Made by a program: the position numbers and the translations under genes
Source of the DNA: Ascidiaceihabitans donghaensis
GTDB lineage: Bacteria > Pseudomonadota > Alphaproteobacteria > Rhodobacterales > Rhodobacteraceae
Direction: 5' to 3'
NCBI RefSeq assembly: GCF_900302465.1
Contig: NZ_OMOR01000002.1
Coordinates: 1-64,000 of the forward strand
Length of the DNA: 64,000 nucleotides
The notes under the pieces: model-generated
Told to the model about the DNA's origin: nothing
What the model saw: the letters and a program-made list of their open reading frames with translations, nothing else
Databases searched by the model: none
In this document: positions 1-64,000 of the stretch, in pieces
Layout of the letters: every line of letters starts with the position of its first letter
Numbering within the stretch: position 1 is the first letter of the stretch

Positions 1-1
1 A

Positions 2-496
2 CGAGATGACGACTATGATGTGCCATATAGCACGGTTCATGTGGGAACAGTTGTGGGCGGCACCGCCCTGAACATTGTACCGGATCATGCAGAATTCCTG
101 TTTGAAATCCGCAATCTGGCTCAGGACAATCCTGCAGACATCATGTCGCGTCTGGAAAAATACCGCGACGATTATCTGCGAGACCTGCGCACACGCTTCG
201 GGGCGGCAGATATCACGATCGACATCACAAACACCTATCCTTCGTTGTCCACTGATCCGGCCAGCGCCGTTGTCGGTCTGGTCCAGTCACTGGCGCAAAC
301 CAACCGAACCATCAAAGTCGCGTTCGGCACAGAAGGCGGGCTGTTTTCGCAAAAACTGGACGTTCCGACCGTGGTATGTGGGCCCGGATCGATGGATCAG
401 GGGCACAAGCCGGACGAGTACGTCGAGATATGCCAGCTTGCGGCCTGCGATGCCATGATGGATGCGCTGCTGGACCGCTTGGTGGCGGGTGTCTAG
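2..496 (+). CDS. Acetylornithine deacetylase-like M20 peptidase, C-terminal part (5' truncated by window)
   Basis: The reading frame is open from base 2, so only the C-terminal ~164 residues of an M20-family metalloamidohydrolase are visible. The fragment carries the ArgE signature pattern PYSTVHVG...GGTALNIVP at the start of the dimerisation domain. It ends with the catalytic-domain motif GTEGGLF and the block CGPGSMDQGHKPDEYV, whose His is a zinc ligand in the family. These match N-acetylornithine deacetylase / succinyl-diaminopimelate desuccinylase enzymes, which remove N-acyl groups from amino acids with two zinc ions. The last four bases overlap the stop of the convergent LysR gene. A second M20 gene lies at 8.8 kb, so amide hydrolysis recurs in this region. 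The real start and the first zinc ligands are outside the window, so substrate cannot be assigned. Confidence 0.85.
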   Translation, partial: RDDDYDVPYSTVHVGTVVGGTALNIVPDHAEFLFEIRNLAQDNPADIMSRLEKYRDDYLRDLRTRFGAADITIDITNTYPSLSTDPASAVVGLVQSLAQTNRTIKVAFGTEGGLFSQKLDVPTVVCGPGSMDQGHKPDEYVEICQLAACDAMMDALLDRLVAGV

Positions 497-1425
497 CAAA
501 ACATGCGCGTTGCTGGCAATCCGTGTGCATCGATTTGGGTGCGCACATGGTCGTAGAACGCCTGAACAATCGCAGATCTTGATGTGATCTGTTTGGTCGC
601 CAACCCCAAAGTGATGTGGCCGACGTCTTCACAAATGGGAAGAATGGCCAAGGGCTGCCCGTCCGGGGCATAGGCAATCTCTGTGCCGATGCTAAGCAAG
701 CTATACCCGTAGCCATTCGCCACCAGACTGCGCGCAACCGACAGATCGTTGGTGCGATCCGCGATATTGGGGGTGATCCCGAGACCGCGAAATGTGGATA
801 GGAAATAGTCTCGGCTAAGAGGCAGATCGAGCAAAATCAAAGGGTCTGTGGCAATCTCGTGCAAAGACACGCAATCGCCTTGCGCCAGTGGATGATCGGG
901 ATGCAGCATGACACAGGGCCGCAGGGCCGCAAGCCCTTCGAAATGGATGTCTTGCGGGATTTCCATATCATAGGTGATCGCCACGTCGATTTCCGCCCGC
1001 GCCAATTGCTGGAACAGTGTCGTCTGATCGCCCGTGAACAAGGAAACACGCGATTCGGGGAAACTTTGTTCGAACGACTTGCGAAACTTCGCACTCAGCA
1101 ACGGGGCAAGCGTGGACAATGCGCCAACAGCCAGCGGCCCGCCCGGCCTTTTGGCAACATCTTCCGCAATGTCATTCAGCGCCGCTGCGTCTGCAAGCAT
1201 GCGTTTTGCTTCCGAGAACAACCGCCGTCCACCCGGCGTCAGCGTCAGCCCTTGCGCGTGGTGACGTACAAAAAGCTGTACCCCAAAATGCGCTTCCAAT
1301 TGGTTGATGGCTGTCGAAATGGACGGCGAGGACACATTCAATTGCCCCGCCGCTTGCGCGATGGTTCCCGCATCCCCAACCGCAACAAGATATTCCAGTT
1401 GCCGATATGTAAACCGCACAGTCAT
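493..1425 (-). CDS. LysR-family transcriptional regulator
   Basis: This 310-residue protein has the usual LysR length and layout. A winged helix-turn-helix fills residues ~5-65 (TYRQLEYLVAVGDAGTIAQA, then SPSISTAINQLEAHFGVQLF), followed by a two-lobed substrate-binding domain from ~90 to 295. LysR proteins usually activate a neighbouring operon when they bind a small-molecule inducer. Here the gene lies 30 bp downstream of a Rieske oxygenase gene on the same strand, so control of the oxygenase genes is the simplest guess, although the usual divergent layout is absent. Its end overlaps the convergent M20 gene by 4 bp. The effector is unknown. Confidence 0.9.
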   Translation of the reverse strand: MTVRFTYRQLEYLVAVGDAGTIAQAAGQLNVSSPSISTAINQLEAHFGVQLFVRHHAQGLTLTPGGRRLFSEAKRMLADAAALNDIAEDVAKRPGGPLAVGALSTLAPLLSAKFRKSFEQSFPESRVSLFTGDQTTLFQQLARAEIDVAITYDMEIPQDIHFEGLAALRPCVMLHPDHPLAQGDCVSLHEIATDPLILLDLPLSRDYFLSTFRGLGITPNIADRTNDLSVARSLVANGYGYSLLSIGTEIAYAPDGQPLAILPICEDVGHITLGLATKQITSRSAIVQAFYDHVRTQIDAHGLPATRMFC

Positions 1426-1455
1426 GCCCTTGCATCGCCCGCAGGCCGCATCACG

Positions 1456-2598
1456 TCAAGCGGCGTCTTGACGGGCGATCCACAGCAGAAAGTCGCGGAC
1501 CGTGCCTTCGTAGTCGTCTTCGGCCAGCGGTCCACCGGTGGCAAAAACCGACCCCAGCGCTGCTTGCATCGCTTCCAGTTTTTCACGGTCCTCGCGGTTC
1601 ACGTCCTCCCACAGCGCGATACGCTGGTCGATGGTATCACCATCAAGGCTGTCGCCGTAGACAGACATGGACCAACGTACCCTGATAGACGTGGGGCTAA
1701 GGGGGCGGATGTTGAGAGACACCAGCAGGGATGCGGCCACGCTGACCACCTGACAAGGAAAAGCCGCAAACAGTGTTGAGCGGTGGCGTTCTTTTTCGCT
1801 GAGACCCGGCGCCCCTTCGCCGCGGGGCGGAATGTTGTCGGGATAGTTGGCAAAATAGCTGGTGAAACCCACGCCATTTGGTCCCTTTTTACTGAGGCCT
1901 GTTGGCGTGTACCCGTGCAACGTCTGCGGGTGCACAACGGACAGGTGGTAGCCTTCCATAAAGTTCTCGACCAGACATTTCCAGTTGCAGTTCCAGACCT
2001 CGCTGTCGCTGTGTACGGTCACATATTTCTCTGGCTCATACCGCCCGATCAATTCCCCAAGCCCCGCCAGTTCCACATCAATATCCGCAGGGTTCTGCGA
2101 CAGGCTAACGTAGACAAACCCAAACCGCTGCACACAAGGAAACGTGCCCAGCTTGCATGTCTTGGCGTCAAAGCCTGCATTCTTCATGCGCGGTGCCCGC
2201 AGCAATGTGCCATCGGTGCCGTAGGCCCATGCATGGTAGCGACACACAAAACGGTTCGCATTGCCTTGTCCTTCGGCAAGCGGCATGCCGCGGTGACGGC
2301 AGACGTTTGACAGCGCTTTGATTTCATCTTTGTCGCGCACGATAATCAGCGGTTCGCCCAACAACTCAAGCGCCAGATAATCGCCTTGTTCTACATATTC
2401 ATCGGCCCGCCCCACGCAATGCCAACCATCACGCAAAAAAGTCCTACATTCGTGGTCGAAGAACGCAGGGTCGTTGTAAAAGTAGCCCGGCAACCCTTGC
2501 GGCGCCCCATCGGGGGATGCTGCGCAATCGGCCAAAGTCTGGCGCATTTCAGAAACACGGGCTGTTTCAAACGCGCTGATGGCAACCTGTTCATTCAT
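1456..2598 (-). CDS. Rieske non-heme iron oxygenase, alpha subunit
   Basis: About 380 residues. The N-terminal Rieske domain carries the [2Fe-2S] ligand pair C-R-H (in NVCRHRGMPLAEG) and C-R-Y-H (in RFVCRYHAWAYG). The C-terminal catalytic domain has NFMEGYHLSVVH, which supplies two His ligands of the mononuclear iron. Proteins of this shape hydroxylate or N/O-demethylate aromatic or betaine-type substrates using O2 and electrons from a separate reductase, which is not seen here. The ATG at 2598 is preferred over the upstream TTG because GGAG lies 9 bp ahead of it. It is probably co-transcribed with the related gene 86 bp upstream (2703-3830). Substrate is not predictable from the sequence; similarity to choline/betaine-type oxygenases is an impression only. 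Confidence 0.88.
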   Translation of the reverse strand: MNEQVAISAFETARVSEMRQTLADCAASPDGAPQGLPGYFYNDPAFFDHECRTFLRDGWHCVGRADEYVEQGDYLALELLGEPLIIVRDKDEIKALSNVCRHRGMPLAEGQGNANRFVCRYHAWAYGTDGTLLRAPRMKNAGFDAKTCKLGTFPCVQRFGFVYVSLSQNPADIDVELAGLGELIGRYEPEKYVTVHSDSEVWNCNWKCLVENFMEGYHLSVVHPQTLHGYTPTGLSKKGPNGVGFTSYFANYPDNIPPRGEGAPGLSEKERHRSTLFAAFPCQVVSVAASLLVSLNIRPLSPTSIRVRWSMSVYGDSLDGDTIDQRIALWEDVNREDREKLEAMQAALGSVFATGGPLAEDDYEGTVRDFLLWIARQDAA

Positions 2599-2702
2599 CG
2601 CCGGGTACTCCGTCAAAAGGGCTTCGCGTGGATCGAGGGGACGTTACGCGTGCCGCTCCGGTATTAGATTTGCGCATGCGGTCATGGGCCACGGCCGTCA
2701 TC

Positions 2703-3830
2703 CTATTTGTTTGCGCTTTGAACCCGCGCGTTGATGTATTGGGCAAAATCATAGTTGGGCCGTTCAAGATGCGACAAATGCCCAGGCGCAGCGCCATCCG
2801 AAGACAGGCCTTTATAGACCTTTTCGGTGCAGCCTTTGTCCTCGACGTTCACATCATCCAGCAACGTTTTAAGTTGCTCGAAGTTCGCTTGCGCATCCAC
2901 GTCGTCTGCATAGTCATCGGACATGCCACCACCAAAACCGATACGCACCTTGCCGACACCTTCGGGGTGTAGCGTTAGATACCAAAAGTATCCCGGTGTG
3001 AGGGTGATCATCAAACTGGGATAGATCGCCAGCAGGTAGGTCGTGCGCCGACGTTCGCCCTTCATCCGCGTGTTGTTGGGATGAGCCATCGCGATCTTCA
3101 GGGATTCATCCTTGAGGATCGTATGGTAATTGAACGCGTCTTCACCGGGCGGGCAAATCATTTCTTCCAGCTTGGAAAGACCACCAATGGTGCCTGCATG
3201 ACAAACGGGCAGGTGGTAGCTTTCCATGAAATTCTCGGCAAGAACCTTCCAATTGGTGTCCCAGACATGGGTTTCAAAGAAGGTTTCTGTATAATTCGTC
3301 ATGTCGTAGTCGCTGACCATATCTGCCACTTTGGACAGTTGGCTGGCCACTGGCGGGCTGTCAGGATTGAGCGACACAAAAACCCAGCCCAGCCATTCTT
3401 CGCAACGCACATCAGGCAGCTGGTAGTCGGATTTGCAGAACCCTTCGTTTTGGGTCATCGCAGGTGCACCGCGCAATGATCCATCCAGATTATACGTCCA
3501 GGCATGGTAAGGGCAGACGATGCTGCGGGTGTTTCCGCGCCCCTCAAGCAACGTCGACATGCGGTGGCGGCATACATTCGACATGGCCCGCAAAGCGCCG
3601 TCACCTGCGCGTAAAACGATAATGGGCTGACCGGCAAGCTCAAGCGTGACATAATCGCCGGATGCGGCAAGGGCCGACGCACGACCCACGCAGAACCAGT
3701 CCTTGGCAAAGATGTCGTTTAATTCGCGCTTCAAAAAATCATCGGATGTATAGACCGATGGCGGCATGGCACGGGCTTTTTCAAAGGGAACTGAAACAGT
3801 CTTCAAAAGCTCGTCTACCGCGTCTTTCAT
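2703..3830 (-). CDS. Rieske non-heme iron oxygenase, alpha subunit (second copy)
   Basis: A 375-residue paralogue of the gene downstream of it. Rieske ligands are seen in SNVCRHRMSTLLEG and SIVCPYHAWTYNLDG, and the iron-site motif in ENFMESYHLPVCH. The window's longest frame starts at 3941, but the ATG at 3830 is better: AAGGA lies 9 bp ahead of it, and the upstream codons do not resemble the family. Two similar oxygenase subunits side by side may act on one substrate in sequence or form mixed oligomers. No ferredoxin or reductase gene accompanies them in the window. The upstream 150 bp up to the dehydrogenase remnant should contain the promoter. Confidence 0.87.
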   Translation of the reverse strand: MKDAVDELLKTVSVPFEKARAMPPSVYTSDDFLKRELNDIFAKDWFCVGRASALAASGDYVTLELAGQPIIVLRAGDGALRAMSNVCRHRMSTLLEGRGNTRSIVCPYHAWTYNLDGSLRGAPAMTQNEGFCKSDYQLPDVRCEEWLGWVFVSLNPDSPPVASQLSKVADMVSDYDMTNYTETFFETHVWDTNWKVLAENFMESYHLPVCHAGTIGGLSKLEEMICPPGEDAFNYHTILKDESLKIAMAHPNNTRMKGERRRTTYLLAIYPSLMITLTPGYFWYLTLHPEGVGKVRIGFGGGMSDDYADDVDAQANFEQLKTLLDDVNVEDKGCTEKVYKGLSSDGAAPGHLSHLERPNYDFAQYINARVQSANK

Positions 3831-3980
3831 ACCTGTCATTCCTTGTTCGGTTTTAACCCCATCGCATCGCGGGATGGCAAAACAGTCTTTCGATGTGCAA
3901 ACGTGCTGCCAAAAGCAAATTCGGTAAAGGATACTCTTCAAAACGCCTGATTTGAGCCAGCCTAATCAAGCGCACATGCG

Positions 3981-4290
3981 ATGGTGGCAGAACTGGGCGC
4001 GGGTTCGATTGATGTGGTGATTGATCTGGTCGCAGGCGAACAATGGCCGTCACTTTTAGAGGTTTTGCGTCGGGGAGGGCGCTATTTAACAGCCGGTGCA
4101 ATCGCGGGTCCGATGTCCCAAATCGACGTACGCACACTTGACCTAAAAGACCTGACACTTATGAGGTGCACGTTTCAAGAAGACGAGGTGTTCACCAATT
4201 CGATCCGCTATATTGAGGCAAACGAAATCCGATCAGTGGTCGCAAAGACCTATCCTTTGCGTGACATCGCACAGGCTCTGTATCCGTACA
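3981..4290 (+). pseudogene. Remnant of a medium-chain (zinc-type) alcohol dehydrogenase
   Basis: The plus-strand frame starting at 3981 encodes ~100 residues that read like the C-terminal half of an MDR-family alcohol dehydrogenase/quinone oxidoreductase: DVVIDLVAGEQWPSLLEVLR, then GGRYLTAGAIAGP and later YPLRDIAQAL. The family's N-terminal catalytic domain and Rossmann glycine motif are absent upstream. After about base 4280 the similarity stops, before the usual GKIVL ending, and the frame runs on as unrelated sequence (to 4478). I therefore read it as a decayed internal fragment rather than a gene. The stretch 4291-4464 holds nothing else I recognise apart from the ribosome-binding site of the next gene. 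Confidence 0.7.
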
Positions 4291-4464
4291 GAATTTGCAC
4301 TTCGTTTGCGAACCCACCTAACATCGAAAATTTAGCGCGTAATTGGGATTATGTTAATTTCTATAGCCGAATTGGCTTTCAGGACCAAGCTTTTCGGGTG
4401 GTGCTTTGCGACGAACGCCCTTACCACCCGTCACATCACGTATCAACAATTGCAGGAGCTGTTC

Positions 4465-4746
4465 ATGTCAAACTCTGACAACGCCACCCAGAAGTTCCAT
4501 TACATTTGCCAAACCTACGTTGAAAAAGATGCAGGCCGCGCTGGTCAGGCGACGTTGAAAATCGACAAGCAGTTCGAATATTCCAACGCCAATGATGCCC
4601 AAAACCGTGCCGAACGCGAAGCAATGCGCGACGATTGCGCAGGCGCGGATGCGTATATGCTGTGTGAAGACCTTGGCACCGGCGAAGTCGAAGCGCCCAG
4701 CTTTCTGGTACGTCTGGGGAATGTGCCCGAATTTGACGAATTTTAA
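4465..4746 (+). CDS. Small hypothetical protein, 93 aa
   Basis: This is a short, acidic soluble protein with no signal peptide or membrane segment and three cysteines. It contains a charged central helix-like stretch (residues ~40-55, NANDAQNRAEREAMRDDC). The ATG at 4465 is chosen because AGGAG sits 6 bp upstream; the longer frame from 4351 would run back through the dehydrogenase remnant. I do not recognise the family. It stands 88 bp before a TetR gene on the same strand and may be the first gene of that operon or independent. Codon use looks like that of neighbouring genes, which supports it being real. Confidence 0.65.
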   Translation: MSNSDNATQKFHYICQTYVEKDAGRAGQATLKIDKQFEYSNANDAQNRAEREAMRDDCAGADAYMLCEDLGTGEVEAPSFLVRLGNVPEFDEF

Positions 4747-4834
4747 GCCATACCAACACAGCCAGCGGAACGCCAAGCGCCGCTTGCATCATGCGCCATG
4801 ATCGCCAATTGTGGCAACAACAACGGAGCACCAG

Positions 4835-5494
4835 ATGCAAGACGGTAAAAAGGCAGGCGGACGTGGCCCCGGACGCACGACGCGTCAAGATTGGCTGACT
4901 GCGGCACTTGATACTCTGATCAGCGAAGGCGAGGATCAGGTCAAGGTTCTGTCTTTGGCGGCCATTCTGGACTGCCCGCGATCCAGTTTTTACTGGTACT
5001 TCAAAAACCGGTCCGAATTGATGGATGCATTGTTGGACACATGGGCCGCGACCAACACAAAAGCGTTGATTGATGCCGCTGACAACGACGGCGCTACAAT
5101 CTGCGAGGCGTTGGCAAAGCTGTTCAGCAAGTGGGTTTACGGATCGGCTTTTGATACCAAACTGGACTTTGCCATTCGCGATTGGGCCCGCAGATCAGGC
5201 ACGGTACGCCGTGCGCTGGACGAAAGCGACATCGCGCGAATTGCAGCCATCTCGCTGATGTTCGAACGTTTTTCATATCCCCCCGCTGAAGCGGATGTAC
5301 GGGCCCGCATCGTATATTTCACCCAAATCGGCTATGCCACACTGGATCAACGCGAAGACTACGACACACGTATGAAACGCGGGGCGCAGTATCTGTTCTG
5401 TATGACCGGACAAACCCCGACACGTGACGAAATCGCGGCCCTCGCCCATCTTTACCCCAAAACAAACTACGTAGGTATCGACCATGTTCTCTGA
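4835..5494 (+). CDS. TetR-family transcriptional regulator
   Basis: About 219 residues with an N-terminal TetR helix-turn-helix at residues ~18-65: DWLTAALDTLISEGEDQVKV, then CPRSSFYWYFKNRSELMDALL, the typical 'FYWYFKN' recognition-helix region. The C-terminal helical ligand domain is not diagnostic. The ATG at 4835 has GGAG 6 bp upstream and is preferred to the GTG at 4811. Its 3' end overlaps the next gene, a class V PLP enzyme, by 11 bp, so the two are translated from one message. TetR proteins usually repress their own operon until a ligand binds; regulation of the following three genes is therefore likely. Confidence 0.9.
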   Translation: MQDGKKAGGRGPGRTTRQDWLTAALDTLISEGEDQVKVLSLAAILDCPRSSFYWYFKNRSELMDALLDTWAATNTKALIDAADNDGATICEALAKLFSKWVYGSAFDTKLDFAIRDWARRSGTVRRALDESDIARIAAISLMFERFSYPPAEADVRARIVYFTQIGYATLDQREDYDTRMKRGAQYLFCMTGQTPTRDEIAALAHLYPKTNYVGIDHVL

Positions 5495-6731
5495 TACGCT
5501 TTTGACTGAAATTCGCGACCGCTTTGCACATGTTGACGCCTGCCCCTTTTCCGGGCCACGCGTGTTTTTCGAAAACGCAGGCGGGGCTTTGACGCTGAAA
5601 TCTGCTGTCGAAACCTCGGCAAAGTTTGCTGCTATTCCGGACAACCAAGGGCGCGACAATCCCGGGGCACAGGCTTTGGGTGCGATCATCAAGCAATCCA
5701 AAGCCGACATGGCAACGTTCTTTAACACGCACATCGGCCAGTTCTTCGTTGGCGAAAGCGGCACGGAACTGACCTATCGTTTGATCCGCACGGCCGTGAT
5801 GGGCACACCACAAGGGTCCGTTATCGGATCAACCGTCGAACACCCCGCATCCCGCAGCGCCGCGCAACATTGGGCGACTGTTGCAGGCAAACCCTATATT
5901 TCCGTGCCACACGACGACGCCACAGGGCGCGTCACAGCCGAAGCCTATGCCGCCCACATGACACCAGAGGTGCGTGTTGCTACTATTTTGCACACCTCGC
6001 CTGTCACCGGAATGGCCATTGACGTGGCTTCCATCGCCGCCGCAATTCGCGCTGTGGCGCCTGAATGTTTCATCATCGTCGATGGCATCCAACACGCAAG
6101 CCATGGTCACATCGACATCCAAAGCTACGACATCGACGGCTATGTCATCTCGCCCTACAAGGTCTTTTCGCGCCACGGATACGGGGTGGCTTGGGCGTCT
6201 GACAGATTGTCCCAATTGCCCCTCGAAGCCCTGATCGACGGCCCCAAGGAAAACTGGGAATTGGGGACACGCGACACCGGCGCATATGCTACATTTTCAG
6301 ACGTCGTGGCCTATTTCGGGTGGTTGGGCCAGCAGGTTGGCGATGGCCAAACCGAACGCACCCACATCGAAGCCGCAGCAACCGCAATCAAGGCCCACGA
6401 AAAAGAGCTGACAGATGCGATGCTGTTTGGCACTGGCAACCTGCCTGGCCTGACAGATCTTGCAGGCATCACGATCATCGGCGGCGCGGACAACCCTGCG
6501 CGCGAGGGGCTTGTGTGTTTTGCCAGCGCTGATGTCCCCGCGGAGAAGATCGTGGCGCATTTGAACGACAGCGGCATTCGCACACATATCCGCAAGGCAG
6601 ACCACTATTCGGGCAACATTCTAACGCCGCTTGGATTGCCTGCGGCCGTGCGGGTGTCCATGTGCCACTACAACACTCTGGCAGAGGTCAGCGCCTTTCT
6701 GACCGCGATGAAAGAGCTGACAGATGCTTGA
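5484..6731 (+). CDS. Class V aminotransferase-fold PLP enzyme (cysteine desulfurase-like / kynureninase-like)
   Basis: The 415-residue protein has the class V PLP fold. The N-terminal 'VFFENAGGA' motif is followed by the cofactor-binding Asp in IIVDGIQHASHG (~residue 200), and SPYKVFSRHGYGV carries the Schiff-base lysine at ~220. The N-terminus fits the broad 'cysteine desulfurase-like, VC1184' subgroup better than a true IscS or SufS, because the conserved Cys loop of IscS is not evident. Such enzymes catalyse desulfuration, beta-elimination or transamination. It overlaps the TetR gene before it and the CoA-transferase after it (8 bp), which suggests joint action on a small amino- or thio-compound. 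The reaction is not deducible. Confidence 0.8.
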   Translation: MFSDTLLTEIRDRFAHVDACPFSGPRVFFENAGGALTLKSAVETSAKFAAIPDNQGRDNPGAQALGAIIKQSKADMATFFNTHIGQFFVGESGTELTYRLIRTAVMGTPQGSVIGSTVEHPASRSAAQHWATVAGKPYISVPHDDATGRVTAEAYAAHMTPEVRVATILHTSPVTGMAIDVASIAAAIRAVAPECFIIVDGIQHASHGHIDIQSYDIDGYVISPYKVFSRHGYGVAWASDRLSQLPLEALIDGPKENWELGTRDTGAYATFSDVVAYFGWLGQQVGDGQTERTHIEAAATAIKAHEKELTDAMLFGTGNLPGLTDLAGITIIGGADNPAREGLVCFASADVPAEKIVAHLNDSGIRTHIRKADHYSGNILTPLGLPAAVRVSMCHYNTLAEVSAFLTAMKELTDA

Positions 6732-7827
6732 CCGCAACGGTCCCCTGCGTGGCCTGCGTGTCGTCGAAATGGCCGGTCTTGGGCCGGCGCCCTTTTGCGC
6801 GATGATGCTGGCCGACATGGGGGCGCAAGTCGTGCGCATCGCGCGTCCCGGTCAAAAGCCGCTGTTCGGGTTGGAACAGAAACACAATCTGTATGACCGC
6901 TCACGCAAATCCCTGACGTTGGATTTGCGCGATGCAGATGATTTAACGCGTGCGAAAACACTGATCAACAAAGCAGAAGTTGTGATTGAAGGGTACCGTC
7001 CGGGCGTGATGGAACGTCTTGGATTAGGGCCAGAGGCGTTTGAAGCGAGTAATCCGAAACTGGTCTACGGTCGCATGACCGGATGGGGGCAAACGGGGCC
7101 TTTGAAAGACCGCGCGGGCCACGATCTGAACTACATGGCAATCTCCGGCGCGCTGTGGTCCATAGGCCCCGCCAACACGCCACCCCCGCCCCCGCAAAAC
7201 ATCATTGCCGACCTTGCAGGGGGCGGCATGATGCTGCTGACAGGGGTTCTGGCCGCCACGATGAACGCGCGTAGAACAGGACAGGGTCAAGTTGTGGATG
7301 CCTGCATGTCAGACGGTGCGGCCCTCATGATGGTGCTCCAATACGGGCTGAACGCTGGCGGCGCTTGGGATGACACCAAACGCGGTGGCAACGTGCTGAA
7401 CGGGGGCGCCGCGTATTACCGCTGCTACACGACCAAGGATGGCGGATATGTCTCTATCGGGCCAATAGAGCCACAATTTTTTGCCGCTTTGCTGGATGCC
7501 GTGGGTTTGCAAGACGACCCGCGCTTTTCAAAACAATACGGCGACCAAAGCGAAATGCACCCGGCTTTGGAAGCACTGTTCGCGGGCAAGACCCGCGATG
7601 AATGGTCTGCGATCCTGACAGATGTTGACGCCTGCTTTGCCCCCGTTCTGTCGATGCAAGAGGCGCCAACGCATCCACACAATCAGGCGCGCGGCACCTT
7701 CGTGGACACAGACGGGATCACGCAACCCGGCCCCGTGCCACGGTTCATGGGCACACCATCCGATCCGCCAACGCATGGAGACGCGGGACATGTCAATTTT
7801 GAGGAAGTGATGGAGAAGTGGGATTGA
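6724..7827 (+). CDS. CaiB/BaiF family CoA-transferase
   Basis: The 367 residues start with GLRVVEMAGLGPAPFCAMML and include LTLDLRDADD and the region GYRPGVMERLGLGPEAFEA, then GWGQTGPLKDRAGHDLNYMA. Together these define family III CoA-transferases and the closely related 2-methylacyl-CoA racemases. The catalytic Asp of the family is expected in 'RAGHDLNYMA' (~residue 140). The enzyme would move CoA between carboxylic acids, or epimerise an alpha-methyl acyl-CoA, to activate a substrate for breakdown. It sits in a TetR-controlled operon with a class V PLP enzyme and ends in an ATGA overlap with the following small gene. Confidence 0.9.
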   Translation: MLDRNGPLRGLRVVEMAGLGPAPFCAMMLADMGAQVVRIARPGQKPLFGLEQKHNLYDRSRKSLTLDLRDADDLTRAKTLINKAEVVIEGYRPGVMERLGLGPEAFEASNPKLVYGRMTGWGQTGPLKDRAGHDLNYMAISGALWSIGPANTPPPPPQNIIADLAGGGMMLLTGVLAATMNARRTGQGQVVDACMSDGAALMMVLQYGLNAGGAWDDTKRGGNVLNGGAAYYRCYTTKDGGYVSIGPIEPQFFAALLDAVGLQDDPRFSKQYGDQSEMHPALEALFAGKTRDEWSAILTDVDACFAPVLSMQEAPTHPHNQARGTFVDTDGITQPGPVPRFMGTPSDPPTHGDAGHVNFEEVMEKWD

Positions 7828-8156
7828 TGAAGGCAACAAGTGCAGCAATAGAAAAATGTTTGACGGATGCGAAACGCGAGGATCATTCACCTCAATTCGT
7901 GCGAACCATGTTAGACGAAATATTTGAAAACGGTTACTTTGTTCACTCCATGGAAGTCCATGAAATCCAAAATGTGGATGAATGGCACCCACGAATAGAC
8001 TGGGGAATTTACGGTCTAGACCATGGTTGGGATACTCTGGCTAAGTTTGATGCTGCGTATGCAAGACAAATTGTAGACCAAAGGCTTGGGATGGCGATGG
8101 AGTGTGAAAACCAAACGATCTGTCACATCTGGCTTGATGACTTAGTAAAATCTTAG
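7827..8156 (+). CDS. Hypothetical protein, 109 aa, AT-rich
   Basis: Starts at an ATG that overlaps the stop of the CoA-transferase gene (ATGA); a GTG at 7818 is an alternative. GGAG lies upstream at 7812. The protein is soluble, acidic and rich in Trp/His/Asp (for example EWHPRIDWGIYGLDHGWD). I recognise no domain. The DNA is visibly richer in A and T than both neighbours, and its codon choices (aaa, gaa, ttt, tta) differ from the operon it closes, so it may have arrived separately. It ends 43 bp before the convergent LuxR gene. Confidence 0.6.
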   Translation: MKATSAAIEKCLTDAKREDHSPQFVRTMLDEIFENGYFVHSMEVHEIQNVDEWHPRIDWGIYGLDHGWDTLAKFDAAYARQIVDQRLGMAMECENQTICHIWLDDLVKS

Positions 8157-8199
8157 CAAAGTCATTTTTGCTGTTTGATTGTCTGCAAAGTCGCCTCCC

Positions 8200-8760
8200 C
8201 TACCCGCTTGGCCTCGCATAACTCATCCGCCTTAACAAATCGGCCGTATTCTTCGCCTCAAATTTGCGCAACAATCGCGCACGCACGTCCTCAATCGTGC
8301 GCGGTGACAATTCCAATTCCCGCGCGATTTCCTTGCTGGTCAGGCCTCGGCTGAGGCGGGACAAAACCTCGCGTTCGCGTTTGGTCAGGCGCGGACCGTC
8401 CAGATGGTCGCGGATGGGCGCAAAGCTTAGGACCAGATGGGACAAGGGATCATCCGGCGCCAGCGTTCGTGCACGAAAGCGGAACCATTTGGGCACACCG
8501 TCTTTCTGGCGCATCATTCGTTCGTCCGAGTAGGCCCCCGTTTGCGCCATCGTCACAAGGCCAATGTCGCGCACACGGTCAAATTCGGCATGACTGGGGT
8601 ACAGCATGCGAAAGGACTGTCCCAACAGTTCGGAACGACTGTAGCCAAGCAAGCTGGCGAACGTCAGATTGCAACTGCTCAAGGTCCGGTGACGTGACAC
8701 TGCCAAGCCAATGGGGGCCGCGTCAAACGCCTCCAGCATTTCAGTCGTTACGTTATCCAT
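8200..8760 (-). CDS. PAS-domain LuxR-type transcriptional regulator
   Basis: About 186 residues. Residues ~8-110 form a PAS domain (APIGLAVSRHRTLSSCNLTF, then LLGYSRSELLGQSFRMLYPS). Residues ~122-180 form a LuxR/GerE helix-turn-helix (LTKREREVLSRLSRGLTSKE followed by IARELELSPRTIEDVRARLL). The ATG at 8760 has GGGGG 6 bp ahead; a TTG two codons upstream is the alternative. Small PAS-LuxR proteins of this shape usually sense a ligand and control an adjacent operon. It is divergent from the M20 amidohydrolase gene, and an 18-bp perfect dyad lies in the gap between them. It therefore probably controls the amidohydrolase and transporter genes. Confidence 0.88.
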   Translation of the reverse strand: MDNVTTEMLEAFDAAPIGLAVSRHRTLSSCNLTFASLLGYSRSELLGQSFRMLYPSHAEFDRVRDIGLVTMAQTGAYSDERMMRQKDGVPKWFRFRARTLAPDDPLSHLVLSFAPIRDHLDGPRLTKREREVLSRLSRGLTSKEIARELELSPRTIEDVRARLLRKFEAKNTADLLRRMSYARPSG

Positions 8761-8778
8761 TGCCAACCCCCGTGAATA

Positions 8779-8796
8779 TACGGTATTGATACCGTA
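8779..8796. promoter_or_regulatory. Perfect inverted repeat, probable operator of the LuxR-PAS regulator
   Basis: TACGGTAT-TG-ATACCGTA: 8-bp arms around a 2-bp centre, lying in the 80-bp gap between the divergent LuxR-type gene and the M20 gene. LuxR-type regulators bind 18-20 bp dyads of this kind. The site is 19 bp from the regulator's start and 45 bp from the M20 start, so binding could control both directions. Confidence 0.65.
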
Positions 8797-8840
8797 CTCA
8801 TGCGCCGCGATACTGCAAGTCGTTTAACGAAAGGTGTGAA

Positions 8841-10124
8841 ATGACAACTTCGCTTATGACACGCATTGCGGCCAAGCGCGACGACTTGATCCAGCTGACG
8901 CAGGACCTGATCCGCATCCCCACATTGAACCCGCCCGGCGAAAACTATCAAGCGATTTGCGATTATCTGGACAAACGCCTGTCTGCCCACGGCTTACAAA
9001 CACAACTGATCCGCGCCTTTGGCACACCCGGCGACAGCGAAAAATATCCACGCTGGAACATCATCGCGCGGCGCGACGGGGCGCACACAGGCGATTGCGT
9101 GCATTTCAACAGCCACACAGACGTGGTTGAGGTCGGCGCAGGCTGGACGTTTGACCCTTTTGGCGGAGAGATTGCCAATGGCAACATCTATGGGCGGGGG
9201 GCCTGCGACATGAAAGGCGGGTTGGCCGCATCCATCATCGCAGCCGAAGCGTTCATCGAAGAACACCCCGACTTCCACGGTGCAATCGAGATTTCCGGCA
9301 CCGCAGACGAGGAATCAGGCGGTTACGGCGGGGTCGCATACCTTGCCGAACACGGCCATTTCAGCCCTGAAAACGTGCAACACGTCATCATTCCGGAACC
9401 TTTGAACAAAGATCGCATCTGTTTGGGCCATCGCGGCGGCTGGTGGGCCGAAATCGAAACCAAAGGCGAGATTGCCCATGGATCGATGCCATTCCTTGGC
9501 GATTGCGCTGTGCGGCATATGGGGGCTGTGATTGGCGAATTCGAAGACAAATTATTCCCCGCAATGGCCGCCCGCATAACGGATATGCCCGTGGTGCCCG
9601 AAGGGGCAAAGCAATCCACCATGAACATCAATTCGATCCATGGCGGGCAAAAAGAACAAGACGACGATTTTGACGGATTGCCCGCGCATTGTGTGCCAGA
9701 CAGTTGTCGCATCGTGATTGACCGCCGCTTTTTGGTCGAAGAACCGTTGGATCAGGTGCGCAGCGAGGTCAAAGGGCTGTTGGAAGGACTGCGCGAAACG
9801 CGTCCCGATTTTAACTATGAAATGACGGAACTGAACAGCGTTTTGCCGTCCATGACCGACAAGTCCGCACCTGTCGTTGAAACCGTGGCCCAAGCGATTG
9901 AGGACGTGATGGGCAAAGCCCCCGAGTATGTCGCAAGCCCCGGAACCTACGACCAAAAACACATTGACCGGATCGGCAAGCTAAAGAACTGTATTGCTTA
10001 CGGACCGGGTATTCTGGAGCTGGCACATAAACCCGATGAATATATCGGGATTGATGATATGCTCGACAGCGCAAAGGTGATGGGTGCAAGCTTGGAAACG
10101 CTTCTGCTGCCCAATAAAAACTGA
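8841..10124 (+). CDS. M20-family amidohydrolase (ArgE/DapE-like)
   Basis: The 427-residue enzyme carries the M20 metal-site motifs in order. First is FNSHTDVVEVGAGWTFDPF (His and Asp ligands with the catalytic Asp, ~residue 90-108), then GRGACDMKGG (bridging Asp, ~120), then SGTADEESGGYG (catalytic Glu and ligand, ~155). The final His is in ELAHKPDEYI near the C-terminus. These enzymes hydrolyse N-acyl amino acids or dipeptides with two zinc ions. It starts the group with the solute-binding protein 16 bp downstream, so it likely processes the imported compound in the cytoplasm. No signal peptide is seen. It is divergent from the PAS-LuxR regulator. Confidence 0.9.
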   Translation: MTTSLMTRIAAKRDDLIQLTQDLIRIPTLNPPGENYQAICDYLDKRLSAHGLQTQLIRAFGTPGDSEKYPRWNIIARRDGAHTGDCVHFNSHTDVVEVGAGWTFDPFGGEIANGNIYGRGACDMKGGLAASIIAAEAFIEEHPDFHGAIEISGTADEESGGYGGVAYLAEHGHFSPENVQHVIIPEPLNKDRICLGHRGGWWAEIETKGEIAHGSMPFLGDCAVRHMGAVIGEFEDKLFPAMAARITDMPVVPEGAKQSTMNINSIHGGQKEQDDDFDGLPAHCVPDSCRIVIDRRFLVEEPLDQVRSEVKGLLEGLRETRPDFNYEMTELNSVLPSMTDKSAPVVETVAQAIEDVMGKAPEYVASPGTYDQKHIDRIGKLKNCIAYGPGILELAHKPDEYIGIDDMLDSAKVMGASLETLLLPNKN

Positions 10125-10140
10125 CTAAGGGAGACCACAC

Positions 10141-11619
10141 ATGAAACATTTCGTATCTCGATTGGCACTGGCCAGCGCATTGGGCGTTGCCGGTTTTGCC
10201 GCCCAAGCCCAAACCGACATCACCGTCGCGTTGCAGCTTGAACCGCCCCATCTGGACCCGACATCAGCCGCCGCCGGTGCAATTGATTCCGTGCTGTATT
10301 CCAACGTGTTTGAAGGTCTGACGCGCTTTATGGGCGACGGATCAGTTGTTGCGGGCCTTGCAAGCGGCTGGGAAATTTCCGAAGACGGTCTGACCTACAC
10401 GTTTACACTGCGTGATGGTGTGACCTTTCACGACGGCAGCACAATGGACGCTGAGGACGTGAAATTTTCACTAGACCGTGCGCGCGCCGAAGATTCAGTG
10501 AACGCGCAAAAAGCACTGTTTGCAGGCATCACCGACGTAAGTGTGACCGACGCCTCAACTGTTGTTGTGACCCTGTCCGAACCAAACGGCAATTTCCTGT
10601 TCAACATGGCATGGGGGGACGCCGTCATCGTGGCCCCTGAAAGCATCGAGGGCATCAAGCAGACCCCCATCGGCACAGGCGCGTTCAAGTTTGTCAGCTG
10701 GACCCAAGGCGACAAAATCGAACTGGCCCGCAATGCTGATTATTGGGGTGAAGCCCCTGCGCTGGAAACAGCCACGTTCAAATTCATCTCTGACCCAACG
10801 GCTGCCTTTGCAGCCGTCATGGCCGAAGATGTGGACGTGTTTTCCGGCTTCCCCGCCCCCGAAAACCTGCCCCAGTTCGAAGCAGACCCGCGGTTCCAAG
10901 TGCTGGTTGGTTCAACTGAGGGCGAAACGATCCTGTCCACCAACAACAAGCAGCCCCCCTTCGACAACGTGAAGGTGCGCGAAGCTTTGGCCCATGCCAT
11001 CGACCGCCAAGCCATCGTGGACGGCGCCATGTTCGGCTATGGCACACCGATTGGCACGCATTTCGCGCCGCACAATCCGGCCTATGTCGATTTGAAAGCG
11101 AACAGCAGCTATGACCCCGAAAAGGCCAAGGAGCTTTTGGCTGAGGCAGGCTTTGCAGATGGGTTTGAAACCACGCTGCACCTGCCGCCCCCCTCTTACG
11201 CCCGTCGCGGCGGCGAGATCATCGCGGCGCAATTGGCAGAGGTCGGCATCAAGGCGGAAATCACCAACGTCGAGTGGGCGCAGTGGTTGGAAACTGTGTT
11301 CCGCGGCAAAAACTTTGGGCTGACGATCGTGTCACACACGGAGCCCATGGACATCGGCATCTATGCGAACCCGGATTACTATTTCCAATACGACAATCCA
11401 AAGTTCCAAGAGCTGATGACCACATTGAACGCCACATCTGATCCCGAAGCGCGTACAGCCCTGATGGGTGACGCACAAAAGATGATCTCGGGCGATTATG
11501 TGAACGGCTACCTGTTCCAACTGGCGGCCTTGTCTGTCGCCAAAGCGGGTGTGCAAGGTCTGTGGACCAACGCGCCGACCCAAGCGACAGATTTGACTGG
11601 CGTCAGCTGGGCAAACTAA
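10141..11619 (+). CDS. ABC transporter solute-binding protein, family 5 (dipeptide/oligopeptide type)
   Basis: The 492-residue protein starts with a cleavable signal peptide (MKHFVSRLALASALGVAGFA, cleavage after ~AQA). The family 5 extracellular domain follows: YSNVFEGLTRF, then SGWEISEDGLTYTFTLRDGV and TFHDGSTMDAEDVKFSLDRA, the SBP_bac_5 hallmark. It would bind a peptide-like or opine-like ligand in the periplasm and hand it to the DppB/DppC-type permeases at 13.2-15.0 kb. It follows the M20 gene by 16 bp. A strong stem-loop directly after its stop probably keeps its mRNA level above that of the downstream genes. Confidence 0.93.
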   Translation: MKHFVSRLALASALGVAGFAAQAQTDITVALQLEPPHLDPTSAAAGAIDSVLYSNVFEGLTRFMGDGSVVAGLASGWEISEDGLTYTFTLRDGVTFHDGSTMDAEDVKFSLDRARAEDSVNAQKALFAGITDVSVTDASTVVVTLSEPNGNFLFNMAWGDAVIVAPESIEGIKQTPIGTGAFKFVSWTQGDKIELARNADYWGEAPALETATFKFISDPTAAFAAVMAEDVDVFSGFPAPENLPQFEADPRFQVLVGSTEGETILSTNNKQPPFDNVKVREALAHAIDRQAIVDGAMFGYGTPIGTHFAPHNPAYVDLKANSSYDPEKAKELLAEAGFADGFETTLHLPPPSYARRGGEIIAAQLAEVGIKAEITNVEWAQWLETVFRGKNFGLTIVSHTEPMDIGIYANPDYYFQYDNPKFQELMTTLNATSDPEARTALMGDAQKMISGDYVNGYLFQLAALSVAKAGVQGLWTNAPTQATDLTGVSWAN

Positions 11620-11627
11620 ACCGGCGG

Positions 11628-11646
11628 GGCGGGGGACACCCCCGCC
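11628..11646 (+). terminator. Stem-loop after the solute-binding protein gene
   Basis: Arms GGCGGGGG and CCCCCGCC around an ACA loop, 8 bp after the stop codon. There is no T-tract, so it is more likely an mRNA-stabilising or attenuating structure than a full rho-independent terminator. Such structures commonly follow highly expressed binding-protein genes. Confidence 0.6.
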
Positions 11647-11676
11647 TTACCCCCCTGACGCAAAAGAGGTTTCTTA

Positions 11677-12081
11677 ATGGACATCCACGCCGCAGGCACG
11701 CGTCCCACCACACGCGCCAATCCCGACTATTTCACCGGCACCGTGTGGATGGATCCCGTCATAGGATCAAAGCCCCCTGCCCGTCTGAATGCGCTTGTGG
11801 TCAGCTTTGAACCCGGCGCGCGTACGGCATGGCACACCCATCCTTTGGGGCAGACTTTGTATGTCATGTCTGGCACGGGTCGTGTGTGTTTGCGTGGCGA
11901 AGCGCCCCAGATCATCCGCGCCGGTGATACGGTGTGGATCCCGCCCCATGAAGATCATTGGCACGGCGCAGGTCCGGACACAGGCATGGTGCATATGGCG
12001 ATGCAAGAGACGCAAGATGGCTCTGCCGCCGATTGGGGCGACCACGTCACCGACGCCGAGTTTCACCAAGAACCGCTTTGA
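11677..12081 (+). CDS. Cupin-domain protein
   Basis: 134 residues forming a single conserved beta-barrel cupin. Motif 1 is GARTAWHTHPLGQTLYVMSG with two metal-binding His. Motif 2 is GDTVWIPPHEDHWHGA with a further His. This resembles the (R)-mandelonitrile lyase / carboxymuconolactone-type small cupins, but the reaction cannot be assigned. The gene follows the transporter binding protein on the same strand. Its last ~35 bp overlap the end of the convergent deacetylase-family gene. Confidence 0.85.
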   Translation: MDIHAAGTRPTTRANPDYFTGTVWMDPVIGSKPPARLNALVVSFEPGARTAWHTHPLGQTLYVMSGTGRVCLRGEAPQIIRAGDTVWIPPHEDHWHGAGPDTGMVHMAMQETQDGSAADWGDHVTDAEFHQEPL

Positions 12082-13168
12082 TTGCATTCGTGATCTCTTG
12101 CCGAACAGGACCGGATCGCGGCGCGTCATGCAAGGTCGTGAACCAATGGTCAGGTGGATTGCGCCCGCGGCTGTTGCCCTCAAAGCGAAGCGCACGCAGC
12201 ACTTTTTGTGCGGGCTCAGGCAACACCTCTGGCGCATCATATCCGTTCAGCACCCCCCAAATCCCTGTCCAACAGCGGCCCACCGACCATGGATTGTAGC
12301 CGCCGCCTCCCAGCACCAAGAGACGTGGTGCCGCGTGCATCAAGGCCCCGACAATCGCGCGGTGCGCATTATTTGACAGCGCCAGTCGCGATTGTGGGTC
12401 TTCCTCAATCGCGTCCGAGCCGCATTGGATCACCACAGCATCAGGCGCAAAATCCGAGATCAACGGCACAATCATCTCTTTGCGTATCAAAGCCATTTCG
12501 CTGTCATTCAGGCCCGCAGGCACAGGCAGATTGTAAGTCTGACGTGTTGTGTCGCCTTCAACCACACCCGTGCGCGGCCAACGATCAACTTCATGCACGG
12601 AGATCATCAGACACTCGGGATCATCTCCAAAGGCATGTTCGACCCCGTCAGGATGATGCGCGTCAATGTCCAGATAGGCGACCCTTTGTACGCCGTGCCG
12701 CCGTAACGATAACAGCGCCAGAACCGGATCGTTCAAATAGCAAAACCCGTTTGCGCGGGCAGGCATACCGTGATGTGTGCCCCCCGCAGGATGATAGACA
12801 ACGCCCCCTTTTGCCAACAATTCACCGGCCAACAGCGATCCACCGGCAGCGGTGGCGGGGCGGCGGTAAATTTCGGGGAACACTGGATTGGACGGCGTGC
12901 CCAACCCGAACTTTTCACGCACCGCATCCGTCACCGTTTGCGCAGCTTCGGCAGCCACCAACGCATCCAGATATTCTGCATCATGCCACACAGCCAAAGC
13001 CGCTGGTTTGGCACGTGGACTGGGCACATAGACCTGCGCAGGCAACCAGCCCAAAGCCCGGCTCAAATCCATTACCGTCGACACACGCGGCACCCGCAAA
13101 GGGTGCCAATCTCCGTAAGTCGAACCGCGGTAGATTTCCGAGCCAATGAACAAAGGACGCTTTTCCAT
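12047..13168 (-). CDS. Histone deacetylase-superfamily enzyme (AcuC / acetylpolyamine amidohydrolase type)
   Basis: The 373-residue protein shows the metal-dependent deacetylase fold. It has the tandem-His catalytic motif in PAGGTHHGMPARANGFCYLN, the metal-binding DIDAHHPDGVEHAF (Asp and His ligands, ~residue 165), and a third Asp in QCGSDAIEEDP, with the GGGGYN glycine loop near 290. Bacterial members deacetylate acetoin-related proteins, acetylpolyamines or other acetamides. It is encoded antisense within an otherwise plus-strand transporter operon, between the cupin and the permease genes. It shares 43 bp of upstream DNA with dppB and overlaps the cupin 3' end. An acetyl-amide hydrolase role would fit the neighbouring M20 enzymes. 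Confidence 0.9.
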   Translation of the reverse strand: MEKRPLFIGSEIYRGSTYGDWHPLRVPRVSTVMDLSRALGWLPAQVYVPSPRAKPAALAVWHDAEYLDALVAAEAAQTVTDAVREKFGLGTPSNPVFPEIYRRPATAAGGSLLAGELLAKGGVVYHPAGGTHHGMPARANGFCYLNDPVLALLSLRRHGVQRVAYLDIDAHHPDGVEHAFGDDPECLMISVHEVDRWPRTGVVEGDTTRQTYNLPVPAGLNDSEMALIRKEMIVPLISDFAPDAVVIQCGSDAIEEDPQSRLALSNNAHRAIVGALMHAAPRLLVLGGGGYNPWSVGRCWTGIWGVLNGYDAPEVLPEPAQKVLRALRFEGNSRGRNPPDHWFTTLHDAPRSGPVRQEITNAIKAVLGETRRR

Positions 13169-13211
13169 GGCCTACACAGCTAACGCATTTGAACGAACAG
13201 TCTAGGCGCCA

Positions 13212-14159
13212 ATGATCCGCTACACACTCAAACGTCTGATGTCGCTGATCCTCAGCCTGTGCATCGCAAGCGTGCTGATTTTCTTTGTGATTGAAGTCGC
13301 ACCCGGAGATCCCGCATCCTTCATGCTGGGCATCAACGCGCAAGAGGAAACCATTGCAGCGTTGCGCACCGAACTGGGCCTGGATGTGCCAAAATGGCAG
13401 CGTTATGTGGCGTGGGTGCAAGGCATGCTTGTGGGGGACTTTGGCACCTCCTACACCTACCGCACGCCTGTTGCACAAATGGTTGCGGACCGTTTGTGGG
13501 TGTCGTTGCCATTGACGCTTTACGCGCTGACCTTGTCCACGGTGATCGCCCTGCCCGCTGGCATGTATGCGGCGGCGCGGCGCGGCCGTTTGGGGGATGT
13601 TGGCATTATGGGAGCGACGCAATTCGGGGTCGCAGTGCCCAACTTCTGGTTCGCGATGATGCTTGTGTTGGTGTTTGCCATCAACCTGCGCTGGTTTTCC
13701 GCAGGCGGGTTTGCCGGTTGGGACAAGGGCTTAGGCGCGGGTCTGTGGTCGCTGACGTTGCCCGCCATAGCGCTTGCCTTGCCCCAAGCCGCCATTCTGG
13801 CCCGCGTCATGCGCAGCGCCCTATTGGACGTTTTGACCGAAGACTACATGCGCACCGCCCGCGCCAAGGGCCTCACCAAGTCGCAAACCATCTGGCGGCA
13901 CGGGCTGCGCAATGCCCTGATCCCCGTGCTGACGATCATCGGATTGCAGTTCTCGTTTCTGTTGGCGGGGTCTATCATCATCGAACAAGTGTTTTATCTG
14001 CCCGGCCTTGGGCGACTGGTGTTTCAGGCGATTTCGGCCCGCGATCTGATCGTTGTGGAAAGCGTGGTCATGCTGCTTGTCTTTGCTGTGATTGTCGTCA
14101 ACTTTGCTGTCGATCTGGCCTATGCCGCTGTCGACCCCCGTCTCAGGTCACGCACATGA
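13212..14159 (+). CDS. ABC transporter permease, DppB type
   Basis: The 315-residue membrane protein begins with the DppB N-terminal helix (MIRYTLKRLMSLILSLCIAS) and the family's 'VIEVAPGDPA' segment. It continues with the cytoplasmic EAA-loop pattern RTARAKGLTKSQTIWRHGLR and the following LIPVLTIIGL. About six transmembrane helices are evident. It is one half of the membrane channel of the dipeptide-type importer. Its stop overlaps the start of the next permease (ATGA), so the two subunits are translationally coupled. Confidence 0.92.
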   Translation: MIRYTLKRLMSLILSLCIASVLIFFVIEVAPGDPASFMLGINAQEETIAALRTELGLDVPKWQRYVAWVQGMLVGDFGTSYTYRTPVAQMVADRLWVSLPLTLYALTLSTVIALPAGMYAAARRGRLGDVGIMGATQFGVAVPNFWFAMMLVLVFAINLRWFSAGGFAGWDKGLGAGLWSLTLPAIALALPQAAILARVMRSALLDVLTEDYMRTARAKGLTKSQTIWRHGLRNALIPVLTIIGLQFSFLLAGSIIIEQVFYLPGLGRLVFQAISARDLIVVESVVMLLVFAVIVVNFAVDLAYAAVDPRLRSRT

Positions 14160-14971
14160 ACCGCAACCTTGTCATAGGTGGGGTGCTGTCGCTGCTGGCG
14201 ATTGCCGCCGCCCTCGTGTCCTTTGTCTGGACTCCTTTTGAACACACCGCAATGAACATCCCCGCCAAATTGCAAACCCCAAACGGTGTGCATTGGTTTG
14301 GCACCGACCACTTCGGACGCGACATCTTCAGCATGATTATGGTGGGGGCACGAACGTCGATTGCGGTGGCTTTTGTGGCGGTCGGCATCGGTATGGCGCT
14401 TGGCATTCCGCTGGGGCTTTGGGCCGCGGCGCGTAAAGGATCATACGTGGACGAGCTGATTATGCGCGCCAACGACCTGATTTTTGCCTTTCCCTCGTTG
14501 GTCATCGCCATCCTGATCACCGCGATTTTCGGGGCAGGCGCCATCAACGCGATTATCGCCATCGGCATCTTCAATATCCCTGTCTTTGCGCGGGTGGTGC
14601 GGGGTGCGGCCATGCCGATCTGGGAACGTGAATTTATCCTCGCGGCCCGTGTTGCTGGCAAGAACGCGGCGCGCATATCGCTGGAACACATTTTGCCCAA
14701 CGTCATGAACCTGCTGATCGTGCAGGCCACCATCCAGTTCAGCCTTGGCATTTTGGCCGAGGCGGCCCTGAGTTACGTGGGTCTGGGCGCTCAGCCCCCC
14801 ACCCCAAGCTGGGGACGGATGCTGGCAGATGCGCAAACCCTTGTCAGCATAGCCCCGCACATGGCGCTGATCCCCGGCTTTGCCATCATCATCACGGTGT
14901 TGGGCCTGAACCTGATGGGGGACGGGTTGCGCGACTATCTGAACCCACGACTTCGGGTGGCGCGGACATGA
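14156..14971 (+). CDS. ABC transporter permease, DppC type
   Basis: The 271-residue second permease starts at the ATG overlapping the dppB-like stop; the much longer frame from 13394 is an artefact of read-through. It shows the DppC signature HWFGTDHFGRDIFSMIMVGA near residue 45, then the EAA loop AARVAGKNAARISLEHILPN. The C-terminal segment is AALSYVGLGAQPPTPSWGRM. Five to six transmembrane helices. It pairs with the preceding permease and overlaps the ATPase gene start by 4 bp. Confidence 0.92.
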   Translation: MNRNLVIGGVLSLLAIAAALVSFVWTPFEHTAMNIPAKLQTPNGVHWFGTDHFGRDIFSMIMVGARTSIAVAFVAVGIGMALGIPLGLWAAARKGSYVDELIMRANDLIFAFPSLVIAILITAIFGAGAINAIIAIGIFNIPVFARVVRGAAMPIWEREFILAARVAGKNAARISLEHILPNVMNLLIVQATIQFSLGILAEAALSYVGLGAQPPTPSWGRMLADAQTLVSIAPHMALIPGFAIIITVLGLNLMGDGLRDYLNPRLRVART

Positions 14972-16572
14972 GCCTGCTGAGCATTCGCAATCTGTCCCTG
15001 TCGATTGGTACGGCCACAATTCTGGAAAACGTGTCACTTGACGTGGCACCCGGTCAGATTGTGGCCGTGACCGGAGAAAGCGGGTCAGGCAAATCCATGA
15101 CGGCACTTGGGGTCATCGGATTGTTGCCTGATCACGCGATCACAACCGGCGACATCCTGCTGGATGGTGAAAACCTTTTGGACCAATCCGAAGCCCAAAT
15201 GTGCCAGTTGCGGGGCAACGACATCGGCATGGTGTTTCAAGAACCGATGACCGCGTTGAACCCGGTACAAACCATCGGGGATCAGGTGGCGGAAACGATC
15301 CTGATCCATTCCAACACATCGAAACGGACGGCGCGTGCGCAAGCCGCCGACATGTTGACACGTGTGGGCTTGCCGCAAGACAAATTCCCTTTGTCGCGCT
15401 ATCCCCACGAGCTTTCGGGCGGGCAACGGCAACGCGTCGTGATCGCCATGGCTATCGCGTTACGTCCCAAGCTGCTGATTGCGGATGAACCGACAACGGC
15501 TCTGGATGTCACAACCCAAGCGCAAATTCTTGATCTGCTTCAGGATCTCGCCCGCGATTACGATATGGGATTGCTAATGATCACCCATGATCTGGCCGTT
15601 GTGTCGGACATGGCCGACCATATTGTTGTGATGCGATTGGGGCAGATCGTCGAACAAGGTGCCACAAACGCATTGCTTGCCAACATGCAGCATGACTACA
15701 CCAAAATGCTGTTCGCGGCGTCAGGGCACGAAGTTGCATTGCCCCCGGTCACGCAGTCTAAACCGCTGCTTAGGGTCAATTCTGTGCGGCGCAGCTACAA
15801 AATGCCGCGCACGTCCTTGTTCGGGGCGCCCGCGATGTTCGAGGCGCTGAAAGGCGTCAGCTTTAACATAGATCGCGGCGAACGTGTGGGGCTGGTGGGG
15901 GAAAGTGGCTGCGGAAAATCGACGCTCACACGGGCCATTCTGGGGTTGGACGTTGTGCAGTCGGGTGAAATCCTGATCGACGATGCCCCCGTTTATGCGG
16001 GGCAGACCCCCGACCTTGATGTGCGGCGCAAAATGCAGGTGGTGTTTCAGGACCCCTTTGGCAGCTTCAACCCAAGGCACAAAGTCGACAGGTTAATCAC
16101 CGAACCGTTCCATTTGCTGAAACAACCGCCCAAAGGGGCTGCGCGACAGGCGCTGATTGGCGAAACACTTGAGGCCGTGGGCTTGGCAGCCGCGGCCCAA
16201 CACAAATACATCCATCAGTTTTCCGGCGGCCAGCGCCAAAGAATCGCAATTGCGCGCGCTTTGATCATCAAGCCTGAACTGATTGTGTTCGACGAAGCGG
16301 TTAGCGCGCTGGATGTGTCGGTGCGCGCCCAAATCCTTGACCTGTTGGCGGACCTAAGTGCACGTTACGGGCTAACATATTTGTTTATCAGCCATGACTT
16401 AAGCGTGGTGAAAACCGTGACCGACCGCGTGTTGGTCATGAAAGCCGGACAAATAGTTGAACAAGGTGTGACGGCTCAGGTCTTTGCAAGCCCGCAACAT
16501 CCCTATACGCAAGAGCTGTTGAACGCGGCACCCAAACTGCCAGACCTCCACCCCCTCGGATCATCGCTTTAG
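14968..16572 (+). CDS. ABC transporter ATPase, fused DppD-DppF (two nucleotide-binding domains)
   Basis: 534 residues holding two complete ABC ATPase domains. Domain 1 has Walker A GESGSGKS (~residue 35), signature ELSGGQRQR and Walker [13 protein letters not shown]. Domain 2 (from ~260) has Walker A GESGCGKS, signature FSGGQRQR and Walker [13 protein letters not shown]. Each carries the oligopeptide/dipeptide extension near its end. A single polypeptide thus replaces the usual DppD plus DppF pair and energises the two permeases directly upstream. The start overlaps dppC by 4 bp. Confidence 0.93.
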
Positions 16573-16599
16573 GATGACCACTCTAAAGGACGCAATCAC

Positions 16600-17379
16600 G
16601 TGATATTCCTTCGGCTTTTACTGGTTGTGCTGTTGGCATGCCCTTTCGCGGCAAGCGCCCAAGAAAAAGTGCGCAAAAGCGATGTGGTGCGGCTTTTGCA
16701 GAAACTGCAAACCGAACAGAACAACCCGCAGGCATTGCGCGCGGCAGGATTTGAAGGCGAAAAACTGAAGCTGATGTTGGACCACGGCACCAAGCTGGCC
16801 AACAACCAGACGATCCTGGGACACATGGCCGATCAATTGATCAACGCCCGCAATGCCCCCACACCAACCAACCCTGTGGGTGGGCTGCTGGCGCCGCTTT
16901 TGGACCGCGGCATGCCCTATATGCCCGTCAGCGAACAGATCTATCACATGAAGGTCGAACTGACGGTGATGCAAGCCATGAGCACCGCCAACTGTGGCCG
17001 CTCTGTCAAAGATACAATCGCCCCCGAGGTCTTTGGCCGCGCCCTTGTTCAAACCATGGCGCGGCTGAACGCGCCGGCCCTGAAGGAATACCTGCGGATC
17101 GTGCGCAAAGCTTCGACGCTTGGGGTCTCACGACCCAACCCGCCCCGTATCGCGGATGCAAAACGCGAAAAAGTGCTGGAAGGATTCGCAAGCGCTTTGG
17201 AAGTCACAGCCGCTGAAAAAGGGCTAAGCCGGGCATATGCGCGATCCGACACCGACATGCGCGGGTTAAGCAACCGCGAAGCCTGCGGATTGGGGCTGTT
17301 GTTTATCGAAACCATCATCGACACCAAAGGGCCGAACCAGAAGCCGTTGTTGCAACTGTTCTGGCGCGACTTTCAATAG
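16600..17379 (+). CDS. Exported hypothetical protein, 259 aa
   Basis: Starts at a GTG with TAAAGGA ~10 bp upstream. A signal peptide is clear (IFLRLLLVVLLACPFAASAQ), so the mature protein is periplasmic. The rest is alpha-helical, with two Cys (in TANCGRSVKD and NREACGLGLL) that could form a disulfide. I recognise no domain. The gene sits 27 bp after the transporter ATPase and 13 bp before an SDR gene, within the same apparent operon, so a role connected with the imported substrate is possible but unproven. Confidence 0.7.
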   Translation: MIFLRLLLVVLLACPFAASAQEKVRKSDVVRLLQKLQTEQNNPQALRAAGFEGEKLKLMLDHGTKLANNQTILGHMADQLINARNAPTPTNPVGGLLAPLLDRGMPYMPVSEQIYHMKVELTVMQAMSTANCGRSVKDTIAPEVFGRALVQTMARLNAPALKEYLRIVRKASTLGVSRPNPPRIADAKREKVLEGFASALEVTAAEKGLSRAYARSDTDMRGLSNREACGLGLLFIETIIDTKGPNQKPLLQLFWRDFQ

Positions 17380-17392
17380 AAGGAAAACCACC

Positions 17393-18139
17393 ATGCGACT
17401 GGACCAAAAAACTGCAATCGTGACTGGGGCCGCGTCCGGCTTTGGCGCAGGGATCGTCGCAAAATTCGTGGCTGAAGGGTGCCGGGTTCTGGTCGCGGAC
17501 ATCAATGCAGACGGGGCGAAAACCGAAGCGGCCAAGCACGGGGCATCTGCTGTTGCGTGTACCGTGAATGTGGCAGACGGCGCGTCGGTCAAAGCCATGG
17601 TGGATGCCGCACTTGCTGCGTTTGGTCACGTCGACATTCTGGTCAACAATGCCGGCGTGACGCATTTACCGGCGCCTATGGAAGACGTCACCGAAGACGA
17701 TTTTGACCGCGTCTACAACGTGAATATGAAGTCCGTCTACCACAGCGCCCGCCACCTTGTGCCGCACATGAAATCCCGCAAAAGCGGCGCAATCCTGAAC
17801 ATCGCATCCACTGCGGGCGTCTCTCCACGTCCGCGCCTGAACTGGTACAACGCCTCAAAAGGCTGGATGATCAATGCCACCAAGGGCATGGCCGTGGAAC
17901 TGGCCCCCGAAGGCATCCGCGTCAACGCGTTGAACCCTGTGGCAGGGGAAACACCGCTGCTGAAAAGCTTCATGGGCGAAGACACCCCGGAAATGCGCGC
18001 CAAATTCCTGTCGACGATTCCACTGGGGCGTTTTTCGACACCCGAAGACCTCGCGAATGCCGCGTGTTACATGTGTTCGGACGAGGCCAGCATGATAACA
18101 GGGGTGGCCATGGAAGTAGACGGGGGACGGTGCATATGA
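17393..18139 (+). CDS. Short-chain dehydrogenase/reductase
   Basis: The 248-residue SDR has the complete classical set: the cofactor-binding TGAASGFGAGI at residue ~12, the NNAG motif in ILVNNAGVTH at ~85, catalytic Ser in NIASTAG (~140) and the YxxxK pair in WYNASKG (~153-157). ADINADGAKT, with an Asp at the end of beta-strand 2, suggests NAD(H) rather than NADP(H). It would oxidise an alcohol or reduce a ketone. AGGA precedes its start, and its stop overlaps the start of the following cupin gene (ATGA). Confidence 0.92.
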   Translation: MRLDQKTAIVTGAASGFGAGIVAKFVAEGCRVLVADINADGAKTEAAKHGASAVACTVNVADGASVKAMVDAALAAFGHVDILVNNAGVTHLPAPMEDVTEDDFDRVYNVNMKSVYHSARHLVPHMKSRKSGAILNIASTAGVSPRPRLNWYNASKGWMINATKGMAVELAPEGIRVNALNPVAGETPLLKSFMGEDTPEMRAKFLSTIPLGRFSTPEDLANAACYMCSDEASMITGVAMEVDGGRCI

Positions 18140-18486
18140 AGACGGTCAACCTTGCAGAGAAACTCGCGCAGTTCGACAGCCACTGGGACCCCCATGTTGT
18201 GGCGGATTACAACGGCAACGACGTGATGGTCGTGAAATTTCAAGGCGAATTCCCGTTTCATGACCACCCTGACACGGATGATTTCTTTTTGGTGCTTGAA
18301 GGGGAAATGACAATGGATCTGGACGGCGCACACCACACCGTCAAAGCGGGGGAATTGTTCATCGTGCCAAAAGGCGTCACCCACAGGCCCCGCGCCGAAC
18401 ACGAATGTAAGGTCTTGCTGATCGAACCCAAAGGTGTGCCAAACACTGGTGATCCTGAAACAGCCGCTGCAAAACCACACATCTGA
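18136..18486 (+). CDS. Small cupin-domain protein
   Basis: 116 residues from the ATG that overlaps the SDR stop. The single cupin barrel shows motif 1 in GEFPFHDHPDTDDFFLVLEG (two His and a Glu/Asp) and motif 2 in GELFIVPKGVTHRPRA (His). Proteins of this size are metal-binding isomerases or lyases, or have unknown roles. Coupled translation with the SDR suggests that they act in one pathway. Confidence 0.85.
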   Translation: MKTVNLAEKLAQFDSHWDPHVVADYNGNDVMVVKFQGEFPFHDHPDTDDFFLVLEGEMTMDLDGAHHTVKAGELFIVPKGVTHRPRAEHECKVLLIEPKGVPNTGDPETAAAKPHI

Positions 18487-18535
18487 TCCTGCTTCATCTC
18501 GCAAAATAAACCTTCGCCGAAGGCCTGAAATCCAA

Positions 18536-19537
18536 ATGAACCCCGGCCCCAAAAACAGCATTACAGATATTGCCGGACTAAAAGTCGGCAACGCCCAAAA
18601 CGACACCCTGAAATCAGGCACAACAGTGCTGGTGGGGGAAGTACCTTTCACGGCCAGCGTGGCTGTGATGGGCGGCGCACCCGGAACACGCGAAACCGAC
18701 CTTTTGGCCCCCGACAAGTCCGTCGCACAGGTTGACGCGCTGGTTCTGTCGGGCGGGTCCGCTTATGGGTTGGACGCGTGTTCAGGGGTTGTTGACGGGT
18801 TGCGTGCGCAGGGGCGCGGCTACAAGGTGGCAGACGCAATCATCCCGCTTGTTCCGGGTGCTATCTTGTTTGATCTGATCAATGGCGGCGAAAAAAATTG
18901 GGACACCAACCCCTACCGCCAGCTTGGGCGCGACGCGTTTGAAGCCGCCTCTGAACAGTTTGAAATTGGCACCGCGGGCGCGGGCACAGGGGCTTTGACA
19001 GGCATGTACAAAGGCGGGCTTGGCACCGCATCTTTGGTTTTGCCAAATGGGGCCACAGTGGCCGCATTGGTCGCTGCAAACCCCATCGGCAGCGCCACAA
19101 CACCGTCCGATACGCACTTCTGGGCCGCACCGTTCGAAATTGACGGCGAATTCGGCGGCAAAGGTCCCGATCCATCCAGCGGTTTGGGCCGTGATTTGAC
19201 CAGCCGGAAAATGACCGCCCTGTACGAGCGCGCGAACACAACCATCGCCATTGTCGCCACCGATCTGACATTGGACAAAGCCCAATGCTTGCGGTTCGCG
19301 ACAGCCGCCCATGATGGTATCGGACGCGCCATTGTTCCCGCGCATTGTCCAGCTGATGGCGATCTGGTTTTTGGCGCAGCGACAGGTGCGCATCCCATGG
19401 ACAGCCCTGCCCGCGATTTGTTGATGGCAGGTCATGGCGCGGCCTTGTGTCTTAGCCGCGCAATCGCCCGCGCGGTCTATGCGGCGATTCCTGCCGAAGG
19501 TGATCTGCTGCCCTGTTGGAGCGATCACAATGCCTGA
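18536..19537 (+). CDS. P1-family peptidase (DmpA / L-aminopeptidase-esterase type)
   Basis: About 333 residues from the ATG at 18536. The sequence opens with NSITDIAGLKVGNAQND, then LVLSGGSAYGLDACSGVV, and has GTGALTGMYKGGLGTASLVL around residue 155. All are hallmarks of the self-processing N-terminal-nucleophile P1 peptidases (DmpA, BapA). These cleave N-terminal residues from peptides or amides, sometimes beta-peptides. The expected autocleavage Ser/Thr lies in the C-terminal third (near NTTIAIVATDLTL), but I cannot fix it by eye. No signal peptide is present. It is likely cytoplasmic and well placed to act on transporter cargo. Confidence 0.88.
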   Translation: MNPGPKNSITDIAGLKVGNAQNDTLKSGTTVLVGEVPFTASVAVMGGAPGTRETDLLAPDKSVAQVDALVLSGGSAYGLDACSGVVDGLRAQGRGYKVADAIIPLVPGAILFDLINGGEKNWDTNPYRQLGRDAFEAASEQFEIGTAGAGTGALTGMYKGGLGTASLVLPNGATVAALVAANPIGSATTPSDTHFWAAPFEIDGEFGGKGPDPSSGLGRDLTSRKMTALYERANTTIAIVATDLTLDKAQCLRFATAAHDGIGRAIVPAHCPADGDLVFGAATGAHPMDSPARDLLMAGHGAALCLSRAIARAVYAAIPAEGDLLPCWSDHNA

Positions 19538-20318
19538 ATTTGCCCATGATGGCGTGACCATACATTACGAGATCAGCGGCCATGGCCCGCCTTTGCTGAT
19601 GATTGCGGGGATGCTCAGCGACAGCGCCAGCTGGGCGCCTCTTGTCCCATTGTTAGAGCCGCATTTCACCCTGATCCGCCCCGACAACCGAACCACAGGT
19701 CGCACACGGCCAATGGGCGCTCCGGCCTCAGTCGCCCATTTCGCATCTGATGCCCTGGCCCTGCTGGATCATCTGGATCTGCAACAAGCCCATGTTTTAG
19801 GTCATTCGATGGGCGGCGCCGTCGCAATGACCTTGGCGCGGTCTGCACCGAAACGTGTACGATCATTAGCATTGGCCGCTGCGGCCCCCCTACAGCTCAA
19901 CCGCAATCTTGCGCTGTTTCAGACGTTGCTGGCCATTCGCAAAAGCGACGCCAGCCCCGACACATGGCTGCGTGCGTTATTCCCGTGGCTGTTTGACCCT
20001 GCGGTTTACGAATTGGAAAATGCCGTGCAAGAGGCCGTCGATGCTTCGCTTGCATACCCCTTTGCGCAAAGCGCGGATGCCATGTCGCACCAGATCGCAG
20101 CATTGGCCGATTTCGATCCGACGCCATTGCTGGGCCCATACCCTATGCCCGCCCGCGCTTTTCTGGGCGAGAATGATCTTTTGTTGCCTGTCGCCGTCGC
20201 ACAAAAAGCGCTTGGCGATATAGACACTGTGATTTTGCCCGGCGCAGGTCACTCCATTCATTGGGATGTTCCGGACGTCGTCGCCCATCATCTAACAACC
20301 TTTACGAGGACCGCATGA
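19530..20318 (+). CDS. Alpha/beta-hydrolase
   Basis: 262 residues beginning at the ATG at 19530 (GGAG 8 bp upstream), overlapping the peptidase gene by 8 bp. The nucleophile elbow is GHSMGGA (~residue 92) and the oxyanion region LLMIAGM (~25). The catalytic Asp is probably in GENDLLLPV and the His in GAGHSIHW near the C-terminus. The family covers esterases, amidases and lactonases; the sequence resembles 3-oxoadipate enol-lactonase-like hydrolases only in general fold. It lies within the same plus-strand operon as the peptidase and TPR genes. Confidence 0.87.
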   Translation: MPEFAHDGVTIHYEISGHGPPLLMIAGMLSDSASWAPLVPLLEPHFTLIRPDNRTTGRTRPMGAPASVAHFASDALALLDHLDLQQAHVLGHSMGGAVAMTLARSAPKRVRSLALAAAAPLQLNRNLALFQTLLAIRKSDASPDTWLRALFPWLFDPAVYELENAVQEAVDASLAYPFAQSADAMSHQIAALADFDPTPLLGPYPMPARAFLGENDLLLPVAVAQKALGDIDTVILPGAGHSIHWDVPDVVAHHLTTFTRTA

Positions 20319-21688
20319 CACAAGACCTATATGGCCTGCCCGTCACAGGGGCCGATGCTGCCGCGCTGCAAGGCATCAACGATCTGATCCACGGCTTCAT
20401 CAGCTTTGATCCCAAAGCCACAAATGTCATGAAAGCGGCCGTTGACGCACCTGAATGCTGTCTGGCCAACACCTACACAGCCATGATCTGGATGTTGCTT
20501 GAAGCCCCGATCGCAGCGGCCAAGGCCACCCCCTTTATTGAGGCAGCCGAACGCGTAGCTCCAAAAGTGACTGTGCGCGAACAACTTATGACACAAGCTA
20601 TTCGCGCCTGGGTCGATGGTGATGTTCCCGCCTGCATCACGCTGTGCGAAACCATTCTGGAGGACCATCCCCGCGATATGGTGGCTTTAAAGCTGGCGCA
20701 GTACCACACATTCAACATCGGCGATTTCGCAAGCATGCTCCGCGTGGCTCTGAAAACCATGCCAGCGGCCGACGACATTCCCTATGCCCATGGGATGGTG
20801 TCTTTTGGCTATGAAGAATGTCACCTTCTGGACGATGCCGCCGCTTCTGCGCGGCGCGCTATGGACATTCAACGTGCCGAACCCTGGGCGCATCACACGC
20901 TGGCCCACGTCTATCTCACGCGCGGTCAAATCACCGAAGGTATCGCGTTTTTGGAAAGCGTCGCAGACACGTGGGACGGGCTAAATTCATTTATCCATTC
21001 GCATCTTTGGTGGCACATGGCGCTGTTCTATATCAGCGCAGGCCGTCCGGAAGATGTGCTGCAAGCCTATGACACCCATGTGTGGGGGTTGGCCAAAGAC
21101 TATTCCCAAGATCAGGTCGGCGCCGCATCATTGCTGGCACGCATGGAATTCGCGGGCATTGACGTGGGCGCACGTTGGGGGGATGTGGCTGATTACGTGG
21201 CCAAACGTGGCGCAGACACGGTTAGCCCGTTTCTGACGCTGCAATATCTATACGCTTTGGGCCGTGCAAAGCGTCCCGAAGGCGAAGCCCTTTTGGACGC
21301 GATCGAAGCCCGCGCAAAAGATACGACACAACACGATCACAAAACATGGGAAGACGTGGCATTATGGGCTGCCCACGGCATCGCCGCACATGCAGCCGAA
21401 GACTGGGACGATGCGATCCGGTTTCTGGGCAAGGCGCTGCCCCGGCTGGCAGAATGCGGAGGAAGCCACGCACAGCGGGATCTGTTTGAACAAATCCACC
21501 TAGATGCGTTGATCCAGTCGGGACAAGCATCAAAGGCGCAGCAGGTCCTTGAAATGCGGCGCACCTTTGATCCGGGTGGCGTGCCCTTGAATATGATGCT
21601 GGCGGATGTTTATGACCAATCGGGATTGCCCGGCCAAGCAGCCATTGCACGAGCGCGCGCTGAAAGCGCCAAAGCGACGCTGCATTAG
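20315..21688 (+). CDS. Tetratricopeptide-repeat protein (TTC38-like)
   Basis: 457 residues, starting at an ATG that overlaps the hydrolase stop with GAGGA upstream. It has helical hairpin repeats throughout, for example DDAAASARRAMDIQRAEPWA, then HHTLAHVYLTRGQITEGIAF and later AQQVLEMRRTFDPGGVPLNM. The overall pattern resembles the TTC38 family of TPR proteins found next to catabolic genes in alphaproteobacteria. The family has no known reaction; TPR proteins usually scaffold partners. It is the last gene of the operon, followed by two nested hairpins. Confidence 0.82.
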   Translation: MTQDLYGLPVTGADAAALQGINDLIHGFISFDPKATNVMKAAVDAPECCLANTYTAMIWMLLEAPIAAAKATPFIEAAERVAPKVTVREQLMTQAIRAWVDGDVPACITLCETILEDHPRDMVALKLAQYHTFNIGDFASMLRVALKTMPAADDIPYAHGMVSFGYEECHLLDDAAASARRAMDIQRAEPWAHHTLAHVYLTRGQITEGIAFLESVADTWDGLNSFIHSHLWWHMALFYISAGRPEDVLQAYDTHVWGLAKDYSQDQVGAASLLARMEFAGIDVGARWGDVADYVAKRGADTVSPFLTLQYLYALGRAKRPEGEALLDAIEARAKDTTQHDHKTWEDVALWAAHGIAAHAAEDWDDAIRFLGKALPRLAECGGSHAQRDLFEQIHLDALIQSGQASKAQQVLEMRRTFDPGGVPLNMMLADVYDQSGLPGQAAIARARAESAKATLH

Positions 21689-21689
21689 C

Positions 21690-21738
21690 CGTTTTCTTGG
21701 AAAGAAAACGTAGCGGAGAATTTCAAATTTTCCGCTAC
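21690..21738. terminator. Two adjacent hairpins between convergent genes (probable bidirectional terminator)
   Basis: Hairpin 1: CGTTTTCTT, loop GGA, AAGAAAACG (21690-21710), a perfect 9-bp stem. Hairpin 2 begins at the shared G at 21710 and runs to 21738: a 14-bp stem with one G-T pair and a one-base centre. They fill nearly the whole 52-bp gap between the TPR gene (plus) and dxs (minus), so they can stop transcription from both sides. Confidence 0.7.
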
Positions 21739-21740
21739 CC

Positions 21741-23669
21741 TCACGTTTTTCGGAGCACAGAGGCCAAATCCACCACATCGGTTTTGTGACCCAGAGTCTC
21801 AAGCACTTTGTTCACGATGTCGTCCGCTGTCAGACCTGCGTCTGCATACATCTCGTCCGGGCTGGCCTGATCAATGTAACGGTCCGGCAAGTGCATGGTG
21901 CGCACCTGCAACCCCTTGTCCAGCATCCCCGCCCCCGCCATGGCTTGCAACACCATCGCACCGAAGCCGCCCATGGCGCCCTGTTCTACAGTAATCAACG
22001 TCCGGTGCGTTCCCGCAAGTTCGCCAATCAAACGCATGTCCAAAGGCTTGGCAAAGCGGGCGTCGGCGACGCTGACCGAAATCCCGTCTGCCTCCAGCGC
22101 ATCTGCCGCCGCCTCACAATCCTGCAACGATGTGCCAAGCGCCAACAAGGCCACGTCGGAACCTCCTTCGCGGATCATGCGGCCTTTGCCAATCTCAAGA
22201 ACCTGACCCCGTTCGGGGCGCTCGACCCCTGTGCCGTTGCCACGCGGATACCGGAACGCAATCGGCCCGCTGTCATGCGCCGCAGCCGTGGCCACCATGT
22301 GCGTCAGCTCTGCCTCATCTGCGGCAGCCATCACAACCATATTGGGCAAACTGGCCAAGAACCCCACATCAAAAGCCCCCGCATGCGTCGGGCCATCCGC
22401 GCCCACCAATCCGGCACGATCCAAAGCAAAACGCACAGGCAGATTTTGCAATGCCACGTCATGCACAATCTGGTCATAACCGCGCTGCAAGAAACTGGAA
22501 TAAATCGCACAAAAGGGTTTCAAACCGGACGCCGCCATCCCTGCGGCAAAGGTCACAGCATGCTGTTCGGCGATGCCAACATCAAACACACGTGCCGGAA
22601 AGCGGTCCTGCAAAATGTTGATCCCTGTGCCCGACGGCATCGCGGCAGTGACCCCCACAATCGCCACGTCCCGCGATGCTTCGTCGGTCAGTGCCTCGCC
22701 AAAGACGCTGGTGTAGGATGGCACATTGCTTTTGGTTTTTTTCTGAACACCGCTGGCCACATCAAATTTCGCAACGCCGTGGTATTTGTCGGCCGATCCT
22801 TCCGCTGGGGCATAGCCTTTGCCTTTGACCGTGCAGGCGTGAATCAAAACCGGCCCTGTTGCGCGGCTTCGCGCGGCGCGTAGCACTTGCAGCAGCTGAT
22901 CCATATCGTGTCCGTCTATCGGGCCGATGTAGTCAAATCCAAGTTCCTCAAAGAACGTGCCACGGCTTTCCAGACCCGTCACCATTTCACGCGCGCGGCG
23001 TGCGCCATCACGCACCGGTTTGGGTAGTGCGGATTCGACCCCTTCTGCCACAGCGCGCAGGCCCGCAAGGGGGCCTCGTTCGGACAGGCTGGACAGATAG
23101 CCCGACATCGCACCCACTGGCGGAGCGATGCTCATTTCATTGTCGTTCAGGATCACGAACAGGCGGCGCCCTTCGGCCCCGGCGTTGTTCATTGCCTCAT
23201 AGGCCATGCCCGCGCTGATCGATCCGTCGCCGATGACCGCAATGGCATCGCCTGTCGCCTGGCCCAGATCGCGACCCACAGCGAACCCCAATGCTGCAGA
23301 AATGGACGTCGAGGAATGCGCCGCGCCAAAAGGATCGTATTCGGATTCACTGCGTTTGGTGAAACCGCTTAGGCCCCCCTTTTGACGTAGAGTGTTCATG
23401 CGATCGCGTCGGCCTGTCAGGATTTTATGCGGGTAACACTGGTGCCCCACGTCCCAGATCAACTTGTCGCGGGGCGTGTCAAAGACCGCGTGGATGGCAA
23501 CCGTCAGTTCCACAACCCCCAAAGAAGACCCCAAATGCCCCCCTGTTTCGGACACGGCCTGCACCACTTCGCAGCGCACTTCATCCGCGAGGGTCCGCAG
23601 TTGCGGATCGGTCAGCCCGCGCATATCGCGGGGTCCGGCAACACGGTCTAGAATTGGGGAATTTGTCAT
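21741..23669 (-). CDS. dxs: 1-Deoxy-D-xylulose-5-phosphate synthase
   Basis: About 642 residues, typical length. It makes DXP from pyruvate and glyceraldehyde 3-phosphate with thiamine diphosphate, the first step of the non-mevalonate isoprenoid pathway. Conserved blocks include [15 protein letters not shown], then the ThDP/Mg site [19 protein letters not shown] (~residue 150), [15 protein letters not shown] (~365) and [15 protein letters not shown] (~395). I chose the ATG at 23669 ([10 protein letters not shown]), which matches the family N-terminus, rather than the one three codons upstream. It lies downstream of pufC in the same direction, behind a strong terminator, and supplies precursor for carotenoids and the phytyl tail. 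Dxs genes linked to photosynthesis clusters are common in Rhodobacteraceae. Confidence 0.95.
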
Positions 23670-23730
23670 AGCGCACATCCAATCTGTTAGACCTCTGACG
23701 CCTTGCCCGCGTCGTATCGAGGTCAGAAAT

Positions 23731-23769
23731 AAAAAGGCGCTGCACCCGTGTTTCCAAAGATGCAGCGCC
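23731..23769 (-). terminator. Rho-independent terminator of the puf operon
   Basis: Read on the minus strand: stem GGCGCTGCA / TGCAGCGCC (9 bp, perfect) with a 16-nt loop, followed directly by TTTTT. It stands 120 bp after pufC and 60 bp before dxs. Further smaller hairpins (for example CCTGT/ACAGG and CGGGG/CCCCG) lie between it and the pufC stop. Confidence 0.8.
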
Positions 23770-23888
23770 AGGTTCCTGTAGCCAACAGGAAGGGAACCGG
23801 GGTGTTGAGCCCCGCTGCCCGGATCAAGGAAGCCAATGATCCGTGCCTGGCATCGCGGGCAAGCCCGGAAAGGCCGCCCGCGAAAGTC

Positions 23889-25013
23889 TTATTCTTCCGC
23901 GTACTCAGGTGGCTCTGACGAGGCCAGCTCCGGATAGTTTTCGATCACATTCAGACCCTGCAAAGGCTGTTGGTAGCCCTTGTGGCAAGTCTTGCAGGCC
24001 GCTTTGGGCGCATCCGCATAGATCGGGCCAAGACGGTTTGCCGGGTATGTGTCTTTCAACGGCACAAGGTAATCGTTGTTGATTTCCTGCACCATCAAGA
24101 TGCCCAAAGACGCCGTGCCCCACTGCGGTGTGACTTGGCCACCATCGTAAAAGGCGCGGGAGTTGTGACAGAACACGCAGTTCACGCCGAGTGAGTTCGC
24201 AAAGTAATTCATCAAGGAATACGTGCGTTCGGTGTCTTGGATGCTGGCGTAACCATCTTGACCCGGCACACCCGCTTCACGGCTGTCGAGGCTGTGAACC
24301 GCGATGGTTTCTTCCTCAAGCAGGTATTTTTCCAAAGCGTCCGACGGCAATGACGTCGATTGGCTCAGCGACGTGGCGCGGTTCTGGTTGGCGGACCAGC
24401 CTGCCGTCTTGGCGTTCACGGGCGAGATGCGGAACCAGATGTTGGATGGCACATGTTCGCCGCGGTGGCAGGTGTAGCATGTCACGCCGACTTCCTTGTT
24501 GGCGTTGACGTGGCCGTCCCATTCTTCGTTGATGGCTTGCGTCATCTCGATCATGCGGCGCGACACGACTTTGGTGTAAAGATCGTCGTTGCCATAATCC
24601 TCAAGGTCCACGTCGCCGTGGCAATAGGCACAGCCTTCTTCCGGTGCGACCCATTGCGTCATGGCGGCCATCAGACGGTTGAAATTGTCATCAGTCAGAT
24701 CGCCCAGCACCTGCACATTCTGATAGATATCTTTCGCCAGTTCCTCACCACCTTCAGGCACATACGGCGTGTCCTCGGTGTCGAAGTTTTCGATGTCGGG
24801 ATCTGCCTTGGCCAAAGCCACGTTGAACTCCGGCACCGACATGCCCGTGCCGCGCGGGCCCGTCTGCATGCTGGTTGTCTGGGCCGGGTTGCCCCATGTC
24901 ACGATCAGAGCTGCCGCAAAGATGGCGCAGCCCACCGCCCCCACCGCAATGGCGGGGCCAAAGATGTTGGTGGGATTGTCGGCGTTCCATTTGTCAAACC
25001 ACTTGGGAAACAT
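23889..25013 (-). CDS. pufC: Photosynthetic reaction centre tetraheme cytochrome c subunit
   Basis: 374 residues with four CxxCH heme sites at about 128 (CAYCH), 179 (CYTCH), 279 (CVFCH) and 340 (CKTCH), plus Met ligands in the intervening helices. The protein sits on the periplasmic face of the reaction centre and re-reduces the photo-oxidised special pair. The N-terminus has one hydrophobic helix (~residues 18-40) and no convincing lipobox; its only Cys there is inside the helix. Membrane anchoring by an uncleaved helix is therefore likely, unlike the lipid-anchored form in Blastochloris. It follows pufM by 3 bp and is the last gene of the operon. Confidence 0.97.
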   Translation of the reverse strand: MFPKWFDKWNADNPTNIFGPAIAVGAVGCAIFAAALIVTWGNPAQTTSMQTGPRGTGMSVPEFNVALAKADPDIENFDTEDTPYVPEGGEELAKDIYQNVQVLGDLTDDNFNRLMAAMTQWVAPEEGCAYCHGDVDLEDYGNDDLYTKVVSRRMIEMTQAINEEWDGHVNANKEVGVTCYTCHRGEHVPSNIWFRISPVNAKTAGWSANQNRATSLSQSTSLPSDALEKYLLEEETIAVHSLDSREAGVPGQDGYASIQDTERTYSLMNYFANSLGVNCVFCHNSRAFYDGGQVTPQWGTASLGILMVQEINNDYLVPLKDTYPANRLGPIYADAPKAACKTCHKGYQQPLQGLNVIENYPELASSEPPEYAEE

Positions 25014-25016
25014 CGC

Positions 25017-26006
25017 TTAGTCCTCCTTCCCGATGAAGGCTTCGTAAGATCCGTAGTCCTCGTAGCCGTATGAGCCGTCATACATTGGTGCAAAGTTGTG
25101 TTCTTGCGCCCAGATGAACCAGTTGTCGACGACGGTGCCTGTCAGCAGGATGCCGATGCCGCCGGTGATCGGGGTCAAAACCGCGAACCACCAGGCCCAG
25201 CGGTGGATGCCTTCCATGGTGGCGTTGAACCCCATGGTCCAGCGCCAGAACAAGGCCGCGCGTTCGGTGGCCGTGCCACGGTCATAGATCTGCTCCAACT
25301 CGCGGTCGCCGCCGTAACGCGTGACGGCCAGAATAGTGCCGCCGTGCATCGCAAACAGCAGGACAGAGCCATAAAGGAACACAATCGAAAGACAGTGGAA
25401 CGGGTTGTAATAAAGGTTGCCGTAGCGGATCGAAAACGCGGTGGTCCAATCAAGGTGCGGGAAGATGCCGTAGGGCACCGCCTCTGACCAACTGCCCATC
25501 AGCACGGGACGGATCAAACCAAGCACAAGGATCAGGAACAGCAGCGCGGCAAAGGCCCAAGCCACATGTTTGCCCATCTTGTGCTGTTGCGCCAATTGAT
25601 AGGTGCGCAACCACCATGTGACGCAACCCACCAGAAAGAACATGCCCGCGATGATGAAGGCACCGCCGTCGTTCAAGGGTGGCATGCTCAGCCCGTATTC
25701 GGGACCGGGGGGTTCCAACGCCAGCCAGAACAACTGGCGCAGCAGTTCAGGCACAGACCAGTCGACCTGAACCAAAAAGGAAAAGCCAACGATGTTGAAC
25801 CAGATCATAAAGCACACGCAGGAAATGATCCCGTACATGTTTGCATTGACCGGCCCGATTTGGGCGTTGCCGATGAAGCCGGCAAGGCGCGAGAAGAAAG
25901 GCTTAAGCGTGCGTTCCTGCATCAACTCGCCGCTGTCATCCATGCCCCATTCGGGATTGCCCTGGACCAGCACCTGATTGAAGATGTTTTGATAGGTATT
26001 AAACAT
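25017..26006 (-). CDS. pufM: Photosynthetic reaction centre M subunit
   Basis: 329 residues with five transmembrane helices. It binds bacteriochlorophyll, bacteriopheophytin, quinone and the non-heme iron together with PufL. Recognisable M-chain segments are [20 protein letters not shown], then [39 protein letters not shown] and [19 protein letters not shown]. The last two contain a special-pair His and an iron-ligand His by comparison with the family. It follows pufL by 3 bp and precedes pufC by 3 bp. AGGA lies ahead of its start. Confidence 0.98.
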
Positions 26007-26009
26007 GGA

Positions 26010-26861
26010 TCACAGTCCTCCTACAGGCATGGGGTCCGCGCCCCAGATTGGCATGTCCAACCACCAGTTCCACCACTCGGGCCAGCCAGCGGTCCAGACC
26101 GGACCAGAGATGATGATGCACACGGCAGAAAAGAACACGGCGTTCAAAGCCAACAGATAGCCAACGCGGTGGATGCCCAGCGTGCCGATGGAATAGCCGA
26201 TGTAGTCGCGGAAAAACGTGTCTTCGTGATCGGGGGTTTTGGCCTCTTCGCCCTCTTCGGGGTTGGCGGCGGACAAGATCAACGCACCGTGCAAAGCCAG
26301 CGCCAATGTGGTGGTGAAGAACAAGGTCACCGCCAGCATGTGGGCCGGGTTATAATGGAAGTGCAAATAGGCGTAGCCTGTGTTGCTGACCCAATCGAGG
26401 TGGCTGAAAATCCCGTAAGGGAAACCGTGACCCCATGCGCCCATCAGAAGGGGGCGGAAAATGACCAGCGTGACATAGGCCAGAATGGCAAAGGCAAATC
26501 CGGCAGGCACATGATAGCCCATGCCTAGCTTGCGACAGATTTCGACCTCGCGCAGCGCCCAGCTGATGAAAGCGCCGGTGGCACAGAAGGTGATGATCTG
26601 CCACAAACCGCCTTCCAACAAGGGGGCCATGCCCAAACCGTAGCTGAGGTCCGGCGGCGCGATGTTGATCAGCCACGGATTAAAGGTGCCCTGCTGCGAG
26701 GCGCCCCAGAAGATCAAAATGGTGCCTAACAAGGCGAAAAAGGCAGTCGTGACCCCAAAGAAGCCGACATAAAATGGACCTACCCAAAAGTCGAACAGAT
26801 CACCGCCGACCAACGTCCCTCCGCGGACGCGATATTTTCTTTCGAAGCTGAGCAACGCCAT
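26010..26861 (-). CDS. pufL: Photosynthetic reaction centre L subunit
   Basis: 283 residues from the ATG at 26861 ([20 protein letters not shown]), the invariant L-chain N-terminus; GGAG stands 8 bp upstream, and the longer frame to 26915 reads through the leader. Five transmembrane helices. [20 protein letters not shown] and [20 protein letters not shown] are diagnostic, and [17 protein letters not shown] contains the special-pair and iron His ligands. It forms the core heterodimer with PufM. The 170-bp gap to pufA upstream holds strong hairpins that should protect the pufBA part of the transcript. Confidence 0.98.
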
Positions 26862-26931
26862 CTTCATGTCTCCGCAATTGGTGGCTTGTGCCCCGAATGG
26901 GACGGCTGCCGTCATAACAAATGATTGGTTT

Positions 26932-27021
26932 GCTGCGGGCGTCGCGACATGCGCCTCGCCCGCAGCTTTGCTTTGGCTTTCCTTGGATCACCGGTTCAAG
27001 CGCATGCCCCGAAAGGCACGC
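26932..27021 (-). promoter_or_regulatory. pufA-pufL intercistronic hairpins (mRNA stability elements)
   Basis: Hairpin A has perfect 10-bp arms GCTGCGGGCG / CGCCCGCAGC (26932-26941 and 26957-26966). Hairpin B has 7-bp arms at 27002-27008 and 27015-27021. Both lie between the stop of pufA and the start of pufL. In Rhodobacter the equivalent structures block 3'-to-5' decay, so that antenna message exceeds reaction-centre message. The same role here is inferred from position. Confidence 0.75.
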
Positions 27022-27030
27022 CTTTTGAAC

Positions 27031-27189
27031 TTACTGCGCGTTCTGCGCTGCCAGTTCGAACCAGTTGAAGTGCTCTGTGCTCAGCAGGACGAGGTGAATC
27101 ATCGCTGCCAGCAGGAACAGGAAAACGCCTTGTGCGACAAACACACGGCGTGGATCAAAAATGAGCCAGACTTTGTAGAACTTTGCCAT
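27031..27189 (-). CDS. pufA: Light-harvesting 1 (B870) alpha polypeptide
   Basis: 52 residues, too short for ordinary ORF lists: it starts [20 protein letters not shown] and ends with [10 protein letters not shown]. The single membrane helix contains the bacteriochlorophyll-ligand His in [15 protein letters not shown] lies 8-9 bp ahead of the ATG. It assembles with PufB into the ring around the reaction centre. It is separated from pufB by 14 bp. Confidence 0.97.
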
Positions 27190-27203
27190 TTATCAATCCC
27201 TCC

Positions 27204-27353
27204 TTAGAACCACGGGCGCCAAATGAAGACTGCCAAATGAGCAACCACGGCAACTGCTGTAAACAGCCAGAGCCCGCTCATGTAGACAGAATGCAATTCT
27301 TGCGCCTGTTCGTCTGTGAGACCTGTGAAAGACAGGTTTGTATTATCAGCCAT
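27204..27353 (-). CDS. pufB: Light-harvesting 1 (B870) beta polypeptide
   Basis: 49 residues: [20 protein letters not shown] at the N-terminus, one membrane helix with the bacteriochlorophyll-ligand His in [10 protein letters not shown], and the conserved C-terminal RPWF. GGAGG precedes the ATG by 7 bp. It pairs with PufA. The 205-bp gap upstream to pufQ holds GC-rich hairpins (for example CACACT/AGTGTG at 27537-27551) that may process the message 5' of pufB. Confidence 0.97.
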
Positions 27354-27558
27354 AATTATTCCTCCGGGAGGTTATGCTGACGCCGCGCACCCCGCGGCCG
27401 GGTCCTTTAGGGGTCTCCCCCCTCGGGGCTCTGTCCGCCTGTTGCCAGACGTCCAGTTCGTGTTCCCAACAGGCGCACACAAGTCAGGAATTTCGGGGAT
27501 GAGGATCGCGCGCGTTAGCGCGAGAAAATCATCGTCACACTGTAAGTGTGCTCGCGGG

Positions 27559-27792
27559 TCACCGCGAAAAAATCATAGGCGTTATGATGCGGGCTTGGGT
27601 CCAGGCACGGGCCATCGGGCCTTTGTCCGTGAACGACCGGGACTTAAACGCGGCCAGCGCCCATGTCAGGCAGGCCAGCGGCAAAGTCGCCACAAAGATC
27701 ACGGCAAAATAGACCATGAACTCGGTCTTTTGCGCATTCCGTTTCGGGGCAGCGGACTGCTCCATCGGGGTATTGGACGTCAGATCGCTCAT
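27559..27792 (-). CDS. pufQ: PufQ, bacteriochlorophyll-complex formation factor
   Basis: 77 residues with one membrane helix ([20 protein letters not shown]), followed by the short conserved tail [20 protein letters not shown]. PufQ proteins are found at this place, between bchZ and pufB, and are needed for normal bacteriochlorophyll and antenna formation. The exact activity is not settled. The start overlaps the bchZ stop by 4 bp, with GGAGGAGA upstream. Confidence 0.92.
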
Positions 27793-29273
27793 GTCGTCTC
27801 TCCTCCAGTTGGTTGTGATCCGGCAAGCCCCGGATCCAATGCGCGCACAGTTTCCAAAACCACACGTTCCGCACCATTCGCGAGGGCTGCTTGCTCAGCC
27901 GCATCGCGCAGGGTTTTTGCCGCGGAAATTCGGGTCAGGATCGGATGCTGTTCCACAATGTGGTCCAGCATGTCTTGAGCGTCGGCATCCCAAGGGAAGT
28001 CGCGACGCAGGGTCGTTGGGGTGGCTTCAGCCGCATCCATTTCAGAGGCCAAAGGCAAGATGTGGAACAGGGCATCAAACAGCCCGTTGCACACTTCCTG
28101 CACCATATAAGTCGCCCCCGCATATCCCATGAATGGCGTGCCTGTGGCGCGACGGATCGCAGCCCCCGGAAAGGACGCCGGAATAAACGCAGGGGCTGGG
28201 CCGAAACCTGCCTTAAGCTCAGCCAGATACATTTTCTCGTTGATAGACCCCATCACGATCAGCGGGCGTTTCTGCCCCATCATCGCGCGGACCTCTTCGT
28301 TGTTGGTCTTCTTGCCCGCAACACGGGCCACGGCAAAGGCGCAAGGCAGGCCCATGTCGTCTTCAAGAAACTGGCGAATGCCACGGGCGTAGGTCTCGTT
28401 GGCCACAATCGCAAAAGACGCGGTGGCAAAGAAGTCCTGCGTGACAGAGCGCCACAAATCCCAAACCGGTTTAATGGTCGAATGTTTCTCGGTCTCGATA
28501 AAAGGTTCGGGATCGAGGCCCACCAAATCCCCCAGTGCGCGCAGGAACTTGGTAGTGCTCTCGATCCCTATCGGGGCTTGCAAGTATGGCTTGGCAAGAA
28601 GCTCACACAATCCACGCCCGAACTCGCGGTACATGCAGATGTTCACATCGGCATTTACCAGATCTCTCATTTCGGCCACATGGGCGCCAAGCGGCATCAC
28701 CATGTTGACCTCGCAGCCGATCCCTTCGACCAGCCGCCGTATCTCGGCCAGATCGGATGGCATGTTGAACGTGCCATACATCGGACCAAGGATATTCACG
28801 CGAGGACGCGCACCTTCCTCGCGTTTTTTCTCGGGCGGCATGCGCCCTTTCGTCATGCCAAACTCGGTAAAGATCCAGGTCATGGCACGATCCGCCGCTT
28901 CCCACTGATCTTCATCAATGGTGCGTGGCAGAAACCTTTGAATATTGGTGCCCATGGGCGTGACGCCGCCACCGATCATCTCGGCAATGGACCCCGTCAC
29001 AACAACCGCAGGCAAGGCCGGATCAAGCGTGCCCCAGGCGCGCTTCATCGCGCCCTCGGTGCCATCACGACCCAATTCTTCCTCACCCAATCCCGTCGTC
29101 ACAATCGGCAACTCATGGGGCGGCAAGGCATCCGTGTAATGCAAAACAGACGTCACCGGCAGGTTCTCGCAACCCACAGGACCATCAATGACACACTGCA
29201 ACCCTTTGACGGCACAGAACGCATAAACAGCACCCCAGTACCCACCAGCCCGATCATGATCCATCACAAGCAT
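27789..29273 (-). CDS. bchZ: Chlorophyllide a reductase subunit Z
   Basis: 494 residues starting [20 protein letters not shown], which matches the family N-terminus; the frame's first ATG five codons upstream is less likely. It is a nitrogenase MoFe-like component with the Cys in [19 protein letters not shown]. With BchX and BchY it reduces the B-ring of chlorophyllide a to give the bacteriochlorin. It lies after bchY with a 97-bp gap that contains a dispersed repeat, and overlaps pufQ by 4 bp. Confidence 0.96.
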
Positions 29274-29287
29274 GAACCACCCCCACA

Positions 29288-29341
29288 CTTCATCTTGGCC
29301 AAAATACCTCGGGGGAGGCCGCAGGCCGGGGGCAGAGCCCC
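29288..29341 (-). repeat. Dispersed GC-hairpin repeat, copy in the bchY-bchZ gap
   Basis: Read on the minus strand: a GC-rich arm (GGGGCTCTGCCCCCGG), then CCCCCGAGGTATTTTGGCC and AAGATGAAG. It is one of three copies of the pattern 'CCCC(G)AGGT-T/A-rich-GCGAGATGAAG' in the window; the others are at 37579-37632 and 63214-63258. Confidence 0.6.
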
Positions 29342-29370
29342 AAAATCAACATATGATCCAAACACACCCA

Positions 29371-30942
29371 TCAAATCATATCCGCCGCAGCTGCCGCTTT
29401 ACGCTGACGCTCAATCTTCTTGGCATTCTGAGCACGGAAATCAGGCCGCACATTCGGCGCGCCTTCCCAGACACCCGCAGTATCGCCAGACCCGACGCCT
29501 TCAAAAAACGCTTTCATATGGGCCATACGATCTTTGTTCCCAATCGCCGCATTCACGACCTGAGCCAACGATCCCGCCCCCGCAGGCCCCATCAAAGGCC
29601 GCGCAGAAATCAGGTTGGTGAAATAGAGACCCGGAATGCCCAGCTCTTTGGCCTTTTGCACAACAGGCGTCGTGCCAATCGCCAGATCAGGCTGCACCGC
29701 TTCCATCGCCGCGCAATCATCTTCCAAAGAGGCGCGGAATTTCACCTTCACACCCTTGGCCTCAAGCCACGCACAATCATCTGCGTTCCAAGGTGTCTTG
29801 GGACAGGCAGTGCCCACATAAGGCACATTGGCCCCGCTTTCGATCATCAAACGGGCAACCAGCAATTCAGAGCCTTCATAGCCCGACAGTGTAATCGTGC
29901 CGTCAATCTTGGCCCCCTCAAGGGCGGATTTGATCGCTGGCAAAAACGCGTTTTGCGCAGCAGCGATCTGATCCGCAGTACAGCCATGCGCCTCGCCGAT
30001 ACCCTTCAACCACGCCGCTGTGCCATCAACGCCAACGGGCGCAGACCCAACAACAGGGCGGCCAGCGGCCTGAAATTCGCGCACAGAGGCCGTGTAAAAC
30101 GGATGGATCGCCGCCACGACAGAACTATCAAGCGCGGAATACAATTCACGCCACTCACGGCACGGCACAACAGGCCCCGCCGCCAAACCCATGGGGGCCA
30201 GCATCGCGCCGATCATCATCGGATCAGCCGGAAACATTTCACCCAAAAGCGCCACAGTCGGGCGATCGGATTTGCCAGCAGCAGGCGATGCCACAGGCCC
30301 CGCCTCAACCTCTTCGCGGGCGTATTTCAGCATGGCACCGGCCAGCACGTCCTTGGCTTCGGCGTGGGTGGGAATCCCAAAACCCGGCACATCAATGCCC
30401 ACAATCCGCACGCCATCAATCTCACGCGGCAGCAAACGCAGGGGCACACCGGACGCGGTCGGGACGCAAAGATTGGTCACAACGATCGCGTCATATTTTT
30501 CAGGGTCGGCCAGATCATGCACGCTTTCGCGGATATCCTCAAACAGCTTGCCGGTGACCAGAGTTTCGGAGTTGAACGGCACATAGCCAACAGAGCGGCG
30601 CGCGCCGTAGAAATGGGACACGAACGTCAGACCATAAACGCAGCAGGCCGAGCCGGACAAAACCGTCGCCGTGCGGCGCATCCGTAACCCAACACGCAAA
30701 GACCCGAAAGCAGGGCACATGGATTGCGGCTTGTCATGGGGGCCTTGCGGATAGTCAGCGGCGAACTTGTCCAGCATCTCGGAATTGCCCGCCATACGCG
30801 CGGCCTTTTCCATTTCCGAACCAGAGTGACAGCCGAGACCATCGACAGGCGCACCGCTTGGCGCAGGCATCTCAGCCTCACGCGGGTGCCCCGTCGTGAC
30901 CTCAACCGCATCGGCGGCGTCATATGTGACTTCATCACTCAT
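29371..30942 (-). CDS. bchY: Chlorophyllide a reductase subunit Y
   Basis: 523 residues, a nitrogenase-like catalytic subunit. Conserved Cys are seen in DGLGCHSGSEM, in QSMCPAFGSLRVGLRM and in VLSGSACCVYGLTFVSHFYG, the last also containing the typical YGxxFVSHFYGARRSVGY block. Together with BchZ it binds the [4Fe-4S] cluster and the substrate. The start overlaps the bchX stop by 4 bp. The N-terminal ~45 residues (rich in Asp, Glu, Ala) are variable in the family. Confidence 0.96.
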   Translation of the reverse strand: MSDEVTYDAADAVEVTTGHPREAEMPAPSGAPVDGLGCHSGSEMEKAARMAGNSEMLDKFAADYPQGPHDKPQSMCPAFGSLRVGLRMRRTATVLSGSACCVYGLTFVSHFYGARRSVGYVPFNSETLVTGKLFEDIRESVHDLADPEKYDAIVVTNLCVPTASGVPLRLLPREIDGVRIVGIDVPGFGIPTHAEAKDVLAGAMLKYAREEVEAGPVASPAAGKSDRPTVALLGEMFPADPMMIGAMLAPMGLAAGPVVPCREWRELYSALDSSVVAAIHPFYTASVREFQAAGRPVVGSAPVGVDGTAAWLKGIGEAHGCTADQIAAAQNAFLPAIKSALEGAKIDGTITLSGYEGSELLVARLMIESGANVPYVGTACPKTPWNADDCAWLEAKGVKVKFRASLEDDCAAMEAVQPDLAIGTTPVVQKAKELGIPGLYFTNLISARPLMGPAGAGSLAQVVNAAIGNKDRMAHMKAFFEGVGSGDTAGVWEGAPNVRPDFRAQNAKKIERQRKAAAAADMI

Positions 30943-31940
30943 GCGTCGTCGTACACAACTTCGAGGGACGGCTTCGGCTCAGCGTTTTTGCCGCGCATGT
31001 CCATGTCGGTGGCTGGTTCCAGAACCACATCACCGCCCGTTTCAGACGCATCAAACAGGTTCAGCAACGCGTCTTGATCCAAAGGCGTCGGGCGCACGGG
31101 CGGGGCCACGGCGACATTGTCACCAAGGGCGGCAAACAGCGCACCCCATTCAGATTCAGCCGTACCAACAATTTGATAGTTCGCGGATTTCTTACGCAGA
31201 TCATCGTTCTGCGGGATGGACGCCAGCACCGGAATATCGACCGCTTCGGCAAAGGCCTGCGCCTCGCCCGATCCGTCATCCTTGTTGATGACCAAGCCTG
31301 CGACGCCCACGTTGCCGCCCAGCTTGCGGAAATATTCAACCGCGGAACAGACGTTGTTTGCCACATACAAAGACTGCAAATCGTTGGAGGCGACCAGAAT
31401 CACCTTTTGCGCCATGTCACGCGCGATGGGCAGGCCAAAGCCGCCACAGACAACGTCGCCAAGGAAATCCAAAAGAACGTAGTCAAAGTCCCAATCGTGA
31501 AAGCCCAGCTTTTCCAGCAGTTCAAACCCGTGGATAATGCCACGTCCGCCACAACCGCGACCAACCTCTGGTCCGCCAAGCTCCATCGCGAAGACGCCGC
31601 CGCGCTTGAAGCACACATCGCCAATCGCAACTTCTTCGCCCGCCAGTTTCTTGCGGGTCGAGGTCTCAATAATGGTCGGGCAGGCTTTGCCGCCAAACAG
31701 CAACGATGTGGTGTCGGATTTCGGGTCGCAACCAATCAGCAAAACGCGTTTGCCTTGTTCGGCCATCATGTGGCTGAGGTTGGCCAGCGTAAAGGATTTG
31801 CCAATGCCGCCTTTGCCATAGATCGCGATGATCTGGGTTTTGCTTGTGGGTTCTTCGGCGATGATATCCGCCAAGTCCTCGTGAGCTTCATCACGCAGAC
31901 GCTGATCGAAATCTTTCAGATTTGGTACTTCATCTTTCAC
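30939..31940 (-). CDS. bchX: Chlorophyllide a reductase iron protein BchX
   Basis: 333 residues, a NifH-type ATPase that passes electrons to BchYZ. Walker A is [20 protein letters not shown] (~residue 41). The cluster Cys are in GRGCGGRGII and [14 protein letters not shown]. It differs from BchL by the longer N-terminal extension and the F after GKS. It lies 2 bp after bchC and overlaps bchY by 4 bp. Confidence 0.97.
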   Translation of the reverse strand: MKDEVPNLKDFDQRLRDEAHEDLADIIAEEPTSKTQIIAIYGKGGIGKSFTLANLSHMMAEQGKRVLLIGCDPKSDTTSLLFGGKACPTIIETSTRKKLAGEEVAIGDVCFKRGGVFAMELGGPEVGRGCGGRGIIHGFELLEKLGFHDWDFDYVLLDFLGDVVCGGFGLPIARDMAQKVILVASNDLQSLYVANNVCSAVEYFRKLGGNVGVAGLVINKDDGSGEAQAFAEAVDIPVLASIPQNDDLRKKSANYQIVGTAESEWGALFAALGDNVAVAPPVRPTPLDQDALLNLFDASETGGDVVLEPATDMDMRGKNAEPKPSLEVVYDDA

Positions 31941-31942
31941 GA

Positions 31943-32878
31943 CTAGTGCTCCCAGTTCAAAATCATTTTGAGACAGGCGGGATCGGTGAACGCCTGGCTA
32001 TAAGCCGCCGCCGCTTGGGCTGCGTTTGTTTGATGTGTGATGAGGCCGCTCAAGGACAACGTGCCGCTTTCGACGAGGGCGCGTGTCGCCATCAAATCGT
32101 CGCGGGTCCATTCGGCTGCGATGCGAAAGCGCGCCTCTTTCATGAAGGCCGGCGGAAAGGCAAACGACAAAGGCGCGGCATAGAACCCGGCCAAAACGAT
32201 TTCACCACCCTTGACGATTCGGCCCACCAAATCGTTCAGCAGATGCGCCTGACCGGACGCGTCATAAATAGATGTGTAATCGCGGCGCGTGTCGGCGTCG
32301 GGATGCACAACCTCGTAGCCGGTTGCACCCGCTTGACGGCTTTCGTCAATTTCCCAAACCGTTGGCGCAGGAGCACCCGAAGCAATTGTCAGGCGCGCAA
32401 GCAGGCGGCCCAAAACACCGTGACCCACAATCAGGTCTGGAACGGCTTTGTTCATGCCAGCCATCGCATGGCGGGCAGTGGCGGCTAGGGCCAGCAAAGC
32501 CCCTTCTTCTTTCAAAGCGGGGTCAATGCGCGTGACGCGTTCAGAATCAGTGACCAAACGATTGGACGCGCCGCCGAACAATCCGAAGGCCCCGTCAAAG
32601 CAATTGGCACCCGGCACAAACACGCGGTCGCCCGGCTTGTAGCCGGTCAAGGCACCGGCCTCGACCACTTCGCCTGCAGCCTCATACCCCGGCACCAAAG
32701 GATACCCCATGCCCGGAAATGGCGGCATATCGCCTGTCCAGAACAGTTTCTCGGTGCCTGTGGAAATGCCGGAATGCGTGACGTCCACCACCAGATCACC
32801 CACACCCGGCGCATTCAACGCGAGGGTCTCGACCTCTAGATCACGTGGACCTTTCAGAAGAACGGCGGTGGTTTCCAA
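31943..32878 (-). CDS. bchC: 3-Hydroxyethyl bacteriochlorophyllide a dehydrogenase
   Basis: About 311 residues of the zinc-less MDR dehydrogenase type, with [20 protein letters not shown], then [15 protein letters not shown] near residue 50 and the BchC-specific [15 protein letters not shown]. It oxidises the 3-hydroxyethyl group to acetyl in bacteriochlorophyllide a. A TTG at 32878 is the best start: GGGAGG sits 5 bp upstream and the protein then begins M-E-T-T-A-V-L-L like its relatives. The longer frame to 32920 has no ribosome site. It is the first gene of the bchCXYZ-puf superoperon, with PpsR-type sites directly upstream. Confidence 0.93.
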
Positions 32879-32951
32879 GTAAGCCTCCCAAGGCGATAAT
32901 GAAGCGGCACGTTTTCCCAAGACAGACTCAGGGGGTGCGACATTGTGTGAG

Positions 32952-32969
32952 TGTCATTCTAAGTGGACA
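32952..32969. promoter_or_regulatory. PpsR/CrtJ-type site 1 upstream of bchC
   Basis: TGTCATTCTAAGTGGACA fits the TGT-N12-ACA consensus of the aerobic repressor PpsR (CrtJ). It overlaps the predicted -10 element of bchC. Confidence 0.75.
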
Positions 32970-32983
32970 CAGCCATGTGTCAA
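32956..32983 (-). promoter_or_regulatory. Predicted sigma-70 promoter of the bchCXYZ-puf superoperon
   Basis: On the minus strand, TTGACA (complement of 32978-32983) and TAGAAT (complement of 32956-32961) are separated by 16 bp. The two hexamers match consensus 6/6 and 5/6. Each lies inside a PpsR-type palindrome, so repressor binding would cover the promoter. Confidence 0.65.
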
Positions 32984-32995
32984 TTAGTTTAGACA
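32978..32995. promoter_or_regulatory. PpsR/CrtJ-type site 2 upstream of bchC
   Basis: TGTCAATTAGTTTAGACA, a perfect TGT-N12-ACA starting 26 bp from site 1. It overlaps the predicted -35 element of bchC. Paired sites at this kind of spacing allow cooperative PpsR binding in Rhodobacter. Confidence 0.78.
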
Positions 32996-33001
32996 CTTTT
33001 G

Positions 33002-33019
33002 TGTCAGGTAAATTTTACA
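33002..33019. promoter_or_regulatory. PpsR/CrtJ-type site 3, overlapping the crtF stop codon
   Basis: TGTCAGGTAAATTTTACA, a third match 24 bp from site 2. Its last 5 bp are the end of the crtF coding sequence. Helical phasing with site 2 suggests extension of the repressor array. Confidence 0.6.
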
Positions 33020-34142
33020 ACAGTGGTTTTTGCGCGGTCAAAACACGCGTCACAAAAGGACGGGCGGGCGTCGGGCTTTGGATGTTTTCAAAGCCTGCGT
33101 CACGGCAAAGCGCCTCAATCTGTTGGGGGGAACGGGTGCGTCCGGTTTGCATCGCCAATGTGTAGAAAGCAAAGTAAACATCGCCGGACCGGTCAGGCTT
33201 TGCGCCGCCGCCCATCGGCTCTGACACAATTAACCGCCCGCCCGCAGGCAACGCCGCGTATACTTTGTGCAATAAACTGCGCACCGTATCGTCAGAATGG
33301 TCATACAAAACGCGGATCAACGAAATTGCATCAGCGCCCGTTGGCAACGCGTCGTCCCGAAAAGACCCCGCATAAAGCGTCACGCGATCCGCCAACCCTG
33401 CCGCATCAAAACGGGCCTGCGCATCGGGGACGACGGCAGGCAAATCGAACAGCTGCAAATCAAAACCCGTATGCGCCTGCCCGACGGCTTCCAAAAATGC
33501 GCCCGTGCCGCCCCCCACGTCCAGCAAGGTGGCGATGCCTTTGAAAGATGTCATGCGCAGCGTGTCTTCAGCCACCAGCTTTTGGCTTTGCGCCATAAGG
33601 TCGGAATAGGTGCGTGCCACCTCGGGGTCTTCTGCGCTGGCTGCCCCAAACACATAGGGCCAAAATTGCGACAGCTCTGTCTGGTCGGGACCGCGCAACA
33701 AAGCCACCGGATCCTCAAGATCACGGTAGAAGGCTTTGTGGTGGCGGATCATCGCCTCAAGACCCGGCACACCCATCAAGGCCGCACCCCGACGCGCCAG
33801 CGCAAAGCGATCGTCGCGTTTGCGTGTCAGCAGGTTCAACGCCGCCCCCGCCTGCAGCACAATCTCCATCCGGTCGGGGGCCACATTCAAAGCCTGCCCC
33901 AAAACCTCGGGCGACATTGGCCCTGCGCGCAGGCGCTTGAAAATATCCATCTCGACCAAAGCCATCAGAACCTGACTTTGAACAAACCCCTGCACCACAT
34001 CGAACAACACCGCGCCGTCACGCCGCGCGAAGCCACGGGTCAAGGGAAACTTGCTTGCCCAGCTTTGAAAGCCCGGGCGCGCAATCAAACGGTTGATCCA
34101 ACCGCCTTTCCATTGGCCCAGATCAGGGGTGTCCGCCGTCAT
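33015..34142 (-). CDS. crtF: Demethylspheroidene (hydroxyneurosporene) O-methyltransferase
   Basis: 375 residues. It transfers methyl from S-adenosylmethionine to the 1-hydroxy group made by CrtC. The N-terminal dimerisation/winged-helix part contains AVLFDVVQGFVQSQVLMALV. The SAM site is TLLDVGGGTGAFLEAVGQAH (~residue 200), followed by DLPAVVPDAQARF and a C-terminal SEPMGGG segment. Its start overlaps the crtE stop (ATGA). It is followed by the bchC promoter, so crtEF transcripts may read into bchC, as in the Rhodobacter superoperonal layout. Confidence 0.95.
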   Translation of the reverse strand: MTADTPDLGQWKGGWINRLIARPGFQSWASKFPLTRGFARRDGAVLFDVVQGFVQSQVLMALVEMDIFKRLRAGPMSPEVLGQALNVAPDRMEIVLQAGAALNLLTRKRDDRFALARRGAALMGVPGLEAMIRHHKAFYRDLEDPVALLRGPDQTELSQFWPYVFGAASAEDPEVARTYSDLMAQSQKLVAEDTLRMTSFKGIATLLDVGGGTGAFLEAVGQAHTGFDLQLFDLPAVVPDAQARFDAAGLADRVTLYAGSFRDDALPTGADAISLIRVLYDHSDDTVRSLLHKVYAALPAGGRLIVSEPMGGGAKPDRSGDVYFAFYTLAMQTGRTRSPQQIEALCRDAGFENIQSPTPARPFVTRVLTAQKPLL

Positions 34143-35032
34143 TCGCCAGGCACACTTTGCGGACTGACAACGGGGGTCAGACGTTCCGCATACATACGCA
34201 CCATTTCAGCCAGTTGCGCTTCACCCGGGCAACTTGGAATGGATGAAATCGCACCCCCCAAGATGTCTTTCAAACGCTGGATCGCGCCTTGGACCCCCAG
34301 CAGCGTCACCGCATTGGGACGGCCGTGCAGATCATCTTGCCCTGCAGGTTTGCCCAACGTGTCGGCGTCATACAACGCATCCCGCAAATCGTCCGCGACC
34401 TGGAACGCTTCGCCGATGCGCGCGCCTAATTCGAACCACGGCTCTGCCTCTTGGCCCGCAGCGATGGCCCCCATCTGGGTGGCGGCAATAAACAAGGCCC
34501 CTGTCTTGGCCTGATGATAGGCGCTTAGATCAATCTGCGCTTCGCTTTCCCAGCCTTGGCCTGCACAAATACCCCCTGGCATGCCAGTGCGTTGGGCCAA
34601 TGTTACAATCATTTGCGCAACCCGGTCCGGCGCATGAGACGATTGACGGGCCAGAATTTCAAAAGCCAGCACAATCAGGCTGTCGCCCGTTAGAACAGCC
34701 AAAGGTTCGGAATAGGCCAGATGCACGGTTGGCTTGCCACGGCGGGTGTCCGCATCGTCAAAGCAAGGCAAGTCGTCATGCACAAGGGACGCGCAGTGGA
34801 TCAGCTCAAGCGCTGAAGCCGCAGCATCGGCCAGCATGGGCTTGTCATCACCACAAGCCATCGCAACAGAGGTCAGGATGGTGGGGCGAATACGTGCGCC
34901 ACCCGGTGCTGTGGCATAGGCCAGTGCCGAAGCCAATCGCGGCGGCACAGCCCCGGAGTTGTCCGGAAACTTGGCTTGCCCCACTTTAACTGCATTGGAA
35001 ATCGCGGCTTCGATGCGGGTATTCAGGCCCAT
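34139..35032 (-). CDS. crtE: Geranylgeranyl diphosphate synthase
   Basis: About 297 residues from the ATG at 35032 (MGLNTRIEAAI), with GGAG 6 bp upstream. The first Asp-rich motif is in LVHDDLPCFDDADTRRGKPT and the second in FQVADDLRDA. Both bind Mg-diphosphate in chain elongation to C20. It provides substrate for phytoene synthase and for the geranylgeranyl/phytyl tail of bacteriochlorophyll. It is divergent from crtD, with two PpsR-type sites between. Confidence 0.95.
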   Translation of the reverse strand: MGLNTRIEAAISNAVKVGQAKFPDNSGAVPPRLASALAYATAPGGARIRPTILTSVAMACGDDKPMLADAAASALELIHCASLVHDDLPCFDDADTRRGKPTVHLAYSEPLAVLTGDSLIVLAFEILARQSSHAPDRVAQMIVTLAQRTGMPGGICAGQGWESEAQIDLSAYHQAKTGALFIAATQMGAIAAGQEAEPWFELGARIGEAFQVADDLRDALYDADTLGKPAGQDDLHGRPNAVTLLGVQGAIQRLKDILGGAISSIPSCPGEAQLAEMVRMYAERLTPVVSPQSVPGE

Positions 35033-35066
35033 GTGGACTCCTCTCACTGGCGCATTTTCATGCATG

Positions 35067-35084
35067 TGTCACGATATTCGGACA
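35067..35084. promoter_or_regulatory. PpsR/CrtJ-type site 1 between crtE and crtD
   Basis: TGTCACGATATTCGGACA is a perfect TGT-N12-ACA match in the 129-bp divergent gap. Confidence 0.75.
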
Positions 35085-35090
35085 CTAAAG

Positions 35091-35108
35091 TGTAAATCAT
35101 ACTGGACA
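35091..35108. promoter_or_regulatory. PpsR/CrtJ-type site 2 between crtE and crtD
   Basis: TGTAAATCATACTGGACA, 24 bp from the first site. The pair could repress crtEF and crtDC together in air and light. Confidence 0.75.
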
Positions 35109-35161
35109 CATTGCGCTCACGAGTCAACAATCAGCTCACACCAACCCAACCCGGAGCCCCA

Positions 35162-36703
35162 ATGCCCAAGCCACCCCATATGGTTGTTCCCCATGCTGTC
35201 GTGATCGGCGCCGGCATCGCAGGGCTTGCAACTGCTTTGCGGTTGCGGGCGCGAGGACTGGATGTGACGGTACTGGAACGGCACAGCTGGGTGGGCGGCA
35301 AAATGCGCACGGTTGCATCGGACGCAGGCCCCATTGATGCTGGGCCAACGGTGCTGACCATGCGACATGTCTTTGACGATTTATTCCAAAACGCAGGAAC
35401 ACGGCTGGAAGATCACGTGACGCTTATTTCACAAACCACGCTGGCGCGGCATTTCTGGCCAGATGGCAGCACGCTGGATCTGCACAGTGACGCCGACAAA
35501 AGCAGCGCAGCCGTGCATGCGTTTGCCGGACCCGAGGCCGCACAACAGTTTGATAAGTTTTGTGCCAAAGCCGAACGGCTGTATGCCGCTTTTGACGCGC
35601 CAATGATGCGCAGCCCAAAACCGACGCTGGCCAACCTTACAAAACACGTTTTGAAACAACCAAGCCTGATCCGTGACATGGCCCCGTTGTCGTCTTTGGC
35701 AAAAAGTCTTGCCCGAGATTTCGATGATCCGCGACTTGCGCAGCTTTTTGCGCGTTACGCCACCTATGTGGGCGGTTTGCCACAACTGTCGCCTGCGATC
35801 CTGTCGCTGATCTGGCAGGCCGAGGCCGCGGGGGTCTGGGTTGTTCAAGGCGGGATGCACAAACTGGCCGAAGCGATTGCGGCATGTTTTACAGGCATGG
35901 GCGGCACACTGCGCACGAACTGCCACACGCAAAGCATTGAAACAGACAACGGGTCTATCACGGGCATCAAACTTCAAAGCGGCGAACGGCTGTCTTGTGA
36001 TTGCGCCGTGTTCGCGGGCGATCCCCGCGCACTGGCAACGGGCCAACTTGGACCCGATGTTGCAAATGTCGCGCCACAAACCAAACGGCTGAAACGTAGC
36101 CTGTCGGCGCGGGTTCACAGCTTTGCCGCGACGCCACATGGTCCGGACCTTGCACATCACAATGTGTTCTTTGACAGCGACCCGAAAGCAGAATTCCAAA
36201 GCCTTGCCCAAGGACGCGTTCCTGAACGCCGCACGCTTTACATCTGTGCGATGGATCGCGGCAAAGACACGGGCCCACCCCCCCTGGAACGCTTCGAGAT
36301 CATATCAAACGCACCGGCGACCCATGCCGACACCGACCCACAGGAGCTAGAAACATGGCACCAATCGACACTTCAGACGATGGCGGGCTTCGGTCTGACT
36401 TTCAGTCCGACGCCACACACGAACAGCATAACAACACCGCAGATGTTCGACGCGATGTTTCCGGCAAGTCTGGGCGCACTCTACGGCCAAACGCCCCACG
36501 GGATGCTGGCCGCGTTCCAAAGGCCCACGACACACACCCCTGTGAACGGGTTATATCTGGCCGGGGGCGGGACACATCCCGGAGCGGGAGTGCCGATGGC
36601 GACGCTCTCCGCGCAGCACGCGGCCGAGGCGATCTGGAAAGACCTAACTTCAACATCGACGTCTGCCCGAACGGCTACGCCTGGTGGTATGTCGACGGCC
36701 TAA
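35162..36703 (+). CDS. crtD: Hydroxyneurosporene / methoxyneurosporene desaturase
   Basis: 513 residues from the ATG at 35162 (GGAG 6 bp upstream). The FAD-binding motif is VVIGAGIAGLATALRLRARG, followed by LERHSWVGGKMRT and, at the end, LYLAGGGTHPGAGVPMATLS, the CrtI/CrtD family C-terminal signature. It introduces the C3,4 double bond in the spheroidene pathway. Compared with CrtI in the same cluster it is shorter at the N-terminus and sits in the usual crtD position next to crtC. Its 3' end overlaps the start region of crtC. Confidence 0.93.
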   Translation: MPKPPHMVVPHAVVIGAGIAGLATALRLRARGLDVTVLERHSWVGGKMRTVASDAGPIDAGPTVLTMRHVFDDLFQNAGTRLEDHVTLISQTTLARHFWPDGSTLDLHSDADKSSAAVHAFAGPEAAQQFDKFCAKAERLYAAFDAPMMRSPKPTLANLTKHVLKQPSLIRDMAPLSSLAKSLARDFDDPRLAQLFARYATYVGGLPQLSPAILSLIWQAEAAGVWVVQGGMHKLAEAIAACFTGMGGTLRTNCHTQSIETDNGSITGIKLQSGERLSCDCAVFAGDPRALATGQLGPDVANVAPQTKRLKRSLSARVHSFAATPHGPDLAHHNVFFDSDPKAEFQSLAQGRVPERRTLYICAMDRGKDTGPPPLERFEIISNAPATHADTDPQELETWHQSTLQTMAGFGLTFSPTPHTNSITTPQMFDAMFPASLGALYGQTPHGMLAAFQRPTTHTPVNGLYLAGGGTHPGAGVPMATLSAQHAAEAIWKDLTSTSTSARTATPGGMSTA

Positions 36704-37572
36704 GCGACTGCGGGACACGCGCGGTGTCTGTGATCGGGTTCATCGGGTCGGTGTTTTCGCCGTGGTACAAGTGGTCGGGGCGCAAAAACCCGCAAAACAA
36801 CGTGTGCATCAATGTGGCCACCTATGGCCCCGGCGGACGTTTCACCATGACGGATCGCGGCACCCCTGCCCTGCGCCAGACCGCGTCACGGCTTGAGGTC
36901 GGCCCGTCGTCAATGCGCTGGATCGGCGACCAGCTTGTCATAGACATCGACGAAGTGTCATCCCCCCCTCTGGTGTCGCGGGTGCGTGGCCAAATTCGTG
37001 TCACGCCTTCAGCGGTAACAGGCGTCGAATTGCCTTTGACGCCGGATGGTGCGCATGTCTGGCGCCCCTTCGCCCCAAAGTCACGCATCGAAGTCGACAT
37101 TGACCGTCCCGGCTGGAAATGGTCCGGCGAAGGCTATTTTGACGCCAACTTTGGCACCCGCGCCTTGGAAGATGATTTCAGCTATTGGACGTGGGGCCGG
37201 TATCCTACCGCAAACGGTGCCACCTGTTTTTATGACGCCACGCGGTTGGATGGTTCAGAATTGGCAGCTGGCTTTGCCTTTGAAGCTGACGGCACCGCCC
37301 GTGAAATCCCCCTGCCCCCAAAAGCCGCGATGAAGCGTAGCCTTTGGGGTGTCAAACGCGAAACACGCAGCGACGCAGGCTATGTTCCGACCCAGCACCA
37401 AAACATGCTGGACGCGCCGTTCTATTCCCGATCCGCCGTAAGGACGAAACTGGACGGTGTTGAGACAGTTGGCGTTCACGAGGCTTTGGATCTGACCCGG
37501 TTTCGCCACCCTTTGCTGAAACCAATGTTGGCTGTGCGTGTGCCCCGCAGGCGGAACTGGGTGTTTGGATAG
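36634..37572 (+). CDS. crtC: Hydroxyneurosporene synthase (acyclic carotenoid 1,2-hydratase)
   Basis: CrtC similarity begins with FNIDVCPNGYAWWYVDGLSD and continues through VFSPWYKWSGRKNPQNNVCI to the C-terminal RFRHPLLKPMLAVRVPRR. The enzyme adds water to the psi end of neurosporene/lycopene derivatives. The start is unclear: the frame opens at an ATG at 36355, but those ~93 codons are crtD sequence in another frame and do not look like protein. No ATG, GTG or TTG follows before the conserved part. A CTG at 36634 with GAGG just upstream is my best guess, giving ~312 residues. Translation is probably coupled to crtD. Confidence 0.85.
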   Translation: MERPNFNIDVCPNGYAWWYVDGLSDCGTRAVSVIGFIGSVFSPWYKWSGRKNPQNNVCINVATYGPGGRFTMTDRGTPALRQTASRLEVGPSSMRWIGDQLVIDIDEVSSPPLVSRVRGQIRVTPSAVTGVELPLTPDGAHVWRPFAPKSRIEVDIDRPGWKWSGEGYFDANFGTRALEDDFSYWTWGRYPTANGATCFYDATRLDGSELAAGFAFEADGTAREIPLPPKAAMKRSLWGVKRETRSDAGYVPTQHQNMLDAPFYSRSAVRTKLDGVETVGVHEALDLTRFRHPLLKPMLAVRVPRRRNWVFG

Positions 37573-37578
37573 GTTACA

Positions 37579-37632
37579 GGGGGCCAGCCCCCGTCTTGCA
37601 GACTCCCCAGAGGTTTACTTGGCGAGATGAAG
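37579..37632 (+). repeat. Dispersed GC-hairpin repeat between crtC and tspO
   Basis: Begins with the hairpin GGGGG-CCAG-CCCCC (37579-37592) and ends with AGGTTTACTTGGCGAGATGA directly at the tspO stop codon. It is the same pattern as 63214-63258. It fills the gap between convergent genes and could act as a terminator. Confidence 0.6.
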
Positions 37633-38094
37633 TTAGGCGGCTTGCTCAGGGTTTAGCTTCCAAACGGACGCATTCAAGGCCGCGGCAATCGTCACCCACA
37701 ACAGGTAGGGCGCAAACAACATCCCCGCCAATGTATCAACCTCCCAGAGCGCAATCATACCAAGCAATACGGCGACCCACAGCGCCCCGATGACGGCCAA
37801 CCCAAGCCGGATTTTCTGCAAACCGAAGAACACAGGTGTCCACAATGCGTTCAGCGCAATCTGGATCGACCAAAACGCCATCGCAATTCCGTTGCCTTCT
37901 GCCAGTGCCACACGGGCCCCCGCCACAGACATACATATGTAAAGCGTGATCCACGTGACCGGAAACACCCAGTCAGGCGGCGTCCAAACCGGTTTATTTA
38001 AGCCGCGATACCAAGCGCCCGGTGGAAACAGACCACCTGTTGCACCCGCGCTAAAGCACGCCACCATAAACAATGTGAAGAGAAGCCAAAACAT
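37633..38094 (-). CDS. tspO: TspO/MBR-family tryptophan-rich sensory protein
   Basis: 153 residues with five transmembrane helices and the family's aromatic motifs: TGGLFPPGAWYRGLNKPVWT, then PPDWVFPVTWITLYICMSVA, and ALNALWTPVFFGLQ. In Rhodobacter sphaeroides TspO is an outer-membrane protein that binds tetrapyrroles and modulates photosynthesis gene expression in response to oxygen. It sits 5 bp after crtB, as in that genus, so co-expression with crtIB is expected. Confidence 0.92.
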   Translation of the reverse strand: MFWLLFTLFMVACFSAGATGGLFPPGAWYRGLNKPVWTPPDWVFPVTWITLYICMSVAGARVALAEGNGIAMAFWSIQIALNALWTPVFFGLQKIRLGLAVIGALWVAVLLGMIALWEVDTLAGMLFAPYLLWVTIAAALNASVWKLNPEQAA

Positions 38095-38099
38095 AAAAG

Positions 38100-39134
38100 C
38101 TAACTAAGCGACGCAGGTGTCTGGTTCAACCCACCGCGTTCCGCGCGGCTGTGATGTTCCAGTGCGGCAAGCACGTCGAACAGCTTGTCACTGCGCGGTC
38201 TTTCGCGTGGATCGCTTGTGGCATCGACCAGAAACTGCACCTCTGGCACGGGGTTGGCATACAGCACCGCAGATCGCGGCATCACCATGCTTAATCCGCT
38301 GCGACCAACAGATTGGGCCAACCACCCCAGCTTTTGGGCTTTTGAGGTGCGGGCCCGCGCCGTGATCGAATCGTAATCCATGCGCGTCAGTTTGCCTGCG
38401 ATTCCCGCATAGATGAACCGGGCCGCGTAAATTCCCGGGCGACAGCCCACTGGCAATGCCCCCAAACCCGCTTCGGATCTATAGTACAAGCGGTTCGCTT
38501 CCATCACCAACCGCTTCACCATGGCGCGAATATCTTTCGTCGCGTGCGGATCGGCCATGAAGGCACCCACATCCACGCCAGCCTCTGCAAACCAATCGGT
38601 TGGCAGGTACAAACGCCCTTCCAGCGCATCTTCGCCCACGTCGCGCGCAATGTTCGTCAATTGCATCGCCACACCCAAATCACACGCCCGCGCCAAAGCG
38701 TCAGCGTCGCGGACCCCCATCAGCACACACATCATCGCACCAACAGCCGACGCCACGCGCGCACTGTAGTCTATTGTGCCGCTTAGGGTCTTGTACCTGC
38801 GTGCTTCCGCATCCCATGCCAATCCTTCCAATAAAGCGTCAGGCAAGGCCCGAGGCATGTCAAAATCGGCAACCACAGCCGCAAAGGCGCGGTCAGGGGC
38901 CGCGTTTTCCGGCCGTCCTTCGTAGACGCGATCCAACCGATCACGCAAACGCAAAACAGAACGCACCTTATCCGTTTTCAAATCAACTTCGTCATCGGCC
39001 AAACGGCAAAACGCGTAAAGCGCCAAGGCAGGATCACGGACCTTTTTGGGCAACAAATGTGACGCGGCATGAAAAGACAAAGACCCATGGCGAATTGCAT
39101 CACGACACTGTTCAAGATCGTCAGGTCTTATCAT
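38100..39134 (-). CDS. crtB: Phytoene synthase
   Basis: 344 residues. It condenses two GGPP to phytoene. The two Asp-rich Mg-binding motifs are in YAFCRLADDEVDLKTDK (~residue 45) and MQLTNIARDVGEDALEGRLY (~175), followed by the family sequence LPTDWFAEAGVD. Its start overlaps the crtI stop by 4 bp. Confidence 0.96.
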   Translation of the reverse strand: MIRPDDLEQCRDAIRHGSLSFHAASHLLPKKVRDPALALYAFCRLADDEVDLKTDKVRSVLRLRDRLDRVYEGRPENAAPDRAFAAVVADFDMPRALPDALLEGLAWDAEARRYKTLSGTIDYSARVASAVGAMMCVLMGVRDADALARACDLGVAMQLTNIARDVGEDALEGRLYLPTDWFAEAGVDVGAFMADPHATKDIRAMVKRLVMEANRLYYRSEAGLGALPVGCRPGIYAARFIYAGIAGKLTRMDYDSITARARTSKAQKLGWLAQSVGRSGLSMVMPRSAVLYANPVPEVQFLVDATSDPRERPRSDKLFDVLAALEHHSRAERGGLNQTPASLS

Positions 39135-40681
39135 TTCACTGTCTCCGCATCCGGCACCAATTTGCCCAGAACTTCAGCTGTCGAAATCACCCCAGGCACG
39201 CCCGCACCGGGATGCGTGCCCGCACCGACCAAATACAGACCTTTGGCTTCTTCAGACACGTTGTGGGGGCGGAACCATGCGCTTTGCAGGATGCGTGGCT
39301 CAATCGAAAAACCCGCACCATGAGGGCTAAGGTAGCGGTCGCGGAAGGTTTCCGGCGTAAAGACAACTTCGGTGCTGATCTTATCCGCCAATCCCGGCAA
39401 CAACTGATCCTCAAGCACCTGCAACATCTTCGCTTTGTACTTGGGTTCTTCGGTTTTCCAATCCACGCCACCATGGCCCAAATGCGGCACAGGGCTAAGG
39501 ACATAAAACGAATCGTCGCCATCGGGTGCCACAGACGGATCCGTGACCGAAGGGCGATGGACATAAAGGCTCATGTCGTCGGCCAATTTACCCTTCATGA
39601 AAATGTCGTCGAGCAATTCGGTGTAACGCGGTGCATTCAAAATGGTGTGGTGGCCCACATCGCCCCACATGTCGCGGGTGCCTTTGGTGCCAAAATACCA
39701 AACAAACAAAGACATCGAATAGCGGGTCTTCTTCAGCTTGGCGGGGGTCCAGCGTCGCTTCGGGACATCGGCCATCAGGCGATCATAGGTATGGCCTGCA
39801 TCGGCATTGGACACGACCACATCAGCCGCCATATCCAAGCCGGATGTCAACCGCACACCCTGCGCCTTGCCGTCATTGACCAAAATGCGATCCACTTCGG
39901 TGTCCATCAACAGCGCACCGCCCTGGTCCTCGATCACATTTGCCATTTTGCGGGCCATCTCGGCGATGCCACCCATGGCGTAATGCACACCGAATTCCTT
40001 TTCGAGATAGCTCACAAGAATATACATCGAAGTTACATGAACAGGATCACCGCCGATAAACAGTGGATGAAAACTGAAGGCCATGCGCAGCTTTTCATTT
40101 TTAAAGCGCTTGGCGGCATGGGCATACACGGATCGGTCGGCGCGTAGCATGCCAAACGTGGGCAGCACTTTGACCAGATCCCACAGTTTGTGCATGGACC
40201 GGCGGCCCAGATCCTCAAAACCGAACCAATAGCGCTTGGCGCTGTCGTTCAGGAATTTGTCAAAGCCGGCCACGTCGTCGGGCGAGATTTTCGCAACTTC
40301 GGCCCGCAACTTGTCGGTGTCTTGCTGGGCCACAAACTTGGTGCCATCGGGCCAGCGAATTTCATAGAACGGATCAAGCGCTTTCAGCGTCATATCATCA
40401 TCAAAATCACGCCCGCACACCGCCCATAGATCGCGGTACAACTGCGGCACGGTCACAATGGTCGGCCCCAGATCAAAGCGGTGCCCATCTTGCCAAATAG
40501 CACTGCCCCGCCCGCCAGGCACGTCAAGCTTGTCGATAACCGTGACGGCATACCCCTTGGCCCCAAGGCGCATCGCTGCGGCCAAACCACCAAGCCCCGC
40601 GCCAATCACAACGGCTTTGGGGCGGCGGTCACCGCTGGCATCTGCGGTGAAGGAATCGAGAGGATCAACACGTGTCATCAT
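39131..40681 (-). CDS. crtI: Phytoene desaturase
   Basis: 516 residues with the FAD-binding motif AVVIGAGLGGLAAAMRLGAK, the adjacent PGGRGSAIWQDGHRFDLGPT and the C-terminal GLYLVGAGTHPGAGVPGVIS. It carries out the successive desaturations of phytoene to neurosporene/lycopene. The start could be the first or second of two ATGs (40681 or 40678). It is the first gene of crtI-crtB-tspO and is divergent from crtA, sharing a PpsR-type site. Confidence 0.95.
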   Translation of the reverse strand: MMTRVDPLDSFTADASGDRRPKAVVIGAGLGGLAAAMRLGAKGYAVTVIDKLDVPGGRGSAIWQDGHRFDLGPTIVTVPQLYRDLWAVCGRDFDDDMTLKALDPFYEIRWPDGTKFVAQQDTDKLRAEVAKISPDDVAGFDKFLNDSAKRYWFGFEDLGRRSMHKLWDLVKVLPTFGMLRADRSVYAHAAKRFKNEKLRMAFSFHPLFIGGDPVHVTSMYILVSYLEKEFGVHYAMGGIAEMARKMANVIEDQGGALLMDTEVDRILVNDGKAQGVRLTSGLDMAADVVVSNADAGHTYDRLMADVPKRRWTPAKLKKTRYSMSLFVWYFGTKGTRDMWGDVGHHTILNAPRYTELLDDIFMKGKLADDMSLYVHRPSVTDPSVAPDGDDSFYVLSPVPHLGHGGVDWKTEEPKYKAKMLQVLEDQLLPGLADKISTEVVFTPETFRDRYLSPHGAGFSIEPRILQSAWFRPHNVSEEAKGLYLVGAGTHPGAGVPGVISTAEVLGKLVPDAETVK

Positions 40682-40697
40682 ATCCAGACGTTACATG

Positions 40698-40715
40698 TGT
40701 CTAGTTTAGTTGACA
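40698..40715. promoter_or_regulatory. PpsR/CrtJ-type site between crtI and crtA
   Basis: TGTCTAGTTTAGTTGACA, a perfect TGT-N12-ACA in the divergent gap. Its last six bases, TTGACA, form the likely -35 box of crtA. I see only one copy here. Confidence 0.72.
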
Positions 40716-40737
40716 ATTCTTTCCTGAGCCGTACCCT
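40710..40737 (+). promoter_or_regulatory. Predicted promoter of crtA-bchIDO
   Basis: TTGACA (40710-40715), 16-bp spacer, TACCCT (40732-40737). The -35 hexamer is perfect and embedded in the PpsR-type site; the -10 hexamer is weak (4/6). A transcript from here would start near 40745. Confidence 0.5.
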
Positions 40738-40773
40738 AGCTTTACGCAAAATATGCCAAACGACAGTGCAAGA

Positions 40774-41484
40774 ATGACCCAGACGATCAGCATATCCTTT
40801 TTCCGCTTTGACCGGTGGCAAGACAGGCTTTGGGCCATGTCCATGATGGTGGCGGCGCGCATGATGCTGCCGCGTGTCGAAGGAATCGGGTTCTGGAAAC
40901 TCTGCGGATCCGGTGCGGGGGAAGGCTTTGATATCGTCCCCAACCCCAGGGTTTTTGCAATACTTGCCACGTGGCCGGACGCGGAAACAGCCCGACACCA
41001 AACCAAAACCGCAGGGATTTTTGCACGCTACGTCGCACATGCCAGCGAATCCTGGTCGGTGTTTTTGAACACCACCTCTGTGCGCGGCCAATGGGCGGGA
41101 ATCGCGCCCTTCACGGCCAGCGACACGCCACAAACCGCACCTTTGGCCGTTTTGACGCGCGCCACAATCAAAACACGCAATATACTGCGCTTTTGGGGGC
41201 GGGTGCCCAACATCAGCGCTGTCATTAGCGATGATCCCAAAGTCATGTTCAAGATCGGCATCGGCGAAGCACCCCTACTGAACCAGATCACCTTTTCGGT
41301 CTGGCCCGATGCCCACAGCATGGCGGAATTTGCACGCCGCGACGGGCCTCATGCACGCGCAATTCGCAGTGTTAGAGACGAAAATTGGTTCAAGGAAGAA
41401 CTTTACGCCCGCTTCACAATCGTCGGTGATCGCGGAACGTGGGGCGGTTCCAGCCCCCTTACCCAAACAGAGAGACCCGCATGA
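40774..41484 (+). CDS. crtA: Spheroidene monooxygenase
   Basis: About 236 residues. CrtA inserts the 2-keto group that turns spheroidene into spheroidenone in the presence of O2. Characteristic stretches are ISISFFRFDRWQDRLWAMSM, then WRVW-like aromatic clusters, FGFWGRV-like LRFWGRVPNISAVISDDPKV and the heme-type C-terminal region SVWPDAHSMAEFARRDGPHA. The ATG at 40774 leaves room for a leader after the predicted promoter; the ATG at 40753 is the alternative (243 residues). The stop overlaps the bchI start (ATGA), so carotenoid oxidation and Mg chelation are in one transcript. Confidence 0.92.
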   Translation: MTQTISISFFRFDRWQDRLWAMSMMVAARMMLPRVEGIGFWKLCGSGAGEGFDIVPNPRVFAILATWPDAETARHQTKTAGIFARYVAHASESWSVFLNTTSVRGQWAGIAPFTASDTPQTAPLAVLTRATIKTRNILRFWGRVPNISAVISDDPKVMFKIGIGEAPLLNQITFSVWPDAHSMAEFARRDGPHARAIRSVRDENWFKEELYARFTIVGDRGTWGGSSPLTQTERPA

Positions 41485-42485
41485 AGACCCCCTTTCCTTT
41501 CTCGGCCATTGTGGGCCAGTCCGACATGAAACAAGCGATGATCCTGACCGCAATCGATCCCGGAATAGGCGGCGTTTTGGTGTTCGGGGATCGCGGAACT
41601 GGAAAATCTACAGCCGTACGCGCATTGGCCGCCCTGTTGCCACCCATCACAGCCATCAAAGATTGCCCCATCAACGCAGAGACGGCAGACGAATGCCCCG
41701 AATGGTCCCAAAACAGCACAACAGAGACACATTCACGCCCGACGCCCGTTGTTGATCTGCCCTTGGGGGCCTCCGAAGATCGGGTTGTGGGGGCCTTGGA
41801 TATTGAACGCGCATTAACACGTGGGGAAAAGGCCTTTGAACCCGGATTGCTGGCCCGGGCCAACCGTGGGTATTTGTATATCGACGAAGTAAACCTGTTG
41901 GAAGATCACATCGTAGACCTTCTGCTGGACGTGGCGCAGTCTGGCGAAAATGTGGTTGAGCGCGAAGGCCTTTCCATTCGCCACCCTGCCCGCTTTGTAC
42001 TGGTGGGATCGGGCAACCCGGAAGAAGGCGAATTACGACCCCAATTGCTTGACCGTTTTGGCCTTTCCGTCGAAGTCCGCTCACCGCAGGACGTCAAGGA
42101 ACGCGTTGAAGTCATCAAACGGCGCGATGCCTTTGAACGTGACACAGATGCATTTCTGAAAACCTACATCAAACAAGATGCAAAAATCCGCAAGGCCATC
42201 GTTAAGGCCAAAGCCCTGTTGCCGACTGTGACGCAAGAGGATGACATCCTGAATGATTGCGCAGCGCTTTGCATCGCACTTGGGTCTGATGGCTTGCGGG
42301 GCGAATTGACTTTGTTGCGCAGCGCCCGCGCCTTGGCTGCCTATAAAGGGCATGACACAATCACCCGCGACCATTTGCGCACAGTGGCCCCCATCGCATT
42401 GCCCCACCGTTTGCGGCGCGATCCTTTGGATGATGCAGGCTCTGCCACCCGTGTCGTGCGCACCCTCGACACCGTTCTGGCATGA
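41481..42485 (+). CDS. bchI: Magnesium chelatase subunit I
   Basis: 334-residue AAA+ ATPase: Walker A VFGDRGTGKSTAVRALAALL (~residue 37), Walker B and sensor region RGYLYIDEVNLLEDHIVDLL (~135), and arginine-finger region ERLEGL-like GNPEEGELRPQLLDRFGLSV. With BchD it forms the ATP-driven ring that helps BchH insert Mg into protoporphyrin IX. It starts within the crtA stop and overlaps bchD by 4 bp. Confidence 0.97.
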   Translation: MKTPFPFSAIVGQSDMKQAMILTAIDPGIGGVLVFGDRGTGKSTAVRALAALLPPITAIKDCPINAETADECPEWSQNSTTETHSRPTPVVDLPLGASEDRVVGALDIERALTRGEKAFEPGLLARANRGYLYIDEVNLLEDHIVDLLLDVAQSGENVVEREGLSIRHPARFVLVGSGNPEEGELRPQLLDRFGLSVEVRSPQDVKERVEVIKRRDAFERDTDAFLKTYIKQDAKIRKAIVKAKALLPTVTQEDDILNDCAALCIALGSDGLRGELTLLRSARALAAYKGHDTITRDHLRTVAPIALPHRLRRDPLDDAGSATRVVRTLDTVLA

Positions 42486-44149
42486 AAGACGCCGCCGCCA
42501 ATTGGCATCGCGCCCAGCTGGCAATGGCGCTGTTGGCCGTGGACCCTGTCGGGTTGGGTGGCGCTGTAATCCGCATGCGCGCCGGCCCTGCCCGGGACAC
42601 CGTAGTGCAGGGTCTGGCGGACATCCCATTGCCGCTCCGCAAAATTCATCCAAATATTTCGGACGAACAGCTTTTTGGCGGAATTGACATCGCGGCCACG
42701 CTGGCAACCGGCCAAGTCATTGAAACAAATGGCATAATGTCAGCGCCCTGCGCCCTATTGCTGACCATGGCAGAGCGTTGCAGCCCTGCATTGGCCGCAA
42801 AGCTGGCTTTGACCTTGGACAAACACACCCACCACTGCATTCTCGCACTCGACGAAGGGGCAGACGCCGATGAAGGCTGCCCCCCTGCCCTATCTGACCG
42901 GCTGGCATTTCATGTGGCGTTCGACGACCGCATACCAAGTGCAGCGCCACATGTCCCCGCGGGGACGCCGCAGGGTCTCGTTGCAAATGTAACCTCGACC
43001 GGCGACCAGATCGAAGCGCTGACCGCTCTTGCGTATCAGCTGGGTATCACAAGCTTACGCGCCCCCCAGTTGGCCATCAAAGCAGCCCGCGCCCACGCGG
43101 CGCTGCATGGTAGACGTTCCGTTGAGCAAACGGACCTGGACGCAAGCGTAGCCTTGGTGCTTGCCCCACGCGCCCTTCATTTGCCTGTCCCGCCAGAAGA
43201 AGAAACCGTCCAAGACACCCAACCCCAGACAGAACCTGACGGCGCCGATGATGGGAACGCCAATCATGACGTCCTGCCTGACGGCGACATGTTGGTCGAC
43301 GCGGTAAAAGCCGTTCTGCCTGCAGATGTTTTGGCAGCACTTGTCCCCGTGGGGACAACGCGCAAAGCGGCAGGATCAGGCGCAGGATTGAAGCGGGCTT
43401 CGAACCGGCGTGGTCGCCCCCTGCCCTCGCAACCCGGCAAACTGGATGGCACACACCGCATCGATCTGGTCGCAACGCTTCGCGCAGCGGCACCTTGGCA
43501 GTCAGTGCGGGCAAAGCAACGCCCCGATGCGGACGGCTTGCATATCAGGCCATCAGACATCCGGGTCAAACGCTATCAGGAACGTTCTGACAGGCTTTTG
43601 GTCTTTGCGGTAGACGCCTCGGGCTCCACAGCTGTCTCACGTCTGGGCGAAGCAAAAGGCGCGATTGAACTGTTGCTGGCACAGGCATACGCCACACGCG
43701 ACCATGTAGCGTTGATTGCCTTCAAAGGCACAAGCGCAGACGTGTTGCTGCCCCCCACCAAGTCACTTGTGCAAACAAAGAAACGGCTGGCCGCCCTACC
43801 CGGCGGAGGAGGCACGCCTTTGGCAAACGGATTGCAGGAAGCGGCTTTGATGGCTCAGGCCGGACGCGCCAAGGGCCTGACCCCCACAATTGTCCTGATC
43901 ACAGATGGTCGCGCCAATGTAGGGCTGGACGGCACGGCGGGACGGGCGCAAGCCGCAGATGATGCCCTCGCCTGTGCAGGGGTCATTCGCACAAACGGGA
44001 TACCTGCATTGGTCATCGACATGAGCAACCGGCCCGAACCACAGCTTAAACATCTGTCAGCGGCCCTTGACGGATCATACATCGCCTTGCCACGCGCCAA
44101 TGCCGAACGGCTAAGCGCCGCTGTCAACGCATCCTTGGCAGAGGTTTGA
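42482..44149 (+). CDS. bchD: Magnesium chelatase subunit D (carries two internal parS-like palindromes)
   Basis: 555 residues in three parts: an AAA+-like domain without a working Walker A (residues 1-~240), an acidic Pro-rich linker (PVPPEEETVQDTQPQTEPDG, ~240-265), and a C-terminal integrin-I/VWA domain with the MIDAS motif VDASGSTAVSRLGEAKGAIE (~378). It couples ATP use by BchI to BchH. Two copies of the 14-bp GTCCCC-GY-GGGGAC palindrome lie inside the gene and are translated as VPAGT and VPVGT. Both fall in variable loops, so they can be tolerated. Confidence 0.96.
   Translation: MKDAAANWHRAQLAMALLAVDPVGLGGAVIRMRAGPARDTVVQGLADIPLPLRKIHPNISDEQLFGGIDIAATLATGQVIETNGIMSAPCALLLTMAERCSPALAAKLALTLDKHTHHCILALDEGADADEGCPPALSDRLAFHVAFDDRIPSAAPHVPAGTPQGLVANVTSTGDQIEALTALAYQLGITSLRAPQLAIKAARAHAALHGRRSVEQTDLDASVALVLAPRALHLPVPPEEETVQDTQPQTEPDGADDGNANHDVLPDGDMLVDAVKAVLPADVLAALVPVGTTRKAAGSGAGLKRASNRRGRPLPSQPGKLDGTHRIDLVATLRAAAPWQSVRAKQRPDADGLHIRPSDIRVKRYQERSDRLLVFAVDASGSTAVSRLGEAKGAIELLLAQAYATRDHVALIAFKGTSADVLLPPTKSLVQTKKRLAALPGGGGTPLANGLQEAALMAQAGRAKGLTPTIVLITDGRANVGLDGTAGRAQAADDALACAGVIRTNGIPALVIDMSNRPEPQLKHLSAALDGSYIALPRANAERLSAAVNASLAEV
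42953..42966. repeat. parS-like palindrome 1 (in bchD)
   Basis: GTCCCCGCGGGGAC, a perfect 14-bp palindrome preceded by T and followed by G. It is one of five related sites clustered around parAB. Confidence 0.7.
43343..43356. repeat. parS-like palindrome 2 (in bchD)
   Basis: GTCCCCGTGGGGAC, with symmetrical flanks TT and AA. One central base differs from copy 1, with G-T at the centre. Confidence 0.7.
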
Positions 44150-44150
44150 T

Positions 44151-45023
44151 ATGAAGTGGCCTGTGCCCACGGACTGGCCGAATAGCGGGACGTCACGGCG
44201 CATCTTTAACGCACCGCACCGATGGCACGTACAACAAATGGGGCAGGGGCCGGTCGCTTTGCTTTTGCACGGGGCAGGGGGCAGCACACACAGTTTCGCA
44301 TGGCTTATGCCACTTTTGGCTGACCACTTCACTGTCGTGGCAATCGATCTGCCCGGGCATGGCTTTACGCAGCTTGGCGCACGGCACCGAAGCGGCCTTT
44401 CACCCATGGCCGAAGACATATCAGCCCTGTGCCAAGAACAAGGGTGGAAGCCCGACGTCATCATTGGCCATTCAGCTGGCTGCGCCCTTGCACTTGAAAT
44501 GTGCGACGCCATTTTGTCCCCGCGGGGACACATTCCCAAAGTCGTCGGCATAAACGCGGCCCTAAGCACATTCGAAGGCATCGCAGGTGTACTTTTTCCC
44601 GCGATGGCAAAAGCGCTTGCCGCCCTTCCGTTCACCGCAAAAATATTCTCCGAACTGGCAGGCAAACAAACGCGGGTTCAGTCCCTAATCGGCGGAACAG
44701 GGTCAAGCCTTGCCCCCGATCAGATCGATTTATACACACGATTGATTTCTGACCGTGACCATGTGGATGGGGCGCTGTTGATGATGTCTCAATGGTCTTT
44801 GGACGCACTGTTGGGCCGGCTACACTCAATCAGCACCCAGACACTGCTGTTGGCTGGCGCGCAAGACAAGACGGTTCCTGCGACGGTATCCGCAAACGCG
44901 GCCCATGCCTTACCCTACGCACGGTCAATGGTTCTTGAAGGGTTGGGCCACTTAGCACACGAAGAAGACCCTAATCTGGTGTTTAGAGCCATAATTGACT
45001 TTGTTGATCAGTCCGCCAGTTGA
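44151..45023 (+). CDS. bchO: BchO, alpha/beta-hydrolase of the magnesium chelatase operon
   Basis: 290 residues with the nucleophile elbow in DVIIGHSAGCALALEMCD (~residue 107), oxyanion region LLLHGAGGSTHSFAWLMPLL (~40) and catalytic His in LEGLGHLAHEEDP near the end. BchO always accompanies bchI-bchD, and its exact role in Mg-protoporphyrin formation is not established. It starts 1 bp after bchD. The 3' end overlaps the convergent parB stop by 16 bp, and a parS-like palindrome is inside the gene, showing intimate contact with the partition module. Confidence 0.93.
   Translation: MKWPVPTDWPNSGTSRRIFNAPHRWHVQQMGQGPVALLLHGAGGSTHSFAWLMPLLADHFTVVAIDLPGHGFTQLGARHRSGLSPMAEDISALCQEQGWKPDVIIGHSAGCALALEMCDAILSPRGHIPKVVGINAALSTFEGIAGVLFPAMAKALAALPFTAKIFSELAGKQTRVQSLIGGTGSSLAPDQIDLYTRLISDRDHVDGALLMMSQWSLDALLGRLHSISTQTLLLAGAQDKTVPATVSANAAHALPYARSMVLEGLGHLAHEEDPNLVFRAIIDFVDQSAS
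44516..44529. repeat. parS-like palindrome 3 (in bchO)
   Basis: GTCCCCGCGGGGAC with T and A flanks (16-bp palindrome TGTCCCCGCGGGGACA). Here it is read in a different frame (LSPRGH), so conservation is at DNA level. Confidence 0.75.
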
Positions 45024-46057
45024 TCCAAAAAACTGCGCACCGCAGCCTCAAGTTTGCGTTGATCTATTGCACCGAAATTTCGATCCAACTGGACTTCGAA
45101 ACGTCCGTCTGTCGCGGTGCACCGTGCCTGTCCTTCAGGGCGGTTCAACTTAAGCGTCGTCTTCGCACTGGACTTCGCGGAAACAGGTGCCGCCGCGCGT
45201 TTCGGGCCAGCGAGACTTGCGGACAGAATGCCCAATTCCTCAGAGGCATCACGTTTAGGATGCGCCCTTAGAACGGCGGCGATCTGTGTGACCAGTTTAG
45301 GATTGCTTTCAATTGCTTTCACCACCTTCAAACCCAAGGCGCGCGGAATGGCTTCGGCATGCATCAGGTCACGGCCTAGGACTTGCAGCAGATGGGCAAA
45401 GTGGCGAATGTAGCTGCGCTTTTGCCGGCCTGCCGAGGCGAACAGAATATCCACAGCATCACGGGCGGCTGTCGTGTCTGAACGCTTTGAATACGACAAT
45501 GCCAACTGCGCCATTTCAGCAAATGAGATGTCGCGCCGCACAAGGTTTTCATCCACCATACGGCGATACAGATGGTCCAGTTGCACACCGCTGGCCTGCA
45601 AGGTCGCCGGGATCTGCGCGTACATCGGATCGCGCGTATCTTGATACAATTCCTGATAGGCCGACAAACGGCGAAAGCCTTGGATCAATTCGTACCCGCC
45701 GCCGATGTCTTCCACGTGGATCGGGTTGGACAGACCAACAGCTTGAATGGACGCCTTCAATTCAGCCAGTTCAGGGTCGCGTGACGCGGCGCGGTCACGG
45801 ATCAACTTGGTGGTGTGAATATCTGTCAACGCGACCCGCGCCACGATGGCACCGTCTTTTTTCAACGCGACATATTCATGGGCAAGACGATCGTTTTCCG
45901 CGCGAATGTCAGCCTCGGCGGATTGGCGTTCTGTCAGCGCTGCGGCGTTTTCGGAAATGGCAGAGGCCATAGGCCCGCGCCGGGTTTCGCCCACGGTGGA
46001 TATTGCCGGTGTGGGCTCTGCTTCAAAGTCGATGTCAAATACGCGGCGCTTGCTCAT
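45008..46057 (-). CDS. parB: ParB-family chromosome/plasmid partition protein
   Basis: 349 residues. The ParB N-terminal nuclease-like/CTPase domain spans ~75-165: ARVALTDIHTTKLIRDRAAS, then ELKASIQAVGLSNPIHVEDI and ELIQGFRRLSAYQELY with the GxRR box. A helix-turn-helix region follows (SFAEMAQLALSYSKRSDTTA, ~190-215). The protein should load on a palindromic centromere and be moved by ParA. It overlaps the parA stop by 4 bp. Five palindromic candidate sites lie within 3 kb. The gene ends within bchO on the opposite strand. Confidence 0.93.
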   Translation of the reverse strand: MSKRRVFDIDFEAEPTPAISTVGETRRGPMASAISENAAALTERQSAEADIRAENDRLAHEYVALKKDGAIVARVALTDIHTTKLIRDRAASRDPELAELKASIQAVGLSNPIHVEDIGGGYELIQGFRRLSAYQELYQDTRDPMYAQIPATLQASGVQLDHLYRRMVDENLVRRDISFAEMAQLALSYSKRSDTTAARDAVDILFASAGRQKRSYIRHFAHLLQVLGRDLMHAEAIPRALGLKVVKAIESNPKLVTQIAAVLRAHPKRDASEELGILSASLAGPKRAAAPVSAKSSAKTTLKLNRPEGQARCTATDGRFEVQLDRNFGAIDQRKLEAAVRSFLDQLAD

Positions 46058-47358
46058 GTCTCGTCCTCCAGTTTGTCCCAGGCATCTGTCAGATTGGTGC
46101 GGAATTCCGCATAAGCCTGATCAAACGACGCCCGTGCACGTCGCCATGTTTCGCGCGTCATATCGCGGTAGTCGATTTCATAGATTGACGACAAAAACCG
46201 CCCCGATTGTTCAACGGCACGCGTCATTTCAATGGGGTGTTCCGTCAATCTATCCCCGAACACTTTGCCAAAGGCAGACTGCATTGCGCGGTGCAATTCG
46301 TTGTTCGGCTCAAACCGTGTGATCAGGAAACGCAGATCAAGAAAGGCCTTGGGCAAGTTCATTGTCCCCGCGGGGACAAGACCCTGAAAGCGCGACAAGT
46401 CTTCAAGCGCTTCGGACAATTGCCCGATAAAAGATGTCGTTGAATCGTATTCCCAATAACCGGGGCCGGACGGGATATAAAGCATGTCGGCGGCGAACAC
46501 CGCGTTCATTGATTGGTACCCGATCGCAGGGGGGCAATCGAACAAGATCACGTCGTAGGCATCCGCCGGCAGCTGATCAAGGAACCGCGACACCGCTGCG
46601 AAGAAAGACCATTCGGGGTTCATGTGGCGGTATTGGGCGGACGCAAACTCGACAAAAGCGGCATTGGCGCAGCTGGGCACGATGTCGATGGTCGGCCAGT
46701 TCGTCGGCTTGATGAAATCAGCGGCCCGCAACCCTTCCAACCCCATATCGGCGATGGATTGGGGCAAACGCCGTTGGGGCAGGGCGGCGCCACTTTCGGC
46801 GCCTTGTGCCGCCGAATTCATGCGTTTGGTTTCTGCGGCCAAATCCCGCGCCATGATGCCCCAGACGGTGTATTCCTCGGCGACATCGGTGAGTCCCATG
46901 GAGTGGCTGAGTGTTGCCTGCGGATCAAAGTCGACGCACAGCACGCGGTAGCCATCAAGGGCTGCGGCATGGGCAAAGTGCAACGCCACGGTGGACTTGC
47001 CTGCGCCCCCTTTAAAATTGGCAATGGCCGCCCGCATTGCCCGTTTGCCAGCGGGGCGTTTGGGCATCAGCGACTTGCGGTTCACCTTCAAACGGCGGCG
47101 CAATTCGTTGATTTCCTCAAGGCTGTACCAGCGTTGCCGTCCGTCTTCTTCCACCGTGCCTTGAGGTAGGGTGGGGTCAGCGGCCAAGCGCCCGCGCATG
47201 GTGGATTGGTTCACCTCAAAGATCAGCTCTGCCACCTCCCAGCTTGAAAACCGCCGCAGTGATTTTTCATTCTGGGGTGAAAACGTCTGCTGCCGGATAA
47301 AGCCCTGCATTTTCAAGGATTGGGCCTGTAACTGGGCGAGATCTGCGTGTGTGAACAT
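46054..47358 (-). CDS. parA: ParA-family partition ATPase
   Basis: About 434 residues from the ATG at 47358; an upstream ATG at 47421 lacks a ribosome site and would read through a palindrome. An N-terminal DNA-binding region (residues ~40-95, SWEVAELIFEVNQSTMRGRL and a following YSLEEINELRRRLKV, MerR-like) precedes the ATPase with deviant Walker A NFKGGAGKSTVALHFAHAAA (~115) and Walker B DVILFDCPPAIGYQSM (~270). The long N-terminus is typical of plasmid and secondary-chromosome ParA proteins (type Ia), which also repress their own operon. One palindrome lies within it and one 30 bp upstream of its start. Confidence 0.93.
   Translation of the reverse strand: MFTHADLAQLQAQSLKMQGFIRQQTFSPQNEKSLRRFSSWEVAELIFEVNQSTMRGRLAADPTLPQGTVEEDGRQRWYSLEEINELRRRLKVNRKSLMPKRPAGKRAMRAAIANFKGGAGKSTVALHFAHAAALDGYRVLCVDFDPQATLSHSMGLTDVAEEYTVWGIMARDLAAETKRMNSAAQGAESGAALPQRRLPQSIADMGLEGLRAADFIKPTNWPTIDIVPSCANAAFVEFASAQYRHMNPEWSFFAAVSRFLDQLPADAYDVILFDCPPAIGYQSMNAVFAADMLYIPSGPGYWEYDSTTSFIGQLSEALEDLSRFQGLVPAGTMNLPKAFLDLRFLITRFEPNNELHRAMQSAFGKVFGDRLTEHPIEMTRAVEQSGRFLSSIYEIDYRDMTRETWRRARASFDQAYAEFRTNLTDAWDKLEDET
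46364..46377. repeat. parS-like palindrome 4 (in parA)
   Basis: GTCCCCGCGGGGAC with T and A flanks, again giving VPAGT in the encoded ParA. Confidence 0.75.
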
Positions 47359-47387
47359 GGTATGCCTGTCGCTGGTGTCTATATGCT

Positions 47388-47401
47388 GTCCCCGTGGGGA
47401 C
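47388..47401. repeat. parS-like palindrome 5 (upstream of parA)
   Basis: GTCCCCGTGGGGAC, 30 bp ahead of the preferred parA start. At this position it could also be an operator for ParA/ParB autoregulation. Confidence 0.7.
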
Positions 47402-47563
47402 GCTATTTTTGTGTTTTCCATGATTTACGCTGATTTGGAGAAAAAAGCAAAAGGGAATATGGTTTTCGCAGGGTGCCCTTTCTCCAAGCAGATATGGGCG
47501 TATCAGCGCTTGGAATGATTCGGAACATCGCATCATGACATAACCGACATCGCCCAAAACCTA

Positions 47564-47698
47564 GGGGACAGTTTTTGACCATCCGCTAGGGAATGGGGGA
47601 CACAACGAACCAAATAGGGGACACACAGGCTGTCACCCTATACCTAACTTACCTAATTTTCTTTCTAAAATTGGTTTAGGCGGATCAAGTTATCCACA
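47564..47698. other. Candidate replication origin (half-site repeats, AT-rich stretch, DnaA box)
   Basis: The 480-bp gap between the divergent parA and initiator genes holds three direct GGGGACA copies at 47564-47570, 47596-47602 and 47617-47623, equal to one arm of the parS-like palindrome. An AT-rich stretch (~47640-47680) follows, then a perfect TTATCCACA DnaA box (47690-47698). A 6-bp inverted repeat CCAAGC/GCTTGG (47484-47513) lies closer to parA. Repeats, an easily melted stretch and a DnaA box next to an initiator gene are what a plasmid origin looks like; function is inferred. Confidence 0.6.
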
Positions 47699-47838
47699 TG
47701 CGTCTTGACAGAATCGTACAAAAGGACGCAAATCAGGACACAGAGACGAAAAGCGGCGACAAGCTGCATGAATGAGCCGCAACAGGCCATAATGAGGCAC
47801 CATCCGCACAAACGTGATGGTAACATATGAGGGCAGCC

Positions 47839-48522
47839 ATGCTTTCCACGAAACCGGTGGGACGTGGAGCACAGGCGCGCAAATACGATCTTCTGACAGC
47901 ATTGGGGGCCTATGCCCTATCGCAAGGCAAGCATGATCAGCGCCGTGTTCTAAGACTAATGACTTTAATAACTGCGCGCTACAATTGGGCGCGTGATGAA
48001 CTTAGCGTGGGGGGCCGTGAAATCGCCCGCATGTGGTGCGTCGACGAACGCACTGTAAAACGCGAGATGGCGTATTTGCGCACGCGCGGATGGCTTGTTG
48101 TGCACCTGCAAGGGGCGCGGGGACGGGTCACGCGATACGGTGTTGATTGGGACAGGATCATCGCAGACACGCAGCCCCAATGGGACGCTGTCGGGCCGGA
48201 CTTTGCCCTGCGCATGGGGGCACAGGACGCGGTGGACACCACCGTTGTGCCGATGCCTGTGAAAGGCACTGTTGTGGCGCCTGACGTGTCTGATGGCACG
48301 GAATGGGCTTTGGCCAAGGGGTTGATGCATACGCAGGATGCAGGGCTTTATGCGTCTTGGATCAGCGGTTTGGACCGGGCCGGTCGGGTAGGGGGGGTGC
48401 TGACGATCAAGGCTCCGTCGCGCTTTCATGCCGCCTATGTGCAAAGCCATCTGGAGGCGCGGCTTTTGCGGGTCTGTAGGGACGTTGACAGCGATGTAAC
48501 GGAAATTCGCATCGTTACATGA
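47839..48522 (+). CDS. DnaA-like replication initiator (Rhodobacterales DnaA-like plasmid type)
   Basis: About 227 residues from the ATG at 47839 (GAGGG 5 bp upstream; another ATG at 47827). Residues ~10-110 include a helix-turn-helix: VGGREIARMWCVDERTVKRE followed by MAYLRTRGWLVVHLQGARGR. The C-terminal ~75 residues (LYASWISGLDRAGRVGGVLT, then IKAPSRFHAAYVQSHLEARL) resemble the DnaA N-terminal domain (DnaA_N), used for helicase recruitment, but there is no AAA+ ATPase domain. This matches the 'DnaA-like' replicases described on Roseobacter-group plasmids. Next to parAB and a DnaA box, it is almost certainly the initiator of this replicon. Confidence 0.85.
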   Translation: MLSTKPVGRGAQARKYDLLTALGAYALSQGKHDQRRVLRLMTLITARYNWARDELSVGGREIARMWCVDERTVKREMAYLRTRGWLVVHLQGARGRVTRYGVDWDRIIADTQPQWDAVGPDFALRMGAQDAVDTTVVPMPVKGTVVAPDVSDGTEWALAKGLMHTQDAGLYASWISGLDRAGRVGGVLTIKAPSRFHAAYVQSHLEARLLRVCRDVDSDVTEIRIVT

Positions 48523-48532
48523 CGGCATGATA

Positions 48533-48910
48533 TCAATCGCCTGTGCGGTTTTCGCCATAAGAGGTTAGGCCGTCCAGATCAGGCAGCCAGTGTTCGCGCC
48601 GTTTTGTCCACAATTGATAGGTTGGCGTAAATTGGTTCGGGTCATCAAGTGCGCCAAGGTGAATTTCTATTTCATCCCCCGTTTGGGCATACACGGATGA
48701 ACCGCACCGCACGCAGAAATGCCGTCCTTCATACGCGTGGGGTGTTCCTGCGACAGACACCGCAGATGTCGGGAAAATAGCTGCGGCATAAAACACGGCC
48801 CCATGATGTTTGCGGCAATTGAGACAGTGACACAGGCCCACGCGCTTTGGTCGGCCATGGGCCGTGACGCGCACGTCACCGCAAAGGCATCCACCTTGAA
48901 CAAACGTCAT
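48533..48910 (-). CDS. GFA-family (Cys-rich, CENP-V/GFA fold) protein
   Basis: About 125 residues with the GFA-domain zinc ligands: GGCLCGDVR (CxC), GLCHCLNCRKHHGAVF (CxxC), and HFCVRCGSSVYA (CxxC). The family was named for a proposed glutathione-dependent formaldehyde-activating enzyme, but most members have no proven reaction. The ATG at 48910 (GGGA 7 bp upstream) is preferred to the one at 48928. It lies on the opposite strand, with its 3' end 10 bp from the initiator gene's 3' end. It thus marks the right border of the replication module. Confidence 0.88.
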   Translation of the reverse strand: MTFVQGGCLCGDVRVTAHGRPKRVGLCHCLNCRKHHGAVFYAAAIFPTSAVSVAGTPHAYEGRHFCVRCGSSVYAQTGDEIEIHLGALDDPNQFTPTYQLWTKRREHWLPDLDGLTSYGENRTGD

Positions 48911-48940
48911 ATTGTATTTCCCATTCACGGATTAGAGACA

Positions 48941-48968
48941 AAAAAAGCCGCTGCGTTCCCACAGCGGC
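48941..48968 (-). terminator. Rho-independent terminator after the cytochrome c gene
   Basis: On the minus strand: GCCGCTG / CAGCGGC stem (7 bp, 8-nt loop) followed by seven T residues. It ends the cytochrome transcript before the GFA gene. Confidence 0.85.
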
Positions 48969-48990
48969 CTTCTTAAAATATCCAAGCGAC

Positions 48991-49449
48991 TTAGCTGTCG
49001 GAGCTTGTCTCTTCTTCGGCCTCTTCCATCGCAGGGCCCACGGATTTGAGGTAGGCCGCGACGTCGTCACCGCCTTTTTTCAAGCGAAAGGACATGCCGG
49101 ATTTGGCTTTTTTGTCATCCAAGTATGTTTGCAGGAATTTCTTGGGGTCGGCGACGTATTCCGCCAGATTGGCCTCGTCCCAGACAAGTCCGGCTTCGCC
49201 TGCTGCGATGATGCTGTCTTTGAATTTATAACCGTCCAATGCACCCGCCTGACGACCGATGATGCCATACAAGTTCGGGCCGGATTTGCCACCTTTGTAG
49301 ATCACGTTGTCACCATCTGCGATCATGTGGCAGGCTTTACATTTTTTGAATGCCTTTTCACCAGCTTCGGCGTCACCTGTTGAATGACCATCTGCGAATG
49401 CGGGGGCTGCCAAGCTGAGGACAGCCAAGGTTGCGAATGTACGGAACAT
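48991..49449 (-). CDS. cycA: Cytochrome c2-type soluble electron carrier
   Basis: 152 residues with a signal peptide (MFRTFATLAVLSLAAPAFA), heme site CKACH at residues 37-41, and a probable Met ligand in KSGMSFRLK (~118). The sequence GPNLYGIIGRQAGALDGYKF is typical of class I alphaproteobacterial cytochrome c2/c551. It can carry electrons from the bc1 complex to PufC in the photosynthetic cycle. The acidic C-terminal tail (EEAEEETSSDS) is long for the family. It is a separate transcript with its own promoter and terminator. The symbol is by analogy. Confidence 0.9.
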   Translation of the reverse strand: MFRTFATLAVLSLAAPAFADGHSTGDAEAGEKAFKKCKACHMIADGDNVIYKGGKSGPNLYGIIGRQAGALDGYKFKDSIIAAGEAGLVWDEANLAEYVADPKKFLQTYLDDKKAKSGMSFRLKKGGDDVAAYLKSVGPAMEEAEEETSSDS

Positions 49450-49475
49450 ATTTTTTCTCCAGTGATGATTGCCTT

Positions 49476-49504
49476 ATTACTTAGCGCATCATCACCAGAG
49501 TCAA
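49476..49504 (-). promoter_or_regulatory. Predicted promoter and dyad upstream of the cytochrome c gene
   Basis: Minus strand TTGACT (complement of 49499-49504), 17-bp spacer, AGTAAT (complement of 49476-49481). A long dyad with perfect 8-bp arms GTGATGAT / ATCATCAC (49462-49469 and 49488-49495) overlaps it and could be an operator. Confidence 0.5.
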
Positions 49505-49533
49505 CAGTCACATCGCCGCGATTTTACGCGGTT

Positions 49534-50748
49534 TTATGCCACAGCATGTGAAATTGCGCATTGTTTCCAAAGCTCTTTCAATGCCATCACCAGATGTTCG
49601 ATGTCATCGGTGCTGTGCAGCGGCGACGGGGTGAACCGCAACCGTTCGGTGCCTTTGGGCACTGTGGGATAGTTGATGGGTTGCACGTAGATCCCGTAGG
49701 TCTGCATCAGATAATCCGCCAGCATCCGCGTTTTCACCGGATCCCCGATCATCACGGGGATAATGTGGCTGGGGTTGTCCAGATGCGGAATGCCTTCCTG
49801 ATCCAGCCGTTTACGCAGGTAGGCGACCTTTTGTTTTTGCAGGTCGCGCTCTGAGTTGCTGGCTTTGAGATGCTGGATCGACACTTGCGCCGCAGCCGCC
49901 ACGGCGGGGGGCAGGGCGGTGGTAAAGATGAAACCCGACGCGAAAGACCGGATGAAATCGCACATCGCCTCGGACCCGGTGATATAGCCGCCCATGACGC
50001 CAAAGGCCTTGCCAAGCGTGCCCTCGATCAGGGTAATCCGGTCCATCAACCCTTCGCGTTCGGCCACACCGCCGCCACGTGGGCCGTACATGCCAACCGC
50101 GTGCACCTCATCGATGTAGCTGAGCGCGCCGTGCTTTTCGCAAACTTCGACGATTTCGCGGATCGGCGCGATGTCACCGTCCATGGAATAGACCGATTCA
50201 AAGGCTACGATTTTGGTCGCGTTGGCGGGCAGGGCCGCCAGTTTGCGGTCAAGGTCTTGCGGGTCATTATGCTTCCAGATCACCTTGGGGCATTTGGCGT
50301 GGCGAATGCCTTCGATCATAGAGGCGTGGTTCAACTCGTCCGACAGGATCACCGCATTGGGCAGGCGCGAGCCAAGCGTGGACAAAGCCGCCCAGTTCGA
50401 CACATAGCCGGAGGTGAACAATAGGGCCGCTTCTTTGTTGTGCAAATCGGCCAGCTCTTTTTCCAATTCCTTGTGCGCGTGGTTGGTGCCAGAGATATTG
50501 CGCGTCCCACCCGCGCCCGTGCCATAGGCCTGCACCGCATCCACCATCGCCTTGCTGACGGCGGGGTGTTGGCCCATCCCGAGGTAGTCGTTGGAACACC
50601 AGACCGTCACCTGATCCGGCGCGTCCTCGTCGTGGCATTTTGCCTTGGGGAAAGACCCCGACATCCGTTCCAGTTCAGCGAATATGCGGTAATTGCCTTC
50701 GCCTTTCAGATCATCCAGTTGCGTCTGAAAAAGTGCATCAAAGTCCAT
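49534..50748 (-). CDS. hemA: 5-Aminolevulinate synthase
   Basis: 404 residues, a PLP-dependent enzyme that condenses glycine and succinyl-CoA, the first step of tetrapyrrole synthesis in alphaproteobacteria. Landmarks: [20 protein letters not shown] (~residue 50), [20 protein letters not shown] (~80), [20 protein letters not shown] (~215) and the Schiff-base lysine in [15 protein letters not shown] (~247). It overlaps the end of puhE by 11 bp and is the last gene of the puh/acsF operon, linking precursor supply to photosystem genes. Confidence 0.97.
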
Positions 50749-51547
50749 GATGTCCCCCCTTTAGTGTCTCTTTTTGTGTTGATTTGGGCGCGGGCAACAT
50801 CCAGCGCCATAGTTTTTCGTCCGGAACGGGCAGAACCATGACCCAGTGTTCCAAAAGTGCGAGTGCGGTAAGCGCACTTAACAAGGCAAACCCGGTGATC
50901 TGCCCCGGTGTTTCTACCGCCATCAGCCGTTCCAGCCAACAGGCGGCGGCGAAGGTCAGCGCGGTCGTGGATATGGGAAACAGCCAGTTCATGCGGCGAT
51001 CCCGAAAGTGACTGGGCAGATGCGCCAGCGCGTCGGGCAGAAAATCCACATTGATGCGGGGCACGCCCAGAAACAGGTTCAGTTTTGCGGACACACGCGC
51101 AAAGAACAGCACCGCGAACGTCCACATGCCAAAGCCGTTTTCGTGCCCCGTACCCACCAGAAACAACGCAATCAAAGCTGTGATCAACAACATTTCGTGG
51201 TAGGCCAATGTGCCCCAAGCACGAATAAAGCGTTCCCATTCCGGTGTGTGCGGGGGCAAGGCATGTGTGTTGGGGCCGGTGATTGTGCCTGTCAGAAATG
51301 CCAATTCGATCCAGCCCCAAATTCCAAGCGCCGACAGGAAGGCGACATAGACCCCGAAGATGGTTTCATTGTCCAAAGACCACCAGAACCCGTAAGCCCC
51401 AACCAAGATCATCGGCAAGCCACATAGCACGGTTGTTGTCCGCGCACGTTGCCCTGCGCGGTCTGCGTATTTGACCGCCATCAAAATTGCCCCGGTGGAG
51501 AACCACCAGACAAACAGGGCAATAATGGAGGCGATCCAGGGTGTCAT
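50738..51547 (-). CDS. puhE: Photosynthetic complex assembly protein PuhE
   Basis: 269-residue membrane protein with about seven to eight hydrophobic helices, starting [21 protein letters not shown] long conserved loop contains [20 protein letters not shown] and later [20 protein letters not shown], seen in the PuhE / 'photosynthetic complex assembly protein 2' family. PuhE influences bacteriochlorophyll production and complex assembly; the mechanism is unknown. It starts at the last base of acsF and overlaps hemA by 11 bp. Confidence 0.93.
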
Positions 51548-52662
51548 TAGTAGGCAGGCTCCATCAGCACCGCATCAGGGCATTTGTGTTTTTTCACGGG
51601 GATCGTGAACAGCGACACAAAGGCCATACCGGCCCGCGCCTGTGCGCCCAGTTTGCGGAAGAACTGCTTGTTTTCCACTGCTTCTGCCAGATCGGCGTTC
51701 GCCTTTTGCAGTTTCTCAAGGCCGCGCTGCCAGCGGGGGTTGTCGATGTCCAGCGTGATCGGGAAAATCTGCTGCGTCAGGGCCGAGGTTTTCACATAGA
51801 CCTCATGGGCGTACCAATCGGGATCCACGCCAAGCGCCTTGTGGAACACAGGGCGCTGGTGGTCGCGCACATACATTGTGGCGAACACGGCCGTCAGGAA
51901 GAATTTGATCCACCAGACGTTCATGCCGCTGGTCAACTTTGGGTCGGTTTTCATCAGCAAGGCGAAGGCCTCGCCGTGTGAAAACTCGTCGTTGCACCAT
52001 TCCTCGAACCATTTGAAAATCGGGTGAAAGCGGTGCTCGGGGTGCGCCTGCAGGTGGCGGAAAATCGTAATGTAGCGGGCGTACCCGATCTTTTCCGACA
52101 GGTAGGTGGCGTAATAGATGAATTTGGGGCGGAAGTAGGTGTATTTCTTCTTTTGCGTCAGGAACCCTAGGTTCACGGACACGCCTGCCTCGCGCAGCGC
52201 ATCGTTAATGAAGCCGGCATGGCGTGCCTCGTCGCGGGCCATCAGCTGGAACAGCTGCGTGATGTCGGAATTCGATCCGCGGCGCTTCATTTCTTTGTAA
52301 AGCACGCAACCCGAGAATTCAGCGGTACACGAGGACACCAGAAAGTCGATGAATTCCTTCTTCAGCGCGGGTTCCATCCCGTCCCAATCGACTTCGTCCC
52401 AATCGGCGTTTTTCTTGAAATGGCCTTTGTTGGGGTCTGACACCATCTGTGCGATCAAACGGTCCCATTCGGCGCGCACAGGCGTCACGTCGATGGCGTC
52501 CAATTCATCAAAATCAGTGGTGTAAAAGCGCGGCGTCAGCAGGGTGTTCTGCATGGCAAGCGCTGTGGCACTGTCGCTGTCGGTGACGGATTGGGCCTGT
52601 TGCAGTTTCAGGCTTTCTTCTGCGTCGGTGATGTCAGAGGTGTGTTTAGGCTGCATGTTCAT
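51547..52662 (-). CDS. acsF: Mg-protoporphyrin IX monomethyl ester (oxidative) cyclase
   Basis: 371 residues, a di-iron carboxylate enzyme that uses O2 to close the isocyclic E ring. Iron-ligand segments are FIDFLVSSCTAEFSGCVLYK and LMARDEARHAGFINDALREA (ExxH), with later EWCNDEFSHGEAFALLMKTD. GAGG lies 7 bp ahead of the ATG, which overlaps the previous stop. Only this oxygen-dependent cyclase is seen in the window, not the anaerobic BchE, in keeping with an obligately aerobic phototroph. Confidence 0.97.
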   Translation of the reverse strand: MNMQPKHTSDITDAEESLKLQQAQSVTDSDSATALAMQNTLLTPRFYTTDFDELDAIDVTPVRAEWDRLIAQMVSDPNKGHFKKNADWDEVDWDGMEPALKKEFIDFLVSSCTAEFSGCVLYKEMKRRGSNSDITQLFQLMARDEARHAGFINDALREAGVSVNLGFLTQKKKYTYFRPKFIYYATYLSEKIGYARYITIFRHLQAHPEHRFHPIFKWFEEWCNDEFSHGEAFALLMKTDPKLTSGMNVWWIKFFLTAVFATMYVRDHQRPVFHKALGVDPDWYAHEVYVKTSALTQQIFPITLDIDNPRWQRGLEKLQKANADLAEAVENKQFFRKLGAQARAGMAFVSLFTIPVKKHKCPDAVLMEPAY

Positions 52663-52955
52663 AGCTTCACCTCATCGGAAAAGGAAAATTCGCACAGTTC
52701 CATGACCTCAAAATCACCGGTCAGGCGGGTCCAGAGGCGTTCCAGCTTGGACGCGCGGTAAATTGTGGCTTCGCGGTCTTCGGATACGATTTCGCCAAAA
52801 GGCGCCATGATTTCCGGCCCGTGCACTTGCACTTCGTCTCCGGGATAAACGGTGGCACCGTTGTTGAAGCGAACGTGGGCGTGCAGGCTTTCGAATTTGT
52901 GGCTTATCTCAACCGTGCAGGGGGCACGTTCGATGTCTTTTGTCAGTAGTCCCAT
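52659..52955 (-). CDS. Conserved small photosynthesis-cluster protein, 98 aa
   Basis: 98 residues, soluble, mostly beta-strand in appearance (HVRFNNGATVYPGDEVQVHG, then APFGEIVSEDREATIYRASK). The C-terminal part is EVMELCEFSFSDEV. I know genes of this type only by position, between puhC and acsF in Rhodobacteraceae clusters, with no assigned function. It overlaps acsF by 4 bp, so it may be needed alongside the cyclase. The cyclase accessory protein BciE is one candidate worth comparing; I cannot confirm this by eye. Confidence 0.8.
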   Translation of the reverse strand: MGLLTKDIERAPCTVEISHKFESLHAHVRFNNGATVYPGDEVQVHGPEIMAPFGEIVSEDREATIYRASKLERLWTRLTGDFEVMELCEFSFSDEVKL

Positions 52956-52976
52956 GAGGTGGCTTCCCTTTAGGTT

Positions 52977-53444
52977 TCAGTTGGTACCCAACAACCTGGC
53001 GAAGGTGCGGGTGTTGTCAGCGCCAAAACCCATCAGTTCTGCAGACCATCCGGTAACGGGATCATGCAAAGACAAGCGGTTTCCTTGGCGCAGTTGCAGT
53101 TGGACAGGGGCAGACATATCTGCCCCGATCTTGGCCCGTTCGCGGGCAATCACGCGTTCGACACCTGCGACAAAGCCGCCTTTGTCCGCGCTAAAATCAG
53201 CAATCACAGACCCGTTGGGGTCCAAAACAGTGGCGGCCCCAGACGCTTGTCCGGTAATTAGAATATCGCGCTGTGCGATGATCTCGGTTTGGGCGGGTGT
53301 GCCGTCCAAAGGGCGATCCGACAAGGATGCAATGGCGACCAGCGCAACCACGGCCAGAACAAAGGCACAGACCAAACGGATCAGGACGCGCGGCACCAGA
53401 TCTTCTTGGGGGGCATGAACGCGGGGGGTGTCTGTGTGTGCCAT
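52977..53444 (-). CDS. puhC: Photosynthetic complex assembly protein PuhC
   Basis: About 155 residues from the ATG at 53444 (GGAA 9 bp upstream). One N-terminal membrane helix (LIRLVCAFVLAVVALVAIAS) is followed by a periplasmic domain with the typical RDILITGQASGAATVLDPNG stretch. PuhC is required for efficient RC-LH1 assembly in Rhodobacter capsulatus. It follows puhB with a 4-bp gap. Confidence 0.9.
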   Translation of the reverse strand: MAHTDTPRVHAPQEDLVPRVLIRLVCAFVLAVVALVAIASLSDRPLDGTPAQTEIIAQRDILITGQASGAATVLDPNGSVIADFSADKGGFVAGVERVIARERAKIGADMSAPVQLQLRQGNRLSLHDPVTGWSAELMGFGADNTRTFARLLGTN

Positions 53445-53448
53445 CTGA

Positions 53449-54084
53449 TTATTCCGCGGCCATAGCATTGGATGACACAGGTGCCCGCGCCACTTCGGGG
53501 CGTGTCACACGCGCTTCGGCAGCCGAGGCCAATATGCCTGCCACATGTTCTGCATCCTTGATGCAACGCAGTGCAGGCTGTGCCTTTTTGAAATGCCATG
53601 GCCGCGCATGGGGCCAGCACACCAGATACCCAAGCTGGGTGTCGCCGGTTGTGTCCAGCGCGATGGTGCCCGTGCCGTTTTTGCGCATATCCAGCATCGC
53701 GTTGCCCACCTGCGTGTAAGGCAGATTGATCGTCAGCGTCAAAGCCGCCCCGATCCGCATTACCACACGGGCGTCGGTGATTGTGTACATGGTGGCGCGG
53801 GCCTGAACATAGGCCACAAGCCAAAGCAACGCACACACCACGGTCCCCAACAACAGATATGGTACAGCAGCGCCAATGGCCTGACCCAGCGGCAGAAGAT
53901 CAACCACTGTTGTGAAACGCCAAGCAGCCAACAGCACAAAATATCCCGCAACCCATTTCAGTGACAACGCCCCGCAGGCCAGCGCCCAAGGGTCCGGGCG
54001 CCCTTGCCACAGGATCTGTTCGCCTTTCGGGGGGCGTTCGGGAAGCCCCTCAACGGGCTCTATTTCGAAGTCATCATGAGACAT
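53449..54084 (-). CDS. puhB: Photosynthetic complex assembly protein PuhB
   Basis: 211 residues with an N-terminal acidic segment and GEQILWQGRPDPWALACGAL, three membrane helices (~45-115) and a PH-like domain that starts TMYTITDARVVMRIGAALTL. PuhB assists reaction-centre assembly, and the domain order matches the family. It is 36 bp after puhA and probably translated from the same message. Confidence 0.93.
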   Translation of the reverse strand: MSHDDFEIEPVEGLPERPPKGEQILWQGRPDPWALACGALSLKWVAGYFVLLAAWRFTTVVDLLPLGQAIGAAVPYLLLGTVVCALLWLVAYVQARATMYTITDARVVMRIGAALTLTINLPYTQVGNAMLDMRKNGTGTIALDTTGDTQLGYLVCWPHARPWHFKKAQPALRCIKDAEHVAGILASAAEARVTRPEVARAPVSSNAMAAE

Positions 54085-54120
54085 GGCTGGTGTCCCCTTC
54101 TTTGGGTTGCGGTTGTGTTT

Positions 54121-54891
54121 TTAGATCAGCGGTTCTTGACGTTTGGCGTCGGCGTAAAGATGGCCGCCGCCGTAGTAGCCGCTGATTTTGTCTTCTTCCA
54201 AGCAGGTCACTTCCGTCGCGCTTTTGTGCTTTGGCACATTGGCAAATTGCGCGGCATAGATGGATGTGATGTGCATGCGGTCTTTCTTGATGCGCACCAT
54301 GGTCATGGGCACAAGACGTGTGCCGCCGCCGTGTTCGGCGTCCAGTTCATATTCCACGTAGCGCACCAGCTGTTCGGGTTCGTCCACCCACATGTCGGTG
54401 ACTTTGCCCACGATCTGGAAATCGCCGGATTCAACAGGCAAACCGCGTGGGTCACGCCCTGCGGATACGCGAAAGGCCTCTTTGGTGGACATCGGAACGA
54501 TCTTGGGGTGGCCATGGCCGTCCAGTTCAGGCAGATCGCGACGCGGCGCCCAGGATGCTGGACCAACCCCGTCGATCATCGGATCGCCTGTGGGCTCCAG
54601 CGGATAGCCGTTGCCGGACCCTACGCGCTTCAAGGCGATGTCGGCACGCTCTGGTGCTTGGCCTGATGGTACGGAAATAGACCCGCGCCCATGGGGCAGA
54701 TCAAAGGTTTTGTCTTCGGGAATTGGCCACATCGACGGGTTTGAGGACTTGTTTCCTTCGTCGTCTTCCATCGGATAGCCTTCGCGCATGTTTTCGCGTT
54801 GGATGTAGATGATAAGCGCTGCGAAAAAGATCCAGAACAGCCAAAGCACCAGTGATGCTATGTCGAATTCGCCGAAGAATGTGCCAGTCAT
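54121..54891 (-). CDS. puhA: Photosynthetic reaction centre H subunit
   Basis: 256 residues from the ATG at 54891 (MTGTFFGEFDIASLVLWLFW); AGGAGG stands 7 bp upstream, and the longer frame is read-through. A single N-terminal membrane helix is followed by the cytoplasmic beta-barrel domain with REGYPMEDDEGNKSSNPSMW, then DPRGLPVESGDFQIVGKVTD and the C-terminal ISGYYGGGHLYADAKRQEPL. The H chain caps the L/M dimer and controls proton uptake at the quinone site. It lies 22 bp after lhaA. Confidence 0.97.
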   Translation of the reverse strand: MTGTFFGEFDIASLVLWLFWIFFAALIIYIQRENMREGYPMEDDEGNKSSNPSMWPIPEDKTFDLPHGRGSISVPSGQAPERADIALKRVGSGNGYPLEPTGDPMIDGVGPASWAPRRDLPELDGHGHPKIVPMSTKEAFRVSAGRDPRGLPVESGDFQIVGKVTDMWVDEPEQLVRYVEYELDAEHGGGTRLVPMTMVRIKKDRMHITSIYAAQFANVPKHKSATEVTCLEEDKISGYYGGGHLYADAKRQEPLI

Positions 54892-54913
54892 AGTATGTCC
54901 TCCTGGACGGGTT

Positions 54914-56341
54914 TTAAGTTGGAAAATCAGCCAGACCCAAGGGGCGTCGGTTGATGTCCATAGGGGTGGGGGGACCGCTGCGGCGCACCAGAGGTCCCAA
55001 GACAATAAGAGTGACGAAAAGCAGGCCAATCTCGGTGTGGTAAACGAATGAATATCCGGTCGCGGGGGTATCAAGGGCGGTGCCCCATGCGCCGGATGTG
55101 GCCACGGTGCTGATCCAGTCCCGCAAAGTACCGCCCATGGCGATGGCAAGCCCTGCGGCGCTGGCTTGTGCCGCGCCCCATGCGCCCAACGCCAGACCGC
55201 GTCCCGCTTTGCCTGTCGCAGGCATGGTCATGGCCGCGGTCAGCGTAGCGACTGCAAACAGGCCGCCACCGAAGCCGATCATTAACGCCCCTGCATAGAA
55301 CAGGGCGTTTGACGCCATGGGTGCTGCGAAAATCACCAGACTAAAGGCCCAGACACCCGCTAGAATGCCGCCGCCTGCCAGACGGTAGGGGTTTGACCCT
55401 TTGGCCAGCCGCGCCCCTGCCAGCGCAAAGCCCAGCAAAGCGCCCACGGCCCAAAGCGCTGTCAGCATGGTTGTGGCCGACACCGAAAGCCCAAGAATTT
55501 CACCGCCGTAAGGTTCCAGCAAAACGTCTTGCATGTTGAAGGCCATGGTGCCGACAAACACACAGACCAGCAAACGGCCCGCTTGGCCGCCGTCCATGAA
55601 ATCTGTCCATGCATCGCTGAATTTCGGGCGCGGGGCGGCGCGTTCGTCCGCGGACATGGGCCGCACGCTTTCCTGTTTCCACAGGGCGATCAGGTTCAGC
55701 ACAACGCCAACCACAGCAGCCCCTTGCACGACGCGGATCAATTTCAGGGACGTAAATTCAGTCAGCAACCCGCCGATGATCACCGCAGAGACACCCATCC
55801 CCACAAGGAACATCACATAAAGCAATGCAACAACGCGGGGCCGTGTTTCGTCTGTGGCGCGGTCCGAGGCCAGTGCCAGTCCTGCCGTTTGGGTCATGTG
55901 CAATCCAAGGCCCGTCATCAGAAACGCCAATGCCGCCAACACTTCGCCCGCGAAGGGAATGGTGTGGACCACATCGCCGCTTAGAACCAGCAGCGCAAAG
56001 GGCATAACAGCCAGCCCGCCAAATTGCCAAAGTGAGCCAAACCAGATGTAGGGCACGCGCTTCCAGCCAATCGCGGACTTGTGCGTGTCAGAGCGGAACC
56101 CAAGCAGCGCCCGAAACGGGGCGATCAGGACAGGCAGCGCGATCATGATGGCCACGATCATGGCCGGCACGCTGAGTTCCACAATCATCACACGGTTCAA
56201 TGTGCCCAAAAGCATCACAGACGCCATGCCCACGGACACCTGAAACAGCGAAAGGCGCAGCAATTGCGCCAAAGGAAGGCCTTCGCTGGCGGCGTCCGCA
56301 AAGGGCAATGCCCGTAGGGTAAGGCGCTTCAGTCCACTCAT
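54914..56341 (-). CDS. lhaA: LhaA / PucC-family light-harvesting 1 assembly protein
   Basis: 475 residues with about twelve transmembrane helices of the MFS-like PucC family. It begins with RLSLFQVSVGMASVMLLGTL and includes the family's ALLGFRSDTHKSAIGWKRVP. LhaA assists LH1 assembly, possibly by delivering bacteriochlorophyll. Location directly upstream of puhA and after bchM is the standard arrangement. Start overlaps the bchM stop by 4 bp. Confidence 0.93.
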   Translation of the reverse strand: MSGLKRLTLRALPFADAASEGLPLAQLLRLSLFQVSVGMASVMLLGTLNRVMIVELSVPAMIVAIMIALPVLIAPFRALLGFRSDTHKSAIGWKRVPYIWFGSLWQFGGLAVMPFALLVLSGDVVHTIPFAGEVLAALAFLMTGLGLHMTQTAGLALASDRATDETRPRVVALLYVMFLVGMGVSAVIIGGLLTEFTSLKLIRVVQGAAVVGVVLNLIALWKQESVRPMSADERAAPRPKFSDAWTDFMDGGQAGRLLVCVFVGTMAFNMQDVLLEPYGGEILGLSVSATTMLTALWAVGALLGFALAGARLAKGSNPYRLAGGGILAGVWAFSLVIFAAPMASNALFYAGALMIGFGGGLFAVATLTAAMTMPATGKAGRGLALGAWGAAQASAAGLAIAMGGTLRDWISTVATSGAWGTALDTPATGYSFVYHTEIGLLFVTLIVLGPLVRRSGPPTPMDINRRPLGLADFPT

Positions 56342-57018
56342 CCGCGCAGCTCCATCGCTTGGGAAAAATAGAAGCCGGATTTGACGCGATCAACGGGACG
56401 CAAAGGACGCATCACGCCGCAGCGTTTGGTGGCGGCGATCAAGGGGGCGGTGGCATGCGGCACCATAGTCGGGCTGCGATCGGACCGTGGAAACAGCTTG
56501 CCTGCGTACCACATTGCCATCAACGCACGGGTGCGCGGGGCAACGGTAAAGACAATGGTGCGGCCTGTGCGCTTGTCCAAAGTGGCCAAGGCCGCGCCAA
56601 TTTCCTCGGCGGTGTAGTAGATCAGGCTGTCCATTGCGACGACGTGATCAAATAGCCCCAATGTGTCGGACAACATGTCGCCGGACGTAAACGTGACTTG
56701 GGCTTGGTGGTGCTCGGGCAAGCGTTTTTGCGCGATTTCAACCAGCGACGGCGAAATATCAACGGCCACAACTGTGGCGCCGCGTGCGGCCAGTTCTGCC
56801 GTCATTTGTCCGGCCCCGCACCCTGCATCAAGCACCCGTTGACCTGTCAGATCGACCGGCAAGCGCGACAACATCAGCGCACGCATCTTGTCACGGCCTG
56901 CGCGCACTGTTTCACGTATTCTTGACACAGGCGCGTCAGAGGTCAGTGCCTCCCAGGTCTTGGTGGCAGTCTTGTCGAAATACGTCTCTACCCGTGACAG
57001 GGTTTGGTCATAGGCCAA
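56338..57018 (-). CDS. bchM: Mg-protoporphyrin IX O-methyltransferase
   Basis: 226 residues. SAM-binding motif I is RVLDAGCGAGQMTAELAARG (~residue 65), preceded by the conserved N-terminal YFDKTATKTWEALTSDAPVS. It methylates the C13 propionate of Mg-protoporphyrin IX, giving the substrate of AcsF. It begins directly before the bchL stop, with no gap, and overlaps lhaA by 4 bp. Confidence 0.95.
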   Translation of the reverse strand: MAYDQTLSRVETYFDKTATKTWEALTSDAPVSRIRETVRAGRDKMRALMLSRLPVDLTGQRVLDAGCGAGQMTAELAARGATVVAVDISPSLVEIAQKRLPEHHQAQVTFTSGDMLSDTLGLFDHVVAMDSLIYYTAEEIGAALATLDKRTGRTIVFTVAPRTRALMAMWYAGKLFPRSDRSPTMVPHATAPLIAATKRCGVMRPLRPVDRVKSGFYFSQAMELRG

Positions 57019-57993
<975 letters not shown>

Positions 57994-58006
57994 TCAAAGG
58001 ACCGGG

Positions 58007-61000
58007 TCATTCTGCAGCGATCCCTTCAAGCTTGTCTTCCAAAGCATCCGCGGCATCCTGCAAAGCGGCCAAAGTGTCAGGATCGGGCGACCAATAGTTG
58101 CGGTCGTTGGCTTCCAGCAGGCGATTGGCCATACGCGAAGACGCAGTGGGGTTTAGATCGGCCAGCCGCTTGCGCATGTCTTCGTCCAGAACGAAAGTTT
58201 CAGAGATGCGCTGATACACCCAATCGTCCACCTGTCCGGTGGTCGCGGACCAGCCCATGGTGTTGGTCACATGCGCCTCGATCTGGCGCACACCTTCGGC
58301 CCCGTGTTTCAAAAGCCCTTCAAAAAACTTAGGATTAATGGCGCGGCTGCGGGTCTCAAGCGCCACCTGATCTTTCAGGGTGCGGACCTTGCCATTGCCA
58401 CGGGTCTGGTCGCCGATGTACACGGCCGCATCTGTGCCCTTGGCGCGTTTGACCGCGCGGGCGATGCCACCAAGCGTGTCGAAATAGTGGTCCACCGTTG
58501 TGACGCCCAATTCCACGGATTCAAGGTTCTGATAGGCCAGATCCACATCCGCCAATGCCTTTTGCAACAGCGCAGGGTTCGATGCGGCCTTGCCATCGGT
58601 GCCATAGGCAAAGCTTTTGCGCGCCTCATAGGCGTCAGCCAATTCGTCTTCGTCCCCGAAGGCCGAACTGTCGACCAGCGCATTAACATTGGACCCGTAC
58701 GCCCCTTCGGCATTGGAAAAGACGCGCAACGCGGCGGTGTCCATGTCAACGCCCATTTTGTCGGCGTAGTCCAAAGCGTGGGCACGGATGAAATTCTGGT
58801 CCAACGGCTCGTCTGCCAAAGCGCATTTTAACGCGGCTTCCGCCAACATGCGGGTTTGCAAGGGCAGCAGATCGCGGAAAATTCCCGAAAGGGTCATGAT
58901 CACGTCAATGCGCGGGCGGCCCAAATCCTCAAGCGGGATTAAATCAGCGCCCGCCAAACGACCAAAGCTGTCAAAGCGGGGCGCGCATCCCATCAACGCC
59001 AAGGCTTGCGCAATCGGCCCGCCATCAGACTTGATGTTGTCGCTGCCCCACAGCACCAAAGCCACCGTGCGCGGCGTGCTCGGGTGGGTATCCAGCAAAA
59101 GCTGTGCCTGTTTTGCGCCATCGCGGCAGGCAAATTCTGTGGGCATGCGGAAAGGATCAAAGGCGTGGATGTTGCGCCCCGTAGGCAGAATATCCGCCGA
59201 CCGGATCAGATCACCGCCCGCCACAGGCGGGGTGTAGCGCGCGTCCAAGGCCCGCAAAATTCCGGCCAATTCGGTTTCGTCTTGCAACAGTGCATCAATG
59301 CGCGCCCGTGCGTCTGCGTCAGGCAAATCCATCAAGTCCAGATATTCCGCCCGCGCCGCGTCGGTCAGGGTTTGGCCGACAACATGCAGCCCGTCGGGGA
59401 TCAGCGCATCTTCGGTTTCAAGCAACGTCAGCCACAAATCGGCAGGCGCGATGTTACCCATGTCCACCGCATCGGCTTGCTCTGCGATCAGGGTTTCAAG
59501 TTCGCTGCGTTCGCCTGCATTAGGGGCAAGTGCGCGCCAGCGCGTCAGGCTGTCTTTCAGTTCAACCAGTCCCTTGTACAAACCCGCCGTCGCCAAAGGC
59601 GGTGTCAGGTGTGTGATGGTGACTGCACCAGACCGGCGCTTGGCCAAAGACGCCTCGGACGGGTTGTTGGAGGCATAAAGATAGATGTTGGGCATCTCGC
59701 CGATCAAACGATCCGGCCAATCCTGCCCGCCAAGACCTGCCTGTTTGCCGGGCATGAATTCCAACGCACCGTGCATCCCGAAATGCAGGATCGCGTCGGC
59801 GTTGTAGGTGTCGCGCAGCCATTGATAAAAGGTGACAAAGGCGTGTGTCGGGGCAAAGCCGCGTTCAAACAACAGGCGCATGGGATCGCCTTCGTAGCCG
59901 AAAGCCGGCTGCACACCCACAAAGATATTGCCAAAGTGGGCCCCCAGCACAAAGACACCACGACCGTCGGATTGCACGCGGCCCGGGGCGGGGCCCCAAA
60001 CGGCTTCAACCTCGGCCAGATGCGGGCTGCTGCCGACGATTGCATCGGCGCTGACGTGGGCCGCAACATTGGCTTCTTGCCCGTATTGGGTGGCATTCCC
60101 TTGCAAAACGGCGGCACGAAGTGCGTCCACATCTGCCGGAACTTCAACGGAATAGCCTTGGGTTTTCATTGCCGTCAGCGTGTTGAACAGGCTTTCAAAA
60201 ACACTCAGATAAGCGGCTGTGCCCACAGCCCCTGCATTGGGTGGAAAGCCGAACAACACGATGCCTATCTTTTTGTCGGCATTGCGGGCTTTGCGCAGTT
60301 TCGCCAAGCGTACGGTTTTTTCAACAAGGCTGGTGATGCGTTCATGGCAGGGGGCCATGGCTTTGGTCTCGTCCTGAGTTTGGCATTTGTGAATGCAGCC
60401 CGCGCAGCCGTCAGGGCCATGACGCCCTCCAAAGACGGTGGGGTTGGTGGCCCCGTCAAGTTCAGGCAAAGCGACCAGCATCGTGGTTTCAATCGGACCC
60501 AGACCCTGTGCGGCGTCAGACCATTGACCCAAGGTTTGAAACTCAAGGGGATGGGCCGCCACATAGGGAATATCGAGGCGTTTCAGAACGTCGATTGCGG
60601 CGGCGTTGTCGTTGTAGGCGGGACCACCCACAAGGCTGAAACCGGTCAGCGACACCATAGCATCAATATGCAAACCCTGATCGTTCAGGAAATAGGTGTC
60701 CACGGCAGGTCGGCCATCCAGCCCGCCTGCGAAACTTGGAATGACGCGGATGCCTTTGGCCTCGAATTGGCGAATGACAGCATCGTAATGCGCGGTGTCC
60801 GAGCTCAGGACATAGGACCGCATCATCAGCAAGCCAACGGTGGCAAGGGGAGCTGCAGGGGCAGGCAGGTCGGCGATGTCGGTTGTGATGCGGTGGGGCA
60901 GGTCAGGGTGATACAAGCCGCAATCGGGGTAGTCGATGGGGGCCGCGGCCTGCGGTTGCGTGACCCAGCCCGTGTTGGTGGCATAGCGGTTCAACAGGTT

Positions 61001-61568
61001 GCGGATCATCGCATCCACATTGTCGTCAGAACCGCCCAGCCAGTATTGCATGGTCATGAACCAGGCGCGCAGATCCTGGGATTTTCCGGGGATGAATTTC
61101 AGAATTTTTGGCAGACGGCGCAGCAACGCCATCTTCTTTTGACCGTCGTTTGCAGAAGGCTTAGAGGACCCGCGCAAACGCTTCATCAGCTTCATGGCAC
61201 CGGATTGGGGCGCCATCATATCCAGACTGCCCATGCGGGTCAGCTTGACGATAGAGGCGTCGGCAATGACGCCCACCATCGCATCACAGTGATCGCGGCG
61301 GGCTTCCAGGGTGGGCAAAATACGGGCGACGTGTTCTTCCAGAAACAACAGGTTGGACACGATGATGTCGCCTGTTTCCACGGCTTGGCGGGCGGCCTCG
61401 AATGCGTTGGGATTTTCACCCCATTCGGCAGCGGCATGGACAGAAACAGACAGGCCGGGATAGTCGCGGGTCAAAGTTTCAATGGCACGATTGGCAGGAC
61501 CGGCCGTATGGCTGTCCAGTGTCAGGATCACAAACCGATAACCGGGCAACCGGCCATGTATGCCTGCA

Positions 61569-61579
<11 letters not shown>
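58007..61579 (-). CDS. bchH: Magnesium chelatase subunit H
   Basis: About 1190 residues from the ATG at 61579 ([20 protein letters not shown]), the family start, which overlaps bchB by 11 bp. It is the large porphyrin-binding subunit (CobN/BchH family). Conserved stretches include [20 protein letters not shown] with Cys residues, then [20 protein letters not shown]-like [20 protein letters not shown] and [20 protein letters not shown], a family signature with His and Glu. Near the C-terminus is [20 protein letters not shown]. It receives protoporphyrin IX and inserts Mg with BchI and BchD. Confidence 0.96.

Positions 61580-64000
<2,421 letters not shown>

Follow-up and report, generated by a model that had tools for sequence, protein, structure and literature searches.

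The five copies of a 14 bp palindrome that span 4.5 kb near parAB in the window (the 64,000 nucleotides of the Ascidiaceihabitans donghaensis contig NZ_OMOR01000002.1 analysed here) very probably serve the DnaA-like-type parAB module of the same plasmid as parS. A sequence-only reading of this DNA had proposed a putative parS cluster around parAB, and this proposal is supported by the distribution of the sites and by their tracking of ParB residue 211. We are highly confident in the account as a whole, according to which parS sites of a DnaA-like-I-type ParABS system have been built into bchO and bchD, are selected as DNA and have worn off in chromosomal copies. Comparison between related loci, a sequence-based line of evidence, documents the distribution of the sites, their covariation with ParB, their loss and their effect on codons.

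A scan of the window located exact matches to GTCCCCGYGGGGAC at all five positions that had been reported and nothing else with fewer than two mismatches, so that the claim of no further copy holds as well. The three copies said to lie inside photosynthesis genes were found there. Two are located in bchD (magnesium chelatase subunit D, 555 aa; 42482..44149, plus strand; NF009943 above cut-off), where site 1 (42953..42966) spells V-P-A-G-T (BchD residues 158-162) and site 2 (43343..43356) spells V-P-V-G-T (BchD residues 288-292). The third is read in a different frame in bchO (290 aa; 44151..45023, plus strand; TIGR03056 above cut-off), where site 3 (44516..44529) spells S-P-R-G-H (BchO residues 123-127). 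Site 4 (46364..46377) is located in the interior of parA, its minus strand spelling VPAGT, and site 5 (47388..47401) in the parA leader or the first parA codons. Three of the five copies are perfect palindromes with a GC centre; the copies at 43343 and 47388 have a GT centre. Altogether, the window contains four perfect 14 bp palindromes of two kinds, and only the GTCCCCGYGGGGAC type is repeated (three times).

The window belongs to a contig of 138,640 bases; contig 1 has 3.73 Mb. Searching the organism's own genome (4,077,640 bases, seven contigs) with at most one mismatch identified five places for GTCCCCGYGGGGAC, all in the window, and the reversed control pattern gave two forward matches and one reverse match. 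The genome-wide search suggested by the sequence-only reading thus revealed a palindrome that is not scattered. The exact 14-mer with the GC centre is present in 41 of 394 family genomes, and the 16 bp consensus among relatives is TGTCCCCGCGGGGACA. A chance origin of the palindromes is ruled out by the genome-wide rarity, the counts in family genomes and the number expected from synonymous shuffling (see below). No mention of the exact 14-mer was found in the literature searched; the founding plasmid papers of 2011 and 2012 may mention it.

The partition module consists of adjacent open reading frames for a ParA-type ATPase and a ParB-type protein, the arrangement of a ParABS system, both on the minus strand. 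The RepB/ParB-like product of parB (45008..46057, 349 aa, arginine at position 211) has family matches below the curated cut-offs; ParB_N scores 25.0 bits, slightly below the cut-off of 26.3. The parA frame (46054..47421) encodes a RepA-like Walker ATPase with AAA_31 and RepA-like matches. Its start is probably at 47358, which would yield 434 aa, the size of R. litoralis ParA; site 5 is then part of the leader, and with a start at 47421 it lies within the first codons. Beside parAB and divergent from it lies rep (47827..48522, plus strand), as in DnaA-like I plasmids; it encodes a DnaA-like replication initiator of 231 aa with a weak DnaA_N match below the Pfam cut-off and no match to an NCBIfam model. 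The same layout of rep and parAB is repeated in five related loci (L009-L013), four of which have an annotated protein with a DnaA N-terminal domain. Among the listed plasmids, the closest ParB is that of R. litoralis, whose plasmid is reported as DnaA-like I. The parS of repABC plasmids have the consensus GTTNNNNGCNNNNAAC beside repABC, whereas the window sites are TGTCCCCGCGGGGACA-like and the rep is DnaA_N-like.

Named plasmids of R. litoralis, R. ponti, Thalassococcus and Tateyamaria have the palindrome in parA, bchO and bchD as well, and related plasmids without photosynthesis genes carry it likewise around parAB. Altogether, 103 ParB places including the own one were listed, and 100 of the other 102 were taken into the comparison; assignment to a palindrome class requires at least three sites (n = 96 loci). 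In the three classes, 46 of 47, 28 of 33 and 15 of 16 loci have a site inside parA, the survey being restricted to loci with a strong ParA and cleared of the duplicates L096, L116 and L129. A site at the position of window site 4 is present in 89 of the 96 classed loci, and 75 of the 96 have one between -150 and +25 relative to the parA match.

Such a site in the parA leader would also suit ParB-dependent operators that tune parAB and bch expression, silencing by spreading, with segregation being secondary; spreading from sites inside genes is known in the ParB family. We consider this explanation rather improbable, since the bch sites lie deep in coding regions, at nine places in BchD and five in BchO, and since in Leisingera L011 12 of the 16 perfect copies lie between parB and the following gene as annotated. 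Site number and nearness, rather than promoter position, seem to matter.

Palindrome sequences vary from one ParB clade to another, in step with ParB residue 211, which is R in all 47 loci of the GT class and Y in all 34 of the CTT class. Judging from an alignment made by eye to a Caulobacter sequence, this residue presumably lies in the recognition helix. The Caulobacter ParB residues that guided the alignment are named in PMC7383237. The outer bases of the site covary with residue 211, with few independent switches and one exception. Five motif changes were found on the tree; residue 211 and class switched jointly only a few times, and analysed by independent pairs this co-switch, with its few events, is not significant. 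The exception is Cognatishimia (L021), where R is combined with the GTT class: GTTCCCCGCGGGGAAC is present four times, and the parA-internal place reads GTCCCCGCAGGGAC, which is the old class with one mismatch. GTTCCCCGCGGGGAAC fits the repABC consensus as given in the text of PMC9040568.

Three iteron-like repeats with GGGGACA are located near rep (47562-47570, 47594-47602 and 47615-47623, plus strand; spacing 32 and 21). Each half of the palindrome, TGTCCCC, equals this iteron sequence and the palindromes are close to rep, but it is very unlikely that the replication initiator binds them, be it as iteron-related operators or for handcuffing. GGGGACA is present in 97 of 98 rep-parA spacers, including all 43 outside the GT class (those with TTCCCC, TTACCC or TTATCC palindromes), and in the GT class it is found outside the perfect palindromes in 41 of 41 spacers. 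The repeats are constant while the palindrome class varies and follows a ParB residue, and Cognatishimia retains them beside its four GTT-class palindromes. The Rep-iteron reading was rejected as the main account, given that GGGGACA repeats occur irrespective of palindrome class.

The palindromes put the peptides VPAGT, SPRG and CPRGD into variable stretches of BchD and BchO; 13 of the 14 site places have a conservation below the 40th percentile, calculated from the par-free rows other than L014, L020 and L203. Although many plasmid-borne BchD have VPAGT or VPVGT at matching positions, we give practically no credence to VPAGT and SPRG being conserved peptides whose codons happen to be palindromic, because most chromosomal BchD have unrelated residues there, all three reading frames of bchD are used, 94 sites are seen compared to 1.37 expected from synonymous shuffling, and the chance that VPAG takes the palindrome spelling with local codon use is 0.7%. 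The lack of conservation of VPAGT and SPRG in chromosomal homologues, the three frames and the excess over shuffling support the view, put forward earlier from the different frames, that selection at the bch sites would act on DNA and not on protein.

Sites are mostly missing or worn in related bchD/bchO copies that lie without par genes. Among 106 distinct bchD loci (bchD matches shorter than 1000 bases were dropped, as were loci whose first 900 bases are identical), the site core is located inside bchD/bchO in 31 of 33 loci with adjacent par genes and in 1 of 67 without; par denotes here a ParA or ParB match above 150 bits, and the ParA-less L183 thus counts as par. The comparison with bchD/bchO of chromosomal clusters that the sequence-only reading had asked for gives absence in 66 of the 67 loci without adjacent par genes; the exception, in a relative belonging to the same genus, is a near-intact relic. 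L014 has near-intact sites without parAB; it was rejected as a decaying relic, since the one-base changes that it shows also occur, in kind, in intact par-linked plasmids, and it counts as a near-intact relic only. In L119 and L123, which have par genes, the site core was not found in bchD/bchO. L247 and L248 (S. guttiformis), L250 and L251 (S. alexandrii) and L249 (Sulfitobacter S190) stand outside these counts. In S190 a divergent ParB adjoins bchO, and the sole palindrome there is a different one of 24 bp in the bchO-parB interval; counting this locus, the par-adjacent tally would become 31 of 34. On the bchD/bchO tree, 12 of 14 independent pairs differ the same way, none the opposite way and two are alike (p 0.0005), six loci of unknown par status being left out.

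Comparison of R. litoralis with two other plasmids revealed 2 of 42 differing bases in the three shared sites in each case, against a background of 1236/4520 and 1216/4572 (p 0.0004 and 0.0006); a fourth site, present in R. litoralis but not shared, was excluded, and including it the values are 10/56 and 6/56. The chromosomal sister of R. litoralis has changes at 14 of 56 site bases versus 624 of 3948, an excess that is not significant (p 0.067).

We infer that ParB binds the sites and that they have a role in segregation: ParB would most likely load on the palindromes, and the partition complex would then be moved by ParA. The 3′ ends of bchO and parB overlap by 16 bases, thus there is no intergenic space 3′ of parB. 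Because parB runs directly into bchO, the extra sites, which elsewhere lie downstream of parB, have probably arisen inside bchO and bchD. Selection at the DNA level would keep them there and fix their peptides in stretches that tolerate change, and in a photosynthesis cluster without parAB, for example a chromosomal one, they would be free to wear away. Two of the five sites are outside bch genes, and of the 74 classed loci that lack bch genes 26 have only three detected sites, so the bch sites may contribute to stability without being essential.

In-gene parS are already known, and the closest precedent are parS in repABC-linked cas genes. For repABC plasmids of Rhodobacterales, the text of PMC9040568 describes in-ORF sites in cas3, casA and casB, which its authors propose to be under positive selection within the coding sequence. 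Both systems have multiple palindromes near the partition genes, extra downstream copies and some sites in cargo ORFs; the window replicon differs in its DnaA-like rep instead of repC and in its cargo. Compared to that study, the present comparison documents peptides dictated by the sites, phylogenetic pairs, differences in class and fossils on chromosomes; the peptides, the fossils and the class switch make this a strong variant of in-gene parS. In the Pseudomonas aeruginosa chromosome, nine of ten parS are predicted in coding sequences, like the window sites; they were recoded silently for study, and amino acids written by the sites were not the topic in the text of that work (PMC4368675). 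DnaA-like I photosynthesis plasmids, probably the same plasmid kind as that of the window, have the module at one position of the photosynthesis cluster, and reintegration of the R. denitrificans cluster was already inferred (PMC6052148, PMC6739100). The word palindrome is absent from the main texts of both papers, and the fossil sites provide independent sequence evidence for reintegration.

Noc is a ParB relative without the ParA-binding part, and few residues set its specificity (PMC7383237, PMC12704722); its NBS sites are scattered (PMC4331003). The likeness to Noc concerns orphan ParBs of relatives and not the window ParB; unlike Noc, these orphans are derived from a plasmid RepB-like ParB of Rhodobacteraceae. 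Five genomes encode a shortened ParB without kindred ParA and have 22-79 scattered cognate sites each. Genome G063 has a ParA-less ParB beside the photosynthesis cluster, and for the scattered sites of G034, origin and terminus could not be placed by GC skew, which was too noisy across the 20 stretches sampled. It is a little short of an even chance that the joint picture applies, in which parS recur in genes abutting parB, fix peptides, change class together with the recognition residue of ParB and become fossils once captured by a chromosome, and in which a ParA-less ParB would become a Noc-like chromosome-wide binder, with more than one origin in Rhodobacteraceae.

With these sites, selection for partition DNA sets the protein sequence of unrelated enzymes, a case that is replicated across the phylogeny, and their sequence fossils support a movement of photosynthesis between plasmid and chromosome. 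The relatives form a natural series of specificity classes of ParB and parS, for which residue 211 is a candidate single-residue code. As a practical marker, the palindrome together with VPAGT/SPRG in bchD suggests that a draft cluster is, or recently was, on such a plasmid.

The palindrome GTCCCCGYGGGGAC was found at positions 42953, 43343, 44516, 46364 and 47388 of the window, and the whole genome holds no sixth copy within one mismatch. Together, bchD and bchO hold three copies; a fourth lies inside parA and the fifth directly before or at the parA start. The partition and replication module comprises rep (DnaA-like), parA and parB, and the ends of bchO and parB overlap by 16 bases. The contig is 138,640 bases long and its neighbour 3.73 Mb; the window therefore is most likely part of a plasmid with a photosynthesis gene cluster. 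DnaA-like I photosynthesis plasmids and the reintegration in R. denitrificans have been published (PMC6052148, PMC6739100; in part). Sites within genes are likewise known: nine of ten P. aeruginosa parS are predicted to be intragenic (excerpts of PMC4368675), and repABC parS found in cas3, casA and casB were suggested to be under positive selection within the coding sequence (excerpts of PMC9040568). PMC3910702 (in part) mentions a putative palindromic anchor for partition in a Phaeobacter RepABC operon. Neither the 14-mer nor a title on parS in photosynthesis genes was found in the literature searched; two founding papers lie outside that search.

Altogether, 106 distinct bchD loci were compared. 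The site core is present in bchD or bchO of 31 of the 33 loci with adjacent par genes and of 1 of the 67 without them; six further loci lie on contigs whose length does not allow a judgement, and one of these has the core. The two exceptions, L119 and L123, lack the core despite their par genes, although bchO of L119 carries a version with one mismatch. According to a bchD+bchO tree built after removal of the site columns (a quick tree without bootstrap), par status must have changed 16-17 times. Well supported branches yielded 14 independent pairs, of which 12 showed the same direction, none the opposite and two no difference. The 33 par-adjacent loci contain 94 sites, compared to 1.37 expected from synonymous shuffling. 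These occupy nine places in BchD and five in BchO and use all three frames (VPAGT, SPRG, CPRGD). At 13 of the 14 places conservation among par-free homologues is below the 40th percentile, and in par-free BchD the residues are mostly unrelated, which indicates that the DNA site rather than the peptide is conserved.

Searching with the window ParB (E ≤1e-40) gave 103 places, spread over 98 of the 394 genomes of the family. Apart from the window's own, 100 of the remaining 102 were retrieved and searched for palindromes without a preset motif. Clade-specific palindromes were found at equal places: TGTCCCCGCGGGGACA and those starting with CTTCCCC, TTTCCCC, GTTCCCC, CTTACCC and CTTATCC. Of 113 loci examined, 96 reached at least three sites and were thus classed. 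In three grouped classes the parA-internal copy is present in 46/47, 28/33 and 15/16 loci, where common peptides are VPAGT, FPAGK and LPTGK, respectively. Residue 211 of ParB, in the presumed recognition helix, is R in all 47 GT loci, Y in all 34 CTT loci, P or A in all seven TTT loci and K in three of the four GTT loci, whereas the remaining one, from Cognatishimia, has R; the outer base is unclear in four more loci. In an alignment by eye, residue 211 appears to match the first recognition-helix residues contacted in Caulobacter ParB-parS. These contacts are described in PMC7383237 (in part). Since the tree requires just five motif changes, independent support for a residue-211 code is limited. 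In Cognatishimia MH4019, where rep and parAB accompany bchD/bchO, GTTCCCCGCGGGGAAC occurs four times: in bchD, in bchO, in parB and ahead of parA. The place inside parA still carries GTCCCCGCAGGGAC, one mismatch away from the GT class, and the iterons are retained. This combination of a new class in the dispersed copies with retained iterons is what a change in ParB specificity would predict.

The replication initiator as reader of the palindrome is disfavoured. GGGGACA repeats are present in the rep-parA spacer of 97/98 loci. All 43 non-GT spacers have them, and so, outside perfect palindromes, do all 41 GT spacers; they are kept whatever the palindrome class, which argues against the initiator. 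In the window these iteron-like repeats are located at 47562-47623, with spacings of 21 and 32 that also recur in many relatives. In the window and related rep-parA spacers of the GT class, the iteron is identical to the parS half-site, and cross-talk between ParB and the origin might result.

The ParB protein matched 607 of 72,556 plasmid records. The photosynthesis plasmids of R. litoralis (pRLO149_94), Thalassococcus S3, R. ponti and Tateyamaria omphalii are arranged like the window, each with 5-10 palindromes in or near parA, parB, bchO and bchD. The palindrome also surrounds parAB in the four retrieved plasmids that have no photosynthesis genes close to parAB (Parasedimentitalea, Leisingera, Falsirhodobacter, Phaeobacter), which indicates that the putative site is part of the partition module and not of photosynthesis. 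The Leisingera methylohalidivorans plasmid (L011) carries 16 perfect copies. Twelve of these parS-like sites (9107-10168) lie downstream of parB, in the stretch without annotated genes that separates it from the next one, and are mostly spaced by about 100 bases. At L127 (genome G088, 4527-5110) eight palindromes lie beside and at the parB end, the first six 54-56 bases apart. Genomes G001, G037, G081, G088 and G266 contain 14-17 exact 14-mers each, exceeding their fetched par locus, with some copies of G001 and G081 on other, large contigs; this is mild scattering despite a full parAB. On a contig of 1,074,209 bases (L195/L224; G397 contig 10) the photosynthesis cluster is accompanied by rep, parAB and the sites, all intact; this is possibly an integrated plasmid, a very large replicon or an assembly join.

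Three Sulfitobacter regions were fetched, and the window palindrome is absent from all of them. The ParB of Sulfitobacter sp. S190 is divergent (34% identity), S. guttiformis has a replicon of a different type that brings its own parAB, and in the fetched flank of S. alexandrii par genes were not found. The bchO-parB gap of the S190 plasmid (L249, 4237-4260) contains a 24-bp perfect palindrome, CAGGGTTACCCGCGGGTAACCCTG, which is likely the parS of a different compatibility group.

The closest relative of the window bchD, L014, belongs to the same genus (G187) and lies on a 583,857-base contig; this genome has no match to the window ParB. Next to bchO, where parAB would be, there is an IS21-family element (13195-15660; IstB_IS21 match), which may record how the plasmid module went missing. 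L014 still encodes VPAGT twice and SPRG once, with one perfect site, one with a single change and one with an AC centre. Both types of change are also present in par-linked R. litoralis, and L014 is therefore only a near-intact relic, presumably recent; the association of the sites with par is independent of this reading. Of 19 genomes compared in the genus Roseobacter, 17 have bchD, and four full-length par-free bchD loci contain no site. One of these four, on a 4,133,097-base contig, presumably R. denitrificans OCh 114, is the sister of R. litoralis in the bchD+bchO tree. Its site places read PAPAGT, LAPAGT and FSPQEQ, which we interpret as a worn footprint. Compared to R. litoralis, 14/56 site bases differ vs 624/3948 in the background (p 0.067). 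Between R. litoralis and two other plasmids only 2/42 bases differ over three shared sites vs about 27% in the background (p 0.0004 and 0.0006), its fourth, unshared site being excluded.

Five genomes encode a shortened ParB of this family whose match starts at residue 57-71 (L183, 4965-6110, G063; L188, 3748-4986, G247; L187, 4995-6359, G034; L253, G424; L254, G433). No closely related parA lies beside it in G063 and G034; the neighbouring parA of G247, G424 and G433 is just 30-31% identical, that of G247 being part of a repABC module. Exact 16-mers of the palindrome consensus are scattered genome-wide in G063 (79), G247 (62) and G424 (35). The ParB genes of G433 and G034 adjoin TTCCCC-class palindromes; TTCCCCGCGGGGAA, predicted from these gene-side sites and searched afterwards, occurs 22 and 33 times, respectively, once in G428, which has a parA-parB pair, and not in G425, G426, G434, G000 and G247, the remaining genomes of that search. 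In the genus of G247 the 16-mer is found in 3/15 genomes, the three with the closest orphan ParB (one copy in G433), and not in G428 and G432 with more distant ParB matches. The class of the scattered sites agrees with the sites beside the orphan gene; residue 211 is R in G063, G247 and G424, P in G433 and Y in G034. A crude gene call places 11 of 25 sampled G034 sites between genes. Scattered sites together with an orphan ParB look like a Noc-style reuse of plasmid ParB, and a Noc-like system may have arisen from it.

The sequence-only reading, a putative parS cluster of which a part lies within bchD and bchO, was right: distribution, covariation with ParB and relatives all point to a putative parS. 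It is plausible that the bch sites contribute to plasmid stability, as predicted. Given that two sites lie outside the bch genes, and that just three sites were detected in 26 of the 74 classed loci lacking such genes, we expect that loss of the bch sites would lower stability and not abolish it.
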